DNA of 61,689 bases, taken from the NCBI GenBank assembly GCA_947572385.1, contig CANPBX010000011.1:1-61689 (forward strand), in the 5' to 3' direction. The notes under the pieces are model-generated. The model saw only the letters and a list, made by a program, of their open reading frames with translations. It made no database searches and was not told the origin of the DNA. Positions 1 through 61,689 of the stretch are shown here, in pieces. Position numbers and translations under genes: made by a program. Each line of letters opens with the position of its first letter. Positions within the stretch are counted from its first letter, which is position 1. The stretch comes from an uncultured Clostridia bacterium (lineage in GTDB: Bacteria; Bacillota; Clostridia; Oscillospirales; Acutalibacteraceae).

Positions 1-85
1 AAAAATAGTGCGTCCGAGCTAATTAGCTCTTTCGCACTTAATGATATACCGCGCCCTGCAGGCGGTGGTGAGTAAAGAAATGCAG

Positions 86-114
86 TTGCTTTTTAGGGTG
101 AATTCGGGTATAAT
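86..114 (+). promoter_or_regulatory. sigma-70-type promoter for the lipoprotein/MBOAT operon
   Basis: TTGCTT (86-91), a 17-nt spacer and a perfect TATAAT (109-114). It is the only promoter I see ahead of the lipoprotein gene, so the transcript would carry a leader of about 270 nt (roughly 121-393). Confidence 0.55.
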
Positions 115-120
115 ATACAT

Positions 121-393
121 AAAAGAAAGACGTTCTTAAGTACTGTGAGTTTCCCCGCCCGCAAAGCGGCCGTCTTTTATTGTGTAAAAGTGCCGGTAAA
201 CCCTGATCGGACTTTATATCTTAAAGGGCGTCTTTTAAGCACGGTAAGACCAAAAGACTTTGGCGCTGCCAGGTCTAAAGTCCATAGAGACTGAAAGGTT
301 TCTGGGGATCTCGATTTTGCCGGACACCCGGGAGAATACACCTGAGTGCCCGGCAAAGCAGTCCAGACGATCATATTTTGGAGGATGGATATC
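121..393 (+). other. long structured 5' leader, no gene
   Basis: About 270 nt without a convincing ORF. I see several hairpins: AAAGACG (126-132) pairing with CGTCTTT (171-177), AGACC/GGTCT around 246-284, and TGCCGG/CCGGCA around 318-355 just before the ribosome site. I do not recognise a named riboswitch core. The first hairpin is followed by TTTTATT and could act as an attenuating terminator. Confidence 0.35.
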
Positions 394-996
394 ATGAAAG
401 CAATGAATACTATGAAAAAAATCCTTGCAGCACTTTTGGCAGTGCTGCTCACCTTCGCCTTCGCGGCGTGCGGCGGTGACGGCAAGCAGGGCTCCGGCTC
501 TCAGGGCGAAGGTGAAACCGCCATAGGCAGCGCTTTGGAGCTGCTCACCACCGTGTGGGACAGCTATGGGGAAGAGGAGCGCTTTACCGCGGCCGGCGGC
601 GATATGTCCGAGGAAAACATGACTATGGACGGCCCAGGCAAGTTCAGCGTCAGCGATGCCGCCGCGCTGAATACCACTCTGGGGTTCCCGGAGTCTGCTG
701 TGGACAAAATTGACGACGCGGCCTCACTGGTACACATGATGAATGCCAATACCTTTACCTGCGGCGTGTACCATGTCAAGGAGGCCGGGGACCTGCAGGA
801 GGTTTCCGCAGCCCTGAAGGACAACATCCTGCAGCGGCAGTGGATGTGCGGCTTCCCGGACCGGCTGGTGATAATGCAGGCCGGAGGCTATATAGCGGCC
901 TTCTTTGGCGAGAAGGAGATCATAAGCACCTTCCAGGAGAAACTGACAGCCGCGTATCCAGACGCGGAAACTCTATGCGATGAGCCCGTGGTGTAA
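394..996 (+). CDS. lipoprotein of unknown function (DUF4358-like)
   Basis: About 200 residues. The N-terminus has lysines, a leucine/alanine-rich segment and the lipobox FAACGG, so it should be exported and lipid-anchored. The start at 394 is chosen over an upstream in-frame GTG (346) and ATG (385) because GGAGG at 380-384 lies 9 nt before it and a normal lipoprotein signal begins there. The C-terminal part (from about FTCGVYHVKEA to the end) has the look of short DUF4358-like lipoproteins that often sit beside MBOAT acyltransferases. It lies 22 nt upstream of the MBOAT gene and is probably part of the same surface-acylation system. Its function is not known; the family call is from memory of pattern, not a search. 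Confidence 0.7.
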   Translation: MKAMNTMKKILAALLAVLLTFAFAACGGDGKQGSGSQGEGETAIGSALELLTTVWDSYGEEERFTAAGGDMSEENMTMDGPGKFSVSDAAALNTTLGFPESAVDKIDDAASLVHMMNANTFTCGVYHVKEAGDLQEVSAALKDNILQRQWMCGFPDRLVIMQAGGYIAAFFGEKEIISTFQEKLTAAYPDAETLCDEPVV

Positions 997-1018
997 CCGG
1001 CGGGGTAAAGGCTGAGCG

Positions 1019-2419
1019 ATGCTATTTTCCAGCATAACCTTCCTGTTTTACTTTCTGCCAGTGGTGGTGGCCCTGTACTTTATTTCGCCCATGCGCCTGA
1101 AAAATGTCGTGCTGCTTCTCGCAAGCCTCTTTTTCTATGGCTGGGGCGAGCCCAGATACCTGGCCTTTATGCTCATCTCGATCACCCAGGGGTATATTTT
1201 CGGGCTCCTGATCGAAAAAAACCGGGGAAAAGGACGGGCAAAAGCCCTTCTGACGGCTTCTGTTCTTTTCAGCCTGCTGCTGCTGGGGTACTGCAAGTAC
1301 GCGGACTTCTTCATAGGCAATTTCAACCTGGCAACAGGGCTGTCCATTCCGCTGCTTGAAAATGCGCTGCCGGTGGGCATCAGCTTTTATACCTTTCAGG
1401 TGATCAGCTACACGGTGGACGTATACCGGGGCATGGCGCCCGCACAGCGGAACTATGTGGACCTGGCGGCCTATATAGCCATGTTCCCCCAGCTGGTGGC
1501 AGGGCCCATCGTCCGGTACGCGGACATAGCCGGTCAGCTGCGGGACAGGACCCACAGCCTCAGCGGGGCCGCAATGGGCGTCTGCCGGTTTATAATCGGC
1601 TTATCAAAAAAAGTTCTGATTGCTAACCAGCTGGGGGCTTTGGTGGCTGTCTTTAAGGAGTCAGCGGAGCCCTCTGTCCTGTTCTATTGGCTGTATGCCG
1701 CCGCCTATATGCTGCATATTTATTTTGATTTCTCCGGCTACAGCGACATGGCGATTGGCCTGGGGTATGTGTTCGGCTTCCGCTTCCCGGAAAACTTTGA
1801 CTATCCATATATCTCCCGCAGCATTACGGAATTCTGGCGAAGATGGCATATCTCGCTGGGGGCCTGGTTCAGGGACTATCTCTACATCCCGCTGGGCGGC
1901 AACCGGGTGGGAAAGTTCCGCTGGCTGTTCAATATAGCGGTGGTCTGGGCGGCGACAGGGCTATGGCACGGCGCGGCGTGGAATTTTGCCCTTTGGGGCC
2001 TGCTGTTTGCGGCCCTGCTGATGGTGGAAAAGCTGTGGCTGTCCGGGTGGCTTAAAAGGCATAGGGTGATAAGCCATCTGTATGTGTTGTTCCTTGTCAT
2101 GGTCAGCTTTGTTATATTTGACGCGGAAAGTGTGGCGGCAGCATTCTCCCGGATCTCCGCCATGTTCGGGGGACAGGCCCTGCCGGTCCTTACTGTGGAG
2201 AGCGTCTATTACCTGAAAAGCTATCTGGTGATTTTGGCCCTGGCCCTGATAGGTGCTACCCCTCTGCCAAAAAAGCTGGCTGCTCTGGCAGGGAAAGGCA
2301 GGTATACCCGCGTGGCCTGCCATATAGCGGAGCCGGTGGCCTGCCTGGTACTTTTGACGGTATGCACCGCCTATCTCATAGACGGTTCCTTCGATCCCTT
2401 CTTATATTTTAGATTTTAG
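1019..2419 (+). CDS. MBOAT family O-acyltransferase (AlgI/DltB-like)
   Basis: Membrane-bound O-acyltransferase of 466 residues, the usual AlgI length, with about ten hydrophobic segments. Family landmarks: PQLVAGPIVRY near 157-167, LHIYFDFSGYSDMAIG near 232-247, EFWRRWHISLG near 271-281, and the catalytic-type histidine H317 in TGLWHGAAWNF. Such enzymes move acyl groups across the membrane for transfer onto secreted glycans or teichoic acid. The gene sits between a lipoprotein and a DHHW/AlgJ-like protein, the standard three-part arrangement for extracellular O-acetylation. The acceptor polymer cannot be told from sequence; no dlt genes are nearby, so D-alanylation is less likely. Confidence 0.9.
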   Translation: MLFSSITFLFYFLPVVVALYFISPMRLKNVVLLLASLFFYGWGEPRYLAFMLISITQGYIFGLLIEKNRGKGRAKALLTASVLFSLLLLGYCKYADFFIGNFNLATGLSIPLLENALPVGISFYTFQVISYTVDVYRGMAPAQRNYVDLAAYIAMFPQLVAGPIVRYADIAGQLRDRTHSLSGAAMGVCRFIIGLSKKVLIANQLGALVAVFKESAEPSVLFYWLYAAAYMLHIYFDFSGYSDMAIGLGYVFGFRFPENFDYPYISRSITEFWRRWHISLGAWFRDYLYIPLGGNRVGKFRWLFNIAVVWAATGLWHGAAWNFALWGLLFAALLMVEKLWLSGWLKRHRVISHLYVLFLVMVSFVIFDAESVAAAFSRISAMFGGQALPVLTVESVYYLKSYLVILALALIGATPLPKKLAALAGKGRYTRVACHIAEPVACLVLLTVCTAYLIDGSFDPFLYFRF

Positions 2420-2429
2420 GAGCGATGGT

Positions 2430-3530
2430 ATGCCGGAAAAACGGAAGAATATGGCCCTTGTGGCTCTCACCTGCGTCTTTTTATATGGCTTTTTGCTGTG
2501 GGCAGTTATCAAGCCTGTGGATGCCCAGTCGGTCAGCGAACGCAGGCCTCTGGCAGTCCCGCCGGCTGCCAGCTGGGACGCTGTATTTTCAGGGATGTTT
2601 ATGACAGATTTTGAGGAATATGCGATGGACCAGTTCCCCCTGCGGGACGGACTTCGCACGGTCAAGGCCCTCACCTCGCTTTATGCCTTCAGGCAGAAGG
2701 ATAACAACGGAGTCTACCTGCATGACGGCTATATATCCAAGCTGGATCACCCCCTCGATATGCCGTCTGTGGACTATGCGGCGTCTCGCTTCCGGTATGT
2801 CTACGAGCAGTATCTGGCAGACAAAGAAATGGCGGTCTACCTGTCCGTTATCCCGGACAAAAACTATTATATGGCGGCGGAACACGGTGCCCCGGCCATT
2901 GACTATGCCGGGCTGACAGCCGCCCTGCGGGACCGGATGGATTTTGCCAAGTATATAGATATCTTCCCATTTTTAGAGCTATCGGACTATTACCGTACAG
3001 ACAGCCACTGGCGGCAGGAAAATATAACGGACGCCGCCCGGTACCTTGCAGGTCAGATGGGGGCCGCCCTGTCAGACGACTACACCCGAAGTCTGGCGAA
3101 GGTCCCCTTTTATGGGGTGTACTATGGGCAGGCGGCTCTGCCGCTGCCGGGGGAGGAGCTGTACTTCCTGAGCAGCTCCTCCTTGGAGGACTGCCGTGTC
3201 TATGACTATGAAGCAGGTGCGTATATCTCCATTTACGACCCAGGGCAGGCCGAGGGCCGCGACCCCTACGCCTTCTTCCTGGCAGGGCCCAAGTCGCTGC
3301 TGAAGATCGAATATCCCCATGCTGCTACCGGGAAGGAGCTGATCCTCTTCCGGGACTCCTTCGGGAGCAGCATAGCCCCTCTGCTGGCAGAGGGCTACGC
3401 CTCCGTCACTCTGGTTGATATCCGTTATATCTCTCCCCAGATGCTGGGGCAGTTTATATCCTTTACCGATCAGGATGTGTTGTTCCTCTACAGCACTTCT
3501 GTCCTAAATAACAGCGAGGCCATCAAGTGA
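2430..3530 (+). CDS. DHHW family protein (AlgJ/AlgX-like SGNH acyltransferase partner)
   Basis: 366 residues with one N-terminal membrane anchor (about 8-27), so the bulk is outside the cell. It carries YYRTDSHWRQE (D191, H193) and a later LILFRDSFGSS block with the candidate nucleophilic serine; together these match the Asp-His-Ser pattern of AlgJ/AlgX/DHHW proteins that complete acyl transfer to the polymer. It starts 10 nt after the MBOAT stop, so the two are almost certainly co-transcribed and act as a pair. Confidence 0.85.
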   Translation: MPEKRKNMALVALTCVFLYGFLLWAVIKPVDAQSVSERRPLAVPPAASWDAVFSGMFMTDFEEYAMDQFPLRDGLRTVKALTSLYAFRQKDNNGVYLHDGYISKLDHPLDMPSVDYAASRFRYVYEQYLADKEMAVYLSVIPDKNYYMAAEHGAPAIDYAGLTAALRDRMDFAKYIDIFPFLELSDYYRTDSHWRQENITDAARYLAGQMGAALSDDYTRSLAKVPFYGVYYGQAALPLPGEELYFLSSSSLEDCRVYDYEAGAYISIYDPGQAEGRDPYAFFLAGPKSLLKIEYPHAATGKELILFRDSFGSSIAPLLAEGYASVTLVDIRYISPQMLGQFISFTDQDVLFLYSTSVLNNSEAIK

Positions 3531-3611
3531 CCGGGCATGGAAAAGGGTGCAGAAAGGATCTGTCATTTACTGACTTTTAAAAAAGGGCAGCGTTTTCCGA
3601 TCCCTTCGATC

Positions 3612-3731
3612 TTACCGAGGGCTGTCGAGGTCATCTGATGGGACAGGGCAAATGGCACATTCCATAAGTTCGTCCTGTTCTAAATATTCCAGAATTTCAT
3701 TGCATATCAGGCATTCCTCTTTTATGCTCAT
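3612..3731 (-). pseudogene. 5' remnant of a DUF5714-type Cys-rich protein gene
   Basis: A 39-codon ORF. The first 28 residues have the N-terminal form I associate with DUF5714 proteins (MSIKEECLICNEILEYLE, then MECAIC, a CxxC pair followed by another CxxC). It then runs into nine unrelated residues and a stop, where the family continues for some 150-200 residues. The start is firm: AGGAGG (complement of 3741-3746) lies 9 nt upstream and a strong promoter precedes it (separate entry). So the 5' end and expression signals survive while the body was deleted. It could instead be a genuine small zinc-ribbon peptide. The family assignment is from memory. Confidence 0.55.
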
Positions 3732-3779
3732 GTGGCTGGACCTCCTGAGAGTTTTAAGATGATTGGCGAAACTGATCCC

Positions 3780-3808
3780 AGTATAACACAGCAAAACAGC
3801 GGAGTCAA
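3780..3808 (-). promoter_or_regulatory. near-consensus promoter in front of the DUF5714 remnant
   Basis: On the minus strand: TTGACT (complement of 3803-3808), 17-nt spacer, TATACT (complement of 3780-3785). The predicted start point is about 40 nt upstream of the ATG at 3731. Confidence 0.65.
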
Positions 3809-3872
3809 CGAAGCCAAGGCTGCGGTGATAGTTGAAATGATGTCCTTGGCTCCCACCGCAAAAAATAAAAGC

Positions 3873-3901
3873 TTGCATATTCCCCCGCTCTTTGCTACAA
3901 T
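3873..3901 (+). promoter_or_regulatory. promoter of the cyclophilin lipoprotein gene
   Basis: TTGCAT (3873-3878), 17-nt spacer, TACAAT (3896-3901), followed 20 nt later by AGGAGG (3921-3926). Confidence 0.65.
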
Positions 3902-3934
3902 AGTGGGGAAATATTTTTGTAGGAGGATAAATAC

Positions 3935-4798
3935 TTGAAAAGATCATTATGCTTATTAATGCTGCTGGTCCTGCTGTTGGGCCTTGCCGGGTGCGGGGGC
4001 GGCGGGAGCGAAAGCAGCTCGCCTGCAGGGAAGGTGCTGGAGGGCGGAAGCGAGCCGGTGCCTGCGGAGGAGCTCAAGGCCAGCAGCTCCGGGAAAAAGC
4101 TGGGCTGGCAGACGGAGGCTCCGGAGAAGGGCGAGGAGATCGCCGTGGTCACCATGAAGAGCGGCGAGGTCTTTAAGATCCGCTTCTTCCCCAACGAGGC
4201 GCCGAAGGCTGTCTATAACTTCAAGCACCACGCTGTGAACGGCTATTTCGACGGCATGGCTTTCCATAGGGTGATTGAGAACTTTATGATACAGGGCGGC
4301 AGCCCCAACGGTACCGGCACCGACGGCGAGAGCGTCTGGGGCGGGAGCTTTGAGGATGAGTTTGACAAGTCACTGGTGAACATCGACGGCTCGCTGTCCA
4401 TGGCGAACAGCGGCCCAGATACCAACGGCAGCCAGTTCTTCATCAACTGCACCGGCACACCGGCGTCAAGTGAGATGTGGGCGTATTATGAGGGCCAGTA
4501 CGAGCAGTTCCAGGAGCTCTATAAGGAGAACAAGGAGGCCTTTGACCAGAATCCCAACGCCAAGACCCTGGACACCAGCAAGATAACCGACGATTACAAG
4601 AAGCTCTATGAGGAGCACGGCGGGAATATGCACCTGGACGGGGCCTACTCCACCAATGGCACCGGGCACACGGTATTCGGGCAGGTGTTCGAGGGCATGG
4701 ATGGGGTGTATGAGCTGTCCAGAGCCGAGACCGACGGCAACGATAAGCCTGTGGAGGATATGGTGATTGAGAGCGTCAAAATAGAGATCTACGAGTAA
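3935..4798 (+). CDS. lipoprotein peptidyl-prolyl cis-trans isomerase (cyclophilin type)
   Basis: 287 residues, TTG start fixed by AGGAGG eight nt upstream and by the lipoprotein signal beginning there (lipobox LAGCGGG). A low-complexity Gly/Ser/Glu linker follows, then a cyclophilin domain with the catalytic-type [29 protein letters not shown] and [14 protein letters not shown] blocks. An insertion of about 55 residues rich in Glu/Lys/Tyr sits between the NCTG strand and the HTVFG block; clostridial surface cyclophilins often have one. It would act outside the membrane as a folding catalyst. It is monocistronic between its own promoter and the terminator at 4851-4889. Confidence 0.9.
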
Positions 4799-4850
4799 GA
4801 AGCTGGGCGCGTCAAGCGGGCTAAACACCTGAGGGCGTAAGCAGGCAAAG

Positions 4851-4889
4851 AAAAGCAACCCCTTTCCGGGAAGGAAAGGGGTTGCTTTT
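4851..4889. terminator. bidirectional terminator between cyclophilin and icd
   Basis: 17-bp perfect stem (4851-4867 with 4873-4889), loop GGGAA, with A runs on the left and T runs on the right, so it can stop transcription from both sides. Confidence 0.85.
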
Positions 4890-4895
4890 CTATAC

Positions 4896-6113
4896 TTACA
4901 GCTTACTCTCAAGCCTTTCTTTAATAGCCATCAAAAAGTCCCGGGTATTGACCTTCTTGATCTCAGGCAGCGTAGACATAGCCGCCAGATCACCTGTCAT
5001 TATCCCGCCCTCGATGGTCTCAACAGTGGCCTCCTCCAGCTTCCCGGCAAAGTCCATGAGCCTTCCGTTGCCGTCAAGCTGACCGCGCTTTCTAAGGGCG
5101 CCCGTCCATGCAAACAGCGTCGCTACAGAGTTTGTGGAGGTCTCCTCACCCTTCAGGTGCTTATAATAGTGCCGGGTGACAGTGCCGTGGGCGGCCTCGT
5201 ACTCGCAGGTGCCGTCGGGGGCCACCAGCACCGAGGTCATCATGCCCAGACTGCCAAAGGCTGTGGCGACCATATCGCTCATCACGTCGCCGTCGTAGTT
5301 CTTGCAGGCCCAGATAAACCCGCCCTCGCTGCGGACCACCCGGGCTACAGCGTCGTCGATAAGGGTGTAGAAATACTCGATACCGGCTTCGGCGAATTTC
5401 TTCGCGTACTCGCTATCATATATTTCCTGGAAAATATCCTTGAAGCGGTGGTCGTACTTCTTGGAGATGGTGTCCTTACTGGAGAACCAGATATCCTGCC
5501 TGGTGTCCAGCGCAAAGTTGAAGCAGGAGCGGGCGAAGCTCTCGATGCTCTCATCCACGTTGAACTGGCCCTGGAACACGCCGCCGCTCTCGCCGAACTG
5601 GTGGACGGTCTGACGCTGCTGGGTGCCGTCGGGGAGGGTGACTACTATCTCAGCCTTTGCCCCGGGGGGCACGGTGGTCTCGGTGTTCTTGTAGATGTCC
5701 CCGAAGGCGTGGCGGGCGATGGTGATGGGCTTTTTCCAGCTGGGGATGTAGGGGGTGATGCCCTTGGCTAAAATGGGGGCCCGGAATACCGTGCCGTCAA
5801 GGATGGCGCGGATGGTGCCGTTAGGAGACTTCCACATCTCATGGAGCTTATACTCCTCCATGCGCTGGGCATTGGGGGTTATAGTGGCGCACTTTACCGC
5901 AACGCCGTACTTCTTGGTGGCGTTGGCCGAGTCTACAGTCACCTGGTCGCCGGTCTCGTCCCGGTGGGGGAGGCCCAGGTCGTAATACTCTAGGTTCAGG
6001 TCGATGTAGGGGGCAAGCAGCAGGTCCTTTATCATCTGCCAGATGACCCTTGTCATCTCGTCGCCGTCCATCTCCACCAGAGGGGTCTTCATAGGTATCT
6101 TTTCAAAGCTCAT
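4896..6113 (-). CDS. icd: NADP-dependent isocitrate dehydrogenase (eukaryote-type subfamily)
   Basis: 405 residues, the length of the dimeric IDH1/IDH2-like subfamily. The N-terminus [17 protein letters not shown], the substrate loop [20 protein letters not shown] and the [16 protein letters not shown] region are diagnostic. It oxidatively decarboxylates isocitrate to 2-oxoglutarate, giving NADPH. Its ATG overlaps the aconitase stop by one base (TAATG), implying translational coupling. With aconitase and no downstream cycle enzymes here, the likely role is the oxidative branch toward glutamate in an anaerobe. It is the last gene of a five-gene operon. Confidence 0.95.
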
Positions 6114-8044
6114 TATTTTTCTCCCTTCGTGTAGTTTAAGAGGCCGCCAACTAAGACCATATCCCGCTGGCGGGGGGTGAGCACAGCCCGCAGCTTGAAC
6201 TGCAGGCCGGTGGACTCGTCTGTCATTGTCACGTCATTTCCTGATCCCAGCTCAGTCCTGATATTGGGCAGGGAGAGCATGTCCATCTGGCTGATCTTGT
6301 CATAGTCATTTTCGTCTGTAAACTGCAGGGGCAGTATGCCGGTGTTGGCAAGGTTCGCCGCGTGTATCCGGGCGTAGCTCTTGGCGATAACGGCCTTTAC
6401 GCCCAGGTACAGAGGCACCAGCGCCGCGTGCTCCCGGGAGGAGCCCTGACCGTAGTTATGCCCGGCTATGACAATGCCGCCGCCCTCCTGCTTGCAGCGC
6501 TCCGGGAACTCCTTGTCGCAGACGGCGAAACAGAACTGGCTGAGATAGGGCACATTGGAGCGGTAGGGAAGTATCTTCGCCCCGGCGGGCATGATATGGT
6601 CGGTGGTGATGTTGTCGCCCACCTTGAGCACCGCCTTCCCGGAGACACTGTCAGCTAAGGCTCCGGCAATGGGCAGGGGTTTGATGTTGGGCCCGCGCTG
6701 TACCTCCACGGTCTCCATCAGGGGCTCCTCGATGGGGGGAAGGATAAGGTTGTCGTTTATCAGGAAGCGCTGGGGCATGTCTATCTTCACATATTCCCCA
6801 AGGCTCCGGGGGTCTGTGAAGACTCCGGCGATTGCCGAGGCGGCGGCGGTCTCGGGGCTCACAAGGTAGACCTTCGCGTCGGCGGTACCGGTGCGGCCCT
6901 CGAAGTTGCGGTTGAAGGTGCGAAGGGACACGCCCGCAGAGCTGGGGGACTGGCCCATGCCGATACAGGGCCCGCAGGCGCACTCCAGTATGCGGGCCCC
7001 CGCTGAAATCATGTCGGCCAGGGCGCCGTTTTCAGCCAGCATCTGGTATACCTGCTTGGAGCCGCAGCCGATAGTCAGGCTCACGTCCGGGTGTACGGTT
7101 TTCCCCTTGAGTATAGCCGCCACGCGCATCATGTCAAGATAGGAGGAGTTGGTGCAGGAGCCGATACAGCACTGGTCTATCTTCATCCCCTCTAGCTCAT
7201 CCACAGGCTTCACGGCGTCAGGGCTGTGAGGGCATGCGGCAAGGGGCACAAGGGACGTGAGGTCGATTTCTATGGTCTCGTCGTACTGGGCATCCGGGTC
7301 TGAGGAGAGCTCCACCCACTGGTCCCCGCGGCCCTGGGCCTCCATAAACTGCCGGGTGATATGGTCTGAGGGGAACAGGGAGGTGGTGGCCCCCAGCTCA
7401 GCGCCCATATTGGTGATGGTGGCCCGCTCGGGGACAGTAAGGGTCTTGACACCCTCCCCGGTGTATTCTATAATCTTGCCAACGCCCCCCTTGACGCTCA
7501 TTTTGCGCAACACTGCCAGGATAACGTCCTTGGCGCTGACCCAGGGGGAGAGGGAGCCGGTAAGCTCGACCCTTGTCATGGTGGGCATATTTATATGGTA
7601 CTCGCCGCCGCCCATGGCAACCGCAACGTCCATGCCACCGGCACCGAAGGCCAGCATACCTATGCCGCCGCCGGTGGGGGTGTGGCTGTCCGAGCCTATG
7701 AGGGTCTTGCCCGGCGCGCCGAAGCGCTCAAGGTGGAGCTGGTGGCAAATGCCGTTGCCCGGGCGGGAGAAGTAAATGCCGTGCTTCCTGGCGACCGTCT
7801 GGATGTACCTGTGGTCGTCGGCATTCTCGAAGCCGCTCTGCAGGGTGTTATGGTCCACATAGGCCACGCTCTTTTCGGTCTTCACCCTTGGCACTCCCAT
7901 GGCCTCGAACTCAAGGTAGGCCATGGTGCCTGTGGCGTCCTGGGTCAGGGTCTGGTCGATACGCAGGCCGATGTCCTCGCCCGCCCTCATTTCGCCGCTG
8001 ACAAGGTGTGCCTCGATGATTTTTTGTGCGATAGTCTTGCCCAT
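6113..8044 (-). CDS. acn: aconitate hydratase (single-chain, mitochondrial-like class)
   Basis: 643 residues. The [4Fe-4S] ligands are visible in [10 protein letters not shown] and [14 protein letters not shown]. Other landmarks are [19 protein letters not shown] in the first half and the swivel domain with [21 protein letters not shown]. It interconverts citrate and isocitrate. Shorter than E. coli AcnA (about 890), fitting the compact clostridial class. AAAGGAGCG precedes the ATG. It begins 19 nt after the HAD gene stop and overlaps icd by one base. Confidence 0.93.
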
Positions 8045-8063
8045 TGTACTCGCTCCTTTACAG

Positions 8064-8810
8064 TTAATTTAGCATCAGTATATTGGTAAATTCCTGCCAG
8101 CTGCCGACGCAGAGACAGGGAATATCTGCTTTTTCCGGCGGCTCCCCGCCACTTTCGTTGAACCACACCGGGAACATCCCGGCGGCGTGGGCACCCAGCA
8201 CGTCGGCATACCAGTCGTTGCCGCAGTACCAGACTTTTTCCGCAGGCGGGCAGGTCTTTTTCAGCGCTATACGGAACAGCAGCGGGTCCGGCTTGCGGAT
8301 GCCGTATTCGCTGGAGGCGATTACAAACTCAAAGCTGTGTGAGGGGAACAGCCTGCCCAAGCGGTTAGCCAGCGCATTGCCAGACCAGCCGATGTTGCTG
8401 ATGACCCCGGTGGGAATATCCCGGCTGCGCAGGAAGTTTATCATCTCGGAGGCACCGGGCTTCAGGAAGCTGGGGCAGGAATTTTCCATCAGTATCAGCT
8501 CGGCTTCCTCCAATGGGACGGAGGTTTTCAGGCCCAGCGCCTCCATAACAGTACGGAGCTGCTGCCATTCATGTATTTCCCAGCCCCCATTGCGGGCAGC
8601 GGAGAGGCTTCGTGAGCCGGAAAAGCGCTGCCAGAGTTCGTCGCCGATATTTTTGGCGTCCTCCGGCGCCGCACCGTCGGGATTCTCGGAGACATACCGA
8701 AAAACCGCCCGCCAGCCACGGAGAAAGTCCGGCACAGGCTCCCAGGCCAGGGTATCCCCATAGTCGAATATAATAATGTCAGGCCGTACCAGCTGCATAG
8801 CGCACCTCAT
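8064..8810 (-). CDS. HAD superfamily hydrolase (YjjG-like)
   Basis: 248 residues. Motif I is IIIFDYGDTL, motif II GVISNIGWSG, and the motif III/IV region EYGIRKPDPLLF ... WYCGNDWYADVLGAHAAG; the cap lies between motifs I and II. The residue two after the nucleophilic Asp is Gly rather than the usual Asp, so the acid/base of a classical HAD phosphatase appears changed. Substrate unknown. Its ATG overlaps the GNAT gene's stop as ATGA. An in-frame ATG 12 nt later (MQLVRP) is an alternative start. Confidence 0.85.
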   Translation of the reverse strand: MRCAMQLVRPDIIIFDYGDTLAWEPVPDFLRGWRAVFRYVSENPDGAAPEDAKNIGDELWQRFSGSRSLSAARNGGWEIHEWQQLRTVMEALGLKTSVPLEEAELILMENSCPSFLKPGASEMINFLRSRDIPTGVISNIGWSGNALANRLGRLFPSHSFEFVIASSEYGIRKPDPLLFRIALKKTCPPAEKVWYCGNDWYADVLGAHAAGMFPVWFNESGGEPPEKADIPCLCVGSWQEFTNILMLN

Positions 8811-9268
8811 AGGGTCTTCTCCATAAAGTAATTCAATAGCTCGATGCCATGCCGCACCGCCCGGTTTTCCCGCACCACCCGGTAACCGCGCTTCTGGAAG
8901 AAGGGCCGGGCGGTAATGGAGGCGTAGGTGGTGATATGCTCATGCCCCATTTCCAGCCGGTTGCACAGGGCTGCTGCTATGCCCATGCCCTGGAAGTCCT
9001 TGTGTACGTAGAGCCTGTCCAGGTACCCACGATTATCAATATCCCCAAATCCGGCTATAATGCCGGAAGTCTCGGCTACCAGGGTGAAATGCTCCAAAAG
9101 GGAGCGTCCCCACGCCTCAGCGTCCGGGCTGCCGTCAGCCCAGGCGTCAAGCTGCTCCGGGGAGTAGTCCCGGGCATTGACGGTGTGGACTGTGTCAAAA
9201 AACAGCCTTAGGAGCTCCGGGCAGTCGGCGGGCCGGTAGGCTCTTATAATAAGCTTAGAAGAATCCAA
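8807..9268 (-). CDS. GNAT family N-acetyltransferase
   Basis: 153 residues starting with TTG at 9268. The acetyl-CoA-binding motif A is clear: YLDRLYVHKDFQGMGIAAAL. The C-terminus has a typical ARPFFQKRGYRVV strand-helix block. The gene overlaps the end of the AEC transporter gene by 14 nt and the HAD gene by 4 nt, so it is translated as part of that operon. The acceptor is unknown. Confidence 0.85.
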   Translation of the reverse strand: MDSSKLIIRAYRPADCPELLRLFFDTVHTVNARDYSPEQLDAWADGSPDAEAWGRSLLEHFTLVAETSGIIAGFGDIDNRGYLDRLYVHKDFQGMGIAAALCNRLEMGHEHITTYASITARPFFQKRGYRVVRENRAVRHGIELLNYFMEKTL

Positions 9269-10193
9269 AATAGTTCAACCCCCATATAGATAAGAACATG
9301 GTGCCGACAGAGAGCACCGAGCTGAATACTACCAGCTGTCCGGCAAGCTGGTCGTCCCCGCCCATCTGCTGGGCCATCGTAAAGCTGGACACGGCGACCG
9401 GTGAGCCGAATACCGTCAGCAGCACAGCTAGGTCAGCTCCCCTGAAGCCCATGAGGATGGCGGCGCCCACGAAGGCCGCGGGGTAGATGATAAGCTTCAT
9501 GAAAAGGGTCATGAGCAGGGGGCGCGCGCAGCGCCCGGTCTCGCCAAAGCTCATAGACGCCCCCAGCACCACGAAGGCAAGGGGTGTTGCAATACCGCCA
9601 AGGGTCGACATGGTGCTGTGGAGCACCTTGGGCAGGTACCAGTTGAAGCGGGTGAAGAGTATGCCGAGAATGGAGGCGATTATAAGCGGGTTTGTGGCTA
9701 TCCCAAGGAGCACCCCCCAGAGGTTCGGGCGCTGTCCGTTGAACATCTCCAGGGCCAGCACAGCCAGGGCGTTGAACATGGGTATTATGACGGCTATCAG
9801 CAGCGAGGCGGTCCCCGCGGCCCTGTCCCCGAAAAGGGCCATGCTGATGGGTATGCCGAAGAGTACAAAATTGCTGCGGAACATCCCCTGCAGCATTACC
9901 CCCCGCCGGGAGTTGTCCTGCTCTGTCAGGAGCACCAGCACCAGGGACACCAGGAACTCTATGAGCACTCCGGCAGCGGCGAAGAACAGCAGATCGTTCT
10001 GGAGGCTGACCCCTTCACCGGTATCGTATATGTTTATGAAGATCATCAGCGGCAGGAACACCTTGAATATACACTTATTCACCTGCCGGGCCGAGGCCTC
10101 GTTTAAAAGGCCTGTGAGCCGTATAATATAGCCCGCTACCATTATAAGGAATAGGGGGACTACGGCGTTGACGGATATAAAAAGGCTGTCCAA
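9255..10193 (-). CDS. AEC (auxin efflux carrier) family transporter
   Basis: 312 residues, about ten transmembrane segments with the two inverted five-helix halves of the family; the N-terminus VPLFLIMVAGYIIRLTGLLNE is typical. Members move organic acids such as malate, malonate or amino-acid derivatives. TTG start, supported by AAGGAGGG eight nt upstream. It is the first gene of the operon that ends with aconitase and isocitrate dehydrogenase, which makes a di- or tricarboxylate cargo reasonable, though inferred only from context. Confidence 0.87.
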   Translation of the reverse strand: MDSLFISVNAVVPLFLIMVAGYIIRLTGLLNEASARQVNKCIFKVFLPLMIFINIYDTGEGVSLQNDLLFFAAAGVLIEFLVSLVLVLLTEQDNSRRGVMLQGMFRSNFVLFGIPISMALFGDRAAGTASLLIAVIIPMFNALAVLALEMFNGQRPNLWGVLLGIATNPLIIASILGILFTRFNWYLPKVLHSTMSTLGGIATPLAFVVLGASMSFGETGRCARPLLMTLFMKLIIYPAAFVGAAILMGFRGADLAVLLTVFGSPVAVSSFTMAQQMGGDDQLAGQLVVFSSVLSVGTMFLSIWGLNYFGFF

Positions 10194-10243
10194 CTTTGGG
10201 ACCCTCCTTGGCTATAGGGGTTATATAGCTTTAATATGGTAAT

Positions 10244-10272
10244 AGTATATCACAAAACTGATCCCTTGGCAA
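10244..10272 (-). promoter_or_regulatory. promoter of the AEC-GNAT-HAD-acn-icd operon
   Basis: Minus strand TTGCCA (complement of 10267-10272), 17-nt spacer, TATACT (complement of 10244-10249). It is divergent from the larB promoter; the two -35 boxes are only 14 bp apart. Confidence 0.6.
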
Positions 10273-10286
10273 GTTGTCCCTGGGGC

Positions 10287-10315
10287 TTGTAAACTCTCCC
10301 CAAATGCAGTATAAT
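10287..10315 (+). promoter_or_regulatory. promoter of the larB operon
   Basis: TTGTAA (10287-10292), 17-nt spacer, TATAAT (10310-10315); AAAGGAGAG follows ahead of the ATG at 10345. Confidence 0.65.
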
Positions 10316-10344
10316 ATAGATAATTTGCGAAAAGGAGAGGGAAA

Positions 10345-11091
10345 ATGGACCAGGCAGACGTTAAAAATATACTCGAGCAGGTGAGCTCCGGGGGCTGTAC
10401 CGTGGACGAGGCCCTGCTGAAGCTCAAAATGGAGCCCTTCCGCGACCTGGGCTTTGCCAAGGTGGACGGTCACAGGGGACTGCGCCAGGGAGCCGCCGAG
10501 GTCATCTATGGCGCGGGGAAGACCTCTGAACAGATAAGGGACATTGCCGCCAGCATGAGAAGGGACGGAGAGCAGGCGGTGCTCATAACCCGCATGAGCC
10601 CGGAAGCGGCGGGGGTGGTGGGAGAGGCCCTGCCCCTTGAATACCACGAGATGGGCAGGGTCGGCATTGTGGGCCGTATGCCGGAGCCCACCGGAAAGGG
10701 GAATATTGTCGTTGCCACCGGCGGCACCAGCGATATGCCTGTGGCTGAGGAAGCGGCCCTCACCGCCCAGGTGCTGGGCAACCGGGTCGTAAGGCTCTAT
10801 GACGTAGGTGTGGCGGGGCTGCACAGGACCCTTGCCCACCTTGAGGACCTTATGAGCGCCCGGGTGATAGTAGCCATAGCCGGGATGGAGGGGGCGCTTG
10901 CCAGCGTTATAGGCGGCCTTGCGGACTGTCCGGTGATAGCCGTGCCCACAAGTGTGGGGTATGGGGCGTCCTTCGGGGGTCTCTCCGCCCTGCTGTCCAT
11001 GCTGAACTCCTGTGCCAGCGGGGTGAGCGTGGTGAACATTGACAACGGCTTTGGCGCGGGGTACCTTGCAAGCATGATAAACCATATCTAG
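10345..11091 (+). CDS. larB: nickel-pincer cofactor biosynthesis protein LarB
   Basis: 248 residues, normal for LarB. The C-terminal half is the AIR-carboxylase (PurE)-like domain: VVATGGTSDMPVAEEA, VIVAIAGMEGALASVIGGL and VIAVPTSVGYGASFGG. LarB carboxylates the pyridinium ring of nicotinic acid adenine dinucleotide and hydrolyses the phosphoanhydride, the first step toward the Ni-pincer cofactor of lactate racemase (LarA) and relatives. It is followed 35 nt later by a LarC C-terminal half. LarE and LarA are not in this window. Confidence 0.92.
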   Translation: MDQADVKNILEQVSSGGCTVDEALLKLKMEPFRDLGFAKVDGHRGLRQGAAEVIYGAGKTSEQIRDIAASMRRDGEQAVLITRMSPEAAGVVGEALPLEYHEMGRVGIVGRMPEPTGKGNIVVATGGTSDMPVAEEAALTAQVLGNRVVRLYDVGVAGLHRTLAHLEDLMSARVIVAIAGMEGALASVIGGLADCPVIAVPTSVGYGASFGGLSALLSMLNSCASGVSVVNIDNGFGAGYLASMINHI

Positions 11092-11126
11092 CAATATACT
11101 TATATATTATAGCAGGGGGAACGGCT

Positions 11127-11546
11127 ATGACCGACGAGATAACAGAGCTGAACTGCAACCTGGACGACATGTCCCCCGAGGGCATTGGCTTCGCCATGGA
11201 GGCGCTGCTGAACGAGGGGGCGCTGGATGTGTTCACCACGGCTATAGGCATGAAGAAGTCAAGGCCCGGCACGATGCTCACCTGCCTATGCAAGCCCGGT
11301 GACAGCGAGAAAATGGCCCGCCTTATCTTTAAGCACACCTCCACCCTGGGGATAAGGGAGAGCCGCTGCAGGCGATATACCCTGGAGCGGAGCTTTACAG
11401 AGGCTGAGACTGAGTACGGCCCGGTGCGAATAAAGCACGTCGAGGGCTGGGGGACAGAGAGGGAGAAGGCCGAGTACGAGGACCTTGCGAAAATTGCCCG
11501 TGAACAGGGGCTGAGCCTTGAGGAGGCCCGCAGGCTTTTGAAATAA
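11127..11546 (+). CDS. larC2: LarC C-terminal half (LarC2-like nickel insertion protein)
   Basis: 139 residues covering only the C-terminal domain of LarC: it opens with EITELNCNLDDMSPEGIGFAMEAL, continues with VFTTAIGMKKSRPGTMLTCLC and ends with the helix DLAKIAREQGLSLEEARRLL. Full LarC is around 400 residues; in Lactobacillus it is made by frameshifting between larC1 and larC2. Here there is no larC1 sequence between LarB and this ORF (only 35 nt), and the ORF has its own ATG with a GGGGGAA ribosome site, so it is a stand-alone C-terminal protein rather than a frameshift product. Confidence 0.85.
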   Translation: MTDEITELNCNLDDMSPEGIGFAMEALLNEGALDVFTTAIGMKKSRPGTMLTCLCKPGDSEKMARLIFKHTSTLGIRESRCRRYTLERSFTEAETEYGPVRIKHVEGWGTEREKAEYEDLAKIAREQGLSLEEARRLLK

Positions 11547-11588
11547 AAATTTCTATTATTATTATATTATATCAGGAGGATCATTATA

Positions 11589-12206
11589 ATGAATGTACTT
11601 ATGATCAACGGCAGCCCGCATAAAGAGGGGAACACCTATATTGCCCTGCACGAGATGGAGAAGGTCTTACAGGCTGAGGGCTTTGAAACGGAGATCCTGC
11701 ACATAGGCAATAAGGCTATAAGGGGCTGCGTGGGGTGCAGAAGGTGCGGTGAGCTGGGCCGCTGCGTGTTTGACGACGCTGTAAACGAGGCCGCGGAGAA
11801 GTTCGCCCGGTGTGACGGCCTGGTCGTGGGCAGCCCGGTGTACTATGCCTCGGCAAACGCCACGCCGGTTGCATTTCTCACCAGGCTTTTCTATAGCTGC
11901 AGCTGTGACAAGACAATGAAGGTGGGCGCGGCTGTGGCGGCGGCCAGAAGGGGCGGGCTCACGGCGACCTATGACGAGCTGAACAAATTTTTTGCCATCT
12001 CTGGTATGCCCATTGCCAGCGGGCAGTATTGGAACGGCATACACGGACAGACCCCAGGGCAGGCCATGGAGGATGCAGAGGGCCTGCAGATGATGAGGAC
12101 CCTTGCCCGAAACATGAGCTTTTTGATGAAGAGCATAGCCCTTGGGCGGGAGAGGTACGGCCTGCCCGAAAAGGAGCCAAAGACGTTTACAAACTTCGTA
12201 AGGTAA
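11589..12206 (+). CDS. flavodoxin family protein / NADPH-dependent FMN reductase
   Basis: 205 residues with the flavodoxin-like FMN phosphate loop at the N-terminus (LMINGSPHKEGNT) and SPVYYASANATPVAFLTRLFY for the isoalloxazine site. A cysteine cluster CVGCRRCGELGRC near 45-57 resembles iron-sulfur flavoproteins, though I cannot tell whether it holds a cluster. AGGAGG is 8 nt before the ATG. The downstream position after larB/larC2 suggests the same transcript, but a role in Ni-pincer chemistry is only a guess. Confidence 0.85.
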   Translation: MNVLMINGSPHKEGNTYIALHEMEKVLQAEGFETEILHIGNKAIRGCVGCRRCGELGRCVFDDAVNEAAEKFARCDGLVVGSPVYYASANATPVAFLTRLFYSCSCDKTMKVGAAVAAARRGGLTATYDELNKFFAISGMPIASGQYWNGIHGQTPGQAMEDAEGLQMMRTLARNMSFLMKSIALGRERYGLPEKEPKTFTNFVR

Positions 12207-12222
12207 AATTTAATTGTAAGGG

Positions 12223-12251
12223 TTGCAAAATTTCGCCTATTCGTGTATGAT
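12223..12251 (+). promoter_or_regulatory. promoter of the CZB chemoreceptor gene
   Basis: TTGCAA (12223-12228), 17-nt spacer, TATGAT (12246-12251). The leader holds a perfect 14-bp palindrome CGGCGGTACCGCCG at 12274-12287. Confidence 0.55.
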
Positions 12252-12315
12252 AGTAGCAGTACGCACTCCGTGGCGGCGGTACCGCCGAAAGCTGACGAAA
12301 GAAAGGACAATAAGT

Positions 12316-13965
12316 ATGGGAAAGAGTATCAAACGGTCGATAGCTATAAGGGCAGCGTTAGCGCTGGCGGCAATGCTGCTGTTTAGTTTTATCACCACTG
12401 CAAACACCTTCAAAATCGATAACACCCAGGAGCAGGCTAAGCAGGCCAGCGCCCTTCTGGACCGGGCTCAGAAGGCTGAGGCCGCCCACTATAAGTGGTC
12501 CCAAAATCTGTCAAACGCTCTGTACGCAGGGACCGAGTTTACCGGCAGCACAGACCCTACCGGCTGTGTTTTAGGCCAGTGGCTCTATGGGGAGGCCGGC
12601 ACCGATAACGAGACAGTGCTTGGCCTGCGCTCAAAGCTTGAGCCTCTGCATAAGGAGCTGCATGAGTCTGCTACATATGTCCTGGATATTCATAAGAGCG
12701 ACCCCAAGGCCGCGCAGGAGTATTACCAGCAGACTATAGGCGCAAACCTTTCCACCCTGGTGGGGTATCTGGACCAGGTGGTGGAGGAGGGCACGCTCCT
12801 AAGGGACGAGACCCAGAAGACCATGGATGATACAACACTAACCATGCAGGTCACAACAGGCACCTGCCTGCTGCTGGCGCTGGTATGCCTTATGAGCCTT
12901 ATCTACTATGTGATTACCCGGGCCGTAAACCCGATAGTCGCCATAAGCAAGAGCAGCTCAGTAATGCAGGAGGGGCGGCTCGACCTGGAGCTGGACTATC
13001 GGTCGCAGAACGAGCTGGGCAGGCTTGCCGATATCCTCAGGGACAGCCTTGCGACCATAAACGGCTATGTCTCAGACATCAACCGTATTATGGGCGAGAT
13101 GTCCAACGGCAACTTTGATGTGAGCACATCTGAGGAGTATATCGGAGATTTTGCCAGCATACAGGCCTCTATTGAGAGTCTGACTACCACCCTATCCATG
13201 GCTATGGGCCAGATAAACCAGTCGGAGATAAGGATATCCGGCAATGCCGAGCAGCTCTCAAGCAGCGCCCAGTCACTGGCTCAAGGGGCCACCGAGCAGG
13301 CCAGCGCCGTACAGGAGCTCTATGCTACGCTGGACGGCGTATCCAGAAGTGCCCAGAGCAATGTGCAGACAGCTACTGAGGCCCAGGAGCGCGCGCGCCT
13401 TACCGGGGAGCAGGTCGCCCAGAGCGAGCAGAAGATGGAGCAGATGGTGTCCGCAATGGAGGACGTGAGCACCTCCTCTGAGCAGATCGGACAAATCATC
13501 ACCACTATCCAGAATATTGCGTTCCAGACCAATATACTTGCCCTGAATGCCGCGGTCGAGGCCGCGAGGGCCGGTGAGGCCGGCAAGGGCTTTGCGGTCG
13601 TTGCCGACGAGGTGCGCAGGCTTGCCGCCCAGTCTGATGAGGCCGCCGCCGCTACCACTGAGCTTATAGACAACTGTGTGGCCGCAGCCAGCCGCGGCAG
13701 CGGGATAGTGGCGGAAGTCTCCGCCGCCCTGGAGGAGACCATGGAGCTGGTGAGCCGGTCCAATGAGGATATCGGCGTTATCGCGGACGCTGTGCGCGGG
13801 GAGGCCGAGTCCATTGCCCAGGTCACCGAGGGCATCGGGCAGATATCCGCGGTGGTGCAGACCAACTCTGCAAGCAGTGAGGAGTCCGCAGCCGTGAGCT
13901 CCGAGCTCTTTGCCCAGGCGAAGAACCTGAGGGAGCAGACCAGCCGCTTCAGGCTGAAGGATTAA
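12316..13965 (+). CDS. methyl-accepting chemotaxis protein with CZB-like sensor
   Basis: 549 residues from the ATG preceded by GAAAGGA. Order: transmembrane helix 1 (about 8-29), extracytoplasmic sensor (about 31-175), transmembrane helix 2, HAMP, and a full MCP signalling domain whose hairpin tip reads [29 protein letters not shown]. The sensor holds the His-Cys-His-His pattern of chemoreceptor zinc-binding (CZB) domains: H58 in HYKW, C84 in [10 protein letters not shown]112 and H116 in LHKELH. CZB domains are usually cytoplasmic and C-terminal; here the domain lies between two membrane helices, so it would sample the outside. Terminated by the hairpin at 14053-14083. Confidence 0.9.
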
Positions 13966-13991
13966 AAGCTTCGTCCACCCTTTCAAAGGTG

Positions 13992-14012
13992 GCAGGGCGC
14001 GGGGCAGAGCCC
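13992..14012 (+). repeat. GC-rich intergenic repeat, copy 1
   Basis: A 21-nt element, GCAGG.CG.GGGGC.GAGCCC, located between an MCP stop and its terminator. A second copy with three differences lies at 17946-17966, also between a stop codon and a terminator. Confidence 0.45.
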
Positions 14013-14052
14013 ATAGCGCAATGCCCGCCAAAGCACCCCATTGACCATAAAG

Positions 14053-14083
14053 AAAAAGCACCCGCTTTGGCAGGTGCTTTTTT
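14053..14083 (+). terminator. terminator of the CZB chemoreceptor gene
   Basis: AAAAAGCACC (14053-14062) pairs with GGTGCTTTTT (14073-14082), followed by T. The remainder up to 14236 is AT-rich promoter DNA without a gene. Confidence 0.75.
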
Positions 14084-14158
14084 AATGTATACCCCTAAAC
14101 TCATTTATAAAATCTTTACGACCCGGCAACGATCTCTTAAAATTATTTATAAAAGGGC

Positions 14159-14187
14159 TGGAAAAACCCGGAGACCTGTGATATAAT
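14159..14187 (+). promoter_or_regulatory. likely promoter of the heterodimeric ABC exporter
   Basis: Perfect TATAAT at 14182-14187 with a weak TGGAAA at the -35 position (14159-14164, 17-nt spacing). AAAGGAGG follows before the GTG start. Confidence 0.45.
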
Positions 14188-14236
14188 ATGAGCTTGTGAT
14201 GACAACCTAAAACGGCGAAAAAAGGAGGAAAACAGC

Positions 14237-16021
14237 GTGATTTTCGGCAGGCATATGAACCGTTACTACCTGAAGTTTGCCCCCATACTGCTAATGGGCC
14301 TCGGAGCCCTCATAGCGGTAGACTATTTCCAGCTGGTGATACCAAACCTTTATCAGATGGTGATAAACGGCATCAACCAGGGCTTTGTGGAGGTTGACGG
14401 GCAGACAGTGCCATTTGATATGGGCTTCCTGCTTGACAGGATATGTATGCCCATGGTAGTGGTGATCCTGGTAATAGTTGCCGGGCGCTTTTTCTGGAGG
14501 CTCTGCTTTATGGGCAGCGCGATCCGGCTTGAAGCGGACCTTCGCAACCGCATGTTTGACAACTGCAAGAATCTCAGCCGGGAGTTCTACCAGGAGAACA
14601 AGGTCGGCAACCTGATGAGCCTTTTCACCAACGACCTTGATACCGTGCAGGACTGTTTCGGCTGGGGCGTGCTCATGTTCTTCGACGCGTTCTTTATGGG
14701 CGGAATGGCAATAGTAAAGATGTGGAGCATGAACCCGCTGCTCACAGGCCTCTCCATGATACCCATGGCCTTCCTGCTCTGCTGCGCCACCATAATCGGG
14801 CGCAAGATGATGAAGCGCTGGGAGATACGCCAGGAGGCCTTCTCCAAGCTCTCGGACTTCTCCCAGGAGAGCTTCTCGGGGATAGCTGTTGTGAAGGCCT
14901 TCGTGAAGGAGGCAAAGGAGCTTCTGGCCTTTAAGGAGCTCAATAAGGAGAACGAGGTAGCGAACATAAACCACACTAAAATATCCGTGCTATTCAGGAT
15001 ATTCGTCTCCCTGTTTATCGAGAGCGTGGTCTGCGTTATCCTTGGCTACGGCGGCTTCCTGGTCTATAAGGGCATATTCAACGCCGGTCAGCTTGTGGAG
15101 TTCATCGGCTATTTTAACGCGGTGATCTGGCCGATCATGGCTGTGGGCGAGCTTATCGACATGACCTCCAGGGGCCAGGCCAGCATGAACCGGGTCAGTG
15201 AATTGCTGGACGCGGCCCCTACCGTAGTGGACAGGCCAGGCGCAAAGCCCCTGGAGCAGGTGAAGGGCGGCATAGAGTTCAGGAATTTGACCTTCAAATA
15301 TCCCGACGGGGAGTACGATGCCCTGGAGGATATCACCTTCAGGATCGAGCCCGGTGAGAACGTGGGCCTGGTAGGTAAGACCGGCTCCGGCAAGACCACC
15401 CTGGTTGACCTGATACTGCGTACATATAACGTGCCCGACGGGACCCTGTTTGTAGACGGCAACGATGTAAACGATATTACGATCCGCTCCCTGAGGGACG
15501 GCTGCTCCTATGTGCCCCAGGATAATTTCCTGTTCTCGGACACTATAGAGCATAATATAGCCTTCGGCGTAGAGGACTACGATGACAAGACGATCACCCA
15601 GTATGCCAAGCTGGCGGACATTGCAAACGATATAAAGAAGTTCCAGCACGGCTATCATACGGTCCTTGGGGAGCGCGGCGTGACGGTCTCAGGCGGGCAG
15701 AAGCAGCGGATCTCCATAGCCAGGGCACTGATGAAGAACGCCCCCATACTGATCCTGGATGACTCAGTCTCGGCTGTGGACACCAAGACCGAGCGCTCCA
15801 TACTTCAAAACCTTAGGGAGACCCGTGCGGGCAAGACCACCATACTCATCGCCCACCGGATCTCCACCATCGAGCAGATGGACAAGGTGCTCTTTATCGA
15901 CGAGGGCAAATTGGTGGCTGCGGGCACCCATGAGGAACTCTACAGGACCTGCCCCGAGTACACAAGGATGGTAGATCTGCAGAAGCTTGACGAGGAAGGA
16001 GCTGAACATCATAATGCGTGA
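14237..16021 (+). CDS. ABC exporter subunit with degenerate catalytic site (BmrC/LmrC-like)
   Basis: 594 residues: six-helix exporter transmembrane domain, then an ATPase domain with Walker A GKTGSGKTT, signature VSGGQKQRISIARAL and Walker B LILDDSVSAVD. The residue after the Walker B Asp is Asp, not the catalytic Glu, as in the degenerate half of heterodimeric exporters such as BmrC. GTG start, set by AAAGGAGG nine nt upstream. The next gene overlaps by 8 nt and encodes the partner. Probable multidrug, peptide or lipid exporter; substrate not predictable. Confidence 0.9.
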   Translation: MIFGRHMNRYYLKFAPILLMGLGALIAVDYFQLVIPNLYQMVINGINQGFVEVDGQTVPFDMGFLLDRICMPMVVVILVIVAGRFFWRLCFMGSAIRLEADLRNRMFDNCKNLSREFYQENKVGNLMSLFTNDLDTVQDCFGWGVLMFFDAFFMGGMAIVKMWSMNPLLTGLSMIPMAFLLCCATIIGRKMMKRWEIRQEAFSKLSDFSQESFSGIAVVKAFVKEAKELLAFKELNKENEVANINHTKISVLFRIFVSLFIESVVCVILGYGGFLVYKGIFNAGQLVEFIGYFNAVIWPIMAVGELIDMTSRGQASMNRVSELLDAAPTVVDRPGAKPLEQVKGGIEFRNLTFKYPDGEYDALEDITFRIEPGENVGLVGKTGSGKTTLVDLILRTYNVPDGTLFVDGNDVNDITIRSLRDGCSYVPQDNFLFSDTIEHNIAFGVEDYDDKTITQYAKLADIANDIKKFQHGYHTVLGERGVTVSGGQKQRISIARALMKNAPILILDDSVSAVDTKTERSILQNLRETRAGKTTILIAHRISTIEQMDKVLFIDEGKLVAAGTHEELYRTCPEYTRMVDLQKLDEEGAEHHNA

Positions 16022-17900
16022 ATATCTTCCTATACTGATAGTGGGCGGCATAATCGGTATGTTCGCCCTGGTGTTCCTTATCGCGTACTTAGTGGCAAGG
16101 CGAAAAAACGTCCTTGAGAACCGGGAGCGGAATATGCCCGACTCCGAGATAATCCGACGGCTCCTCCGCTACGCGAAGCCCTATAAGTGGCAGTTTGTAC
16201 TGGTGTTCTTCGTCATGCTGGCCGCTAACGTCTACAACGTCATATCCCCCCTGATAATCGGCCATATCGAGGAGACCGTTGTGGGGGACTTCGAGATGTC
16301 CTACCTTTTAAGCGTTGTGGGCGGATATGTGGCAATACTGCTGGTGTCCCTGGTGTGCACATACATCCAGGCCATGGTCCTGCAGCGGGTGGGGCAGAAG
16401 ATACTCTCCGCCATGCGCGAGGACGTGTTCACCCACATCGAGAGCCTCTCCCACGAGCAGCTGAACAATATCCCCGTGGGCAAGCTGGTGACAAGGGTCA
16501 GCAACGACCCCAACGCCATCTCCTTCATGTTCACCAACATCCTGGTCACCCTGATACAGAACGTGATGGTGGTCTTCGCGGTGCTGGCGGCCATGCTAAT
16601 GCTCAACTATATGCTGACCCTGATGGTGCTCTGCTTTGTGCCCTTTGTGGTGCTGTTCACCATCATATTCAGAAAGTTCTCCCGCTCGGTGCACCTGCGG
16701 GTGAACGACGCCACCACGGACCTGAACACCTACCTTTCGGAAAATCTTTCAGGTATCAAGATAACCCAGATATTTAACCAGGAGGACCGTAAAATGCGGG
16801 ACTTCCTGGAGCGCTCCAGGACCCTGCAGGGGGCCAAGCGCAGCCGTATGTTTGTCTTTGGCATTTTCCAGCCCATGGTATATATGCTCTACATCTCCTC
16901 GGTGCTCTGTCTGCTGTACCTGGGCGGCAAGGGCTATATAGGGGGCTGGAACGTGTTCGGGCAGGTGATGTCCAGCGGAGTTATCGTCTCCTTCTATATG
17001 TATATCTCAAAGTTCTTTAACCCAATCCAGCAGCTTGCCGAGCAGTTCGACATGCTGCAGCGCTCCTTCGCAGCCGCTGAGAAGATATTCACTGTCATGG
17101 ACATGGTGCCCGAGGTCGTGGACACCCCCAATGCCAGGGAGCTCACTGATATTAAGGGTGAGATTGAATTTAAGGACGTATGGTTTGCCTATAACCCAGG
17201 CGAGTGGGTCTTAAAGGGAGTTAGCTTCCATATCAGCCCCAGGGAGACCGTGGCCTTTGTGGGCTCCACTGGCTCGGGCAAGTCCACCATACTATCCCTT
17301 ATCTGCCGCAACTACGACATACAGAAGGGGCAGATACTGATAGACGGCGTGGACATCAAGGATATTAGGATAGCCTCCCTGAGGAAGCATTTTGGACAGA
17401 TGCTGCAGGACGTGTTCCTGTTCTCGGGGACCATCAGGAGCAATATAGTCCTGAGGGATGAGTTCCCCGAGGAGGATATAAGGCAGGCCTGCGAGTATGT
17501 GAACGCCGACAAGTTCATCTACCGTCTTGAGGGCGGCCTTGACGAGGCAGTCCGGGAGCGGGGCAACAATTTCTCGGCAGGGCAGCGGCAGCTACTGAGC
17601 TTTGCAAGGACCATACTACATAAGCCCGCCGTGATGATCCTGGACGAGGCCACGGCAAATATCGACACGGAGACTGAGCTGCTTATCCAGGACTCACTTG
17701 AAAAGATGAAGAATATCGGCACAATGCTCATTGTGGCCCACAGGCTCTCGACTATTCAGCATGCGGACAATATTATACTGCTGAGCCACGGGGAGATCCT
17801 GGAGCAGGGGACCCACCAGGAGCTGCTGCATAAGAAGGGGAGATATTACAATCTCTATACCTTGCAGTATAATAAGGAGCAGCTGCAGAGGGCGGAATAA
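16014..17900 (+). CDS. ABC exporter subunit with intact catalytic site (BmrD/LmrD-like)
   Basis: About 628 residues from the ATG at 16014 (preferred to an in-frame TTG at 15987 because the hydrophobic N-terminus and an AGGAAGGAG site fit it). It has an extra N-terminal membrane helix before the six-helix exporter domain, Walker A GSTGSGKST, signature FSAGQRQLLSFAR and Walker B MILDEATANID with the catalytic Glu. The signature serves the partner's site. Overlap with the preceding gene and complementary site asymmetry make a heterodimer the obvious reading. Confidence 0.9.
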   Translation: MREYLPILIVGGIIGMFALVFLIAYLVARRKNVLENRERNMPDSEIIRRLLRYAKPYKWQFVLVFFVMLAANVYNVISPLIIGHIEETVVGDFEMSYLLSVVGGYVAILLVSLVCTYIQAMVLQRVGQKILSAMREDVFTHIESLSHEQLNNIPVGKLVTRVSNDPNAISFMFTNILVTLIQNVMVVFAVLAAMLMLNYMLTLMVLCFVPFVVLFTIIFRKFSRSVHLRVNDATTDLNTYLSENLSGIKITQIFNQEDRKMRDFLERSRTLQGAKRSRMFVFGIFQPMVYMLYISSVLCLLYLGGKGYIGGWNVFGQVMSSGVIVSFYMYISKFFNPIQQLAEQFDMLQRSFAAAEKIFTVMDMVPEVVDTPNARELTDIKGEIEFKDVWFAYNPGEWVLKGVSFHISPRETVAFVGSTGSGKSTILSLICRNYDIQKGQILIDGVDIKDIRIASLRKHFGQMLQDVFLFSGTIRSNIVLRDEFPEEDIRQACEYVNADKFIYRLEGGLDEAVRERGNNFSAGQRQLLSFARTILHKPAVMILDEATANIDTETELLIQDSLEKMKNIGTMLIVAHRLSTIQHADNIILLSHGEILEQGTHQELLHKKGRYYNLYTLQYNKEQLQRAE

Positions 17901-17945
17901 GCCAAGGTGGGAGTAAAGTGGAGGCAAGGAAAGGAGCGTGACCAA

Positions 17946-17966
17946 GCAGGTCGTGGGGCGGAGCCC
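17946..17966 (+). repeat. GC-rich intergenic repeat, copy 2
   Basis: Matches 18 of 21 positions of the element at 13992-14012 and lies just before the terminator at 17977-18005. Confidence 0.45.
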
Positions 17967-17976
17967 TACGGTCTTA

Positions 17977-18005
17977 GTGGGTGAGCGAAAGCTCACCCAC
18001 TTTTT
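17977..18005 (+). terminator. terminator of the heterodimeric ABC exporter operon
   Basis: GTGGGTGAGC, GAAA tetraloop, GCTCACCCAC, then TTTTT: a canonical intrinsic terminator. Confidence 0.9.
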
Positions 18006-18067
18006 GTATACCTGAAATTGGTGATTTTATATAGAAACACCCGGAAGTTTTTCGGTAAGTTCACATA

Positions 18068-18096
18068 TTGAGATTTTATGTATAATGATATATAAT
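18068..18096 (+). promoter_or_regulatory. promoter of the kinase/ABC-2 exporter operon
   Basis: TTGAGA (18068-18073), 17-nt spacer, TATAAT (18091-18096). A second TATAAT at 18081-18086 has a poorer -35. A GC-rich leader of about 100 nt follows. Confidence 0.6.
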
Positions 18097-18197
18097 TAAC
18101 TTCCCTGCCCTCAAAAGACAGAGGCGGGGCCCCGGAGCGGCTGCCGGGGACGTCATCAGGAAAGCTCTTGAAAACCCAGGAAAGGACTGCTTTTGCG

Positions 18198-18743
18198 ATG
18201 AAAACTATTTCTGTAGCCGCGGTTACAGCGGGCGGCAAAACAACTGTTGTAGGCGAACTGAAAAAACGGCTCCCAAATTCCCGGTCGCTGCACTTTGACG
18301 AGTATAGCTTTGACGGCGGGGTGGAGGATTTCCAGGAGTGGGTGCGAAACGGCGCAGACTATCAGGTCTGGGACCTGGCCCCGTTGGAGGAGGACATTCT
18401 CAAGGTCCGGGAGGAGGGGGGCTGTGAATATCTTCTGCTTGACTACCCCTTCGCCTACCGTCATAACGCTGTCAAAAAGTATATTGACGCGGCCTTCTTT
18501 ATCGATACGCCCTTGGACATCGCACTTGCAAGGCGGGTCCTGAGGGATATGGGTTCCGCCACAGCGGAGGAGATACGCCTTGAGCTTGAGACGTACCTTG
18601 AGCACGCACGTCCCGCCTTTGTACAGATGCACAGGGACATACTGCCATCCTCCGACTATGTGATAGACGGCGCTCAGAGCGTGGAAAAAATCACCGTGGA
18701 TATCCTTGCAAAGCTTACAGAGGGGGGTGTTCTCCATGATTGA
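18198..18743 (+). CDS. small P-loop kinase (uridine kinase/AAA-like)
   Basis: 181 residues from the ATG at 18198 (a TTG at 18168 is possible). P-loop near the N-terminus reads AAVTAGGKTT: the GKT is intact but the first Gly of GxxxxGKT is Ala. LHFDEYSFDG and LLLDYPFAY follow, then a lid-like region ALARRVLRDMG, as in nucleoside/shikimate-type kinases. Substrate unknown. Its last 8 nt overlap the ABC ATPase gene, so the two are co-translated; whether it modifies the exporter's substrate is speculation. Confidence 0.72.
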   Translation: MKTISVAAVTAGGKTTVVGELKKRLPNSRSLHFDEYSFDGGVEDFQEWVRNGADYQVWDLAPLEEDILKVREEGGCEYLLLDYPFAYRHNAVKKYIDAAFFIDTPLDIALARRVLRDMGSATAEEIRLELETYLEHARPAFVQMHRDILPSSDYVIDGAQSVEKITVDILAKLTEGGVLHD

Positions 18744-19524
18744 AGTAAAAGCCCTTCGCAAGACCTTCAAGGTGGCCCGCAGGGAGGCAGGCTTCAGCGA
18801 GGCTGTCAAAGCCCTTTTCCACCGGGAGTATGAGTATATCCACGCTCTCGACGAGGTCAGCTTCTCCATTGGCGGCGGCGAGATGGTGGGCTATATTGGT
18901 CCAAACGGCGCGGGCAAGTCCAGCACCATCAAGATCCTAAGCGGTATATTAACTCCGGACAGCGGCGTATGCACCGTAGGGGGGCGCACCCCATGGAAGG
19001 AGCGCCGGGCCCATGTGAAGGAGATAGGAGTTGTGTTCGGGCAGCGCTCACAGCTCTGGTGGGATGTGCCGGTGATAGACTCCTTTGAGCTTTTAAAGGA
19101 GATCTACAGCATACCGGACAGTGTATACAGTAAAAATCTCAGCGAGCTCACCGAGACACTGGACCTGCCGAAGATCATTAAGACCCCCGCCCGTCAGCTA
19201 TCCCTGGGCCAGCGTATGCGCTGTGAGATAGCGGCTTCGCTTTTGCACGACCCCAAGGTACTCTTCCTGGACGAGCCTACCATAGGCCTGGACGCCGTGT
19301 CGAAGCTTGCGGTGCGGGATTTCATCAAGCGCCGGAACCAGGAACATGGCACTACCGTGATACTCACCACCCACGATATGCAGGACATAGAGGCTCTTGC
19401 CAGCCGTATCATACTTATCGGCAAGGGTAAGATCCTCTTGGACGGCACTCTCGACGACATACGCCGGGGCGGGGAGCATATCGATGAGACTGTGGCAGAG
19501 CTCTATAAGAAGTTTGACGTGTGA
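18736..19524 (+). CDS. ABC-2 exporter ATP-binding protein
   Basis: 262 residues. Walker A GPNGAGKSS, signature LSLGQRMRCEIAASLLH, Walker B VLFLDEPTIGLD, H-loop TTHDMQD. The sequence preceding Walker A (long insert, FHREYEYIHALDEVSF) and GQRSQLWWDVPVIDSF are typical of the ATPases paired with PF06182-type permeases (viologen-exporter-like). The next two genes are those permeases. Confidence 0.9.
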   Translation: MIEVKALRKTFKVARREAGFSEAVKALFHREYEYIHALDEVSFSIGGGEMVGYIGPNGAGKSSTIKILSGILTPDSGVCTVGGRTPWKERRAHVKEIGVVFGQRSQLWWDVPVIDSFELLKEIYSIPDSVYSKNLSELTETLDLPKIIKTPARQLSLGQRMRCEIAASLLHDPKVLFLDEPTIGLDAVSKLAVRDFIKRRNQEHGTTVILTTHDMQDIEALASRIILIGKGKILLDGTLDDIRRGGEHIDETVAELYKKFDV

Positions 19525-19534
19525 GGGCGGGGCC

Positions 19535-20338
19535 ATGAGAAAATACTTAGCATTCTTCCGGACGCGCTTTAATATGGGGCTCCAGTACCGCGTGGCGGCT
19601 ATAGCGGGTCTTGCCTGCCAGTTCTTCTGGGGGGCCATGGCTATACTTGCATTCAAGGCCTTCCACGATACGGACCCATCGTCATTCCCAATGTCCATGC
19701 CAGCTATGTCCAGCTATATCTGGCTTCAGCAAGCTCTGCTGACCCTTCTAACATTGGGCGGTATGGACAATGAGTTTTTCAGTGTGATAGAGAGCGGCAA
19801 TGTGGCCTACGAGCTCTGCCGCCCGGTGGACGTGTACGGCATGTGGTATTCCCGCTCGGCGGCTACCAGGGTGTCAAACGCCATGCTGCGGTGCGTGCCG
19901 GTTATAATTATTTCAGCGCTGCTGCCCGCCCCCTACGGCCTCTCGGCCCCGCCGGACCTGCTTACCTTCCTCACGTTCCTGCTCTCCCTGATCCTGGCCT
20001 TGGCTGTCATAAACGCCATGGGCATGATAGTGTACATGATAACCTTCCATACCATCACCCCCCGGGGTGTGCGGCTGATAGCCATAAATATCTGCGACTT
20101 CTTCTCCGGGGACATTATCCCCCTGCCATTCTTCCCGGCGGGCTTCAAGGAGTTTGTGGAGCTGCTGCCCTTCTCTGCCACCGCCAATGTGCCCCTGCGC
20201 ATCTATTCCGGGGACCTGCACGGCCCGGAGATGGTGAAGCTAATGCTTCTGCAGGCGTTATGGGCGGTGGTGCTGATAGCGGCGGGCAAGCTAATAGAGC
20301 GCCGTGAGCTTAGGCGAGTAACAGTACAGGGAGGCTGA
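19535..20338 (+). CDS. ABC-2 family permease (PF06182-like), first subunit
   Basis: 267 residues, six predicted membrane helices. The start at 19535 follows GAGGGCGGGG and gives the normal N-terminus (RKYLAFFRTRFNMGLQYR). VAYELCRPVDVYGMWYSR and SGDIIPLPFFP match the VEX-type permease family. It forms a complex with the ATPase upstream and the second permease 5 nt downstream. Confidence 0.87.
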   Translation: MRKYLAFFRTRFNMGLQYRVAAIAGLACQFFWGAMAILAFKAFHDTDPSSFPMSMPAMSSYIWLQQALLTLLTLGGMDNEFFSVIESGNVAYELCRPVDVYGMWYSRSAATRVSNAMLRCVPVIIISALLPAPYGLSAPPDLLTFLTFLLSLILALAVINAMGMIVYMITFHTITPRGVRLIAINICDFFSGDIIPLPFFPAGFKEFVELLPFSATANVPLRIYSGDLHGPEMVKLMLLQALWAVVLIAAGKLIERRELRRVTVQGG

Positions 20339-20343
20339 GCATT

Positions 20344-21120
20344 ATGAAATTATACTTGAAATATTTTGAGATCCACCTAAAGAGCGCCATGCAGTTCAAG
20401 GGCTCATTTTTCGCCACAATGATCTCCCAGTTCCTCACTGCCTTTACCGTGTTCCTGGGCATAACCTTCATGTTCGGGCGCTTCAACAGCGTGGACGGCT
20501 TCACCTATGAGGAGGTGCTGCTCTGCTATGCAATTATCCTTATGGGCTTTGGCCTGTCCCAGCTCTTTGCCTCGGGCTTCAAGGTCTTCGACTCAATGAT
20601 AGGCAACGGCCAGTTCGACCGCATACTCTGCCGCCCCAGAAACGAGATTTTCCAGGTGCTGTCACAGCGTGTAGACTTCGTCCGCCTGGGTATGCTCTTT
20701 CAGGCGGTTGTGATGCTTGTCTACAGCCTTGTGACCTGCCCGGTGGACTGGACCTTTACCCGGGTGCTGACAGTGATATTCATGATAGCGGGCGGCTTTG
20801 TACTGTTCTCGGCACTGTTCCTTCTGGACGGCTCCATCGCCTTCTTCACAATCCAGGGGCTGGAGGTCATGAACGTCTTCACCTATGGGGCCCTGGAGCA
20901 CGGCAAGTATCCCCTATCGATATACGGCAGGAAAATGCTCACCTTCTGCACCTTTGTGGTACCCTATGCCCTAATACAGTATTACCCACTGACATACGTG
21001 CTGGGCCGCGCTGACAGGCTCTGGTATATGTTCCTGCCAATAATAGCCTGCCTGTTTGTGGTGCCATGCTGGATAGTCTGGCGTATCGGTGTGAGCAGAT
21101 ATAAGTCAACAGGGTCCTGA
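20344..21120 (+). CDS. ABC-2 family permease (PF06182-like), second subunit
   Basis: 258 residues, six predicted membrane helices; FDRILCRPRNEIFQVLSQR and FVVPYALIQYYPLTYVLGR are family features. GGAGG precedes the ATG. Paralogue of the preceding permease and its probable heterodimer partner. Confidence 0.87.
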   Translation: MKLYLKYFEIHLKSAMQFKGSFFATMISQFLTAFTVFLGITFMFGRFNSVDGFTYEEVLLCYAIILMGFGLSQLFASGFKVFDSMIGNGQFDRILCRPRNEIFQVLSQRVDFVRLGMLFQAVVMLVYSLVTCPVDWTFTRVLTVIFMIAGGFVLFSALFLLDGSIAFFTIQGLEVMNVFTYGALEHGKYPLSIYGRKMLTFCTFVVPYALIQYYPLTYVLGRADRLWYMFLPIIACLFVVPCWIVWRIGVSRYKSTGS

Positions 21121-21132
21121 AAGGAGGATATT

Positions 21133-21639
21133 ATGATAGAGACTAAAGATTTGTTTCTGGACAAGGCAAAGTATGATGACTGGCTTCCCATGTACAAAAA
21201 CCTGTGGAGCCGTACTGAGAGTTTTCGATATATGGTGATCGAGAACAGCCCTAGCGAAAGGGAGGCCCGCTCCCGCATGGAGCGCACCATTGCCTTTCAG
21301 CAGGGCCGGGAGTCCTACCTGGTTTACTTAAGGTCCAGCGGCGAAGCTATCGGATTTACCGGCATAGCTCCCCTGGAGGATGGTATCTGGGAGGAGACCG
21401 GCATTGCCATCGGTCCGGACTTCTGGGGACGCGGCTATGGCTGGCAGATACTTACGGCGCTGATGTCCCGCGCAAAGGAGCTGGGGGCTAAGGAGTTCCG
21501 CTATTCCTCTTGGGAGGAAAACCTGGCCTCCAGAGCCCTGGCAGCGAAGGCGGGCTTCAGGCAGTATGCTGAGGAGAGGCATATCAGGGAGCACGACGGC
21601 AGGGAATACACACTGCTGAAGTACAGGCTTCTCTACTAG
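21133..21639 (+). CDS. GNAT family N-acetyltransferase (RimJ/RimL-like)
   Basis: 168 residues. Acetyl-CoA loop region EETGIAIGPDFWGRGYGWQ and NLASRALAAKAGFRQYAEER are the RimJ-like signature blocks. AAAGGAGG precedes the ATG, 12 nt after the permease stop, so it closes the operon before the terminator at 21671-21713. Acceptor unknown; a role in protecting against an exported compound is possible but unsupported. Confidence 0.85.
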   Translation: MIETKDLFLDKAKYDDWLPMYKNLWSRTESFRYMVIENSPSEREARSRMERTIAFQQGRESYLVYLRSSGEAIGFTGIAPLEDGIWEETGIAIGPDFWGRGYGWQILTALMSRAKELGAKEFRYSSWEENLASRALAAKAGFRQYAEERHIREHDGREYTLLKYRLLY

Positions 21640-21670
21640 CAGCCGGGGTTTTGGCGCATGATACCTGAAT

Positions 21671-21713
21671 AAGAAAACAGTACCCGGGGGAGACCCTCGG
21701 GCACTGTTTTCTT
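21671..21713. terminator. bidirectional terminator between GNAT and the DegV-fusion kinase
   Basis: AAGAAAACAGT plus CCCG pairs with CGGG plus ACTGTTTTCTT across one mismatch. A-rich on the left and T-rich on the right, so it can serve both converging genes. Confidence 0.8.
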
Positions 21714-21714
21714 A

Positions 21715-24411
21715 TTATCCCCGGCCCTGCTCAGGCACCTGGAAAAAGGAAGCTGTGGAGTCGTCCTTTTTCATAAACAGCAGGCCAAAGGACCCCGGCC
21801 CGCAGTTGCTGGCAATAGCTGACGAGGCCTTGTGCAGGTATACCCGCTCGAAGGGGCAGTACTGCTGTACAAGGCTCTGGATGTACTTGAGCTTCTTATC
21901 ATCCATCCCGCAGTAGGTGATGAACATTATGCGCCGGTCAATGTTCCGGGTCTCCAAAAGCAGCTTGCGCACATAGCTTCTGGCCACCCGGTTAAACCCG
22001 CCCATCTTCATGCCGCCGACCACCATCTTGGACTTCCTCAGCACAAGGACCGGGTGCAGCAGCAGCGAGTCGCAGAGGATCTGTATCTTCTTGGATATCC
22101 GCCCGGACTGGCGAAGCATATGGGTATCGTTTATAACAAAGGCGGAGGAGATGAAGCGCTTCATCCGCTTTGCGGTGTCCATGATATCCTCCTTTGAGGC
22201 GTGGTGCTCAGCCATATATGCCGCGCACAGCACCACCAGGCCCATGCTGCTGGAGAGGTGCCCGGAGTCTATGACCGTGACATTCTCAAAGGACTTTGCC
22301 GCTTCGCAGGCATTATGATATCCCGCGCTCACATGCTTTGCCATGGTGATATGTATTATGTTCTGGGCTTCTGTGAGCTTCTGGGCAAAGAAGTGCTCGT
22401 AGTCCTCGACCTCAGGGGCCTTGGAATAACCGCTGCGCCCCTCGGAAATATGCATCAGCAGCTCGTCGGCCTTCAGCTCCTCTTCGTCCAGGAAGCGGCC
22501 CTCGTCGGTACACACATAGTATGGGCATACATGGATGCTGAATTTTTTCCTGAGGGAGCTGGGAAGGTCGCAGACACTATCAGTGGTGACTAAAATTGAG
22601 CGGCGCTGCACCTGCTCGAAGATCAAGATATCCTTCTCGATATCCGACTGGCTGGCCTCATCGTTCAGATGCACCAGCTCCTTGGGCAGGATGCTCAGCA
22701 CAGCCGCCTCAAGCAATGTGCCGCTGACAGGCTTTGCCAGGTACCCGCTAAAGCCCTCCTTGCGGTAGAGCAGCTGGTTGTCGCTGCCGGCATTGGCGGT
22801 GAGGGCCACAACAGGGACGTCCTGGCATAATCCCACAGGCTGGTCCCGCAGGGCGTGCAGGCACTCTATGCCGTCCATCCCGGGCATCATATGGTCCATC
22901 AGTATACAGTCATAGCGGTGGTTTTGGGTGAGCTTCAGGCACTCGGCCCCGCTCTTTGCTGTGTCTATCTGTATCTTAGTGTCAGACAGCAGCTTGCTCA
23001 CCACCATCAGGTTCATGTCGTTATCGTCCACGATGAGGATATGAGCGTCGGGAGCCTCAAAGCTCTGCTTATACTGCTCCCCCTCATGGCTCCTTGCACG
23101 TGAGGCCAGAGTAAACGTACCCAGCTCCTTATCGTCTACAATATCCTGGTCCAGCCGGACAATAAAGGTTGAGCCTTTGGTATAGACGCTGTTCACGCTT
23201 ATCTCGCCGCCCATCATGTCCACCAGCTGCTGTACAATGCTTAGCCCCAGCCCGGTGCCCTCGATATAGCGGTTGCGCTCCTCGTCCACGCGCCTGAAGG
23301 CGTTGAAGATATAGGGGATATTCTCTTTCTTGACCCCCTGGCCGGTGTCCTCCACCGAGTACCATACCCGCACCCGGTTCAGCGCCTGGCGCTCACAGCG
23401 CACGGAAAGAGTGACCGAGCCCTCGCTGGTATACTTAACGGCATTGTTCAGAAGGTTTATAAGTATCTGCTTAATGCGCACCTCGTCGCCGCATAGCATA
23501 CTTGGTATGGAGGAGTCCACGTGCAGCTTGAACTCGAGCCCCTTCTCCTTGGCCTTTATCCATATCATATTGACGATCTCCGAGAAGAGCGCCCCTGTCT
23601 CATAGGAGACGTTGACGATCTCCATCTTCCCTGATTTTATTTTGGACAGGTCCAGGGTGTCGTTTATCAGGGTGAGCAGCAGCTTGCTGGCCCCCTGGAT
23701 GTTCCTGGCGTTTTCAGCCACATCCTCGGGGATGTCTCCACGCAGGATTATCTCGTTGAGGCCGATGATCGTGTTGATGGGTGTGCGGATCTCGTGGCTC
23801 ATGCTGGAAAAGAAGTGGTTTTCCGCCCTGTTGAGCTCCTCGATCTCCTTTCTCTGCTGCTTGGAGAGCTCGTTCTCCTCCTCATACATCCGGTTGAGGA
23901 ACATGAGCAGGATACTTGTTAAGAGCCCCACCATCACTACTGAAAAGGCGGAATCAAAGAAGGAGGCCTGCTGGGTGCTCTGGGCGGCGAGGTCGGGATA
24001 ATAGAAGGCGGCGGCGTAACAGAGCAGTGTCTCAGCTATGCAGATGGTGAAAAACACAGCCATACGCCTCCCGCGCAGAGTGAGACAGACATAGATGAAG
24101 CAGAAAATAAACCACTCGGGCACCCCGCTGTAAAACCCGCCCGCGGAGAAAAAGCTGATGGGGAAAAGCAGGAGCAGCAGGATCGTGATAGCCGTGGCCC
24201 CGGCCTGTATACGCTCCTTCTGAATGCTGACCTTTACGATCATCTCCATGGCCGTAAGGCTTACCACCAATGCCAGGATATTCCATATGCTCCTGCCCAT
24301 TGGCATGATAAGCAGCAGAGCTAACATACAGGTCAGGGTCACGATGCGGAACATCCGGTCGCGCAGGCTTATCCGGTGGTCGTTGATGAGTTCGAACCAT
24401 TTTTTAATCAC
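21715..24411 (-). CDS. hybrid histidine kinase-receiver-DegV (fatty-acid-binding) fusion
   Basis: 898 residues, GTG start. Order: five or six membrane helices (about 20-175) with almost no outside loop; DHp with H206 in SHEIRTPIN; ATPase domain with N-box INLLNNAVKYT (318-328), DTGQGV and GTGLGLSIV; receiver at about 456-580 with D506 in ILMDHMMPG and the conserved Lys in LAKPV; and from about 604 to 883 a complete DegV domain. The DegV part opens with SILVTTDSVCDLP, holds VIDSGHLSSSMGL, MLRQSGRISKK and HPVLVLRKSKMVVGGMK, and ends with ASSAIASNCGPGSFGLLF, the equivalent of the family's HxGPGALG end. DegV/FakB proteins bind a fatty acid in this fold. It lies 51 nt after the second kinase and is probably co-transcribed. 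Confidence 0.9.
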   Translation of the reverse strand: MIKKWFELINDHRISLRDRMFRIVTLTCMLALLLIMPMGRSIWNILALVVSLTAMEMIVKVSIQKERIQAGATAITILLLLLFPISFFSAGGFYSGVPEWFIFCFIYVCLTLRGRRMAVFFTICIAETLLCYAAAFYYPDLAAQSTQQASFFDSAFSVVMVGLLTSILLMFLNRMYEEENELSKQQRKEIEELNRAENHFFSSMSHEIRTPINTIIGLNEIILRGDIPEDVAENARNIQGASKLLLTLINDTLDLSKIKSGKMEIVNVSYETGALFSEIVNMIWIKAKEKGLEFKLHVDSSIPSMLCGDEVRIKQILINLLNNAVKYTSEGSVTLSVRCERQALNRVRVWYSVEDTGQGVKKENIPYIFNAFRRVDEERNRYIEGTGLGLSIVQQLVDMMGGEISVNSVYTKGSTFIVRLDQDIVDDKELGTFTLASRARSHEGEQYKQSFEAPDAHILIVDDNDMNLMVVSKLLSDTKIQIDTAKSGAECLKLTQNHRYDCILMDHMMPGMDGIECLHALRDQPVGLCQDVPVVALTANAGSDNQLLYRKEGFSGYLAKPVSGTLLEAAVLSILPKELVHLNDEASQSDIEKDILIFEQVQRRSILVTTDSVCDLPSSLRKKFSIHVCPYYVCTDEGRFLDEEELKADELLMHISEGRSGYSKAPEVEDYEHFFAQKLTEAQNIIHITMAKHVSAGYHNACEAAKSFENVTVIDSGHLSSSMGLVVLCAAYMAEHHASKEDIMDTAKRMKRFISSAFVINDTHMLRQSGRISKKIQILCDSLLLHPVLVLRKSKMVVGGMKMGGFNRVARSYVRKLLLETRNIDRRIMFITYCGMDDKKLKYIQSLVQQYCPFERVYLHKASSAIASNCGPGSFGLLFMKKDDSTASFFQVPEQGRG

Positions 24412-24462
24412 TATGTCTTACATCCCTTCAAACACGATATTTAAAAACAGAGCCGGGAGTCC

Positions 24463-26991
24463 TTATATCCCGGCGATCTGTCCGCACAGCTCCTTATACG
24501 CCTGCAAAAGGGCCGGGTGGCGCTCACGGATAAAGTCTCCGTCGCCCCGCTTACCCGCAAGCTCCAGCTCCTTGGCCTGGGCGGAGAGCTGCTCCGCGCC
24601 GATAGTCAAAGAGGTGCTCTTGAGGGCATGGACCTTTACGGCGTACTCGCCCCAGTCCCCGCTGTCAAACAGGGAAGCTATTTCGTCACTCTTAGCCTGG
24701 CACTGGTCCCGGAACATGCAGAGCATTTCCCGGTAGAAGTCCTCGTCCCCAGCGCAGTAGTCCAGCCCAAGCTGTACGTTTACACCGACTTCTGCAAGCG
24801 GGTCAAAGGGGGAGGAGGCCGCGTCTACTGAAGCTAAAGGCTGGCTCTCCGGGACAGCTGCCTCAGGCGCGGAATTTTCCTCAGGCGCCGGATCCTCGTG
24901 CTCAATGCAGGTTTTCTCAGAGCCGTGGTTCTGGCTGTACAGAATAGAGCTCTTTGGCAGCACCTTTCTGAGCACCCGCTCCAATACGGTGCGCTCAATG
25001 GGCTTTGGCACAAATTCCGTAAAGCCTTCGCTGCGGAACATCTCCCTGGCGCCGCTGACAGTGTTGGCAGTCAGGGCGATCACCGGCAGGTCCTGATATA
25101 TGCCGTCCCTCAGCTCGCGGATACACTTTAAGGTCTCCACACCGTCGAAGCCGGGCATCATATGGTCCAGGAAGATGATATCGTATGACTCATTCTCACA
25201 TTGCTCTATTGCCTCTCTGCCGCTAAGACAGGTCTCCACGTCTATCCCATAGGTCCCAAGGACGCCCTTTGCAACGACCAGGTTCATCTCCTCGTCGTCA
25301 ACTGCCAAAGCCCTGACGCCAACGCAGGTAAAGGGCTTGCGGCCAGCGGCCTGGTCCTCGGCAAACCCGCGCTCGCCAAGCTCACCGTTGAGGATATTGG
25401 CAACAGACAGCGCGGAGAAGGGCTTATGTATCATAAGAAGTCTACTCATGCTGTCCAGGGTGAAGCCGCGCTCGGCAATAACTATCACCCTCTTGGTATT
25501 TGCAAGCTCCTCATAGTATTCACGGTTTTCCTCATATTCCGGCTGGGCGATGAACACATGGGTCAGGTCGTGGGCGCGCTGTATCCTGAGCAGCCCCTCA
25601 AAGTTATGGGCCTGATAGCCGTTTACGCCAAGGCCCTTTATCAGGCTGAATATCAGACCGTCATAGTAGCCCTTGACCTCGTCGCTGGCATACTTGTCCG
25701 GCTTAAAATAGCACCCGATACACAGCTCCTCCGCGTTGGTAAGCATTATACAGGGCCGCTCGTCCACGATCCACTGGGGGATAACTATATGGGCGTGAAG
25801 CCCCTGCTGGGTCTTGCTGGAGAAATGTATAAAGCCGCCCATGGCATTTAATAGCCCCCGGGCAATGGGGAGGCCAAGGCCAAGCCCTCCCGCAAGGCGG
25901 CTGCTGCCGCTGTCAGCCTGGTAGAAGTCATCGTACATTTTGGTGAGCTGGGCGTCGGTCATGCCGATACCGGTGTCGTGGATATCGATGATCAGGTTGA
26001 TACCGTACCCTTCACGGCGGTAGCCTATGCGGACGTTTACGCCGCCCTCCTCTGTAAACTTTATGGAGTTCTCCACCAGGATTTTCAGCACATGGGATAT
26101 CTTTTCCGCGTCCCCGATAAGCACTGCGGGCACCTTCGGGTCGATATCAAAGACCAGCTCAAGGTGCTGGCGGTTGGACTGCAGGGCAGTGGAGGTGATA
26201 ACGTCGTTTAGCACAGAGGTGATCATATACTCCTCTTTAGCGGGGGTAAGCGTACCGGTCACTATCTCCGTATAGTCCATCATATTGCTTATCTGGCTTG
26301 ACAGGCGCTTTCCAGCCATATTTATAGACGCTACATCCGAGCGGATATCCGAATTGAGCTCCTTCCCCAGGGCCACCTCGCTGATACCGATCACCATATT
26401 GATGGGGGTGCGCAGCTCGTGGGAGACGTTGGAGAGGAAGACGGCATTCTGCCGCTCTACTGTCCGCAGATCCGCGAATATATTCTCGTACCACTTATGC
26501 TGGGCAACGCGGCGACTGATCCAGTATCTTGCAAGGGAAGTACCGCCGGTGACCACCACAGCTCCAAGGACCAGCCTCAGGATATCGTAGAAACTAAGGG
26601 AAGGGGAGATGGTGTGCAGAACAAAAGCATGGTACAGTATTGCCAGCGCATACAGGGCAACCGTCACATGCAAAATCCATTTTTTGTTCAATATAAACAG
26701 GGAAAATACCATGATCCCGGCTATAGCCGGGATATCAAATAGGCTGGCCTCATGCACGCTGAAGAAAAAGAACTCAAACAGCAGCAGGCCCGAGCAGAGG
26801 CTCTCATAAAGGGTGTCCGGGCCGATCCTCGCAATATGCAGAAACCATACGCTAAAGCAGCCCGCTACCATCAGGGGGATGATCCAGAGCTCCCAGGCTG
26901 TAAGGACTGTGACGATACAAAGGATGCTGCTGAAAACAGTAGTTAGAACAGCCAGCAGCAGATGTTTGCCGGTTTGTTCATCCGCCCTCAT
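24463..26991 (-). CDS. hybrid histidine kinase with pseudo-receiver, receiver and HPt domain
   Basis: 842 residues. Membrane part about 10-150; DHp H191 in SHELRTPIN; ATPase domain with DTGIGM and GLGLGLPIA; a receiver-like segment (about 412-535) without a phosphorylatable Asp; an active receiver (about 558-680) with D609 in FLDHMMPG and VPKPI; an acidic/Ala/Pro linker; and a C-terminal HPt with H788 in KVHALKSTS. This is a self-contained phosphorelay. Its ATG overlaps the stop of the upstream receiver gene by one base, so the receiver is the obvious phosphate acceptor from the HPt. Confidence 0.92.
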   Translation of the reverse strand: MRADEQTGKHLLLAVLTTVFSSILCIVTVLTAWELWIIPLMVAGCFSVWFLHIARIGPDTLYESLCSGLLLFEFFFFSVHEASLFDIPAIAGIMVFSLFILNKKWILHVTVALYALAILYHAFVLHTISPSLSFYDILRLVLGAVVVTGGTSLARYWISRRVAQHKWYENIFADLRTVERQNAVFLSNVSHELRTPINMVIGISEVALGKELNSDIRSDVASINMAGKRLSSQISNMMDYTEIVTGTLTPAKEEYMITSVLNDVITSTALQSNRQHLELVFDIDPKVPAVLIGDAEKISHVLKILVENSIKFTEEGGVNVRIGYRREGYGINLIIDIHDTGIGMTDAQLTKMYDDFYQADSGSSRLAGGLGLGLPIARGLLNAMGGFIHFSSKTQQGLHAHIVIPQWIVDERPCIMLTNAEELCIGCYFKPDKYASDEVKGYYDGLIFSLIKGLGVNGYQAHNFEGLLRIQRAHDLTHVFIAQPEYEENREYYEELANTKRVIVIAERGFTLDSMSRLLMIHKPFSALSVANILNGELGERGFAEDQAAGRKPFTCVGVRALAVDDEEMNLVVAKGVLGTYGIDVETCLSGREAIEQCENESYDIIFLDHMMPGFDGVETLKCIRELRDGIYQDLPVIALTANTVSGAREMFRSEGFTEFVPKPIERTVLERVLRKVLPKSSILYSQNHGSEKTCIEHEDPAPEENSAPEAAVPESQPLASVDAASSPFDPLAEVGVNVQLGLDYCAGDEDFYREMLCMFRDQCQAKSDEIASLFDSGDWGEYAVKVHALKSTSLTIGAEQLSAQAKELELAGKRGDGDFIRERHPALLQAYKELCGQIAGI

Positions 26992-27350
26992 TATGCTTTT
27001 ATCTCCTGCGCGACCCTTTTGAGCAGCTCCTGGGGCTGGAAGGGCTTCTTCAGATAGTTTACCGCACCCATTTTGATAGCGCTTACCACGTCCCCCTCAA
27101 GGCCTGAGGCTGTCAAAAATATCACAGGTACGTCCTCCACAAATTCCTTCATGCGCTGGAAGGTCACAAAGCCGTTCATCTTTGGCATCTCAATATCCAG
27201 CAGGACCAAGTCCACCTTCTCATGCCTTAGCATATGCAGCGCATCCATGCCGGAGCTTGCAAGAAGCACGTCATAATTTTTCTTTAGTATGATTTTGGTC
27301 CTAGTCAAGTTCATTTCGTTGTCATCCACAACTAAAATGCGTTTTTACAT
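26991..27350 (-). pseudogene. single-domain response regulator with stop at codon 2
   Basis: The natural frame reads ATG TAA AAA CGC ATT TTA GTT GTG GAT GAC from 27350 downward: Met, stop, then KRILVVDDNEMNL, a standard receiver opening. Changing TAA to AAA would give the common MKKRILVVDD start. The rest is intact: LVLLDIEMPKMNG with the phospho-Asp, VPVIFLTAS and the LKKPF lysine. The only downstream start, GTG at 27329, deletes strand beta-1 (KRILVV). Upstream in-frame ATG (27362) also runs into the same TAA. So either this is a recent nonsense mutation or the domain is made by an unusual start. It is the first gene of the operon with both hybrid kinases. Confidence 0.75.
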
Positions 27351-27597
27351 ATAAGCCACCATGCCGGCCCCTGTACAGTCTGCGCGGATATAAGTGAAAA
27401 AGTGCAGACAAAGGGCTCCCTTTCTTTAAAATATAGGCTGCGCTATAGAATAATTTATTAGCACATACACACAGTACATAATAAGTGAAACCTGCAGGAA
27501 AATCAAGACATATTTTGCGAATATCACAATAAGATTAGGCCAAATGAAAGCGTCCCCGCCGTATCTGGCAGAGACGCTTTCAAACCTTACCCGCCGG
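27351..27597. other. intergenic region between receiver gene and MBL gene
   Basis: About 250 nt. It holds the upstream region of the receiver operon (AT-rich around 27425-27475, no confident promoter) and, near the MBL stop, an inverted repeat TGAAAGCGTC (27545-27554)/GACGCTTTCA (27573-27582) that may end MBL transcription though it lacks a good T run. No gene seen. Confidence 0.4.
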
Positions 27598-28452
27598 TCA
27601 AATATCCTTCTTCCATATCCTGTCCCTGGAGTAGGCGATATTGGCAGTGCCGCCGTCCAGCCGCCGGAAGCGCTCGTCCTTCTTTTTGGCGTACAGGCAG
27701 GACCGCCCGCCGAAGCCCATGGCCTCGATACCGTCATCGGTCCCGGCCATGATTTCGCCGCAGAGGGATATGGCATCCTCCACTATGCCCGGGTCCTCCA
27801 TGCCGCCGCCGTGACCGCCCCAGAGCCCGTCAAAGGCGGGCAGGAAGTCTTTAAGGTGCAGCAGGCTCTCCTTATACCGCTCAATAGAGGTGGACTCCGT
27901 GCCGTACAGCAGGGTGTTCCTGTTGCAGGCGTCGCCGGAGTACACTACGCGCAAATCCCGGTCCAGGAATACCACCGTGCCCCATGTGTGCCCCGGCACG
28001 GCAATTACCTCCAGCTCCACGCCCCCCCCCAGGTCAAAGATGTCACCATCCTTCAACGGCAGAGTCTTCACAGGCCCCGGCACGGTTACATCCGAGAGCC
28101 TGGGCTCAGTGGGCAGCGGGGCAAACATCGCGCCGGTTTTAGCAAATTCAAGGCGCATTTCCCGGCTGCTGTGGGCGTACATCAGCTCTATATCCTCCGG
28201 CGCGATACGGACCTCTCCGTATTCAAAATCCGCGCCGATATGGTCCACATGGCCGTGGGTGTTCACAAGGGTCACAGGCAGCTCTGTCAGCTCGCGAACA
28301 AAGGCTTTAAGGCTGCCCACGCCGGAGAGCCCGTCTACGAGCAGGGCCCGTTCTCCGCCCTCGATAAGATAGGCCTGCTCCCCGCCAAGGCCGGTGATAA
28401 GGGTCACATGCCCGAATATCTTGCGCGTCTTGAAAAATTTTGACTCATACAT
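27598..28452 (-). CDS. MBL-fold metallo-hydrolase
   Basis: 284 residues with the metal-binding motif NTHGHVDHIGADF (HxHxDH), a second His in VIAVPGHTWGT, Asp in VYSGDACN and a late His in LWGGHGGG. GGAAAGGA lies 8 nt before the ATG. The closest general class is glyoxalase II-like/ROO-like hydrolases without a flavodoxin domain. Substrate unknown; neighbour to the hemerythrin receiver but probably separately transcribed. Confidence 0.87.
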   Translation of the reverse strand: MYESKFFKTRKIFGHVTLITGLGGEQAYLIEGGERALLVDGLSGVGSLKAFVRELTELPVTLVNTHGHVDHIGADFEYGEVRIAPEDIELMYAHSSREMRLEFAKTGAMFAPLPTEPRLSDVTVPGPVKTLPLKDGDIFDLGGGVELEVIAVPGHTWGTVVFLDRDLRVVYSGDACNRNTLLYGTESTSIERYKESLLHLKDFLPAFDGLWGGHGGGMEDPGIVEDAISLCGEIMAGTDDGIEAMGFGGRSCLYAKKKDERFRRLDGGTANIAYSRDRIWKKDI

Positions 28453-28523
28453 GGCAATCGTCCTTTCCGGTAGATCTGATTCTTCTTTGATATGAGCCTT
28501 AGCTGCTCATGCAGCTTTTTCAC

Positions 28524-29891
28524 TCAGGCTTTTCCCGCAAAGAATCCATCTATCTCTTTTCTGATCTCCTCATGCTTCATATGCTTCAGCAGATACCCCG
28601 ACGGATTCAAGGGCATTACCTTTATCATGCTTTGAGGGTCCCTGCGCCCTGTGAGGAAGATGACCGGCACCTTCTCAAACTCAGGGACAGTGCGGAGCAT
28701 TTCCAGAGTCTGGGCTCCGTCGCATACGGGCATTTCATAGTCCAGCAGCACCAGGTCCGGCTGGTCCAGGGAGATGGCTCTGAAGGCGGCCGCTCCGGAG
28801 TCCACCAGGGACACCTCGTAGTCCGGCTCCAAAAGGGACTTCATGCCCTGGCGTATGGTAGCGGAGTCGTCCACAACCAGTATCTTTTTCCTGTGGTGCT
28901 CCTCCTCATACTGCTCCTTGGCGCTGCGCTCGCTGAGGTATCTTTCGACCTCCTCCATGGCGTTCTCGTTCTCAAGGGGCGTGAGCACCGAGGCCTCCAG
29001 CAGGTGGGGGGCTATGGCGCAGTAGGCGAAATACCCCGCGCCGCCGGTGTTGAACAGCAGGCTCACCTGGGGCTTCTCCCGCTCAAATATATCCTGGAAC
29101 TGCTCGAAGGAGAGAAGGTTTTCCTCCTTGAGCTCGCAGTTTTTGCCGGTCTCGATAAACTCCATGACCTTGCCCACAAACTGCCTGGCTGTGTACCTTG
29201 CCGCGTGCACCAGCATACTGTCCATGCGGTTTGACTGTATTCCAAGTATCTTGCCCACGGTGTTCACCAGCAGCTTCTCCTCAAAGACCATCAGCACCTT
29301 CTGGCGGGTCTCGGAGTCCTTTGAGCCGTACACAAGCCTGTAGTACACGCCCTTGCCGAACTTCTCGCCTCCATATGTATCGCTGACTACCTTGGACTCC
29401 AGGTGGAACAAGTCAAAGACCAGCTGGATTATGACCTTCTTCAGTGCCTCCAGCTCGTTCTCGGGGAGAAGCTCTCCCCATTTGCTCATATTCTTCCCGG
29501 CGATGGCCTGGTCCTCAGTGAGGGTATGTCCCACAAGCCACCCGGTGCATACGCCGATAAAATGCTCTATGGCCTCCTGGGAGTAGTTGCTCTGCTCCAG
29601 CTCCTGCTCAAGGGCGGGAAGGGTGTCTTCCCTGAAGCCCTTATGTATCTTCTTGTGCCGCTCCAAGCCCTCATAGCCCATAGTGGCCATATAGAGCTCC
29701 TCCTCGGCGAAATGCTTCAGGGCGTGCCCGCGGAAGAACTTGATACCCTCCTGGCAGGTGCGCCGGTAATTGTCGCCGTCTTCGGCTGAGGAGAGCAGCT
29801 TATTGATGATTTTGAAAAGCCGTTTATGCTCCTTGTCGATCTCCTCGACACCGATTTCATATTCTTCGAGCCACTCAAGTTGACCTTCCAT
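28524..29891 (-). CDS. hemerythrin-CheX-like-receiver fusion
   Basis: 455 residues from the ATG with AGAAGGA six nt upstream. N-terminal bacteriohemerythrin with all seven di-iron ligands in canonical spacing: H22, H60 and E64 (HFAEE), H79 and H83 (HKKIH), H122 and D127 (HTLTED). The middle (about 150-310) resembles CheX-type phosphatase/chemotaxis domains (VYYRLVYGS, then two long helices). A C-terminal receiver begins KKILVVDDSATIRQG with phospho-Asp in LVLLDYEMPVCDG and a Lys in YLLKHM. Hemerythrins bind O2 or NO at the di-iron site, so this looks like an oxygen-responsive response regulator in an anaerobe. The CheX label is tentative. Confidence 0.85.
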   Translation of the reverse strand: MEGQLEWLEEYEIGVEEIDKEHKRLFKIINKLLSSAEDGDNYRRTCQEGIKFFRGHALKHFAEEELYMATMGYEGLERHKKIHKGFREDTLPALEQELEQSNYSQEAIEHFIGVCTGWLVGHTLTEDQAIAGKNMSKWGELLPENELEALKKVIIQLVFDLFHLESKVVSDTYGGEKFGKGVYYRLVYGSKDSETRQKVLMVFEEKLLVNTVGKILGIQSNRMDSMLVHAARYTARQFVGKVMEFIETGKNCELKEENLLSFEQFQDIFEREKPQVSLLFNTGGAGYFAYCAIAPHLLEASVLTPLENENAMEEVERYLSERSAKEQYEEEHHRKKILVVDDSATIRQGMKSLLEPDYEVSLVDSGAAAFRAISLDQPDLVLLDYEMPVCDGAQTLEMLRTVPEFEKVPVIFLTGRRDPQSMIKVMPLNPSGYLLKHMKHEEIRKEIDGFFAGKA

Positions 29892-29923
29892 ATATATCCT
29901 TCTGTGCTGAGTATTTCCCATAA

Positions 29924-29952
29924 AGTATAGCACAAAAAAGCATAATTGTCCA
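29924..29952 (-). promoter_or_regulatory. promoter of the hemerythrin-receiver gene
   Basis: Minus strand TGGACA (complement of 29947-29952), 17-nt spacer, TATACT (complement of 29924-29929), about 30 nt upstream of the chosen ATG. Confidence 0.6.
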
Positions 29953-30004
29953 TTCCCAAAATGGAAAATAATGTGCCATTAGAGGCGCCCTTGAAACAGC
30001 AAAA

Positions 30005-30028
30005 GGACCCGCGCAAAAGCGCAGGTCC
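30005..30028 (-). terminator. terminator of the LplB/LplC-type sugar transport operon
   Basis: GGACC-C-GCGC AAAA GCGC-A-GGTCC, read on the minus strand, is followed by TTTTGCTGTTTC. Confidence 0.7.
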
Positions 30029-30049
30029 CAAGGCTTATAAAGGAACTAT

Positions 30050-31720
30050 TTAGCGGGCCAGATAGCGGTCATAAGCGGCCTGAGTGATCTCGATAGCGCG
30101 CTGTACGCCGTGCTGCTCCAGCTCGGCAATGTAGGAATCCCAGTTCTCCTCGATGTCCAGAGCGCCGCTGATGAACTTAGCGGTGTTCTCCTTAACGCAG
30201 GTGCTCATATCGGCATAGAGGGCCGCACGCTCGGTGGACTCCTCCTGGGTCAGGGAGATGGTGGGCACACGCCAGTCGTCCTTGGCGTTGGTGGTCCAGA
30301 CGGTGTAGCAGGTCTGGTCCTTCTCGGGCACGCCGCCCAGCTCACGGGTCCAGTCGGACCAGTTGGCAACGCCGGCGGAGGGGCAGAGGTAGCTGTCCAT
30401 GGTCTGGGCCAGGTTCCAGCCGTTCTCGTTGTTGGTGATCTTCTCGGTGTAAACAGGCTTGTCGCCCTCGAAGGTGAAGGTGTCGCCCTCAACGCCGTAG
30501 TTGGCAAGCAGGGCGCCCTCCTCGGTGAACAGGTAGTCCAGCCACTTCATGGCGACCTCCCAGTTCTCGCAGTCTGCGGAGATGGCGGTGTTGCCGGAGG
30601 TGTAGGAGTCCCTGAGGCGGATATGCAGCTCGTCGCCTGCATTCTTAACAGGGGGGTTGATGGGAGCCCAGTTCATGTTCTTGTCCTCAGAGGAGCTCTC
30701 ATACAGGGAGGGCATGGTGTAGACGGCGGGGATAGCGCCGGTCTTGCCGGTGACAACGGTAGCCATGTCGGCGGTACGCTCGTCGGTGGACATGAAGTCG
30801 GGGTCGATAAGGCCCTCCGCATACCACTGGCGCATGGTGGTGACGTACTCCTTCCAGGCGTCGTTATAGGGGCCGTAGGTGACCTTGCCCTCGGCGTTCA
30901 GCTGCCAGCCGTTGAGCACGCCAAGGCCTGCGGACATCATGCCGAACTCACCGTCGCTGCCGGAGAAGTTCAGGATCAGGGGGGCGGTGGCGCCCTTCTC
31001 GTCCTTGAAGGCCTTCAGAACGTCGTGCCACTGCTCATAGGTCTCGGGAGTCTCCAAGCCCAGGTCGTCCAGCCAGTCCTGGCGGATCCACAGGCCAAGC
31101 CAGGGGCCCTGCTTTGTCTGGCGCAGCTCGTAAACGGCGCCCAGGCGGCCGGAGTCGGTGGTGGAGAGCAGCTCGTAGTTCCTGTCGGACTTGCGGATCT
31201 TCTGATAGTTGGGCATGTACTCGTCAACCTTGTCCGTAAGGTCCATGAAGTAGCCGTCGTCGATGGCCGCGTCAACGCCCTCGGAGTAGTAGGAAGCACC
31301 GTAGCAGATAAGGTCGGGCAGGGTGCCGGAGGCTATCATCAGGTTGAAGTTGGTCTGATAGTCGGCGGATGAGACCATCTCGAAGTTCAGATGAACACCG
31401 GTGCGGCGCTCCATCTCCTGATAGAACTCGTTGTCGTTGTAGTCGGTGGTGACTATGGCGGCGTTGGTGCTGGCGGACACGAAGTAGCTCAGCTCAACGG
31501 GCTCGTCAACGATGGGCAGCTTGAACTCCCCTGTGGCGGTCTCGCCATCGGTGGCTTCGGAGCTCTCCTCGCCGGAGCTCTCGGAATTCTCAGAGCTCTC
31601 AGTGCTGCCGGAGCTCTCGGAGCTGCTGGTGCTGGAGCCGGAATTGCCCCCGCAGGCTGCCAGGGACAGCACCAGTGCAAGGCACATCAGCAGTGCAATG
31701 GCTTTCTTTAAGCTTTTCAT
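30050..31720 (-). CDS. extracellular solute-binding lipoprotein of a carbohydrate ABC transporter
   Basis: 556 residues. Lipoprotein signal with LAACGGN, a long Ser/Glu-rich linker (about 27-60), then a family 1 solute-binding fold of the large (LplA/YtcQ-like) type: FYQEMERRTGVHLNFEMV and later WEVAMKWLDYLFTEEGALLANYG. Third gene after two LplB/LplC-like permeases; these importers take oligosaccharides and rely on a shared ATPase encoded elsewhere (no ATPase gene here). Codon use is strongly biased to C/G-ending codons, suggesting high expression. Confidence 0.92.
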   Translation of the reverse strand: MKSLKKAIALLMCLALVLSLAACGGNSGSSTSSSESSGSTESSENSESSGEESSEATDGETATGEFKLPIVDEPVELSYFVSASTNAAIVTTDYNDNEFYQEMERRTGVHLNFEMVSSADYQTNFNLMIASGTLPDLICYGASYYSEGVDAAIDDGYFMDLTDKVDEYMPNYQKIRKSDRNYELLSTTDSGRLGAVYELRQTKQGPWLGLWIRQDWLDDLGLETPETYEQWHDVLKAFKDEKGATAPLILNFSGSDGEFGMMSAGLGVLNGWQLNAEGKVTYGPYNDAWKEYVTTMRQWYAEGLIDPDFMSTDERTADMATVVTGKTGAIPAVYTMPSLYESSSEDKNMNWAPINPPVKNAGDELHIRLRDSYTSGNTAISADCENWEVAMKWLDYLFTEEGALLANYGVEGDTFTFEGDKPVYTEKITNNENGWNLAQTMDSYLCPSAGVANWSDWTRELGGVPEKDQTCYTVWTTNAKDDWRVPTISLTQEESTERAALYADMSTCVKENTAKFISGALDIEENWDSYIAELEQHGVQRAIEITQAAYDRYLAR

Positions 31721-31811
31721 TTTGGTTTCCTCCTAACAGATTTTTGTGGATTTCTCTATGCAAAAGCACCGTTTGAATTAAGCTTCAGGCGCTGTATGCA
31801 ACTTTTGGAGC

Positions 31812-32720
31812 TTACCCCTTGATGGCGCCGATCATAACGCCGGACTCGAAGTACTTCTGTACGAAGGGGTAGAAGATGAACATTGGAACGGTGGAGACGA
31901 TTATCGTGCAGTATTTCACAAGCTGCTTATAGAGTATGGCGTCAGCGGAATCGCCTGAGCCCAGCACGCTTATGTCCACGTTTGTATTGCTGTTGCTGGT
32001 GGTGACAAGTATCTCCTTGAGCACCAGCTGCAGGGGGAACTTATCCTTGCTGCGCAGGTAGATCATGGCGCTGAACCAGGAGTTCCAGTTGCCTATGATA
32101 TAGTAGAGTATAACAGTCGCGAGAGTGGCCTTAATAAGCGGCAGCATTATCTGGAAGAGTATCGTGAACCTTCCGGCGCCGTCCAGCATTGCGGACTCCT
32201 CCAGGCTCTCTGGCACGTTCTGCATGGCGGTCCGCACTAGTATCAGGTAGAAGGCGCTCATGCAGTGGGGGAGTATCAGGGCCCAGCGGCTGTCGAACAT
32301 GTGCAGGTCCTGGGTCACCAGGATGTAGAGGGGCACGATACCGCCGGAAAACAGCATTGTGAAGGATATTAGGAACATAATGGGGCTGGCCCAGAGGAAG
32401 TCCTTCCTAGAGAGGGCATAGGCCGCCATTACTGTCAGGAACATTCCAAGGGCGGTGGTGCCGAACACGTATAAGAGGGTGTTCAGGTAACCGCTCCATA
32501 TCCTGTTGTCGTGGAACACCAGCAGATAGCCGTTGATATTGAAATCCTTTATCCTCCAGATAAGGCCGGTCTGGTTCATGACCCAGCCTGCGTCTGAGAA
32601 GGAGGCGCATATCACGTGCCAGACCGGAAGGATGCAGACGACGATGACCAGGGCGAAGAAGACGACGTTTACGCCGTTGAATATCTTGCTTCCCACTGAC
32701 CTGTTTCTTACCATAGCCAT
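31812..32720 (-). CDS. carbohydrate ABC transporter permease (LplC/MalG-like)
   Basis: 302 residues, six membrane helices. The EAA-type loop that docks the ATPase is ESLEESAMLDGAGRFTILFQIMLP (about 180-203), and the C-terminus EKYFESGVMIGAIKG-like tail is the LplC hallmark. AAAGGAG precedes the ATG. Middle gene of the operon. Confidence 0.92.
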   Translation of the reverse strand: MAMVRNRSVGSKIFNGVNVVFFALVIVVCILPVWHVICASFSDAGWVMNQTGLIWRIKDFNINGYLLVFHDNRIWSGYLNTLLYVFGTTALGMFLTVMAAYALSRKDFLWASPIMFLISFTMLFSGGIVPLYILVTQDLHMFDSRWALILPHCMSAFYLILVRTAMQNVPESLEESAMLDGAGRFTILFQIMLPLIKATLATVILYYIIGNWNSWFSAMIYLRSKDKFPLQLVLKEILVTTSNSNTNVDISVLGSGDSADAILYKQLVKYCTIIVSTVPMFIFYPFVQKYFESGVMIGAIKG

Positions 32721-32752
32721 TACAGCATATCTCCTTTCATCGAGAGTTCAGT

Positions 32753-33712
32753 TTAGAACAGTCCGGACTCCGTGTACTTCTTGCTGAAGGCGTTGGCAAA
32801 TATCAGCAGGAAGAAGTTCACAACAGAGTTGAACAGCGACACGGCGGTGGAGTAACCGTAGTTTGCCTCCTGCAGGCCCTTGCGGTACACGAAGCTGGAG
32901 AGGATGTCGGCGGTTTCATACACCTGGGGGTTATAGAGCAGTATGGTCTTCTCATAGCCCACAGAGAGCATCTGGCCTATACGCAGTATGAGCATTATCA
33001 TAATGGTGTCGATTATGCCCGGGATAGTTACCCGCATAATGCGCTGCAGGCGGTTGGCCCCGTCTATCTCCGCGGCCTCATAGAGGGTCTGGTCTATGCC
33101 GGCAAGGGCGGCTACATATATGATAGAATCAAAGCCGAGGTTTTTCCACAGGTCTGACACAACATATATGGTCCGCCAGTTGTCCGGGTTGCCCAGAAGG
33201 TTGTCGTAGTTGCCGGTGGCAGCGCCAACTATAGCTGTAACGGCGCCCTCGGTGGAGCAGAAGTCGATTATGATACCGGCCACCACCACCATGGAGATGA
33301 AGTAGGGCATATAGGACACGGTCTGGATGGTTTTGCGGTAGCGCTTGCTTCTGAGCTCGTTGAGCAGCAGTGCGAAGAGTATTGTAAGCGGGAACTCTAT
33401 GCCGATCTGCAGAAGGCTCAGTATGAGCGTGTTGCGGATGGTCCGCCCGGCAAAGGCGGAGCCGAAGAAGTCCGCAAAGTTCTTCATGCCCACAAAGGGG
33501 GAGTTGAAGAATCCAAGCTTCGGCTTGAAATTCTCAAAAGCCATCAAAAGGCCGCCCATAGGTATGTAGTGGAAGATAATGTAGAATGCAATGGCGGGCA
33601 GGACCATGATGAACAGGGGCCAGTTCTTCACAAGGTCTTTTTTGATGTTGGACCAGGTGAACTTGCGCGGCCTGCGCGGTTTTGCTTCCAGCGCTGACGT
33701 AGAGCTTCGCAT
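32753..33712 (-). CDS. carbohydrate ABC transporter permease (LplB-like)
   Basis: 319 residues from the ATG at 33712, which has AAGGAAA upstream; an earlier in-frame start at 33763 would add an atypical Cys/Arg-rich stretch. Six membrane helices; N-terminal WPLFIMVLPAIAFYIIFHYIPMGG and the EAA loop TLYEAAEIDGANRLQRIMRVT are standard for LplB. First gene of the sugar-import operon, behind the promoter at 33796-33824. Confidence 0.92.
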   Translation of the reverse strand: MRSSTSALEAKPRRPRKFTWSNIKKDLVKNWPLFIMVLPAIAFYIIFHYIPMGGLLMAFENFKPKLGFFNSPFVGMKNFADFFGSAFAGRTIRNTLILSLLQIGIEFPLTILFALLLNELRSKRYRKTIQTVSYMPYFISMVVVAGIIIDFCSTEGAVTAIVGAATGNYDNLLGNPDNWRTIYVVSDLWKNLGFDSIIYVAALAGIDQTLYEAAEIDGANRLQRIMRVTIPGIIDTIMIMLILRIGQMLSVGYEKTILLYNPQVYETADILSSFVYRKGLQEANYGYSTAVSLFNSVVNFFLLIFANAFSKKYTESGLF

Positions 33713-33795
33713 AACATCTTTCCTTTCTTGCCTCTTGCCGCCACAGGCCCTATGGACTTGCAATACGGCCGGACGGCTGGGGAATATTTGACTTT

Positions 33796-33824
33796 ATATT
33801 AACAAATTGTTTCCAAAGTGTAAA
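33796..33824 (-). promoter_or_regulatory. promoter of the LplB-LplC-SBP operon
   Basis: Minus strand TTTACA (complement of 33819-33824), 17-nt spacer, TAATAT (complement of 33796-33801). The spacer contains the near-palindrome AACAAATTGTT (33801-33811), a possible binding site for the AraC-type regulator encoded just upstream. Confidence 0.6.
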
Positions 33825-33912
33825 GCGCCAGAATTTTATGGGGAATACGGCGCAAATACTGGTACTAATTCAGCTATAGTCGCAATTTTTGCCGCCTGCT
33901 GGCGCAAAAACA

Positions 33913-33951
33913 GCAAAAAACAGGAACGGCACGCTTCTGTCGCCCCTGTTT
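33913..33951 (-). terminator. possible terminator of the AraC-type regulator gene
   Basis: On the minus strand AAACAGG pairs with CCTGTTT, with partial pairing in the 24-nt loop, followed by a T6 run (complement of about 33915-33920). Confidence 0.4.
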
Positions 33952-34034
33952 CCCCGGTATTCGCTCTGCTGATATGCTATCACAGCGATCTCGATTTTGC
34001 ATAATTGGTTTAAGAAAATTTCAAAACCGAACCT

Positions 34035-36191
34035 TCAGGACGCCCCCTTGGCATACTGTCCGGGAGTGATCCCCTCATACCGCTTGAAGGCCCGGATAAG
34101 TGCCCGCGGGTCCGCATAGCCTGTGCGCTCGGCGGTCTCCCTGACGCTGGCCCCCTCTGTGAGCAGCTTCTTCGCCGCCTCCAGCCGCACAGCGTGCAGC
34201 TCGTCTAAAAGCCCGCAGCCAGTGGCGGCCTTGTACTGGTGGCTAAGGGTCGAGAGGTTCATACCCAAATGATCGGCTATCATGCTGGCGTTCAGGGCCT
34301 GGTCCTGGTAGTTTGCGCGGATAAACTCCCGGACGCTGCCGGTAAGCTCCCGCTTCAGCTCCGAGAGTTCGGACTTGGGCTCCCAGGAGATGCCGTCAAA
34401 GAGCTCCCTTAAGCCCGCCTCCATCTCCCGGGCGGTCTCATACTGCTGGAACCGGTGCATTATACCCACTGCCTGGTTATCTGTCACATAGGGCAGGATG
34501 ACCTCGGCGGTGTCAGCATACCGCCGGCGGATCCGTTCCACTGGCAGGGACATATTGGAGAGGTCCCCGGCGATCATCTTCTCAAGGCAGCTCTCGGCCC
34601 GCTGCCTTTTGCCTGCGCCAAGATATTCTGTAAGGGCCTTCTGGTGTGAGAGAAAATCACGGTAGGACTCGGCACCATCGCTCTCGGGCAGCCCTCCTGC
34701 GGGACAGACCCCGCGCTTGCGCTCCACCTGCCAGAAGCTGTCGTGATAGAGGGTCCTATATATTGTAGCCCAGGCCCTTGGCGCTTCCTCCAGGCGGGTA
34801 TAGGTATCGCTCATATAGCAGACAAGGGGCATGGACATGGACTGCTCTGCGGCAAAATGTATCTCAGCCGTCTCCTCATAGCTCAGCGCCCGCTGTATGA
34901 GCACCGCCGCGCAGCGCTGGAACTGCAGGCTGACGCCGCCGCTCTTGTCCAAAAGGATATCGTCAAGGTGTTCCCTGAGATCCATAAGCACAGATAGGTT
35001 ATTGTCCCTATGCCTTGCCGGGGCAAAGGCCAGGAGCTGATAGGGCTGCCCCTCCTCGATGTACTGTGAGAGTATGGAGGGACTCTCCGTTATCCCAAGC
35101 AGATACTGGGCCAGGGCCGCGCTGAGTATCTGCTGCTCCGAGCTCATTACCTGGCTCTCAAGGTCTTCCTTTTCCTGGGCGAAGCTCACCAGCGCCGAAC
35201 CAAGCTCCGAAATGGACCGCCACTCAAGCTCCGGGCTCCCGGTGCCTACATAGGGGAGGATGCTCTTTATGGGGTGGTAGGTGCGCCTGCTCCAGAAGAC
35301 GGCGAAGAAGATGCTGATCACAAGTATGACCGCGATCTCTACGAGCAGGTCGATCCAGACTATGCGAAGCTGCTGGTAGTAGGCGTCACGGCGGGTGAGA
35401 AAGCCGTAGCGCACCCGGCTGAATCCGGAAGGGTACTGAGAGTACACATACCGCTGGCCATCAAGGTCCACCTCCCCGGACTCGGAGCCATTCTGGGCCA
35501 GAAGCTCACACAGGGCCCCGGCCCGCTCCCCGCCGCATATGAGGCGGTAGCTGTCGTCGGTGACAAAGGCCTCGAAGTCCCCCGAGCTCCAGGGGGAGAA
35601 GCTGCGGTCGAGCTGTATAATTATTCCAACGCAGAAGATGAACTCCTGCGTGCTGGAGTCATACTGGCTGCGCAGGACCATAACCCAGCCGCCGCTTGTC
35701 TCCTTATACACTGTGGCGATATGCTCGGAACTGCTGCCGCTGTCAAGAAGGGAGTAGAAGCTCCCGTTGTCCAGCTGCAGATCCCAGGGCAGCAGGCCGG
35801 CGGCCTCAGGATGGTAGGTGCGCCGGTCGGTGACCAGGAAGCCGCTTTTGGCAAAATAGCAGAAGCCCCTGTAAAAGGACGCGTTCTGCCCTATAGCCCG
35901 GGAGAGGGATTCGCTCAAATCACATAGGGCAAAGAGCTCCTCAGCGCTAAGCTCACTTTTCTCTGACAGGTAGGAGGCCACGGTGTCTTCTGAAAATATG
36001 GACACAAGGTTTGCCGCGTGGCCCAGGGTGCGGTCGCACTCCTGACGGACAAGCTGCATGGAGCTCTCCTGGTCCGACATGATAGAGTCCTGGACCCGGC
36101 GCTCCAGCCTGGCGATGGTGAAGAAGGAGAGCAGCAGAGGCAGGAGGCAGACGGATAAATATGAGGCGAGAAACCGTTTATACACATTCAT
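34035..36191 (-). CDS. membrane-anchored AraC family transcriptional regulator
   Basis: About 718 residues. Membrane helix 1 at the N-terminus (LASYLSVCLLPLLLSFFTI), an extracytoplasmic sensor of about 250 residues, membrane helix 2 (LLVEIAVILVISIFFAVFW), a cytoplasmic linker, and a C-terminal AraC double HTH (from about VREFIRANYQDQ to the end, with LNASMIADHLGMNLSTLSHQY and VRETAERTGYADPRALIRAFKRYEGITPGQYAKG). This is the YesN/LplR-like one-component class that senses outside sugars and activates adjacent LplABC operons; the operon lies directly downstream on the same strand. The start is uncertain: ATG at 36191, or GTG at 36206. Confidence 0.88.
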   Translation of the reverse strand: MNVYKRFLASYLSVCLLPLLLSFFTIARLERRVQDSIMSDQESSMQLVRQECDRTLGHAANLVSIFSEDTVASYLSEKSELSAEELFALCDLSESLSRAIGQNASFYRGFCYFAKSGFLVTDRRTYHPEAAGLLPWDLQLDNGSFYSLLDSGSSSEHIATVYKETSGGWVMVLRSQYDSSTQEFIFCVGIIIQLDRSFSPWSSGDFEAFVTDDSYRLICGGERAGALCELLAQNGSESGEVDLDGQRYVYSQYPSGFSRVRYGFLTRRDAYYQQLRIVWIDLLVEIAVILVISIFFAVFWSRRTYHPIKSILPYVGTGSPELEWRSISELGSALVSFAQEKEDLESQVMSSEQQILSAALAQYLLGITESPSILSQYIEEGQPYQLLAFAPARHRDNNLSVLMDLREHLDDILLDKSGGVSLQFQRCAAVLIQRALSYEETAEIHFAAEQSMSMPLVCYMSDTYTRLEEAPRAWATIYRTLYHDSFWQVERKRGVCPAGGLPESDGAESYRDFLSHQKALTEYLGAGKRQRAESCLEKMIAGDLSNMSLPVERIRRRYADTAEVILPYVTDNQAVGIMHRFQQYETAREMEAGLRELFDGISWEPKSELSELKRELTGSVREFIRANYQDQALNASMIADHLGMNLSTLSHQYKAATGCGLLDELHAVRLEAAKKLLTEGASVRETAERTGYADPRALIRAFKRYEGITPGQYAKGAS

Positions 36192-36313
36192 GCTTTCCGT
36201 ATTCACCCCTTTTGCGGATTTTAGAGCAATATATATAACTATACAGGAAAATTGTCAGAATTGCAAGAAGTTTCACCAGCGGAAATAAAAATTTGCAATT
36301 TATTTTCAGAGGC

Positions 36314-36342
36314 TTGACACCGCCAGCCCCCCGTGATACAAT
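36314..36342 (+). promoter_or_regulatory. strong promoter of the leader peptide/ABC exporter operon
   Basis: Consensus TTGACA (36314-36319), 17-nt spacer, TACAAT (36337-36342). Expected transcript start is near 36349, giving a leader of about 135 nt before the exporter's start codon. Confidence 0.8.
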
Positions 36343-36392
36343 TTCCTGGAGCTGGGATTGGCTCAAAATAATGCTGAAAGGAACGGTATGAT

Positions 36393-36449
36393 ATGAAAGC
36401 CATTACTGTTAAAACCATGCGAAATCTCGGGAGGGTTTTAGGTATCTAA
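36393..36449 (+). CDS. 18-residue leader peptide
   Basis: ATG at 36393 with GAAAGGA (36376-36382) ten nt upstream; encodes MKAITVKTMRNLGRVLGI and stops at TAA 36447-36449. The last codons fall inside a hairpin (next entry), so ribosomes on this ORF must open it. Leader ORFs placed like this are known to control exporters in Firmicutes, for example bmrB ahead of bmrCD. Basic residues every few positions are consistent with a drug-stalled peptide, but the stalling trigger is not known. Confidence 0.65.
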   Translation: MKAITVKTMRNLGRVLGI

Positions 36450-36477
36450 GGCTTCCTCCCGTATATTTTAGGAGGAA
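36428..36477 (+). promoter_or_regulatory. attenuator with mutually exclusive hairpins over the exporter ribosome site
   Basis: Arm 1 CGGGAGG (36428-36434, inside the leader ORF) pairs with arm 2 CCTCCCG (36455-36461), with an inner TTAG/CTAA helix. Arm 2 also includes TTCCTCC (36453-36459), which is fully complementary to GGAGGAA (36471-36477), the exporter's own Shine-Dalgarno. So arm 2 can pair with the leader or with the ribosome site but not both. A TATATTTTA tract after the first hairpin could also let it act as a weak terminator. Confidence 0.65.
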
Positions 36478-36484
36478 ATCTATT

Positions 36485-38212
36485 TTGTTTAGAAAAAATT
36501 TCAAGCTGCTGTCAGCTTTCTACAGGCCCTACCGCGGCCTCTTTGCCGCCGACCTTATCTGCGCCATGTTGGTGTCTGGAATCGCCCTGATAGTGCCCCT
36601 TGGGGTACGGTACATAGCCGACACGCTGCTGAAAAAAGGGGAGTACCAGCTCGTGCTCCGGGCGGGGATTCTCCTGCTGGGGCTGGTGATAGCACAGGCC
36701 CTCTGCACCTACTTCTACGACTACCAGGGCCACTACCTTGGGGCGAAGATAGAGAGGGATATGCGCTCAAAGCTTTTCAGCCATTGCCAGAGGCTGTCAT
36801 TCTCCTATTATGACAGCCACACCGTCGGGGACCTGATGTCGAGGATCACTAACGACACTCTGTCCCTGGCTGAGTTTTTCCACCATGTTCCAGAGGACCT
36901 GCTTATAAATTCAGTGAAGCTGGTGGGCGCGGCTGCAATACTCATGTCAGTACACTGGCAGACCACCTGTATTATCCTGGGGTTCCTGCCCATTATGCTC
37001 ATGTACACTCTGCATTTTAACCGCAGGATGGGCAGGGCCATGGAGGGCGCCCGGCAGAGCATGGGGCAGATAAACGCCCAGGCCGAGGACTCCCTCTCGG
37101 GTATCCGGGTGGTACAGTCCTTCTGCGGGGAGGCCATGGAGGAGGAGAAATTCTCGAGACTGAACAGCAGGTTCCTGGAGGACCGCCGGGTGGGCTACCA
37201 GAGCGAGAGCAGGCTCTACACAGGCATGGACGCCTTTGCGGCTATAATACCCATTGCGGTGGTGGTGTTCGGCGGCCTTGCGATCCTTCAGGGCGGGATG
37301 GATGTCTCGGACCTGCTGCTCTTTCTATTATATATAGGCTACTTCACAGGGCCTGTCCAGAGCCTTGTGAACACCAGCCGCCTGCTGCAGGAGGGCCGCA
37401 CTAGCTTCAGACGCTATAGGGAGCTGATGGACACACAGCCCGGCATAACCGAAAAGCCGGGCGCCGAGGCACCGGAGAGCGTGCGCGGGGATATAGAGTT
37501 CCGCAACGTGAGCTTCCGCTACGGCGAGGGGGATGAGGTCTTTCAGGGTCTGGACCTCAAGGTCAAGGCCGGGGAGTACGTGGCCCTGGTAGGCGCGTCG
37601 GGAGTGGGGAAGACCACTTTATGCGCCCTGCTGCCGAGGTTTTACGAGTCCGGGGAGGGCACGGTGCTCCTGGACGGCAGGGATGTGCGGGACATATCCC
37701 TCTCCGACCTGCGCAGGAGCATAGGCGTGGTACAGCAGGACGTATATCTTTTCACCGGCACTGTTGCTGAGAATATCGCATACGGCAGGCCCGGGGCCAG
37801 CCGGGAGGACATAGTGAATGCCGCGAAGCTTGCCGGTGCTGATGGATTCATCAGGGAGCTCCCGGGAGGCTACGACGCGGACATCGGCCCCCACGGGGTA
37901 CGGCTCTCCGGCGGGCAGCAGCAGAGGCTGTCCATAGCCCGGGTCTTTCTGAAGGACCCGCCGGTGCTCATACTGGACGAGGCTACCAGCGCCCTGGATA
38001 ACCTCAGCGAGAAGCTTATCCAGCACAACCTGGAGGGCATGGCAGGGCGGCGAACCACTCTGGTCATAGCCCATAGGCTGTCGACCGTGCGCAACGCCGG
38101 CCGGATAGTGGTGCTCGGCGAGAACGGCGTCTGTGAGCAGGGGACGCACGAGGAGCTCATGCAAAGGGGCGGCGTATACGCGGGGCTCTACAGGGCCTCG
38201 GAGCAGATATAA
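36485..38212 (+). CDS. ABC exporter (fused permease/ATPase, MsbA/BmrA-like)
   Basis: 575 residues, TTG start with AGGAGG nine nt upstream. Six-helix exporter domain, then Walker A GASGVGKTT, signature LSGGQQQRLSIARVFL and Walker B LILDEATSALD with the catalytic Glu intact, so it can work as a homodimer. FYRPYRGLFAADLICA at the N-terminus matches many clostridial multidrug exporters. Control by the leader region suggests an inducible drug or peptide exporter. Terminator at 38228-38254. Confidence 0.9.
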   Translation: MFRKNFKLLSAFYRPYRGLFAADLICAMLVSGIALIVPLGVRYIADTLLKKGEYQLVLRAGILLLGLVIAQALCTYFYDYQGHYLGAKIERDMRSKLFSHCQRLSFSYYDSHTVGDLMSRITNDTLSLAEFFHHVPEDLLINSVKLVGAAAILMSVHWQTTCIILGFLPIMLMYTLHFNRRMGRAMEGARQSMGQINAQAEDSLSGIRVVQSFCGEAMEEEKFSRLNSRFLEDRRVGYQSESRLYTGMDAFAAIIPIAVVVFGGLAILQGGMDVSDLLLFLLYIGYFTGPVQSLVNTSRLLQEGRTSFRRYRELMDTQPGITEKPGAEAPESVRGDIEFRNVSFRYGEGDEVFQGLDLKVKAGEYVALVGASGVGKTTLCALLPRFYESGEGTVLLDGRDVRDISLSDLRRSIGVVQQDVYLFTGTVAENIAYGRPGASREDIVNAAKLAGADGFIRELPGGYDADIGPHGVRLSGGQQQRLSIARVFLKDPPVLILDEATSALDNLSEKLIQHNLEGMAGRRTTLVIAHRLSTVRNAGRIVVLGENGVCEQGTHEELMQRGGVYAGLYRASEQI

Positions 38213-38227
38213 ATCATTAAGTGAGAA

Positions 38228-38254
38228 GGAGCGGGATAAACACCCGCTCCTTTT
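38228..38254 (+). terminator. terminator of the leader-controlled ABC exporter
   Basis: GGAGCGGG (38228-38235) and CCCGCTCC (38243-38250) followed by TTTT. Confidence 0.85.
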
Positions 38255-38359
38255 ATAGTTGGTGCAATTTAAGAGAAATTGTTCAATTTATTGGCAAACG
38301 CAAATTGAGTGGAGTGTAATTTATTAAAAATACAATATTTTCAGCAATGAGGGTCCAGT

Positions 38360-38812
38360 GTGAGGCGCAAGTCCTATACTATTTCAATAATTGCCGGCGT
38401 AATATTACTTCTCTTTTGCGTAATAGCAGGCATATCGGCCTGGGATGACCGTATTGAAAATCAATTCCCCCTCTGGATCGATTTTGACCCTAAGTGGAGG
38501 ACTAATATAGACCCCGATGTTGAGCTTGTATTTGCAGGAATAGACTTTGACATGCAGAAGCCGAAAAAACACGATGTGCTTATAGTTATTAAAATCAGAT
38601 CAGGTGGTCTTGCATCCGGGGCTCCGGAGTCTTACACAGTAGATCATTCCTATGAAGACCAGTGGCATATGGTATGGGACCAAGGCGAAAAGCTAGCCGT
38701 AACGGAATATCATGACGGCACGTGGACCTTCCCGATACCTGCGGTCTTTTCGCGAAAGATGGGAAATACCGTATGTTTATTGAGGGACTGGGATACTGTG
38801 ATACGGACATAA
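38360..38812 (+). CDS. small membrane-anchored protein of unknown function
   Basis: 150 residues, GTG start with GAGGG upstream. N-terminal basic residues, one hydrophobic helix (about 8-26), then an acidic/aromatic domain outside the membrane (PLWIDFDPKWR, VDHSYEDQWHMVWDQGEK). I recognise no family. The stretch is clearly more AT-rich than the neighbours and flanked by AT-rich DNA (38255-38359), so it may have been acquired. It could be a surface or immunity-type protein, but nothing shows this. Confidence 0.55.
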   Translation: MRRKSYTISIIAGVILLLFCVIAGISAWDDRIENQFPLWIDFDPKWRTNIDPDVELVFAGIDFDMQKPKKHDVLIVIKIRSGGLASGAPESYTVDHSYEDQWHMVWDQGEKLAVTEYHDGTWTFPIPAVFSRKMGNTVCLLRDWDTVIRT

Positions 38813-38860
38813 TGGGCATTGAATCGACAAATGGATAGTTCTGATCATAGCGTAGTTATG

Positions 38861-38893
38861 AGAAAGCACGTTCCGGCTTGGAACGTGCTTTCT
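38861..38893. terminator. terminator of the MarR-MATE operon (possibly bidirectional)
   Basis: 14-bp perfect stem, AGAAAGCACGTTCC (38861-38874) with its complement (38880-38893), loop GGCTT. Confidence 0.7.
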
Positions 38894-38904
38894 GCGTGAT
38901 ACTC

Positions 38905-40233
38905 TTAGTAGTGGAATTTCTTCCTCTTGCCCATAAGGAACGCCAAAGTGACCACAGCCGCCATGACCTCGGCGGCGACGATCGACAGCCAAATGCCGTC
39001 AAGCCCCCATATCAGCGGGAATATGAGCACTGCCGCCACCTGGAACACAAGGGTGCGCAGGAAGGAGATAAGCGCCGAGGTGAGGCCGTCGTTCAGGGCG
39101 GTGAAAAATGCCGAGCCGAATATTGCTATACCGGAGAAAAGAAAGGAGAAGGAGTAAATGCCGAAGGCTCCAACGGTCATGTCAAACAGCACCGGATCGT
39201 AGCCTACGAATATAGCCGAGAGGGGCCGGGCCAGCACCTCAGCCAGCCCAAGCATTGCGGCGGAGCTTGCGAGGATAATGACCGTGCTCTTGCGGTAAAG
39301 GCTGCGAAGCTCATCCCTGTTATCCGCGCCGAAGTGATAGCCGACCACAGGGGCCACCCCTGTGGAGTAGCCGATAAAGATAGCCATGAAGATCATGCTC
39401 ACATACATGAGCACCCCATAGGCCGCAATGCCGTCCTCGCCGGCGTAGCGGATCAGCTGGGCGTTATACAGCATACTGACAATGGACATGGATATATTGC
39501 TCATAAGCTCAGAGGAGCCGTTGGTGCAGGCCTTGAGAAGGGCCCTGCCGTCAAAGCAGGTCTTGCTCAGCCGCAGGCGGCTTGAATTCCTGCGCCCGAA
39601 ATAGAACAGCGGTATTATGCCGCCAAGCGCCTGGCTGATAGCCGTGGCAGAGGCCGCGCCAGCCAGCCCAAATGGAAGGACAGCGGTAAACAGGGCGTCC
39701 AGCACCATGTTCGCTACACCGGCTATCACAGTGACTATAAGGCCAAGCTGTGGCTTCTCGGCGGTGATGAAAAAGCTCTGGAACTCATACTGCAGCATCA
39801 GGGCGGGCAGGACCGGCAGGATAATGCGCCCATAGAGCACACAGTTTTCAAGCATTTCACCCTCGGCCCCCAGCCACGCGGCAATGGGGCGGATAAATAT
39901 AAAACCTATCAGGCCAAGTGCCACGCCGCACCCGGCGGTCACATACACAAAAAGCGAGAACAGCCGCTGGGCCTTATGGTCGTCCCCCTCGCCCATGGTC
40001 CGGGCAATGAGGGCGCTGCCGCCAGCGCCGAACATAAACCCGACCGTACCCAGTATCATCAGGAAGGGGAAGATAAAGTTGACGGCTGCAAAGGGCGTCT
40101 TGCCCACAAAGTTGGACACAAAGAAGCCGTCTACCACTCCGTAAATTGAGGTGAATACCATCATAACAACAGAGGGCAGTGTAAAGCGGAACAGCTTTCC
40201 ATATGTAAAACGGTCGGACAGTTGTATTTGCAT
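38905..40233 (-). CDS. MATE family multidrug/Na+ antiporter
   Basis: About 442 residues, 12 membrane helices. N-terminal FRFTLPSVVMMVFTSIYGVVDGFFVSNFVG and GAGGSALIARTMGEGD are standard MATE blocks (DinF/NorM-like branch common in clostridia). ATG at 40233 is preferred to one at 40239 because AGGAGG would be only 3 nt from the latter. It follows a MarR-type regulator by about 36 nt and is presumably derepressed when a toxic ligand binds it. Confidence 0.9.
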   Translation of the reverse strand: MQIQLSDRFTYGKLFRFTLPSVVMMVFTSIYGVVDGFFVSNFVGKTPFAAVNFIFPFLMILGTVGFMFGAGGSALIARTMGEGDDHKAQRLFSLFVYVTAGCGVALGLIGFIFIRPIAAWLGAEGEMLENCVLYGRIILPVLPALMLQYEFQSFFITAEKPQLGLIVTVIAGVANMVLDALFTAVLPFGLAGAASATAISQALGGIIPLFYFGRRNSSRLRLSKTCFDGRALLKACTNGSSELMSNISMSIVSMLYNAQLIRYAGEDGIAAYGVLMYVSMIFMAIFIGYSTGVAPVVGYHFGADNRDELRSLYRKSTVIILASSAAMLGLAEVLARPLSAIFVGYDPVLFDMTVGAFGIYSFSFLFSGIAIFGSAFFTALNDGLTSALISFLRTLVFQVAAVLIFPLIWGLDGIWLSIVAAEVMAAVVTLAFLMGKRKKFHY

Positions 40234-40269
40234 GATCATTACCTCCTAACAAAAAACAGAAGTTTACTC

Positions 40270-40707
40270 TTAAAGCTCCTTTACCTTCTCCCGCAGCGCC
40301 TCAAGATACCGGCGGGTCAGGGACAGGTACAGCTCCCGCTCCTCCGGAAGCCATTTCCCTATTATCTCGTCCTCGATATCCATCAGCCGCAGCACCGTGC
40401 CCACACATAGCTCCCGGCCCTTTTCCGTCAGGCAGGCCCGCTTTTTCCGGCCGTCCACCGACTCCAGATAGAGCACCCCGCCGCCCTCCAGCTTCCGCAG
40501 GGCGGAGTTGACGGTCTGCTTGGGTATGCCCGAGTAGGCTATAATGTCCCTCAGGGAGCACTCACCGTCAAACAGGCAGATGGTATACAGCACGCTCATG
40601 GCGCTGTCTGTAAGGCCAAGCTTCAGCGTGGCCTCGTGATAAATGGCGTCGGTCTCGCTAATGAGCAGGTCCAGGCGCTTGAACTGCTCCCGGATAGCGT
40701 CAGACAT
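40270..40707 (-). CDS. MarR family transcriptional regulator
   Basis: 145 residues with a central winged helix: LRDIIAYSGIPKQTVNSALRKLEGGGVLYLESVDGRKKRACLT-type recognition helix and wing. AAGGAGT precedes the ATG. Two palindromic operators overlap its promoter, so it most likely represses itself and the downstream MATE exporter and releases on ligand binding. Confidence 0.9.
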   Translation of the reverse strand: MSDAIREQFKRLDLLISETDAIYHEATLKLGLTDSAMSVLYTICLFDGECSLRDIIAYSGIPKQTVNSALRKLEGGGVLYLESVDGRKKRACLTEKGRELCVGTVLRLMDIEDEIIGKWLPEERELYLSLTRRYLEALREKVKEL

Positions 40708-40724
40708 ACGGCTTCACTCCTTAA

Positions 40725-40738
40725 GTACGATTTCGTAC
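40725..40738 (-). promoter_or_regulatory. MarR operator 1 (downstream of transcript start)
   Basis: GTACGA-TT-TCGTAC, six-base arms, between the -10 box and the ribosome site. Its centre is 34 bp (about three helical turns) from that of operator 2. Confidence 0.7.
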
Positions 40739-40752
40739 ACAGCACGATTTGT

Positions 40753-40781
40753 ATTATAGTACGTTTTCGTACATTTGTCAA
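40753..40781 (-). promoter_or_regulatory. consensus promoter of the MarR-MATE operon
   Basis: Minus strand TTGACA (complement of 40776-40781), 17-nt spacer, TATAAT (complement of 40753-40758): a perfect sigma-70 promoter, fitting tight repression. Confidence 0.85.
40759..40772 (-). promoter_or_regulatory. MarR operator 2 (inside promoter spacer)
   Basis: GTACG-TTTT-CGTAC fills most of the spacer and abuts the -10 box, so a bound repressor would block polymerase directly. Same half-site GTACG as operator 1. Confidence 0.75.
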
Positions 40782-40861
40782 GAGCGTTTTTTGTTGCTTT
40801 AGATTACTAATCCAGAAATTTAATAACTAAAAAATTAATATGATAATTAAAAAAATCTGTG

Positions 40862-40890
40862 TTGCATGAATTACCCAACTGTGGTATAAT
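40862..40890 (+). promoter_or_regulatory. promoter of the dCache chemoreceptor gene
   Basis: TTGCAT (40862-40867), 17-nt spacer, TATAAT (40885-40890). The DNA upstream to 40782 is very AT-rich. Confidence 0.65.
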
Positions 40891-40939
40891 ATTTCGGAAA
40901 ACGGAAAAAACCGGAATAACTGTGGAAGGAAGATGCAAA

Positions 40940-42886
40940 ATGAAGTCAATCAAATCCAAGATACAGGCCAGTATGCTGTCGGTGGTATTAGTTGGGTCAA
41001 TTTTGATTGGCATAGTAACCGCACTGCTCAATGCCCAGGGTATTGACTATACCATGGAGAAGACCCTGGGTCCGGCCACCCATATTGCCGCCCACGCGGT
41101 GGAGTGGCAGATGGATAAGTATTGGATAGCCCTGGAGGAGGCCGCGGCCTCGGATATATTCAGGGAGTCCGAGCCGGATGCCGAGGAGCTGGTGCCCGTG
41201 CGCAATGCCTTGGCGGAGCGCAACGGATTTATCTATACCGGCAAGATAGATGCCCAGGGGATGGCCTCTACAGGTGAGGACTACGGGGACCAGGAATACT
41301 TCCTGCAGTGCAAGTCCACCATGAAGCCATATATCTCGGACATTATGAACGACGGCAGTCAGATGATTTTTCTGATGGAGGTGCCGATAATTACCGACGG
41401 ACGCTTTGACGGCATTGTGTACGGCGGCATAAACGCCGACTTCCTGTCGGAGATTGTGGCAGACCTGGCGATGGGTGAGAGCGGCATAGCCTATGTTATG
41501 GACCAGAGGGGCAACGTCATAGGGCATAAGGACCGCGACGTGGTGGAGAAGGGCTCCAACATGATAGAGGCGGCAAAATCTGACCCCAGCGTAGCGGACG
41601 TGGCGGCTGTAAACCAGCGGATGATAAATGGCGAGTCCGGCTTCGGAGAATATAAATTCTATGGGGACAACAAGTTTGTGGGCTTTGCCCCAGTGGAGGG
41701 CAACCAGAACTGGAGCATTGCTATAGAGGCAAGCCAGCGGGAATTTAAGTCTACCCTTGACCAGAGTATCCTGCTCACCATAGTGGTGGTGCTGCTGGTG
41801 GTGATCGCCACCTTCCCTGTGGCAGTGAAGGTGGGGCGCTCCATCTCCGGGCCCATCCGCGCCTGTGTAGCAAGGCTTGAGGGGCTGGCGGACGGAGATC
41901 TGCAGACCCCCGCCCCGGATATAACCTCCCGGGACGAGACCGCCGAGCTGATAGAGGCCATGGACACCACCAGGGCCAGGCTTAACGACGTGGTGCAGGA
42001 CGTCTCCCACCACCTGGGCAAGATGGCTGACGGAGACTTCCGGGAGGAGCCTGACCGCACCTACTGGGGAGATTTCATCGCCATAGAGAACTCCATCAAG
42101 TCCATACATAGCGCCCTTAGGGACACTCTGGCAAGAATCAGGAGCTCCGCGGGCACCCTGGCCCAAAGCGCAGGACAGGTAGCGGACAGCTCCCAGTCCC
42201 TGAGCCAGGGGGCTACAGAGCAGGCCAGCGCCGTGCAGGAGCTCTCAGCTACGGCGGCGGATATTTCCGAAAATGCCAAGCGTACACTTGCCGCGGCTGA
42301 GGAGGCCGGGGACTTTGTGAACCAGGCCGGGGCACAGCTCAATGTCAGCATAGGCTATGTAAATGAGCTCAATTCCGCAACTGAGGCCATGCGCAGGTCC
42401 TCTGAGGAAATAAGCAAGATTATCGAAACCATTGAGAATATCGCCTTCCAGACAAATATCCTGGCGCTGAACGCCTCTGTGGAGGCTGCCAGGGCGGGCA
42501 CGGCAGGAAAGGGTTTTGCAGTTGTAGCAGATGAGGTGCGCAGCCTGGCCTCAAGGTCCGACGAAGCTGCCAAGGCCACAAAGGACCTGATAAGCAACTC
42601 CATTGAGGCTATTTCAGAGGGAGGCCGCATTGTGGATAAAGTTACGGACTCTCTGGATAAGACCGGCGTCCTTGCCGGAAACGTGACCGTGAAGATGAAC
42701 AGCATGGTGGAGGAGGTTGAGGGCCAGACCGACGCCATCGCCCAGGTCACAGATGGAATCGAACAGATTTCAAATGTGGTGCAGAACACATCCGTAACCT
42801 CAGAGGAGAGCGCCATGACCTCCCAGGCCCTGTCCGAGCAGTCCCGCCTGATGAACGAGCTTGTCAGCCGCTTCCGGCTGGAGTGA
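40940..42886 (+). CDS. methyl-accepting chemotaxis protein with dCache sensor
   Basis: 648 residues from the ATG with GGAAGGAAG upstream. Membrane helix 1 (about 12-33), a double-Cache extracellular sensor (about 36-275; [29 protein letters not shown] and [16 protein letters not shown] are typical), membrane helix 2 (about 277-300), HAMP and an MCP signalling domain with [22 protein letters not shown] at the tip. dCache domains bind amino acids, amines, nucleobases or carboxylates; I cannot tell which here. The terminator at 42899-42946 follows. Confidence 0.92.
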
Positions 42887-42898
42887 GCAGCATAAATA

Positions 42899-42946
42899 AC
42901 ATAAGCAAGAGGACCCGGCCACTCGGCCGGGTCCTCTTGCTTATGT
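42899..42946. terminator. bidirectional terminator between chemoreceptor and hybrid kinase
   Basis: 22-bp perfect stem (42899-42920 with 42925-42946) around loop ACTC; serves the converging genes on both strands. Confidence 0.85.
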
Positions 42947-42952
42947 GTTGGC

Positions 42953-45505
42953 TCATCTCAAATATTTCTTCAGCTTCCGGGCAACGGCCTGTATGTCTAT
43001 GGGCTTTGCCAAGTGGTCGTTCATCCCGCACTCAAGGCACCTTTGGATATCCTCAGAAAACGCGTCGGCAGTCATGGCGATGATCGGTAACCCGGTGTCT
43101 TCACGCTCCAGCCCGCGGATAGCGGCGGTGGCCTCGTAGCCGTCCATGACCGGCATTCGCACATCCATGATGATCGCGTCATAATACCCCACAGGGGATT
43201 TCTCAAATTTTTCAACGCAGATCTGACCGTTTTCCGCCCAATCCAGTTCCATCTCCAGCACTGAAAGCAGCTCGCTTGCAACCTCCCAGTTCAGCTCGTT
43301 ATCCTCAGCCAGCAGGATATGCTTGCCGCGCAGCACCCGGTCGCCGTTATTTTTGGCGTGGACATTTTCCCTGGAGCTATCACCTGAGTAGGGCTTCAGA
43401 GCGTCTGTCAGGGTGGATCTGAACAGCGGTTTTGAGACGAACCCGGAGATACCAGCGTCCCTGGCTTTTTCTTCCATTCCGCTGTGATCGCAGGCCGACA
43501 GCAGTATATCAGGGCAGTCCTCCCCAAGGGCAGAGCGTATGGACCGGGCGGCATCGATACCGTTTGTGCCCTGAAGTTCCCAGCCCAGGAGGATAAGCTG
43601 ATATCCGCCGTCCTTCTGGCTCAGCTCAACGGCCTGCTGCGGGCTTGAGCACCAGTTGGCGCTAAGACCCATGGATCCAAGGGTCTTAACAGTATTTGTG
43701 CACAGCCTTTGGTCGCTGTCTACCACCAATATGCTCCAGTCGGGGAGCCCGGCGGCGCTCTCAGGTTCCCCGGCCTTTGCCAGGTCGAGGATCACATGGA
43801 ATTTGCTCCCAGCGCCCTGTTCACTGCTCACAGAGATAGAGCCGCCCATATTGTCTACAATACACTTTGTGATCGTCATCCCAAGGCCAGAACCTTCGGT
43901 CTTCTGTACCCGGGCATTATCCTCCCGGCTGAAGGACTCGAATATCACCTTTTGATACTCCTTAGACATGCCTATGCCCGTGTCGCTCACCAGGAAATGG
44001 GTGCGCACACAAGAGGTGTTTTCCGGCAGAGCCTCCTGACAGACTGTCACGTCGACCGAGCCCTTCTCTGGGGTGAATTTCACGGCGTTGCCCAAAAGGT
44101 TTATAAGCACCTGGTTTAGCCTAACACTGTCGCAGCAGACGTTTTCCGAGAGGATATCGTAGGCGGCGGCGTTAAACTGCTGGTTCTTAGCCTTTGCCTG
44201 GGGCATGATGATATTAACAATGCTGTCCATCACTTCCCTTAAAGATATGGGCTCGATATTCAGCGCCATCTTGCCGCTCTCTATCTTTGAGATATCCAGC
44301 ACGTCGTTGATAAGCCCGAGAAGATGATTGCTGGACAGGGATATCTTTTGCAGGTAGTTCCTGACCTGCTCCGGGTTGCCGGCATTGTTTACGGCAAGGG
44401 CTGTCATGCCGATGATGGCGTTCATTGGGGTGCGTATATCGTGGCTCATGCTGGAGAGAAATTCCTGTTTGGCAGCATTGGCCTGCTCCGCTTCCCGTCT
44501 GGCGGCGTCCATCTCAATGTTCATGCGCTTCAGTTCAGCCACCTGGCTTCTGAACAATTTGAAATAACGGAAGAATATATAGAGCAGCATGGCAATGACC
44601 GCGGAGGAGGAGATATAGACAATGGCGAGCCAGCTGGCGCCCATGCCTGAGATCTCGTGGTCCAGCGTATCGAAGGGGAGCACCGTCACCAGATACCAGT
44701 CGCAATAGGGGAGGCTGGTGCAGTAAAGGTGCCGGCGGGAGCCGCCGCTTTGGATTATCAGGGAATAGTCGTCGTCCGTGCTCATGGCTGTCTTCAGCTG
44801 CTCGATATATGGGGCGGAGTCCAGCTCCTCATCCCCGAAAATGTCGGAAAGCCTGTCGAAATAATTCGTATGCCCGCCGTCGTCGCCTCTGACCACGTAG
44901 TTGCCGTCCTTGCAGATAACGAAGGAATAGCTCAGCGAGCGGTTTGAATCCAGGAAAAGGACCTCACCCATATATTTGGTAGAAAGCCCCACCACCATAG
45001 AAAGACTGTTTTTACCGCTTGACATGGGGTATTCACAGGGCACGCTGAATAAGATCACGCCATCGCCGCTGCTGTCAGTAGCGGGAGCCACCTTGCGCTC
45101 ACCGTTTAATATGCTGTCTAAAAACAGCTCAGGGTGGTTCAGGGCCACAGGATCGCCGTAGATCATTTCGATCTCGCCATCAGAGGAATACAGGGCGGCG
45201 CACATAAAATGCCGTGCCATCGCGCCGTATTCAATATCCTCCCTTGAGCCGTAGCCCGAGCTTCCGTCACCTGCAGCTATGCGCGCTATGGATTCAGCCA
45301 TTGTAAGGCGAAGCTCAATTATAGTCTTGAAGTGCAGGGATATCTGCTCGTTCATGCCCTCCATATAAGAGGTGCCGATATCTATAGCTGTGTTTTCACT
45401 CATATTGTGAATGTATATCCCCATAAAGGAAAACACGAAAACAGTCAGACAAATCATTACCGCTATGCTAACTTTGAAGGAATGCGGTAAAGCATTGCTT
45501 TTCAT
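42953..45505 (-). CDS. hybrid histidine kinase with extracellular sensor and two receivers
   Basis: 850 residues. Membrane helix 1 (about 11-33), Cache-like extracellular sensor (about 35-285), membrane helix 2 (about 290-312), DHp with H355 in SHDIRTPMNAIIG, ATPase domain (LINLLGNAVKFT, DTGIGM, GSGLGMTI), then two receivers. In the first (about 593-710) the phospho-Asp position reads LILLGWEL, Gly for Asp, so it looks dead; the second has D781 in IIMDVRMPVMDG and LAKPI. It follows the GAF/PAS kinase by 64 nt, with a GCCCC/GGGGC hairpin at 45541-45558 between them. No HPt or output regulator is nearby. Confidence 0.9.
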   Translation of the reverse strand: MKSNALPHSFKVSIAVMICLTVFVFSFMGIYIHNMSENTAIDIGTSYMEGMNEQISLHFKTIIELRLTMAESIARIAAGDGSSGYGSREDIEYGAMARHFMCAALYSSDGEIEMIYGDPVALNHPELFLDSILNGERKVAPATDSSGDGVILFSVPCEYPMSSGKNSLSMVVGLSTKYMGEVLFLDSNRSLSYSFVICKDGNYVVRGDDGGHTNYFDRLSDIFGDEELDSAPYIEQLKTAMSTDDDYSLIIQSGGSRRHLYCTSLPYCDWYLVTVLPFDTLDHEISGMGASWLAIVYISSSAVIAMLLYIFFRYFKLFRSQVAELKRMNIEMDAARREAEQANAAKQEFLSSMSHDIRTPMNAIIGMTALAVNNAGNPEQVRNYLQKISLSSNHLLGLINDVLDISKIESGKMALNIEPISLREVMDSIVNIIMPQAKAKNQQFNAAAYDILSENVCCDSVRLNQVLINLLGNAVKFTPEKGSVDVTVCQEALPENTSCVRTHFLVSDTGIGMSKEYQKVIFESFSREDNARVQKTEGSGLGMTITKCIVDNMGGSISVSSEQGAGSKFHVILDLAKAGEPESAAGLPDWSILVVDSDQRLCTNTVKTLGSMGLSANWCSSPQQAVELSQKDGGYQLILLGWELQGTNGIDAARSIRSALGEDCPDILLSACDHSGMEEKARDAGISGFVSKPLFRSTLTDALKPYSGDSSRENVHAKNNGDRVLRGKHILLAEDNELNWEVASELLSVLEMELDWAENGQICVEKFEKSPVGYYDAIIMDVRMPVMDGYEATAAIRGLEREDTGLPIIAMTADAFSEDIQRCLECGMNDHLAKPIDIQAVARKLKKYLR

Positions 45506-45569
45506 AGTTCTTCCCTTCCTATAAGCTTTGTATTACAAAGGCCCCAATATTATGGGGCGTTCCGGGCTT

Positions 45570-48146
45570 TCAGCCCTTCAAACGGCTCATGGCCTGGAAC
45601 ATCTTGCGCATGTCCACAGGCTTTGCCAAATGCTCATTCATTCCCGCGTCCTTTGCCATGACGATATCCTCTTCAAAGGCATTTGCGGACAGGGCGATTA
45701 TGGGCACGGTGCCCGCGTCCGCACGGTTCAGCCCGCGGATGACCCGAGTGGCCTCATAGCCGCTCATAACCGGCATCATCAAATCCATAAGTATGCAGTC
45801 AAAGGCTCCCGGCTCAGCAGCGGCAAAGGTGTCAACGGCGGCCCTGCCGTCCTTGGCGGTCACCACCTGGGCCCCGGCCTCCCGGAGGATGTACTCTACG
45901 ATCTCACAGTTGATCTCGTTATCCTCTACCAGCAGCACCCGCATTCCGGCAACGCTGCCCGCGCTTATGTCCTCGTCCTTGGGCTGGCCGCTCCAGGCTT
46001 CGTCCACCCGGAGGGGAAGGCCGATCTTTACTATGCTCCCCTCACCAAGCATGCTGCCTATCTCCACAGACCCCTTCATCTGGTCCACAAGCTTCTTCAC
46101 AATGGACATGCCAAGCCCCACGCCGTTATAGTCTGTCCTGGCGCCCTGGTGCTCCTGGGTGAAGGGCTCGAAAATATGGGGCTTAAAGTCCTCTCCAATG
46201 CCGATCCCCGTATCCTCCACCGTAAAGAGGCAGCGGGCGGTGCCGTCACTGAAGGAGGTCTCCTCTGCCCGGACAAATACGGAGCCGTTAGGACGGTTGT
46301 ATTTGAGGGCGTTGTCAATGACATTCATAAGTATCTGCTTTAAGTGCAGGGAGTTTCCTATGACCCTGTTATGCCTAAGGCCGGACTGGTCCAGCTTAAG
46401 GCATACACCACGCTCGCTTGCCTGGGGAGAGAGGATAGTGATGCAGTCCTCCAGGGTATCGTGAAGGTCGAAGGGCTCCTCCACCTTTGCCGGGCGCCCT
46501 GTATCCAGCTTGCTCACCTGCAGGACGTCGTTCACCAGGGAAAGCAGGTGTTCTGTGGATACGCGTATTTTCCTGCGGCACTCATCCCGCTGCTCAGTGC
46601 TGACACGGCCCCCTTCAAGGATAGCCAGCATTCCAAGTATTCCGTTGATCGGCGTGCGCAGGTCGTGGGACATATGGGAGAGGAATTCGCTTTTTGCGGA
46701 GTTCGCCTGGCGCACCCGCTCCAGAAGCTCCATTATGGACTGCTCCTGCTTCCTTCTTGTCACCATGGTCTCCGTGATGTCCTGGTGGTAGCCTTTCAGA
46801 CATACGCCGGACTTCTGGAAGGTGCTGTCCGGCACGCCGCCGCAGCGGACATAGATTTTCCCAAGGGACGGATGGTTCCAGGGGTATATCACCTCGGAGC
46901 GCCCTGTGTCCAGAATCTCCTGCACAGCCTCCTGGACCATCTCAACGTAGTCCGGCTCGATATGCTCAAACCAGTGGCTATAGCAGTCCTCAGGCCCTAT
47001 GTCCTCGGACACGTCCAAGAGTATGCGCATGGTCCGGTCGGCATACATCCTTGGCTTGCAGCCGTTCTCAAGCTCAATGGTCCAGGTGCCCATCTGGGCC
47101 CCCTCCAGAACATCCTCAAGGCTGCGCCGGGCATCAAGCCTGTATTTCTCCTCCTGCTCCACCACGGCGTTTACATCCCTTAGGGCAAAGATGGCGCAGT
47201 TCTCCCCGCTGGTCTCCTCGGTAGCGGAAAAATGCATTTCAAGGTGCTTGAGCCCGAAGGAACTGCCCTTCGCCTGATACCGTACAGAGAGCTTTTTCTC
47301 GGCCTTGAGCTGGGCCAGCACATATTCCTTTTTTGTGGCGGCAAGCAGCCTCTCCTGGTCGGCAGGGGCCACGTGCTGTGATATGTAACGCTCCATTGCC
47401 CCCTGATAGCCGTCTTTGAAGCTGGCGACCCAGTCTATCTCCCAGCGGCTGCTACTGCGGTAGACCTCACAATCGCCTGTGTCGAAATTTACCTGATAAA
47501 TACAGAGATAATCCACACTGAGGGCATGGAGCACATTATAGCTACGCTTCTGGAGCTCCCTGAACAGGTTGCGGCGCTTCAAGGAGGACACGATAAAGTA
47601 TGCCGCGGTCTGGAGCATATTCGACGCGTATTCCAGGGATCTCACAGGGGGATTGTCCACGCCGTAGAAGCCGATAATTTTTTTGTCGTCGTAAAGAGGG
47701 ACCACCACAAGGGAATGGATACCCTGCCGCTTCAGATTTGCATATTGAAGGGGCTCTGTCTCCTGGATATCCTCCAGGTGCTCAATGACAATATGATTGC
47801 CAATGCGGAAATTGCGGTACCAGCTGGCGCATATTTCCGGAGGAAGATTCTGAAGGTTTTCCTTTTCCGGAGCAACACCTTCGGCGGCCCATTCATAGGT
47901 GTTGTCGTCGCAGCCGGACTCGTTCTGTTCAAATATATAGGTGCGCTCTCCGTTCAGCGCCTTTCCCAGATGCTCCAGCAGCACCTCCAAGGACTGGTCC
48001 GGTGTCTCCTCCAGCAGGGCGACGCGAAGGCCCTCGTTGATAACGGCCTCCAGATTTTGAACATTCTGCATGCCGCTGTGCTGCTCGCCGGCACATGGCT
48101 CCTGTGATTTCCCGCAAAGCTCCAAAACTCCCCCTGAATTGTCCAT
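45570..48146 (-). CDS. soluble hybrid histidine kinase (GAF-PAS-HK-receiver)
   Basis: 858 residues from the ATG at 48146, which has GGAGG eight nt upstream (an ATG 15 nt earlier overlaps that site). No membrane helices. GAF-like domain (about 35-195, LVVVPLYDDKKIIGFYGVDNP), two PAS-like regions (about 200-330 and 340-465), DHp with His near 494 in SHMSHDLRTPINGILG, ATPase domain (VIDNALKYN, DTGIGIG, GVGLGMSI) and a C-terminal receiver with ILMDLMMPVMSG and LAKPV. A cytoplasmic sensor, first of two co-oriented kinase genes. Confidence 0.9.
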   Translation of the reverse strand: MDNSGGVLELCGKSQEPCAGEQHSGMQNVQNLEAVINEGLRVALLEETPDQSLEVLLEHLGKALNGERTYIFEQNESGCDDNTYEWAAEGVAPEKENLQNLPPEICASWYRNFRIGNHIVIEHLEDIQETEPLQYANLKRQGIHSLVVVPLYDDKKIIGFYGVDNPPVRSLEYASNMLQTAAYFIVSSLKRRNLFRELQKRSYNVLHALSVDYLCIYQVNFDTGDCEVYRSSSRWEIDWVASFKDGYQGAMERYISQHVAPADQERLLAATKKEYVLAQLKAEKKLSVRYQAKGSSFGLKHLEMHFSATEETSGENCAIFALRDVNAVVEQEEKYRLDARRSLEDVLEGAQMGTWTIELENGCKPRMYADRTMRILLDVSEDIGPEDCYSHWFEHIEPDYVEMVQEAVQEILDTGRSEVIYPWNHPSLGKIYVRCGGVPDSTFQKSGVCLKGYHQDITETMVTRRKQEQSIMELLERVRQANSAKSEFLSHMSHDLRTPINGILGMLAILEGGRVSTEQRDECRRKIRVSTEHLLSLVNDVLQVSKLDTGRPAKVEEPFDLHDTLEDCITILSPQASERGVCLKLDQSGLRHNRVIGNSLHLKQILMNVIDNALKYNRPNGSVFVRAEETSFSDGTARCLFTVEDTGIGIGEDFKPHIFEPFTQEHQGARTDYNGVGLGMSIVKKLVDQMKGSVEIGSMLGEGSIVKIGLPLRVDEAWSGQPKDEDISAGSVAGMRVLLVEDNEINCEIVEYILREAGAQVVTAKDGRAAVDTFAAAEPGAFDCILMDLMMPVMSGYEATRVIRGLNRADAGTVPIIALSANAFEEDIVMAKDAGMNEHLAKPVDMRKMFQAMSRLKG

Positions 48147-48282
48147 ATGTATGTCCTCCATTCATAAGGCTTTCGTGCCATAAATACCATAGCAAATTCC
48201 AGCACGGAAGAGTTCCTTGCTGGAAACGCTGTTTATATATCTTGAGCTTGATCTATTCCTTTTAGCAGTTCCGCCGCAAATT

Positions 48283-48688
48283 TTAAAAATCATTATAATA
48301 ATACCACGTGATGTAGGCCCTGTCAATGACAAAAAGGGAGAAACTTACAATGAGTGGAGTATAGATAATGTTTCTAGTCAAGTCATAAGTCAGGGAGTAT
48401 AGGGGCAGGGATATCTCATCCCCAACTTCTATGCCGCTGCGCTCTGCAAGTTCAGGCATGACCAAGCATACCTCCTTATCGGATAGGAACATGGCCGCCG
48501 CTGGGATCGGTCATACGCACCACCACTGGTATATCCTATGCCAGCCGGTCGATAGCCTCCTCGTTTGTCCGGATGTTGTTCAGATAAAAAGCCATGCACC
48601 CGGCAAGCACTGCTGAAGCCTGCAGCAGTATTACCGCGCGGCCCTTATTGCGCGCAAGCTGCCATAGGGTTTCCTGTAATGTCAGCAT
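48283..48688 (-). pseudogene. decayed ABC transporter permease (FtsX/MacB-like)
   Basis: From ATG 48688 the reading frame gives MLTLQETLWQLARNKGRAVI then a membrane helix with AGCMAFYLNNIR, the usual start of an FtsX-type permease, but it hits TAG at 48536-48538. The same frame would continue DIPVVVRMTDPSGGH before another stop. A shifted frame from 48492 carries MFLSDKEVCLVMPELAERSG and VGDEISLPLYSLTYD, resembling a MacB-type periplasmic domain, and runs to a short hydrophobic end. So the gene has a nonsense codon, a frameshift and a large deletion. Confidence 0.55.
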
Positions 48689-48690
48689 AC

Positions 48691-48828
48691 TCAGCACTCC
48701 ATCTCGATTTTGCCGTCGCGCATACGGTAGATAACGTCGGCCAGGGCCGCGGTCTTCCGGCCCTGGTACGGGTCCCCGAGACCCGCCGGCATGTAGAGCA
48801 AAGCTGTTTTGCCGCTCAGAACACTCAT
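48691..48828 (-). pseudogene. remnant of an ABC transporter ATP-binding gene
   Basis: 45 codons with GGAGGG six nt upstream of the ATG. The end, LADVIYRMRDGKIEMEC, is the typical C-terminal strand of an ABC ATPase, but Walker A, signature and Walker B are absent, so an internal deletion joined 5' and 3' ends. Its stop lies 2 nt from the start of the permease remnant, preserving the old operon order. Confidence 0.5.
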
Positions 48829-48980
48829 GGCTGACCCTCCGATCAAAACCAATTATACTTTTGTTATACTATTCACGCGCGGCAAAAGAGGTGATATTCC
48901 CTTTGATTATCACCGTTTAACTATAGCATATCTCTGCCGTTCTGTAAATAATAGAATAAATAATTTGTACTGTTTTTTAG
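48829..48980. other. AT-rich intergenic DNA, no gene
   Basis: Between the ABC remnants and the BlaI-type promoter. I see no ORF or RNA gene here. Confidence 0.4.
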
Positions 48981-49009
48981 TTGACATTCATTCAAAAATA
49001 TAATATAGT
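48981..49009 (+). promoter_or_regulatory. promoter and likely operator of the BlaI-type repressor
   Basis: TTGACA (48981-48986), 17-nt spacer, TATAGT (49004-49009). The -10 box is part of an inverted repeat ATATAG (49003-49008)/CTATAT (49014-49019), a plausible self-binding site. Confidence 0.6.
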
Positions 49010-49046
49010 ATTGCTATATAAGATCATTAGAAAAGGAGTGCATCCC

Positions 49047-49460
49047 ATGTCAAAGCAGCCTCATGCACCGGTAACATCCTCAGAGCTGGCCCTGCTGCAG
49101 ATACTCTGGGAGGCCTCGAGGCCCCTAAATAAGCAGGAGATTCTGGAAAAGGCCAGCGCTGACGAGCCTATGTTCGCGAAAAACTCCTTTCACCTGCTGG
49201 CAAATGAGCTGATCGCAAAAGGCTACCTGGTACCCATCGACAACGGCGGCATAGGCCGCAAGAACGCCCGTCGGTATGCCCCGACAGTATCCTGCAATGA
49301 GTTCCTTGCCATGCAGGTATACTCTGCAAAAAGCTATAAGCCATCGGACATCCCCGACATACTTACAGCTCTTTTGGACCTCACTCCCGGTATCGATTTT
49401 GAGCCGGTGCTGGCTGGGATCGAGGCGGTGATTAAAAAGAGAAGGCTGGCGCAGGGATGA
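49047..49460 (+). CDS. BlaI/MecI/CopY family repressor
   Basis: 137 residues, ATG at 49047 after AAAAGGAGTG. Winged-helix N-terminus: SSELALLQILWEASRPLNKQEILEKA then a recognition region SFHLLANELIAKGYLVP and wing GRKNARRYAPTVS; the C-terminal helices DIPDILTALLDL match the BlaI dimerisation part. Usually paired with a BlaR1/M56 protease gene, which is absent; the ATG of a broken 47-codon ORF overlaps its stop as ATGA. Confidence 0.82.
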   Translation: MSKQPHAPVTSSELALLQILWEASRPLNKQEILEKASADEPMFAKNSFHLLANELIAKGYLVPIDNGGIGRKNARRYAPTVSCNEFLAMQVYSAKSYKPSDIPDILTALLDLTPGIDFEPVLAGIEAVIKKRRLAQG

Positions 49461-49600
49461 AGGGGATCTTCGGGATAGACAGTAAGCTTCGCTTTTATCC
49501 GGCTCGCGCTTCTATTTTCAGCCTGCTTTTTTATCATCTGGATCATCAAACAGGCTACCTGCTGGGTATAAGCATTATAAATCAAAATGCAGTCCTATAA
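49457..49600 (+). pseudogene. broken ORF translationally coupled to the BlaI-type gene
   Basis: ATG overlaps the BlaI stop. It starts MKGIFGIDSKL, then in frame becomes hydrophilic; one frame over, the sequence continues as a clean membrane helix (AFIRLALLFSACFFIIWIIK) and stops at 49569-49571. The start plus helix resembles the N-terminus of YesL/DUF624-like membrane proteins, so this looks like a frameshifted, truncated membrane protein gene. Family guess is weak. Confidence 0.35.
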
Positions 49601-49639
49601 AAAGTGACGCATTGCAGCTGCTGCAATGCGTCACTTTTT
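49599..49639. terminator. bidirectional terminator (20-bp perfect stem)
   Basis: Arms 49599-49618 and 49620-49639 are exact reverse complements around one T; A5 on the left and T5 on the right serve the BlaI side and the converging HAD gene. Confidence 0.85.
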
Positions 49640-49665
49640 GCGTTCGTAAAGAGTAAGATCAGATT

Positions 49666-50496
49666 TCAAAACGCAAAGCAAAAATCCCCCTCATCAAGCA
49701 CCCCCAGCCCCACCAGCGCGTTCTTTACCCCGTTATCCGAGACCGGTGTGGTAACATAGTCGGCTTTCCTCTTCACCTCATCCAGTGCGTTGCCCATGGC
49801 GACCCCTATGCCTGCCCAGCGCAGCATTCCCACGTCATTTAGGCCGTCCCCAAACGCAATAGTTTCCTCCTGGAGGATGCCATAATGCTTCGCCGCGGCG
49901 CTGAGCCCGGTCTCCTTCCCGCCGCCCTTTGGGATTATATCCAGAACATCAAAGCCGGAGCTGGTTATCTCGATATGCTCCAGCGGAGCCAGGATTTTCA
50001 TGCCCTTTTCCAGCGGCAGGAATATGTTGAACTGTATTACCGGGTGCTCCGCGAGCCTGGAGCTGTCGTAAAAGGGCGGGCAGGGGACGCCCATCCACTT
50101 GTAGTGCTGACGTATCTCCGGGCAGTCTGTTATGGGGAAGCTCAGCTCGTCCTCAAGTACAAAGCATTTAAGCCCATGCTGCTTTGCCAGGGAGATAAAC
50201 CTCAGCACCTCCTGCGGGTCATGGGCCAGGCGGTGTATAACAGAGCCGTCCCGCTCTAAAACAAGCTGACCGTTGAAGGTGCAGAAGCCGTCAAAGGGAA
50301 AGAGGTCCCGCACGGCAGGCAGGTCCCTCCCGACGCTGCCGAGCATGGCGGGGGAGCGGCCTGTGGATATGAATACCTTGATCCCCCGGCGCTGCAGAGC
50401 GGCTAAGGCCGCCTTCGTTGACATTGGAAATATGCTCATTTCGCCGGAGTGGTCGAGAAGAGTTCCGTCAATATCGAAAAACGCTGCTTTTATCAT
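49666..50496 (-). CDS. Cof-type HAD-IIB phosphatase
   Basis: 276 residues. Motif I AAFFDIDGTLLDHSG, motif II FISTGRSP, and the IIB end block ETIAFGDGLNDVGMLRWAGIGVAMGNA with VTTPVSDNGVKNAL are complete, so it should be an active sugar-phosphate-type phosphatase. An AGGAGG ribosome site precedes the ATG; a weak TTGCGC/TAAAAT promoter lies near 50530-50560. Confidence 0.92.
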   Translation of the reverse strand: MIKAAFFDIDGTLLDHSGEMSIFPMSTKAALAALQRRGIKVFISTGRSPAMLGSVGRDLPAVRDLFPFDGFCTFNGQLVLERDGSVIHRLAHDPQEVLRFISLAKQHGLKCFVLEDELSFPITDCPEIRQHYKWMGVPCPPFYDSSRLAEHPVIQFNIFLPLEKGMKILAPLEHIEITSSGFDVLDIIPKGGGKETGLSAAAKHYGILQEETIAFGDGLNDVGMLRWAGIGVAMGNALDEVKRKADYVTTPVSDNGVKNALVGLGVLDEGDFCFAF

Positions 50497-50828
50497 TATG
50501 CTTCCTCCTGAAGAGTCAAATAAGCTGTGGAATATATTTTAGCATGAAAACCCGGGGCAGCGCAAGGGCCATTTTACCACGCCATGCCTTTCTCCACAGG
50601 CCGTGGCAAGCCGCTCACAGTAAAGGGAGTCATAGGGGACACGCCGCCTGCTTCTGGACCCGGCAAATAAGAGGTACCATATGGCCCCGGGTGAGCTGCA
50701 CGGCGAAGGGCAACATTCTGGACCATTCCTTTGCAGATAGGAAACAGTTTTCCCTAAAGATTTTCTTGACCTTAAAGCTTTTTAGGCGTATTTTTGCAGA
50801 AAAATATAAAATAATTTAGGATGTAGGC
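50497..50828. other. intergenic region without gene
   Basis: About 330 nt between the HAD start and the ribose-operon promoter. The left part is GC-rich and may be decayed coding sequence, but no ORF resembles a protein I know; the right part (50740-50828) is AT-rich upstream promoter DNA. Confidence 0.4.
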
Positions 50829-50856
50829 TTGACAAGTTAATGATTTTGTGTATAAT
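50829..50856 (+). promoter_or_regulatory. promoter of the LacI-PfkB/ADP-ribosylglycohydrolase operon
   Basis: TTGACA (50829-50834), 16-nt spacer, TATAAT (50851-50856), both perfect. Confidence 0.8.
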
Positions 50857-50864
50857 GTAGCCGC

Positions 50865-50876
50865 CAAAACGGTTTG
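50865..50876 (+). promoter_or_regulatory. LacI-type operator candidate
   Basis: CAAAACGGTTTG, an inverted repeat with one mismatch around a central CG as in LacI-family operators, placed at about the transcription start. It fits autorepression by the first gene product. Confidence 0.5.
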
Positions 50877-50933
50877 CGAAACATTTTCCCTGCGTATTAG
50901 TAATAATATCCGGCCTGCGGAAAGAGAAAACTT

Positions 50934-52895
50934 ATGAACATTAGAGAGATTGCCAAGCTAGCCGGAGTATCGGTTGCCACAGTGTCAAAGGTCATAAACA
51001 AGAAGGATCAGAACATCAGCGAGGATACCCGGCGCAGGGTCCTGAAGATAGTCAAGGAATATAACTATACACCCTATGCCGGCGTGGCAAAGCGGCGGGA
51101 GGGGAAGACCTTCCTGGTTGCAATAGCCCTTGACGCCTCACAGGACCACGAGTATCTGGGTTCGCTGCTCATGGAAGACTTCCGGCGGGAGGGGTACTCG
51201 ACCCTTGTATGCCGCTCTGGGAGTGCAGAGGAAGAGTTCAGGAACCTGACCGCCATGTGCGGCTATAACCCCGACGGACTGGTGTGGGACAAGCGTGAGG
51301 ACTCCCTGGAGGGCTGCCTTGAGATGATAAGGGCAGGGAATATCAGCTTCCACCTTATAGACTCCCACTCGCCGCCCTCACCGAACAACTCCTGCATTGA
51401 CTACTGGCAGGTGGGCTATACCGCCGCCCAGTACCTTATTGAGAGAAAGCACAACTCGCTGTTCTGCTTAGCCAGACGGCGGGGATATCCCGAGAGCCGC
51501 TTCTTCCAGGGGTTTCAGATGGCATGCTTAAATAGGGGCATTGCTGCCAATGAGAGCATGATTTGCGTGCTGGAGGAGCAGGGCGGTGAGGTGCCGGGAA
51601 GGCTGCTGCTGGGCAGCACCGGGGCTGTATGCTTCTCGGAGGATATGGCGGCGTACCTGTATGAGGTCTCTGCCCTGAAAAACCGTCGGGTGCCAAAATA
51701 CCTCTCGGTCATGGGCGTGCGGGGCAGCGACAGGGACAATTACCTCCAGCCCGGGCTGACATCGGTGCTGCTCCCATATAAAGAGCTCTCCGCAAACGTC
51801 TGCTATAGGCTTACGGCGGATATGGACGGCTTCAGGGCTATAGAGGCGGCCTTTGCCACAAAGCCGAAAGTGATAGACGGCCAGAGCGTGGATATGCCCT
51901 TCGACTTCCAGAAGAAAAAAGTGGTGGTAGTGGGCTCGGTAAACGTGGACACCCTGATATCCCTGGAGAGATTTCCCCAGATGGGGGAGACCAACCTTGT
52001 GCAGAGCGTGGCGGTCATGCCGGGGGGAAAGGGCCTGAACCAGGCGGTGGGCATATCAAGGCTTGGGCTTGAGGCGTACCTTATAGCGAAGATAGGCAAG
52101 GACTACGACGGGGCCGACGCCTTCAACTATCTCAAGGACCAGCATGTGAGCACGGATGGGGTCTCCCACACCTCAAGGTCCAGTACCGGCCGGGCGTATA
52201 TACACATCCAGGGGGACGGCGAGGGCGGCATAGCCATATACCGGGGGGCAAACGACATGCTTACAGCTCACGATATTTCCCAGAATATTTTCGTCTTTCA
52301 GATAGCAAGCTTCTGCCTTTTGCAGACGGAGGTCAGCATGGACGCGGTGGAATACGCCGCAAGGCTTGCCTATAACGAGCACGTGAAAATACTGCTGAAG
52401 CCCTCGGCTATAGACTCTGTCCCCGACAGCTTGCTGCAAAAGGTGTTCATATTCCTGCCGAATGAGAACGAGATAGGGCGGCTCTGCCCCGGAGGGGGCA
52501 CCTACGAAGACAAGGCCGGGTATTTCCTGAAAAAAGGGGTAAAGAATGTGATAATTACCCTGGGCAACAGGGGATGCTACTGGAGCGACGGTGTTAGGTC
52601 CCAGTATTTTAGAGCCGCCAGCTTCAGCGCGGTGGACACCACCGGAGCTGCCGACGCTTTTGCCGCGGCGCTTGTGGCCTGTCTGATAAGGGGAGAGCAG
52701 ATGGAGACGGCTATACGCAACGCAAACTTCGCGGCGGGATTCTCAACTGTAAAGCTGGGGGCCTGCTCGGGGATGATAGACCTGCCGACCCTGGAGTTTC
52801 ACATCAACTCAGGGCATACCGGCCAGGAGGTATCGGGCGATACACCCGTTCACTCATATACAGATCCTATACAAAATAAAGGAGGACGAGATTAA
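50934..52895 (+). CDS. LacI-family regulator fused to a PfkB (ribokinase-like) domain
   Basis: 653 residues. Residues 1-50 are a LacI HTH and hinge (IREIAKLAGVSVATVSKVINKK); about 58-315 form a periplasmic-binding-protein-like sensor; about 328-625 are a PfkB kinase. The kinase shows VVVVGSVNVDT, PGGKGLNQAVGISRLG (363-378) and AVDTTGAADAFAAAL with the catalytic-type D574. The usual GAGD anion-hole motif reads GAAD, so activity may be altered. It heads the operon with a sugar ABC importer, an ADP-ribosylglycohydrolase-family enzyme and a separate ribokinase, and likely senses the imported sugar or its phosphate. Its stop overlaps the next ATG (TAATG). Confidence 0.9.
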   Translation: MNIREIAKLAGVSVATVSKVINKKDQNISEDTRRRVLKIVKEYNYTPYAGVAKRREGKTFLVAIALDASQDHEYLGSLLMEDFRREGYSTLVCRSGSAEEEFRNLTAMCGYNPDGLVWDKREDSLEGCLEMIRAGNISFHLIDSHSPPSPNNSCIDYWQVGYTAAQYLIERKHNSLFCLARRRGYPESRFFQGFQMACLNRGIAANESMICVLEEQGGEVPGRLLLGSTGAVCFSEDMAAYLYEVSALKNRRVPKYLSVMGVRGSDRDNYLQPGLTSVLLPYKELSANVCYRLTADMDGFRAIEAAFATKPKVIDGQSVDMPFDFQKKKVVVVGSVNVDTLISLERFPQMGETNLVQSVAVMPGGKGLNQAVGISRLGLEAYLIAKIGKDYDGADAFNYLKDQHVSTDGVSHTSRSSTGRAYIHIQGDGEGGIAIYRGANDMLTAHDISQNIFVFQIASFCLLQTEVSMDAVEYAARLAYNEHVKILLKPSAIDSVPDSLLQKVFIFLPNENEIGRLCPGGGTYEDKAGYFLKKGVKNVIITLGNRGCYWSDGVRSQYFRAASFSAVDTTGAADAFAAALVACLIRGEQMETAIRNANFAAGFSTVKLGACSGMIDLPTLEFHINSGHTGQEVSGDTPVHSYTDPIQNKGGRD

Positions 52896-54220
52896 TGAAG
52901 AAAATTACATCACTGCTGCTGGTCCTTGCGCTGCTGCTGACTCTGGCTGCATGCGGCAATACAGGAGGCAACGCCGACCAGAGCTCAGGCTCAAAGCCGG
53001 ATGAGGGCAAGACCTCCTCAACTGCCGGTAATAAGGACAGTGGAGAGACCGTCACCATCCAGATCGCCGTAAGCGGCAGCGCCCAGGAGCTGGATATCCA
53101 TCAGGAGAAGTTCGACGGCTTCATGAAGGAGCACCCGAACATCAAGGTGGAGCCTGTTGACATCGGCAGCGAGCGCGCCCAGAAGCTGATGACCCTTATC
53201 GGCTCCGGCACCGCCCCCGATATTATCTACCTGAACGAGTGGACCTATGTGTTCGCCAATAAGGGCGCCCTGGAGCCCCTGGACGAGTATGTAGAGCGGG
53301 ACAGCTTCGATACCTCGGTTTACCCCGAGTCCCTTCTGACCCCTCTGCGCTTTGAGGACAAGCTCTACGCCTTCCCCCAGGAGATATCCCCCTACTGCAT
53401 GTACTACAATAAGACCATGTTCGAGGACGCCGGAGTGCCCTTGCCCACTGACGACTGGACCTGGGACGATTTCTATGAGGCAGCCAAGGCGCTTACAGAC
53501 CCCGAGAAGAAGGTATACGGCTACCGCCACCCCGGCAACTGGGCCGACCAGGATCTTAACTGGATAGCCACTGCCGGCGTCACCTTCGATATCAGCGGTA
53601 CCGAGCAGAAGGGCCTGGAGACCCCCGAGGCCCTGGACGCCCTGAACTTCCTCTACAAGATGGTGGTGGAGGACAAGGTGTCCCCCAACCCCGCAGAGCT
53701 CACCTCAATGGGCAAGACCGCCGACTCAATGTTCCAGAACCAGCAGGTTGCCATGCAGGCCGCGGGCCTCTGGCTGCTCCCCCAGTACGAGGCGGAGGGC
53801 CTGGACTTTGAGTGGGACGTGGTGCGCTTCCCCAAGAACAAGAGCCAGAAGGTAAAGGCCGGCGTGCTCAACTGGGGCATATCCGCTTCCAGCAAGCATA
53901 AGGACGAGGCCTGGGAGCTGCTCAAGTACCTGGTCGGTCCCGAGGGCCAGAAGATAGTGGCAAAGGCAAACATGGCCCTGCCCGGCAGCACCGACGAGGA
54001 GGCGCTGCAGATAGTGCGCGACGCGAAGGTCTGCGACAACGTGGAGGCTTTCATCGCCTCGGTGGACGACTGCGACCTGGTGGACGAGCTCTCTGTCTAC
54101 CGTACCGAGGTCAATACCGCCCTTGGCAAGACCATCGACGAGATGCTCATCGGCAAACGCAGCCCGGAGGAGACACAGCAGGAGCTGATATCCCAGATAA
54201 ACAAAATCCTGGCTGGCTGA
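52895..54220 (+). CDS. sugar ABC transporter substrate-binding lipoprotein
   Basis: 441 residues: lipobox LAACGNTGG, a Ser/Lys/Gly linker, then a family 1 solute-binding protein (FDGFMKEHPNIKVEPVDI, TAPDIIYLNEWT, WTWDDFYEAAKALTDP). AAGGAGG precedes the ATG. The binding partner of the two permeases downstream. Codon use is strongly biased, implying abundant protein. Ligand unknown; context points to a riboside. Confidence 0.92.
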   Translation: MKKITSLLLVLALLLTLAACGNTGGNADQSSGSKPDEGKTSSTAGNKDSGETVTIQIAVSGSAQELDIHQEKFDGFMKEHPNIKVEPVDIGSERAQKLMTLIGSGTAPDIIYLNEWTYVFANKGALEPLDEYVERDSFDTSVYPESLLTPLRFEDKLYAFPQEISPYCMYYNKTMFEDAGVPLPTDDWTWDDFYEAAKALTDPEKKVYGYRHPGNWADQDLNWIATAGVTFDISGTEQKGLETPEALDALNFLYKMVVEDKVSPNPAELTSMGKTADSMFQNQQVAMQAAGLWLLPQYEAEGLDFEWDVVRFPKNKSQKVKAGVLNWGISASSKHKDEAWELLKYLVGPEGQKIVAKANMALPGSTDEEALQIVRDAKVCDNVEAFIASVDDCDLVDELSVYRTEVNTALGKTIDEMLIGKRSPEETQQELISQINKILAG

Positions 54221-54234
54221 TGGATTTTTATGTG

Positions 54235-54267
54235 AGAGGGGAGGCTCAAAGGAGAGGCTCTCCCTCT
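54235..54267 (+). other. intercistronic stem-loop after the solute-binding gene
   Basis: AGAGGG (54235-54240) can pair with CCCTCT (54262-54267), and the palindrome GGAGAGGCTCTCC sits at 54251-54263. Such loops often protect the upstream binding-protein message and lower permease expression. Confidence 0.45.
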
Positions 54268-54287
54268 GCTTTTAAGGAGGGTTTTCA

Positions 54288-55196
54288 ATGTTGAATTCCG
54301 CAAATGCCGCAAGAAAACCGAGAAAGCCGCTGGGCACCAATGAGACCTTCTGGGGGTATGTGTTCCTGGCCCCCGTCATAATAGGCTTTCTGGTCTTTAC
54401 GACGGTGCCTGTAGTGGTATCCCTATATTACAGCCTGACAAACTACGACGGCATAACCGCCCCGAAATTCGTAGGGCTCAGCAACTATATCGACCTGTTT
54501 CAAAATGGCGAGTTCGGGCACGCGCTATTAAACTCGGTATACTTTACCATAGGCACCGTGCCGCTGGGGGCTTTTCTGGCCCTTCTGGTGGCGATACTTT
54601 TAAACCAGAAGATAAAGGCCCAGAGCCTCTACCGCTCAGCCTTCTTCATCCCCTGCATAGTTTCCTATGTTGCTATTGCAATGGTATGGCAATGGATGTA
54701 TAATCAGGATTATGGACTGATTAACTCCGTCTTAGGGACACTGGGGCTTCCGCAGCCCGGCTGGCTGGCGACAGAGGAGCTGGCAATGCCCTCGGTGATG
54801 ATCATGACAATATGGAAGGGACTGGGCTATAACGGCGTCATACTGCTGGCGGGGCTCCAGGGGATATCCCCCTCCCTATATGAGGCGGCTGAGATAGACG
54901 GCGCCAGCGCCTTTCAGCGCTTTACCCGCATTACCCTGCCAATGATACGCCCCACCATGATGTTCGTGCTGCTCACAAGCATGATTGGCGCGCTGCAGGC
55001 CTTCGACCAGATATATATCATGACAAGCGGCGGGCCCGGGCGCGCAACCGAGGTGGTATGCTACCTTATCTATATGAACGCCTTCCAGTATTTTAAGCAG
55101 GGCTACGCCTCGGCTATGGCCTATATACTGTTCATAATCATTTTCGCTGCCAGCGTCATACAGCTGAAGGTCAGCGAAAAGAACAGTGAGATTTGA
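54288..55196 (+). CDS. sugar ABC transporter permease (MalF/UgpA-like)
   Basis: 302 residues, six membrane helices, EAA loop SLYEAAEIDGASAFQRFTRITLP. AAGGAGGG precedes the ATG. Works with the next permease, the binding protein and an ATPase encoded elsewhere. Confidence 0.92.
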   Translation: MLNSANAARKPRKPLGTNETFWGYVFLAPVIIGFLVFTTVPVVVSLYYSLTNYDGITAPKFVGLSNYIDLFQNGEFGHALLNSVYFTIGTVPLGAFLALLVAILLNQKIKAQSLYRSAFFIPCIVSYVAIAMVWQWMYNQDYGLINSVLGTLGLPQPGWLATEELAMPSVMIMTIWKGLGYNGVILLAGLQGISPSLYEAAEIDGASAFQRFTRITLPMIRPTMMFVLLTSMIGALQAFDQIYIMTSGGPGRATEVVCYLIYMNAFQYFKQGYASAMAYILFIIIFAASVIQLKVSEKNSEI

Positions 55197-55210
55197 AAGG
55201 GGGGACGGTC

Positions 55211-56047
55211 ATGCATCAGGGTAAAACAAAGAAGATCGTCTATAAGACCGCCATACACATCATCCTTATTATACTGTCCCTTACTATGCTGGTCCCGTTC
55301 CTGTGGATGATTTCAAGCTCGCTGAAGACAACCCAGGAGATGTTCGCCTCCCCGCCCACATGGATACCAAGGTATGTGGCCTGGGAGAACTATACCTATA
55401 TGCTCCAGGCCGCGCCGTGGTTTAAGTATTTTGCCAACACCTTCTTTATCTCGGTGCTGACTATTATAGGGCAGCTCGTCACCTGCAGCATGGCGGCCTA
55501 TGCCTTTGCACGCCTGCGCTTCAAGGGGCGCAACCTCATTTTCCTTATATACCTCGGCACGATGATGATACCCTTCCAGGTCGTCATGATACCTCAGTTC
55601 AAGATAGTGAAACTGCTGGGGCTGGTAAATACCCACTGGTCGCTGATAGTCCCGGGCATATTCAACGCCTTCGGCACATTCCTGCTGCGCCAGTTCTTCC
55701 TGACAATCCCAAGGGAGCTGGAGGAAGCCGCCAAGATAGACGGCTGCGGATACCCCAGGATATTCTGGGAGATAGTCATCAAGAACTCAAAGCCCGCCAT
55801 TATAACCCTGGTGGTGTTCACCTTCATGAACACCTGGAACGACTTCCAGCGCCCGCTGATATTCCTGAACGACGACTCCCTCTGGACGCTGTCAATGGGC
55901 CTTGCCAAGTTCCAGGGCACATATGTGACCCAGTGGAACCAGATGATGGCGGGAGCGCTGATAACCATGGTGCCGGTGCTGATACTGTATATCTTCGCAC
56001 AGAAATACTTTGTGCAGGGGATAGTTATGAGCGGACTGAAAGAGTAA
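55211..56047 (+). CDS. carbohydrate ABC transporter permease (MalG/UgpE-like)
   Basis: 278 residues from the ATG at 55211 with GAAAGGGGGG upstream (a TTG at 55193 is an unlikely alternative). Six membrane helices, LVPFLWMISSSLKT near the N-terminus and EAA loop ELEEAAKIDGCGYPRIFWEIV. Confidence 0.92.
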   Translation: MHQGKTKKIVYKTAIHIILIILSLTMLVPFLWMISSSLKTTQEMFASPPTWIPRYVAWENYTYMLQAAPWFKYFANTFFISVLTIIGQLVTCSMAAYAFARLRFKGRNLIFLIYLGTMMIPFQVVMIPQFKIVKLLGLVNTHWSLIVPGIFNAFGTFLLRQFFLTIPRELEEAAKIDGCGYPRIFWEIVIKNSKPAIITLVVFTFMNTWNDFQRPLIFLNDDSLWTLSMGLAKFQGTYVTQWNQMMAGALITMVPVLILYIFAQKYFVQGIVMSGLKE

Positions 56048-56085
56048 AACAATAAATATTTTTATAGAGAAAGGAGCAATACATC

Positions 56086-58212
56086 ATGAAAATACCTCAG
56101 GATTATCTTAGGCGGGTATACGCCGGATGGCTCGGGAAGGTCATAGGGATACGCCTGGGCGCGCCTATTGAGGGCTGGTCCTATGAGATGATAAGGAACA
56201 CCTTCGGGGAACTGAACGGCTACCCCGCCAGCTACAAAAACTTCGCCGCAGACGACGACAGCAACGGCCCGCTCTTCTTCATCCGGGCGCTGGAGGACTG
56301 CGGGGATATAGGCAGGTTCGACGCCCAGGACGTTGCAAACGCGCTTTTGAACTACGCACCCTTTGAGCACGGCTTTTTCTGGTGGGGAGGCTATGGGGTC
56401 TCCACAGAGCATACCGCCTATCTCAACCTTAGGAACGGCATTCCGGCCCCAAGGAGCGGGAGCATAGAGCAGAACGGCTCCACCATGGCCGAGCAGATTG
56501 GCGGCCAGATATTTATTGACCCCTGGGGCCTTGTGGCCCCGGGCAACCCAGAGCTGGCGGCAAAGCTGGCGGAGAAGGCCGCAAGCGTCACCCACGGGGG
56601 CAATGGAGTGTACGGCGGAGTGTTCATCGCCTGCTGTGTTAGCCAGGCCTTTGTGGAAAAGGACGTGCGCACGGTGATGGAGAAGGCCCTTGCCTTTATC
56701 CCCGCCGACTGTGAGTACACTAAGGTCGTCAGGGCAGTTATGGACTTCTACGACAGAAACCCCGACAACTGGCGTGCCTGCTTTGACTTCCTGCACGACA
56801 ACTTTGGCTATGACAAATACCCCGGCAACTGCCATATCATACCTAACGCCGGCGTTATTGCCCTAGCGCTGCTCTACGGCAGGGGAAGCTATTCAGACAC
56901 TATAAATATCTGCAATATGTGCGGCTGGGACACCGACTGCAACGTGGGCAACGCCGGGTGCATTATGGGCGTGCTTGTTGGCATAGAGGGCATAGACTAT
57001 GAGAAATACGCCGCGCCAATAAACGACTTTTTGGCTTCATCAAGCGTTATCGGCTCCTTGAACGCCACCGACCTGCCCTTTGGGGCAAGCTATTTCGCAA
57101 AGCTTGGCTATATGCTGGCAGGTGAGGAGCCCCCAAAGGAGTGGCAGGGTATACTTAATGAACGCATAGACAGCTGCCACTTTGAGTACCCGACCAGCAC
57201 CCACGCCATCCGGGGCAGGAGCCAGAGCCGCTTCCATATACTCAATACAGACGAACAGGCCAATACCGGCTCCCGCTCCCTGAAAATAACCGTATTCAAC
57301 GGCAGGCCAGGCTCAGAGCATTATTTCTATAAGCAGACCTACTACGGTCCTGAGGACTTCGACGACTCCAGGTACGACCCCTTCTTCTCGCCACTATGCT
57401 ATCCGGGACAGACAGTGCATATGAGCGTTATGCTGGAGCAGGGGAAAAACGGCGTGGAGGTCTTTGCCCAGCCCTATGTGAAGCTGGGTATAAGCGGTGA
57501 GATCCTCCGAGGCGAAAAGGTCAGCGCCGCTGAGCCCGGCTGGAAGGAGCTCTCCCTGACCATACCGGCGGGGCTTTCAGACAGGGTGGACGAGACCGGC
57601 GTGATACTATCCTGCACGGCTAAAGGCTTTGCAATGGACCCCATCACAGCCTATCTTGACGACCTTTACTACGACGGCCGGCCGGACTATAAAATAGACT
57701 TTAACAGGGAGGGCATGTCTGTCTGGCATAACCTCCACCAGGACGTGCACCAGTTTGCGCGGCTCAAGGGCCACACCTATCTTGAGGACGGCTGGCTGAG
57801 CCTGTCCTGCGGCGACTTCGGTGAGATGTACACCGGGCACTATAACTGGACGGACTACAGCTTTGAGGGGACCTTAAAGCCGCTGACCGGCGAAGACTGT
57901 TTCCTGAACGTCCGGGTGCAGGGGGCCATGCGCTCCTATGCGGCGGGCTTCTCCAAGGGGCGGCTGGTGCTGGACAAGAATTATTACGGCTACAGCACCC
58001 TATGTGACAGGGAGTTTGCCGTTGAGCCCGGCAGGGAGTATAAGGTTGAAGTCTCTGCCTGCGGCGACATGCTCCAGGTGTCAGTGGACGGCGTGAAGCT
58101 TCTGGAGCACCGGGACACAGACTCTCCCCTGCTCACCGGCTCGGTGGGGGTGTCAGTGCGGGGCGGCAGCCACTGCCTCTATGGAAGCCTGTCCGTAAGG
58201 GGGCATGGTTGA
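56086..58212 (+). CDS. ADP-ribosylglycohydrolase family protein with C-terminal beta-sandwich module
   Basis: 708 residues, no signal peptide, so cytoplasmic. N-terminal 1-330 is an ADP-ribosylglycohydrolase fold: YAGWLGKVIGIRLGAPIEGW, the metal-binding acidic cluster D56-D57-D58 (AADDDSNGPLFF) and the second metal motif WDTDCNVGNAGC (D282, D284). Both di-metal ligand sets look intact. From about 380 to the end is a laminin-G/concanavalin-like region (two beta-rich stretches). Family enzymes cleave N- or O-glycosidic bonds to ribose. Between a sugar importer and a ribokinase, it probably releases ribose from an imported riboside or ADP-ribose derivative. Confidence 0.85.
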   Translation: MKIPQDYLRRVYAGWLGKVIGIRLGAPIEGWSYEMIRNTFGELNGYPASYKNFAADDDSNGPLFFIRALEDCGDIGRFDAQDVANALLNYAPFEHGFFWWGGYGVSTEHTAYLNLRNGIPAPRSGSIEQNGSTMAEQIGGQIFIDPWGLVAPGNPELAAKLAEKAASVTHGGNGVYGGVFIACCVSQAFVEKDVRTVMEKALAFIPADCEYTKVVRAVMDFYDRNPDNWRACFDFLHDNFGYDKYPGNCHIIPNAGVIALALLYGRGSYSDTINICNMCGWDTDCNVGNAGCIMGVLVGIEGIDYEKYAAPINDFLASSSVIGSLNATDLPFGASYFAKLGYMLAGEEPPKEWQGILNERIDSCHFEYPTSTHAIRGRSQSRFHILNTDEQANTGSRSLKITVFNGRPGSEHYFYKQTYYGPEDFDDSRYDPFFSPLCYPGQTVHMSVMLEQGKNGVEVFAQPYVKLGISGEILRGEKVSAAEPGWKELSLTIPAGLSDRVDETGVILSCTAKGFAMDPITAYLDDLYYDGRPDYKIDFNREGMSVWHNLHQDVHQFARLKGHTYLEDGWLSLSCGDFGEMYTGHYNWTDYSFEGTLKPLTGEDCFLNVRVQGAMRSYAAGFSKGRLVLDKNYYGYSTLCDREFAVEPGREYKVEVSACGDMLQVSVDGVKLLEHRDTDSPLLTGSVGVSVRGGSHCLYGSLSVRGHG

Positions 58213-58215
58213 GGA

Positions 58216-59142
58216 ATGAAGAAAGTTATTGTAATAGGCAGCCTTAATTGCGACTATGTGATAAATGTGCAGAAAATGCCCCAGATAGGGGAGACCCTTC
58301 TCTGTGACGGCTTTGAGATGATACCCGGTGGCAAGGGGGCAAATCAGGCATATGCCATTGGAAAGCTGGGCGGCGAGGTGACGATGCTGGGCGCGGTAGG
58401 TAATGACGGGCCGGGCTCAATGCTGCGGGCGAATCTTAAAGGCGTGGGAGTGGATGTGTCCCGGCTGAAGTGCGCCGAAGGCGAGAGCACCGGGACGGCA
58501 TTTATCACCGTGGACAGCTCCGGCGGCAACAGCATTATCGTGGTGCAGGGGGCGAACGGGACGGTGGATGTGCCGTATATTAAGGCCAACGACGATGTTT
58601 TAGCGGCCTCGGATATAGTGCTGCTCCAGATGGAGATACCTATGGAGACAGTGGTATACTCGGCTAAAAGGGCGAAGGAGCTGGGCAAGACGGTGATACT
58701 GGACCCGGCCCCCGCCCGCTCGGATATACCCCAGGAGCTTTACGGCTATGTAGATTATATCAAGCCCAACGAGGTGGAGCTGGGTATGCTTATCGGTGAC
58801 AGCGGGGCCGAGGGCCATCTTGAGAAATCCGCAGCTCTTCTGCAGGAGAGAGGGGTAAAGAATGTGGTGGTTACCCTTGGCAGCAAGGGGGCGTTCCTGC
58901 TGGACGGTAAGGGGAGCGCCCGCTCTTTCCCCGCAGACAGCAGCCTGCGCGCGGTTGACACCACCGCCGCCGGGGACAGCTTTACCGCAGCCCTGGCCTA
59001 TGGGCTTTCGGAGGGCCGGGAGCTGCATGAGGCGCTGGAGCTTGCCATATGCGTTTCAGAGATAGTAGTGACACGCAAGGGGGCGCAGACCTCGATCCCG
59101 GATATGGACGAGGTGCAAAGGTTCCTGGCTAAGGAAATATAG
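58216..59142 (+). CDS. rbsK: ribokinase (PfkB family)
   Basis: 308 residues. PfkB signatures: GSLNCDYVINVQKMPQIGET, PGGKGANQAYAIGKLGG, and the catalytic AVDTTAAGDSFTAALAYGL. PAPARSDIPQELYGYVDYIKPNE is strongly ribokinase-like. It phosphorylates ribose to ribose 5-phosphate. It starts 4 nt after the hydrolase stop, so it takes the released sugar. Compare the fused kinase domain of the operon's regulator, which shares the same signatures. Confidence 0.92.
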   Translation: MKKVIVIGSLNCDYVINVQKMPQIGETLLCDGFEMIPGGKGANQAYAIGKLGGEVTMLGAVGNDGPGSMLRANLKGVGVDVSRLKCAEGESTGTAFITVDSSGGNSIIVVQGANGTVDVPYIKANDDVLAASDIVLLQMEIPMETVVYSAKRAKELGKTVILDPAPARSDIPQELYGYVDYIKPNEVELGMLIGDSGAEGHLEKSAALLQERGVKNVVVTLGSKGAFLLDGKGSARSFPADSSLRAVDTTAAGDSFTAALAYGLSEGRELHEALELAICVSEIVVTRKGAQTSIPDMDEVQRFLAKEI

Positions 59143-59150
59143 TTAAAACA

Positions 59151-59188
59151 AAAACCGGCTGTGGGTAAAACTGCAGCCGGTTTTTTTA
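59151..59188. terminator. bidirectional terminator of the ribose operon
   Basis: AACCGGCTG pairs with CAGCCGGTT around an 11-12-nt loop, followed by T7; A-rich flank on the other side serves the converging aldo/keto reductase gene. 59189-59317 holds no gene. Confidence 0.85.
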
Positions 59189-59317
59189 TTCCACGGAGCG
59201 CATTGCGGATGAGAAATTCTCAAGGGCACAAAATGGTGTGTTGTCTGTGAAGAGCAGGCAGCGCGCGCTTTTTGCTTTGGACATATCAGGCTGTCTTGTG
59301 GCCCGCCGTCTTTACCC

Positions 59318-60466
59318 TCATTCTCCAAATATGTCCACAGCCTTCTGCATATGCTCCACGATCTTTACCCCAAATGGGCACCGTGTCTCGCACTGGCCGC
59401 ACTTCACACAGGCGCTGGCTTTGACGCTCAATACATTATAGTGCTCACGGACCGTTTCGGGCACCATACGCTGGGCCTGGCACAGATCTGCAAATTTGTT
59501 CACGCTGGCGATGTCAATTCCCGCGGTGCAGGGAGCACAGTGCCCGCAGTACATGCACTTGTCAGTAAAGGGGTGGGCAGGGCAGCTGCTGAGCAGCTTT
59601 GCGTAATCCTTCTCCGCGTCGCTGGCGTCGCAGTAGGCGACCGCTTCCATCAGCTCTTCCTTATTGACGGCCCCAGCAAGGACTGTCGCCACGCCGGGCC
59701 TGGTCAGGCAGTAGTGCAGGCACTGGGCGACGCTCATAGCCGCGCCGAAGGGGGACGCCTCGGCGCTCAGCAGGGACCCGCCGCCGTAGGGCTTCATTAC
59801 GGTGATCGCAACGCCCTGGCTCTCACAGAGGCTGTAAAGCTCCTGCCGCTCCGGGTCGATATTTGCGAGCACGGTCTCATAGCTGGCCTTATCGAACATT
59901 ACGTTAATGTCCTCGTTAGGCGGCAGGATGTCATAGGCCGGGTTGATACTGAACATGATCACGTCGATCAGCCCCGACTTCACAGCCTGTATAGCTACGC
60001 GGGGATTATGTGTGCTCATGCCGATATGCCTGATATGCCCGGCAGCCTTCTGCTCTTTTGCAAACTCAATGACCGGGCCGCCGAATACCTGGTCGAAGTC
60101 CTTCTGCTCGTCCACATAGTGGACCATGCCTACGTCTATGTAGTCTGTCTTAAGGCGGGTCATAAGGTCGGTGAAGGCGGCTTTCACCTGGTCCATATCC
60201 CTGGTGCGCTTGTACTGCCCGTCTATCCAGGCCGAGCAGAGGTGCGCCTGCATGATGAACTCTCCGCGCCGCCCCTGCATGGCAATGCCGAAGACATCCC
60301 GCACATGGGGCTCGGGGTTGAACAGGTCGAAGTAGTTTACGCCTGCGCCGGTGGCGGCATTGACTAAAGCCACTCCAGCTTCCACCGTCTGTTTCGCAAA
60401 GTACTCGCTGCCAAGGCCGATTTCACTGACTGTGAGACCTGTGCGGCCCAGCGTCCTGTAGTTCAT
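59318..60466 (-). CDS. aldo/keto reductase with C-terminal 4Fe-4S ferredoxin domain
   Basis: 382 residues from the ATG with AGGAGG eight nt upstream. Aldo/keto reductase barrel opens NYRTLGRTGLTVSEIGLGSEYF and has the KTDYIDVGMVHYVDEQKDF strand. The C-terminus carries two cysteine clusters, CMYCGHCAPC and CVKCGQCETRCPFG, the 4Fe-4S ligands of the clostridial AKR-ferredoxin group. Physiological substrate unknown. Own promoter at 60498-60526. Confidence 0.9.
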   Translation of the reverse strand: MNYRTLGRTGLTVSEIGLGSEYFAKQTVEAGVALVNAATGAGVNYFDLFNPEPHVRDVFGIAMQGRRGEFIMQAHLCSAWIDGQYKRTRDMDQVKAAFTDLMTRLKTDYIDVGMVHYVDEQKDFDQVFGGPVIEFAKEQKAAGHIRHIGMSTHNPRVAIQAVKSGLIDVIMFSINPAYDILPPNEDINVMFDKASYETVLANIDPERQELYSLCESQGVAITVMKPYGGGSLLSAEASPFGAAMSVAQCLHYCLTRPGVATVLAGAVNKEELMEAVAYCDASDAEKDYAKLLSSCPAHPFTDKCMYCGHCAPCTAGIDIASVNKFADLCQAQRMVPETVREHYNVLSVKASACVKCGQCETRCPFGVKIVEHMQKAVDIFGE

Positions 60467-60497
60467 ATAATTGTCCTCCTCTTGAAATATTGTGCAT

Positions 60498-60526
60498 ATT
60501 ATACACCATTTGTGCCGTAATGGCAA
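60498..60526 (-). promoter_or_regulatory. promoter of the aldo/keto reductase gene
   Basis: Minus strand TTGCCA (complement of 60521-60526), 17-nt spacer, TATAAT (complement of 60498-60503). The spacer holds a CCATT/AATGG inverted repeat that could bind a regulator. Confidence 0.65.
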
Positions 60527-60634
60527 TGATAAAAGTAAAAACAGAAAACTTTCAGGCACGCAGACATTTTGCAATAAAAAAATCCGACACTTTTGCAGCT
60601 TCTATTGTATTATAAGTGAAAGGGGGGCAGTGAA

Positions 60635-61144
60635 ATGTCAAACTCTTTGTTGCGTACGGACGAAGAGATTGCGGAAATATACCAGCGGCACAAAAAGACG
60701 GTCTATCAAGTCTGCTTCGCTTACATGAAAAACCCTGCCGACACAGAGGACGCGGTGCAGGACACTTTTTTCAAGCTGATAAAGGCAGGGCCCGCGTTTG
60801 AAACTGCAGAGCACGAAAAAGCATGGCTGATTAGAGTAGCGGCGAATGTATGCAAAAATATGGTCTGTCATTGGTGGCGCAAACGCGAAAATATCGAGGA
60901 CTTTTGCGATATCCCCTGTTTGGAAAATATTGAAACAGACGATGTTATCAAAACCGTTTTTGAGCTTCCGAACAGATATAAAACAGCGGTGTACCTCTAT
61001 TACTATGAGGGCTACACCAGTGTTGAGATAGCAAAGCTTCTCAAAAAACCGCAGTCTACAATCCGCAACTATTTACATGAGGCACGTGCCATACTTCGGG
61101 AAAGGTTAGGTGAGGATTTCGATGAAGAACCGCAAAATTATTGA
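60635..61144 (+). CDS. ECF-type RNA polymerase sigma factor
   Basis: 169 residues. Region 2: VYQVCFAYMKNPADTEDAVQDTFFKLI; region 4: LPNRYKTAVYLYYYEGYTSVEIAKLLKKPQSTIRNYLHEAR. AAAGGGGGG precedes the ATG. It overlaps the downstream membrane protein by 23 nt, the usual sigma/anti-sigma arrangement. Stimulus unknown. Confidence 0.93.
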   Translation: MSNSLLRTDEEIAEIYQRHKKTVYQVCFAYMKNPADTEDAVQDTFFKLIKAGPAFETAEHEKAWLIRVAANVCKNMVCHWWRKRENIEDFCDIPCLENIETDDVIKTVFELPNRYKTAVYLYYYEGYTSVEIAKLLKKPQSTIRNYLHEARAILRERLGEDFDEEPQNY

Positions 61145-61689
61145 TTCGATGAATAAGATTGGGCCCGACGACTCCGCGGATAAGCGTATGCTCTCGGCAA
61201 TCCTTGCAGAGAACCGCCGGGTCCGTGAAGAAATGGAGGATACCATGAAAATAAACAGGAAAAAGGTAAGAAAGCGCGCGCTGGCACTTGCAGCAGCTGC
61301 TATATTGATTTTGAGCTTAACAATAGGGGTGGGGGCCACAGGAGCCTTCGGCAGGCTGTTCAGCTTCATCACGCAAAAGGATAAGCCCGGCGACTATAAC
61401 GCAGACAATCTCGACCTGATTGCGGAACACATGGAGCCGGTCACCGACGAGGTGACTGCAACTCAAAAGGGCGGCCTGAAATTCTCCGTCAGGGAAGCCT
61501 ATTATGACGGCATGACCTTGTATTCTGTCGGAGAGATAGAGACGGAAACTGACCCAAACGCAGACTATACCTCCTGGAATTTCGATGTTTTCATCAATGG
61601 GGTGAAGCTGGATTTTGATTTTTCACTGATTTCAAGAGAGTGGGTAAAGACGGAGGACGGAAAATATATAAGCGACGCCATTTCTACAA
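61122..61689 (+). CDS. DUF4179-type membrane protein, probable anti-sigma partner (partial)
   Basis: Open to the window edge: 189 codons are visible with no stop. N-terminal cytoplasmic part (KNRKIIDSMNKIGPDDSADKRML), a membrane helix (ALALAAAAILILSLTIGVGA) and an extracytoplasmic domain (AFGRLFSFITQKDKPGDY, KGGLKFSVREAYYDGMTLYS) typical of DUF4179. It overlaps the ECF sigma gene by 23 nt and likely holds that factor inactive. Confidence 0.82.
   Translation, partial: MKNRKIIDSMNKIGPDDSADKRMLSAILAENRRVREEMEDTMKINRKKVRKRALALAAAAILILSLTIGVGATGAFGRLFSFITQKDKPGDYNADNLDLIAEHMEPVTDEVTATQKGGLKFSVREAYYDGMTLYSVGEIETETDPNADYTSWNFDVFINGVKLDFDFSLISREWVKTEDGKYISDAIST

Follow-up and report, generated by a model that had tools for sequence, protein, structure and literature searches.

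The locus described here raises the question why a DegV domain, of the family that includes the fatty acid carrier FakB, is joined to a histidine kinase and a receiver, and what it does there. The window, i.e. the whole stretch of 61,689 nucleotides that was analysed, contains the following fusion gene and parts:

21715..24411, minus strand: TM-HisKA-HATPase_c-receiver-DegV fusion protein, 898 aa (open frame, Pfam, NCBIfam)
23872..24411, minus strand: membrane part of the fusion, residues 1-180 (hydropathy; no family match in Pfam)
23632..23823, minus strand: HisKA domain with phospho-acceptor H206 (Pfam residues 197-260, 56.8 bits)
23149..23493, minus strand: HATPase_c domain (Pfam residues 307-421, 95.2 bits)
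22702..23043, minus strand: receiver with D506 (Pfam Response_reg residues 457-570, 86.8 bits)
21772..22599, minus strand: DegV domain with M803 for Arg205 and N869 for FakB1 His270 (Pfam residues 605-880)

The frame starts with GTG at 24411 and runs to 21715 without internal stop. A simple hydropathy scan revealed hydrophobic stretches at residues 18-64 (with room for two helices), 67-95, 117-137 and 149-176. All four Pfam domains score above their curated cut-offs, and the DegV part aligns over almost the full model (PF02645: 139.3 bits, cut-off 27, E 2e-40, model positions 2-279 of 280; NCBIfam TIGR00762: 152.8 bits, cut-off 99.7). The initial annotation, which gave no strand, had proposed a single frame with membrane helices, histidine kinase, receiver and a DegV domain at about residues 604-883; open frame, Pfam and hydropathy bear this out, and the domain search of the C-terminal part confirmed the DegV assignment and its extent. 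The phospho-residues H206 and D506 that it named are invariant wherever the residue is present, H206 in 75 of 75 and D506 in 79 of 79 rows of the near family described below, and both in 7 of 7 rows from distant relatives. The ATPase N and G boxes and the receiver acid pair, Thr and Lys are likewise invariant where present, which characterises the protein as a hybrid kinase.

Seven of 29 genus genomes, among them the own genome, contain a copy that matches the DegV part at ≥69% identity, with open frames of 720-915 aa. Scanning contigs of named genomes with an alignment of these genus copies revealed 135 relatives, of which the best 80 (L043-L122) are referred to as the near family; five of them (L043-L047) come from the genus genomes just searched. 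The DegV parts of these best 80 are 67-96% identical. All four parts lie in one frame in 73 of the best 80, although the frames of L049, L080, L104 and L115 end a few residues short of the alignment end. Of the remaining seven, L044 has no membrane part, and in six the contig starts no more than 1.3 kb ahead of the DegV part; in L090, one of these six, the DegV frame is broken as well. With four parts in one frame at 73 loci, an assembly join or frameshift between receiver and DegV is ruled out. The initial annotation had suggested looking for this architecture in other Clostridia, where we found it at these 73 loci and in the distant fusions discussed below.

The titles of the best 80 loci name mostly Oscillospiraceae and Lachnospiraceae, and 23 of the 80 carry MGBC or iMGMC labels, which denote mouse gut catalogues. 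To compare divergence, 40 loci were chosen (35 of the near 80 and five distant ones), L121 being omitted; L050 and L068 were left out of the table owing to split RpoB sequences, and five of the chosen genomes belong to the genus. Across the 27 genomes of the near family that lie outside the genus, fusions are on average 76.4% identical to the window protein (kinase core 89.9%, DegV 70.9%), against 66.9% for RpoB. Recent horizontal transfer was considered in view of the higher identity of the fusion and rejected. Between families the four-fold sites are close to saturation, and a quick tree broadly follows taxonomy, with one clade of 39 rows most of which are titled Lachnospiraceae. Old horizontal spread followed by constraint and constraint alone both fit these data. 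Carriage by plasmids or phages was also rejected: 17 plasmid and 28 phage matches to the DegV part are all below 60% identity, and among the ten listed of each none exceeds 31%, so that these records show no copy of the fusion.

The genes 5' of the fusion revealed a constant neighbourhood:

24463..26991, minus strand: partner hybrid kinase, HK (H191) - domain X - receiver (D609) - Hpt (H788), 842 aa (Pfam, alignment)
25321..25779, minus strand: domain X of the partner kinase (no Pfam or PDB match; class scan)
26991..27329, minus strand: lone receiver (Pfam; first gene in 72 of 74 loci)

The partner kinase lies 5' of the fusion on the same strand in all 74 near loci whose contig reaches that far, and the six near loci without it are exactly those cut by a contig end. 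The order lone receiver, partner kinase, fusion on one strand is found in 72 of the best 80 loci. Clustering of long frames at 81 loci (the 80 and the window), with a stricter length rule, recovered the fusion at 80, the partner kinase at 72 and the receiver at 68; no other neighbour family recurred at more than 13. The Hpt domain scores 34.4 bits against a Pfam cut-off of 24.6 in the window's partner kinase, which thereby supplies the histidine phosphotransfer element of a phosphorelay, and BLAST detected it on the partner kinase in 73 of 80 near loci. Among the 81 rows, the partner's phospho-residues are invariant where present (H191 79/79, D609 80/80, H788 79/79). The partner frame is shortened in L044 and L052, to 403 and 629 aa. 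In L044 (7788-10906) the partner and fusion genes look merged by deletion: the partner kinase breaks off about 51 residues into its receiver, at the point where a fusion frame without membrane part begins.

In the window itself, the usual start codon of the lone receiver is followed immediately by a stop, and only a shortened GTG-started frame is open; the frame is intact in the sister genome L043. This could reflect decay of the output or an error in sequencing. Promoter-like blocks (TTGATTT and TAAAAT) with similar spacing precede the lone-receiver gene at 54 of 72 loci within L043-L122, a raw count from a loose pattern. Further along, at 28524-29933, the window encodes a hemerythrin-domain protein with a C-terminal receiver; this receiver shares 43% identity over 131 residues with the receiver of a 257-aa REC protein which directly adjoins the DegV fusion of the distant locus L136.

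Domain X, about 150 residues long, matched nothing in Pfam or PDB. A KPF motif near its end suggested a worn receiver, a candidate that was rejected since a profile comparison aligned only 13 end columns and PDB gave nothing. A probe for domain X detected ten places in 9 of 391 genomes of the class, all of them in hybrid kinases; nine adjoin a DegV fusion, and the tenth (G230:C48) lies at a contig edge. Of 348 genomes in a phylum scan three matched, all within the class.

Does the fused DegV domain retain the residues by which FakB binds a fatty acid and cooperates with the kinase FakA? According to two papers (PMC8892158, PMC9136124), the carboxylate network of FakB1 runs Ser171-His270-Thr62-carboxylate-Ser95, Arg173 is needed for the kinase reaction, and Arg205 for docking to FakA and the membrane; both arginines are described in the former as completely conserved in FakBs. 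A profile of the fused DegV retrieved FakB1 chains from PDB at E 1.6e-16 and near, with 2dt8 as best match, and we read the residues from an alignment of the fused domains with FakB1 (6nyu sequence) and 2dt8. Arg205 is found in 0 of 80 near rows and in 1 of 12 distant fusions; Arg173 is found in 57 of 80 and 4 of 12. The window fusion has kept Arg173 and lost Arg205. The position of His270 is Asn in 80 of 80 near and 11 of 12 distant fusions. The Thr62 position is Ser in 81 of 81 near rows and Ser or Thr in 8 of 12 distant fusions, and Ser95 is present in 81 of 81 and 5 of 12. Near fusions carry Ser (46/80) or Ala (32/80) at position 171. The three tunnel segments of FakB named in PMC9136124 are present in the alignment except for single-residue gaps.

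As a control, 47 stand-alone DegVs from the genus and the order were fetched by similarity to the fusion, and thus not as a random sample. All five checked residues are kept in 43; of the other four, one has Lys at 205 and three are kinase-linked with Asn at 270. (For L182, L183 and L185-L187 the residues were read in the alignment of the 12 distant fusions, not in the stand-alone one.) The own genome encodes three stand-alone DegV paralogues with all five residues. It also has one FakA gene, answering the suggestion of the initial annotation to look for fakA elsewhere in the genome, and of 39 genomes searched 37 have a FakA match, the exceptions at 1e-30 being those of L064 and L105.

By Arg205 and Arg173, the fused domains thus fall outside the FakBs. 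With Arg205 and His270 gone and Arg173 variable, and with these residues kept by most of the stand-alone DegVs, the fused DegV most likely no longer works with FakA; judged from its sequence, it is unlikely to be a FakA substrate. A true FakB tethered to the kinase and delivering fatty acid to FakA would explain the DegV/FakB sequence match, including the FakB1 chains in PDB, and the FakA gene in the genome; we consider it highly improbable, given that one of the arginines described in PMC8892158 as completely conserved is absent from the near family and the other variable. The Asn in place of His270 and the changes at Thr62 and Ser95 in distant fusions may point to a ligand other than a fatty acid, or to the absence of any ligand. 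As a sequence mark, Asn for His270 together with the missing Arg205 separates signalling DegVs from FakBs, which now share one name.

Systems outside the near family bear on the role of the domain. A class scan (391 genomes, alignment A1, cut 1e-60) detected the fusion in at least eight places in at least seven genomes, including the own one, and an order scan (open frame ≥890 aa, cut 1e-55) in at least 6 of 394 genomes, three of them outside the genus; both scans scored up to six first-look candidates per genome and can miss copies. The distant set comprises 16 Clostridial systems, 12 fused ones outside the near family and four unfused ones. Domain identity in their neighbours was taken from Pfam and domain order from BLAST. 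Receiver-linked GGDEF or HD_5 genes lie beside 8 of the 16 (L132, L133, L134, L135, L185, L186, L188, L191), a count made without the neighbours of L190 and the receiver genes of L187. GGDEF domains and HD domains of the HD-GYP kind act in c-di-GMP turnover. The neighbour is REC-GGDEF-REC in L134 and L135, REC-GGDEF-REC-HD_5 in L133 and REC-HD_5 in L132, L185 and L186, with an additional REC-GGDEF gene further along in L185, of which L187 is a near copy. In L135 each start codon overlaps the stop of the preceding gene. Two genes away from the L136 system lies a GAF-GGDEF gene, and L137 has CheA/MCP-like neighbours. No c-di-GMP gene was detected among the few neighbours scanned at L131, L137, L182, L183 and L189 (one or two for all but L137). 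The 5-kb contig of L131 is an exception to the usual order: the gene immediately before the fusion encodes a receiver, and the contig shows no second kinase.

The position of the Hpt varies among these systems. In L136 it is C-terminal to DegV (Pfam) and the second kinase has none; L183 has an Hpt in a separate, upstream REC-Hpt gene (Pfam), and BLAST detected no Hpt in the second kinase. Hpt domains thus occur in three different genes, the partner kinase, the DegV fusion and a REC-Hpt gene, and this swapping argues for a single, shared relay.

In four loci (L188-L191) an unfused DegV lies directly 3' of a hybrid kinase. Three of these are the stand-alone copies that group within the fusion clade, and the fourth comes from G750; constraining the fusions to one clade was not rejected (p-AU 0.33). 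The receiver of the adjoining kinase is closer to that of the partner kinase in 4 of 4, and in three of the four the kinase core more closely resembles that of the fusion. Domain X was detected in three of these kinases (not in L189) and Hpt in two (L188, L191). In L188 the hybrid kinase is followed by DegV and then by REC-GGDEF, the stop codon of each gene lying 39 and 36 bases, respectively, before the start of the next, and in L191 a REC-GGDEF gene lies next door on the opposite strand.

Two further explanations can be weighed against these systems. The DegV domain could be an output, so that receiver phosphorylation would switch a membrane-located lipid-handling domain open or shut, giving the kinase direct control over lipid traffic. 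Its place after the receiver, where response regulators carry their effector domains, the TIGR00762 score and the presence of FakA in nearly all genomes searched agree with this, but the loss of Arg205 and His270 with a variable Arg173, the REC-GGDEF gene next to two of the four unfused copies, and the Hpt after DegV in L136, which places that protein still upstream in the relay, make it unlikely. Alternatively, DegV could be a ligand-free structural or docking domain that, for example, holds both hybrid kinases together. The pairing of the kinases and the drift of the carboxylate residues in distant members would fit; however, the domain is more conserved than RpoB in the 27 genomes compared, the serines at the Thr62 and Ser95 positions are invariant in the near rows, and the unfused DegVs accompany just one hybrid kinase, so that this too appears improbable.

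The near family has no c-di-GMP enzyme within its own module, and in the window the lone receiver is joined to neither GGDEF nor HD-GYP. A GGDEF gene is found in 9 of 81 near loci, and the own genome encodes three GGDEF proteins elsewhere. V4R and GGDEF gene pairs lie beside the module, on either side, in 7 of 81 near loci (L061, L068, L075, L076, L077, L107, L114), a hint of c-di-GMP near the gut-clade module too.

The pairing with the partner kinase in 74 of 74 loci, the unfused DegV systems, the GGDEF and HD neighbours and the shifted Hpt argue for a conserved phosphorelay module with DegV as a signalling domain. With modest confidence, we read the fusion as half of a two-kinase phosphorelay (lone receiver, HK-X-REC-Hpt and TM-HK-REC-DegV), in which the FakB-related DegV would bind an acyl ligand derived from the membrane and tune the balance of kinase and phosphatase activity, rather than feed FakA. 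Lipid sensing is a plausible candidate role of the fused DegV. The signal, for which we favour an acyl ligand from the inner leaflet, would be sensed by the membrane part or by the DegV domain, kept close to the membrane; binding would shift the fusion kinase between its kinase and phosphatase states. Phosphate would most likely pass from H206 to D506, then to H788 in the partner Hpt and on to an output receiver, the lone receiver in the gut clade and a GGDEF- or HD-joined one in many distant relatives. In the REC-GGDEF and REC-HD relatives the last step would be c-di-GMP turnover. The unit of sensor kinase and carrier-like domain may thus be a lipid-tuned switch. The interpretation offered by the initial annotation, a lipid-responsive phosphorelay, stands as regards a complete HK-receiver-DegV protein in a phosphorelay, for which partner kinase, Hpt and receiver can now be named, but a FakB-like hand-over to FakA does not, with Arg205, His270 and often Arg173 lost.

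More tentatively, and with rather less confidence, we propose a Clostridial class of lipid-sensing phosphorelays that uses a converted fatty acid carrier (FakB-like, with Asn for the carboxylate His), had ancestral c-di-GMP control and is widespread in gut Oscillospiraceae and Lachnospiraceae. If true, a metabolic carrier would have been turned into a signalling domain, and membrane or host lipids would be linked to second-messenger signalling in gut bacteria that are common but poorly understood.

Full-text searches of open-access papers, a scope that excludes most subscription journals, gave no description of a histidine kinase or receiver protein carrying DegV, in agreement with the initial annotation, which knew of no characterised two-component protein of this kind; PMC3146951, PMC9912610 and PMC5654829 mention DegV as a separate protein. 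Known systems share individual features with the fusion. The HK-receiver core is common to TorS, BarA and ArcB (NCBIfam), but the fusion scores far below their cut-offs (e.g. TorS 308.1 versus 676.5 bits) and differs in its input and C-terminal domains. With S. aureus FakB1 and the DegV family (PF02645, TIGR00762) it shares a full-length DegV above curated cut-offs, whereas here the domain is joined to a hybrid kinase, Arg205 and His270 are replaced and Arg173 is variable. In Xanthomonas, RpfC/RpfG (PMC5391125) combines a kinase sensing the fatty acid signal DSF with a REC-HD-GYP protein. Several distant members resemble this system in a hybrid kinase with Hpt beside a REC-HD gene, and in the proposed acyl ligand. 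In RpfC the ligand reportedly acts at the N-terminal input region, and the protein is not known to have a DegV domain. The DegV systems, in contrast to RpfC/RpfG, comprise two hybrid kinases and a DegV domain.
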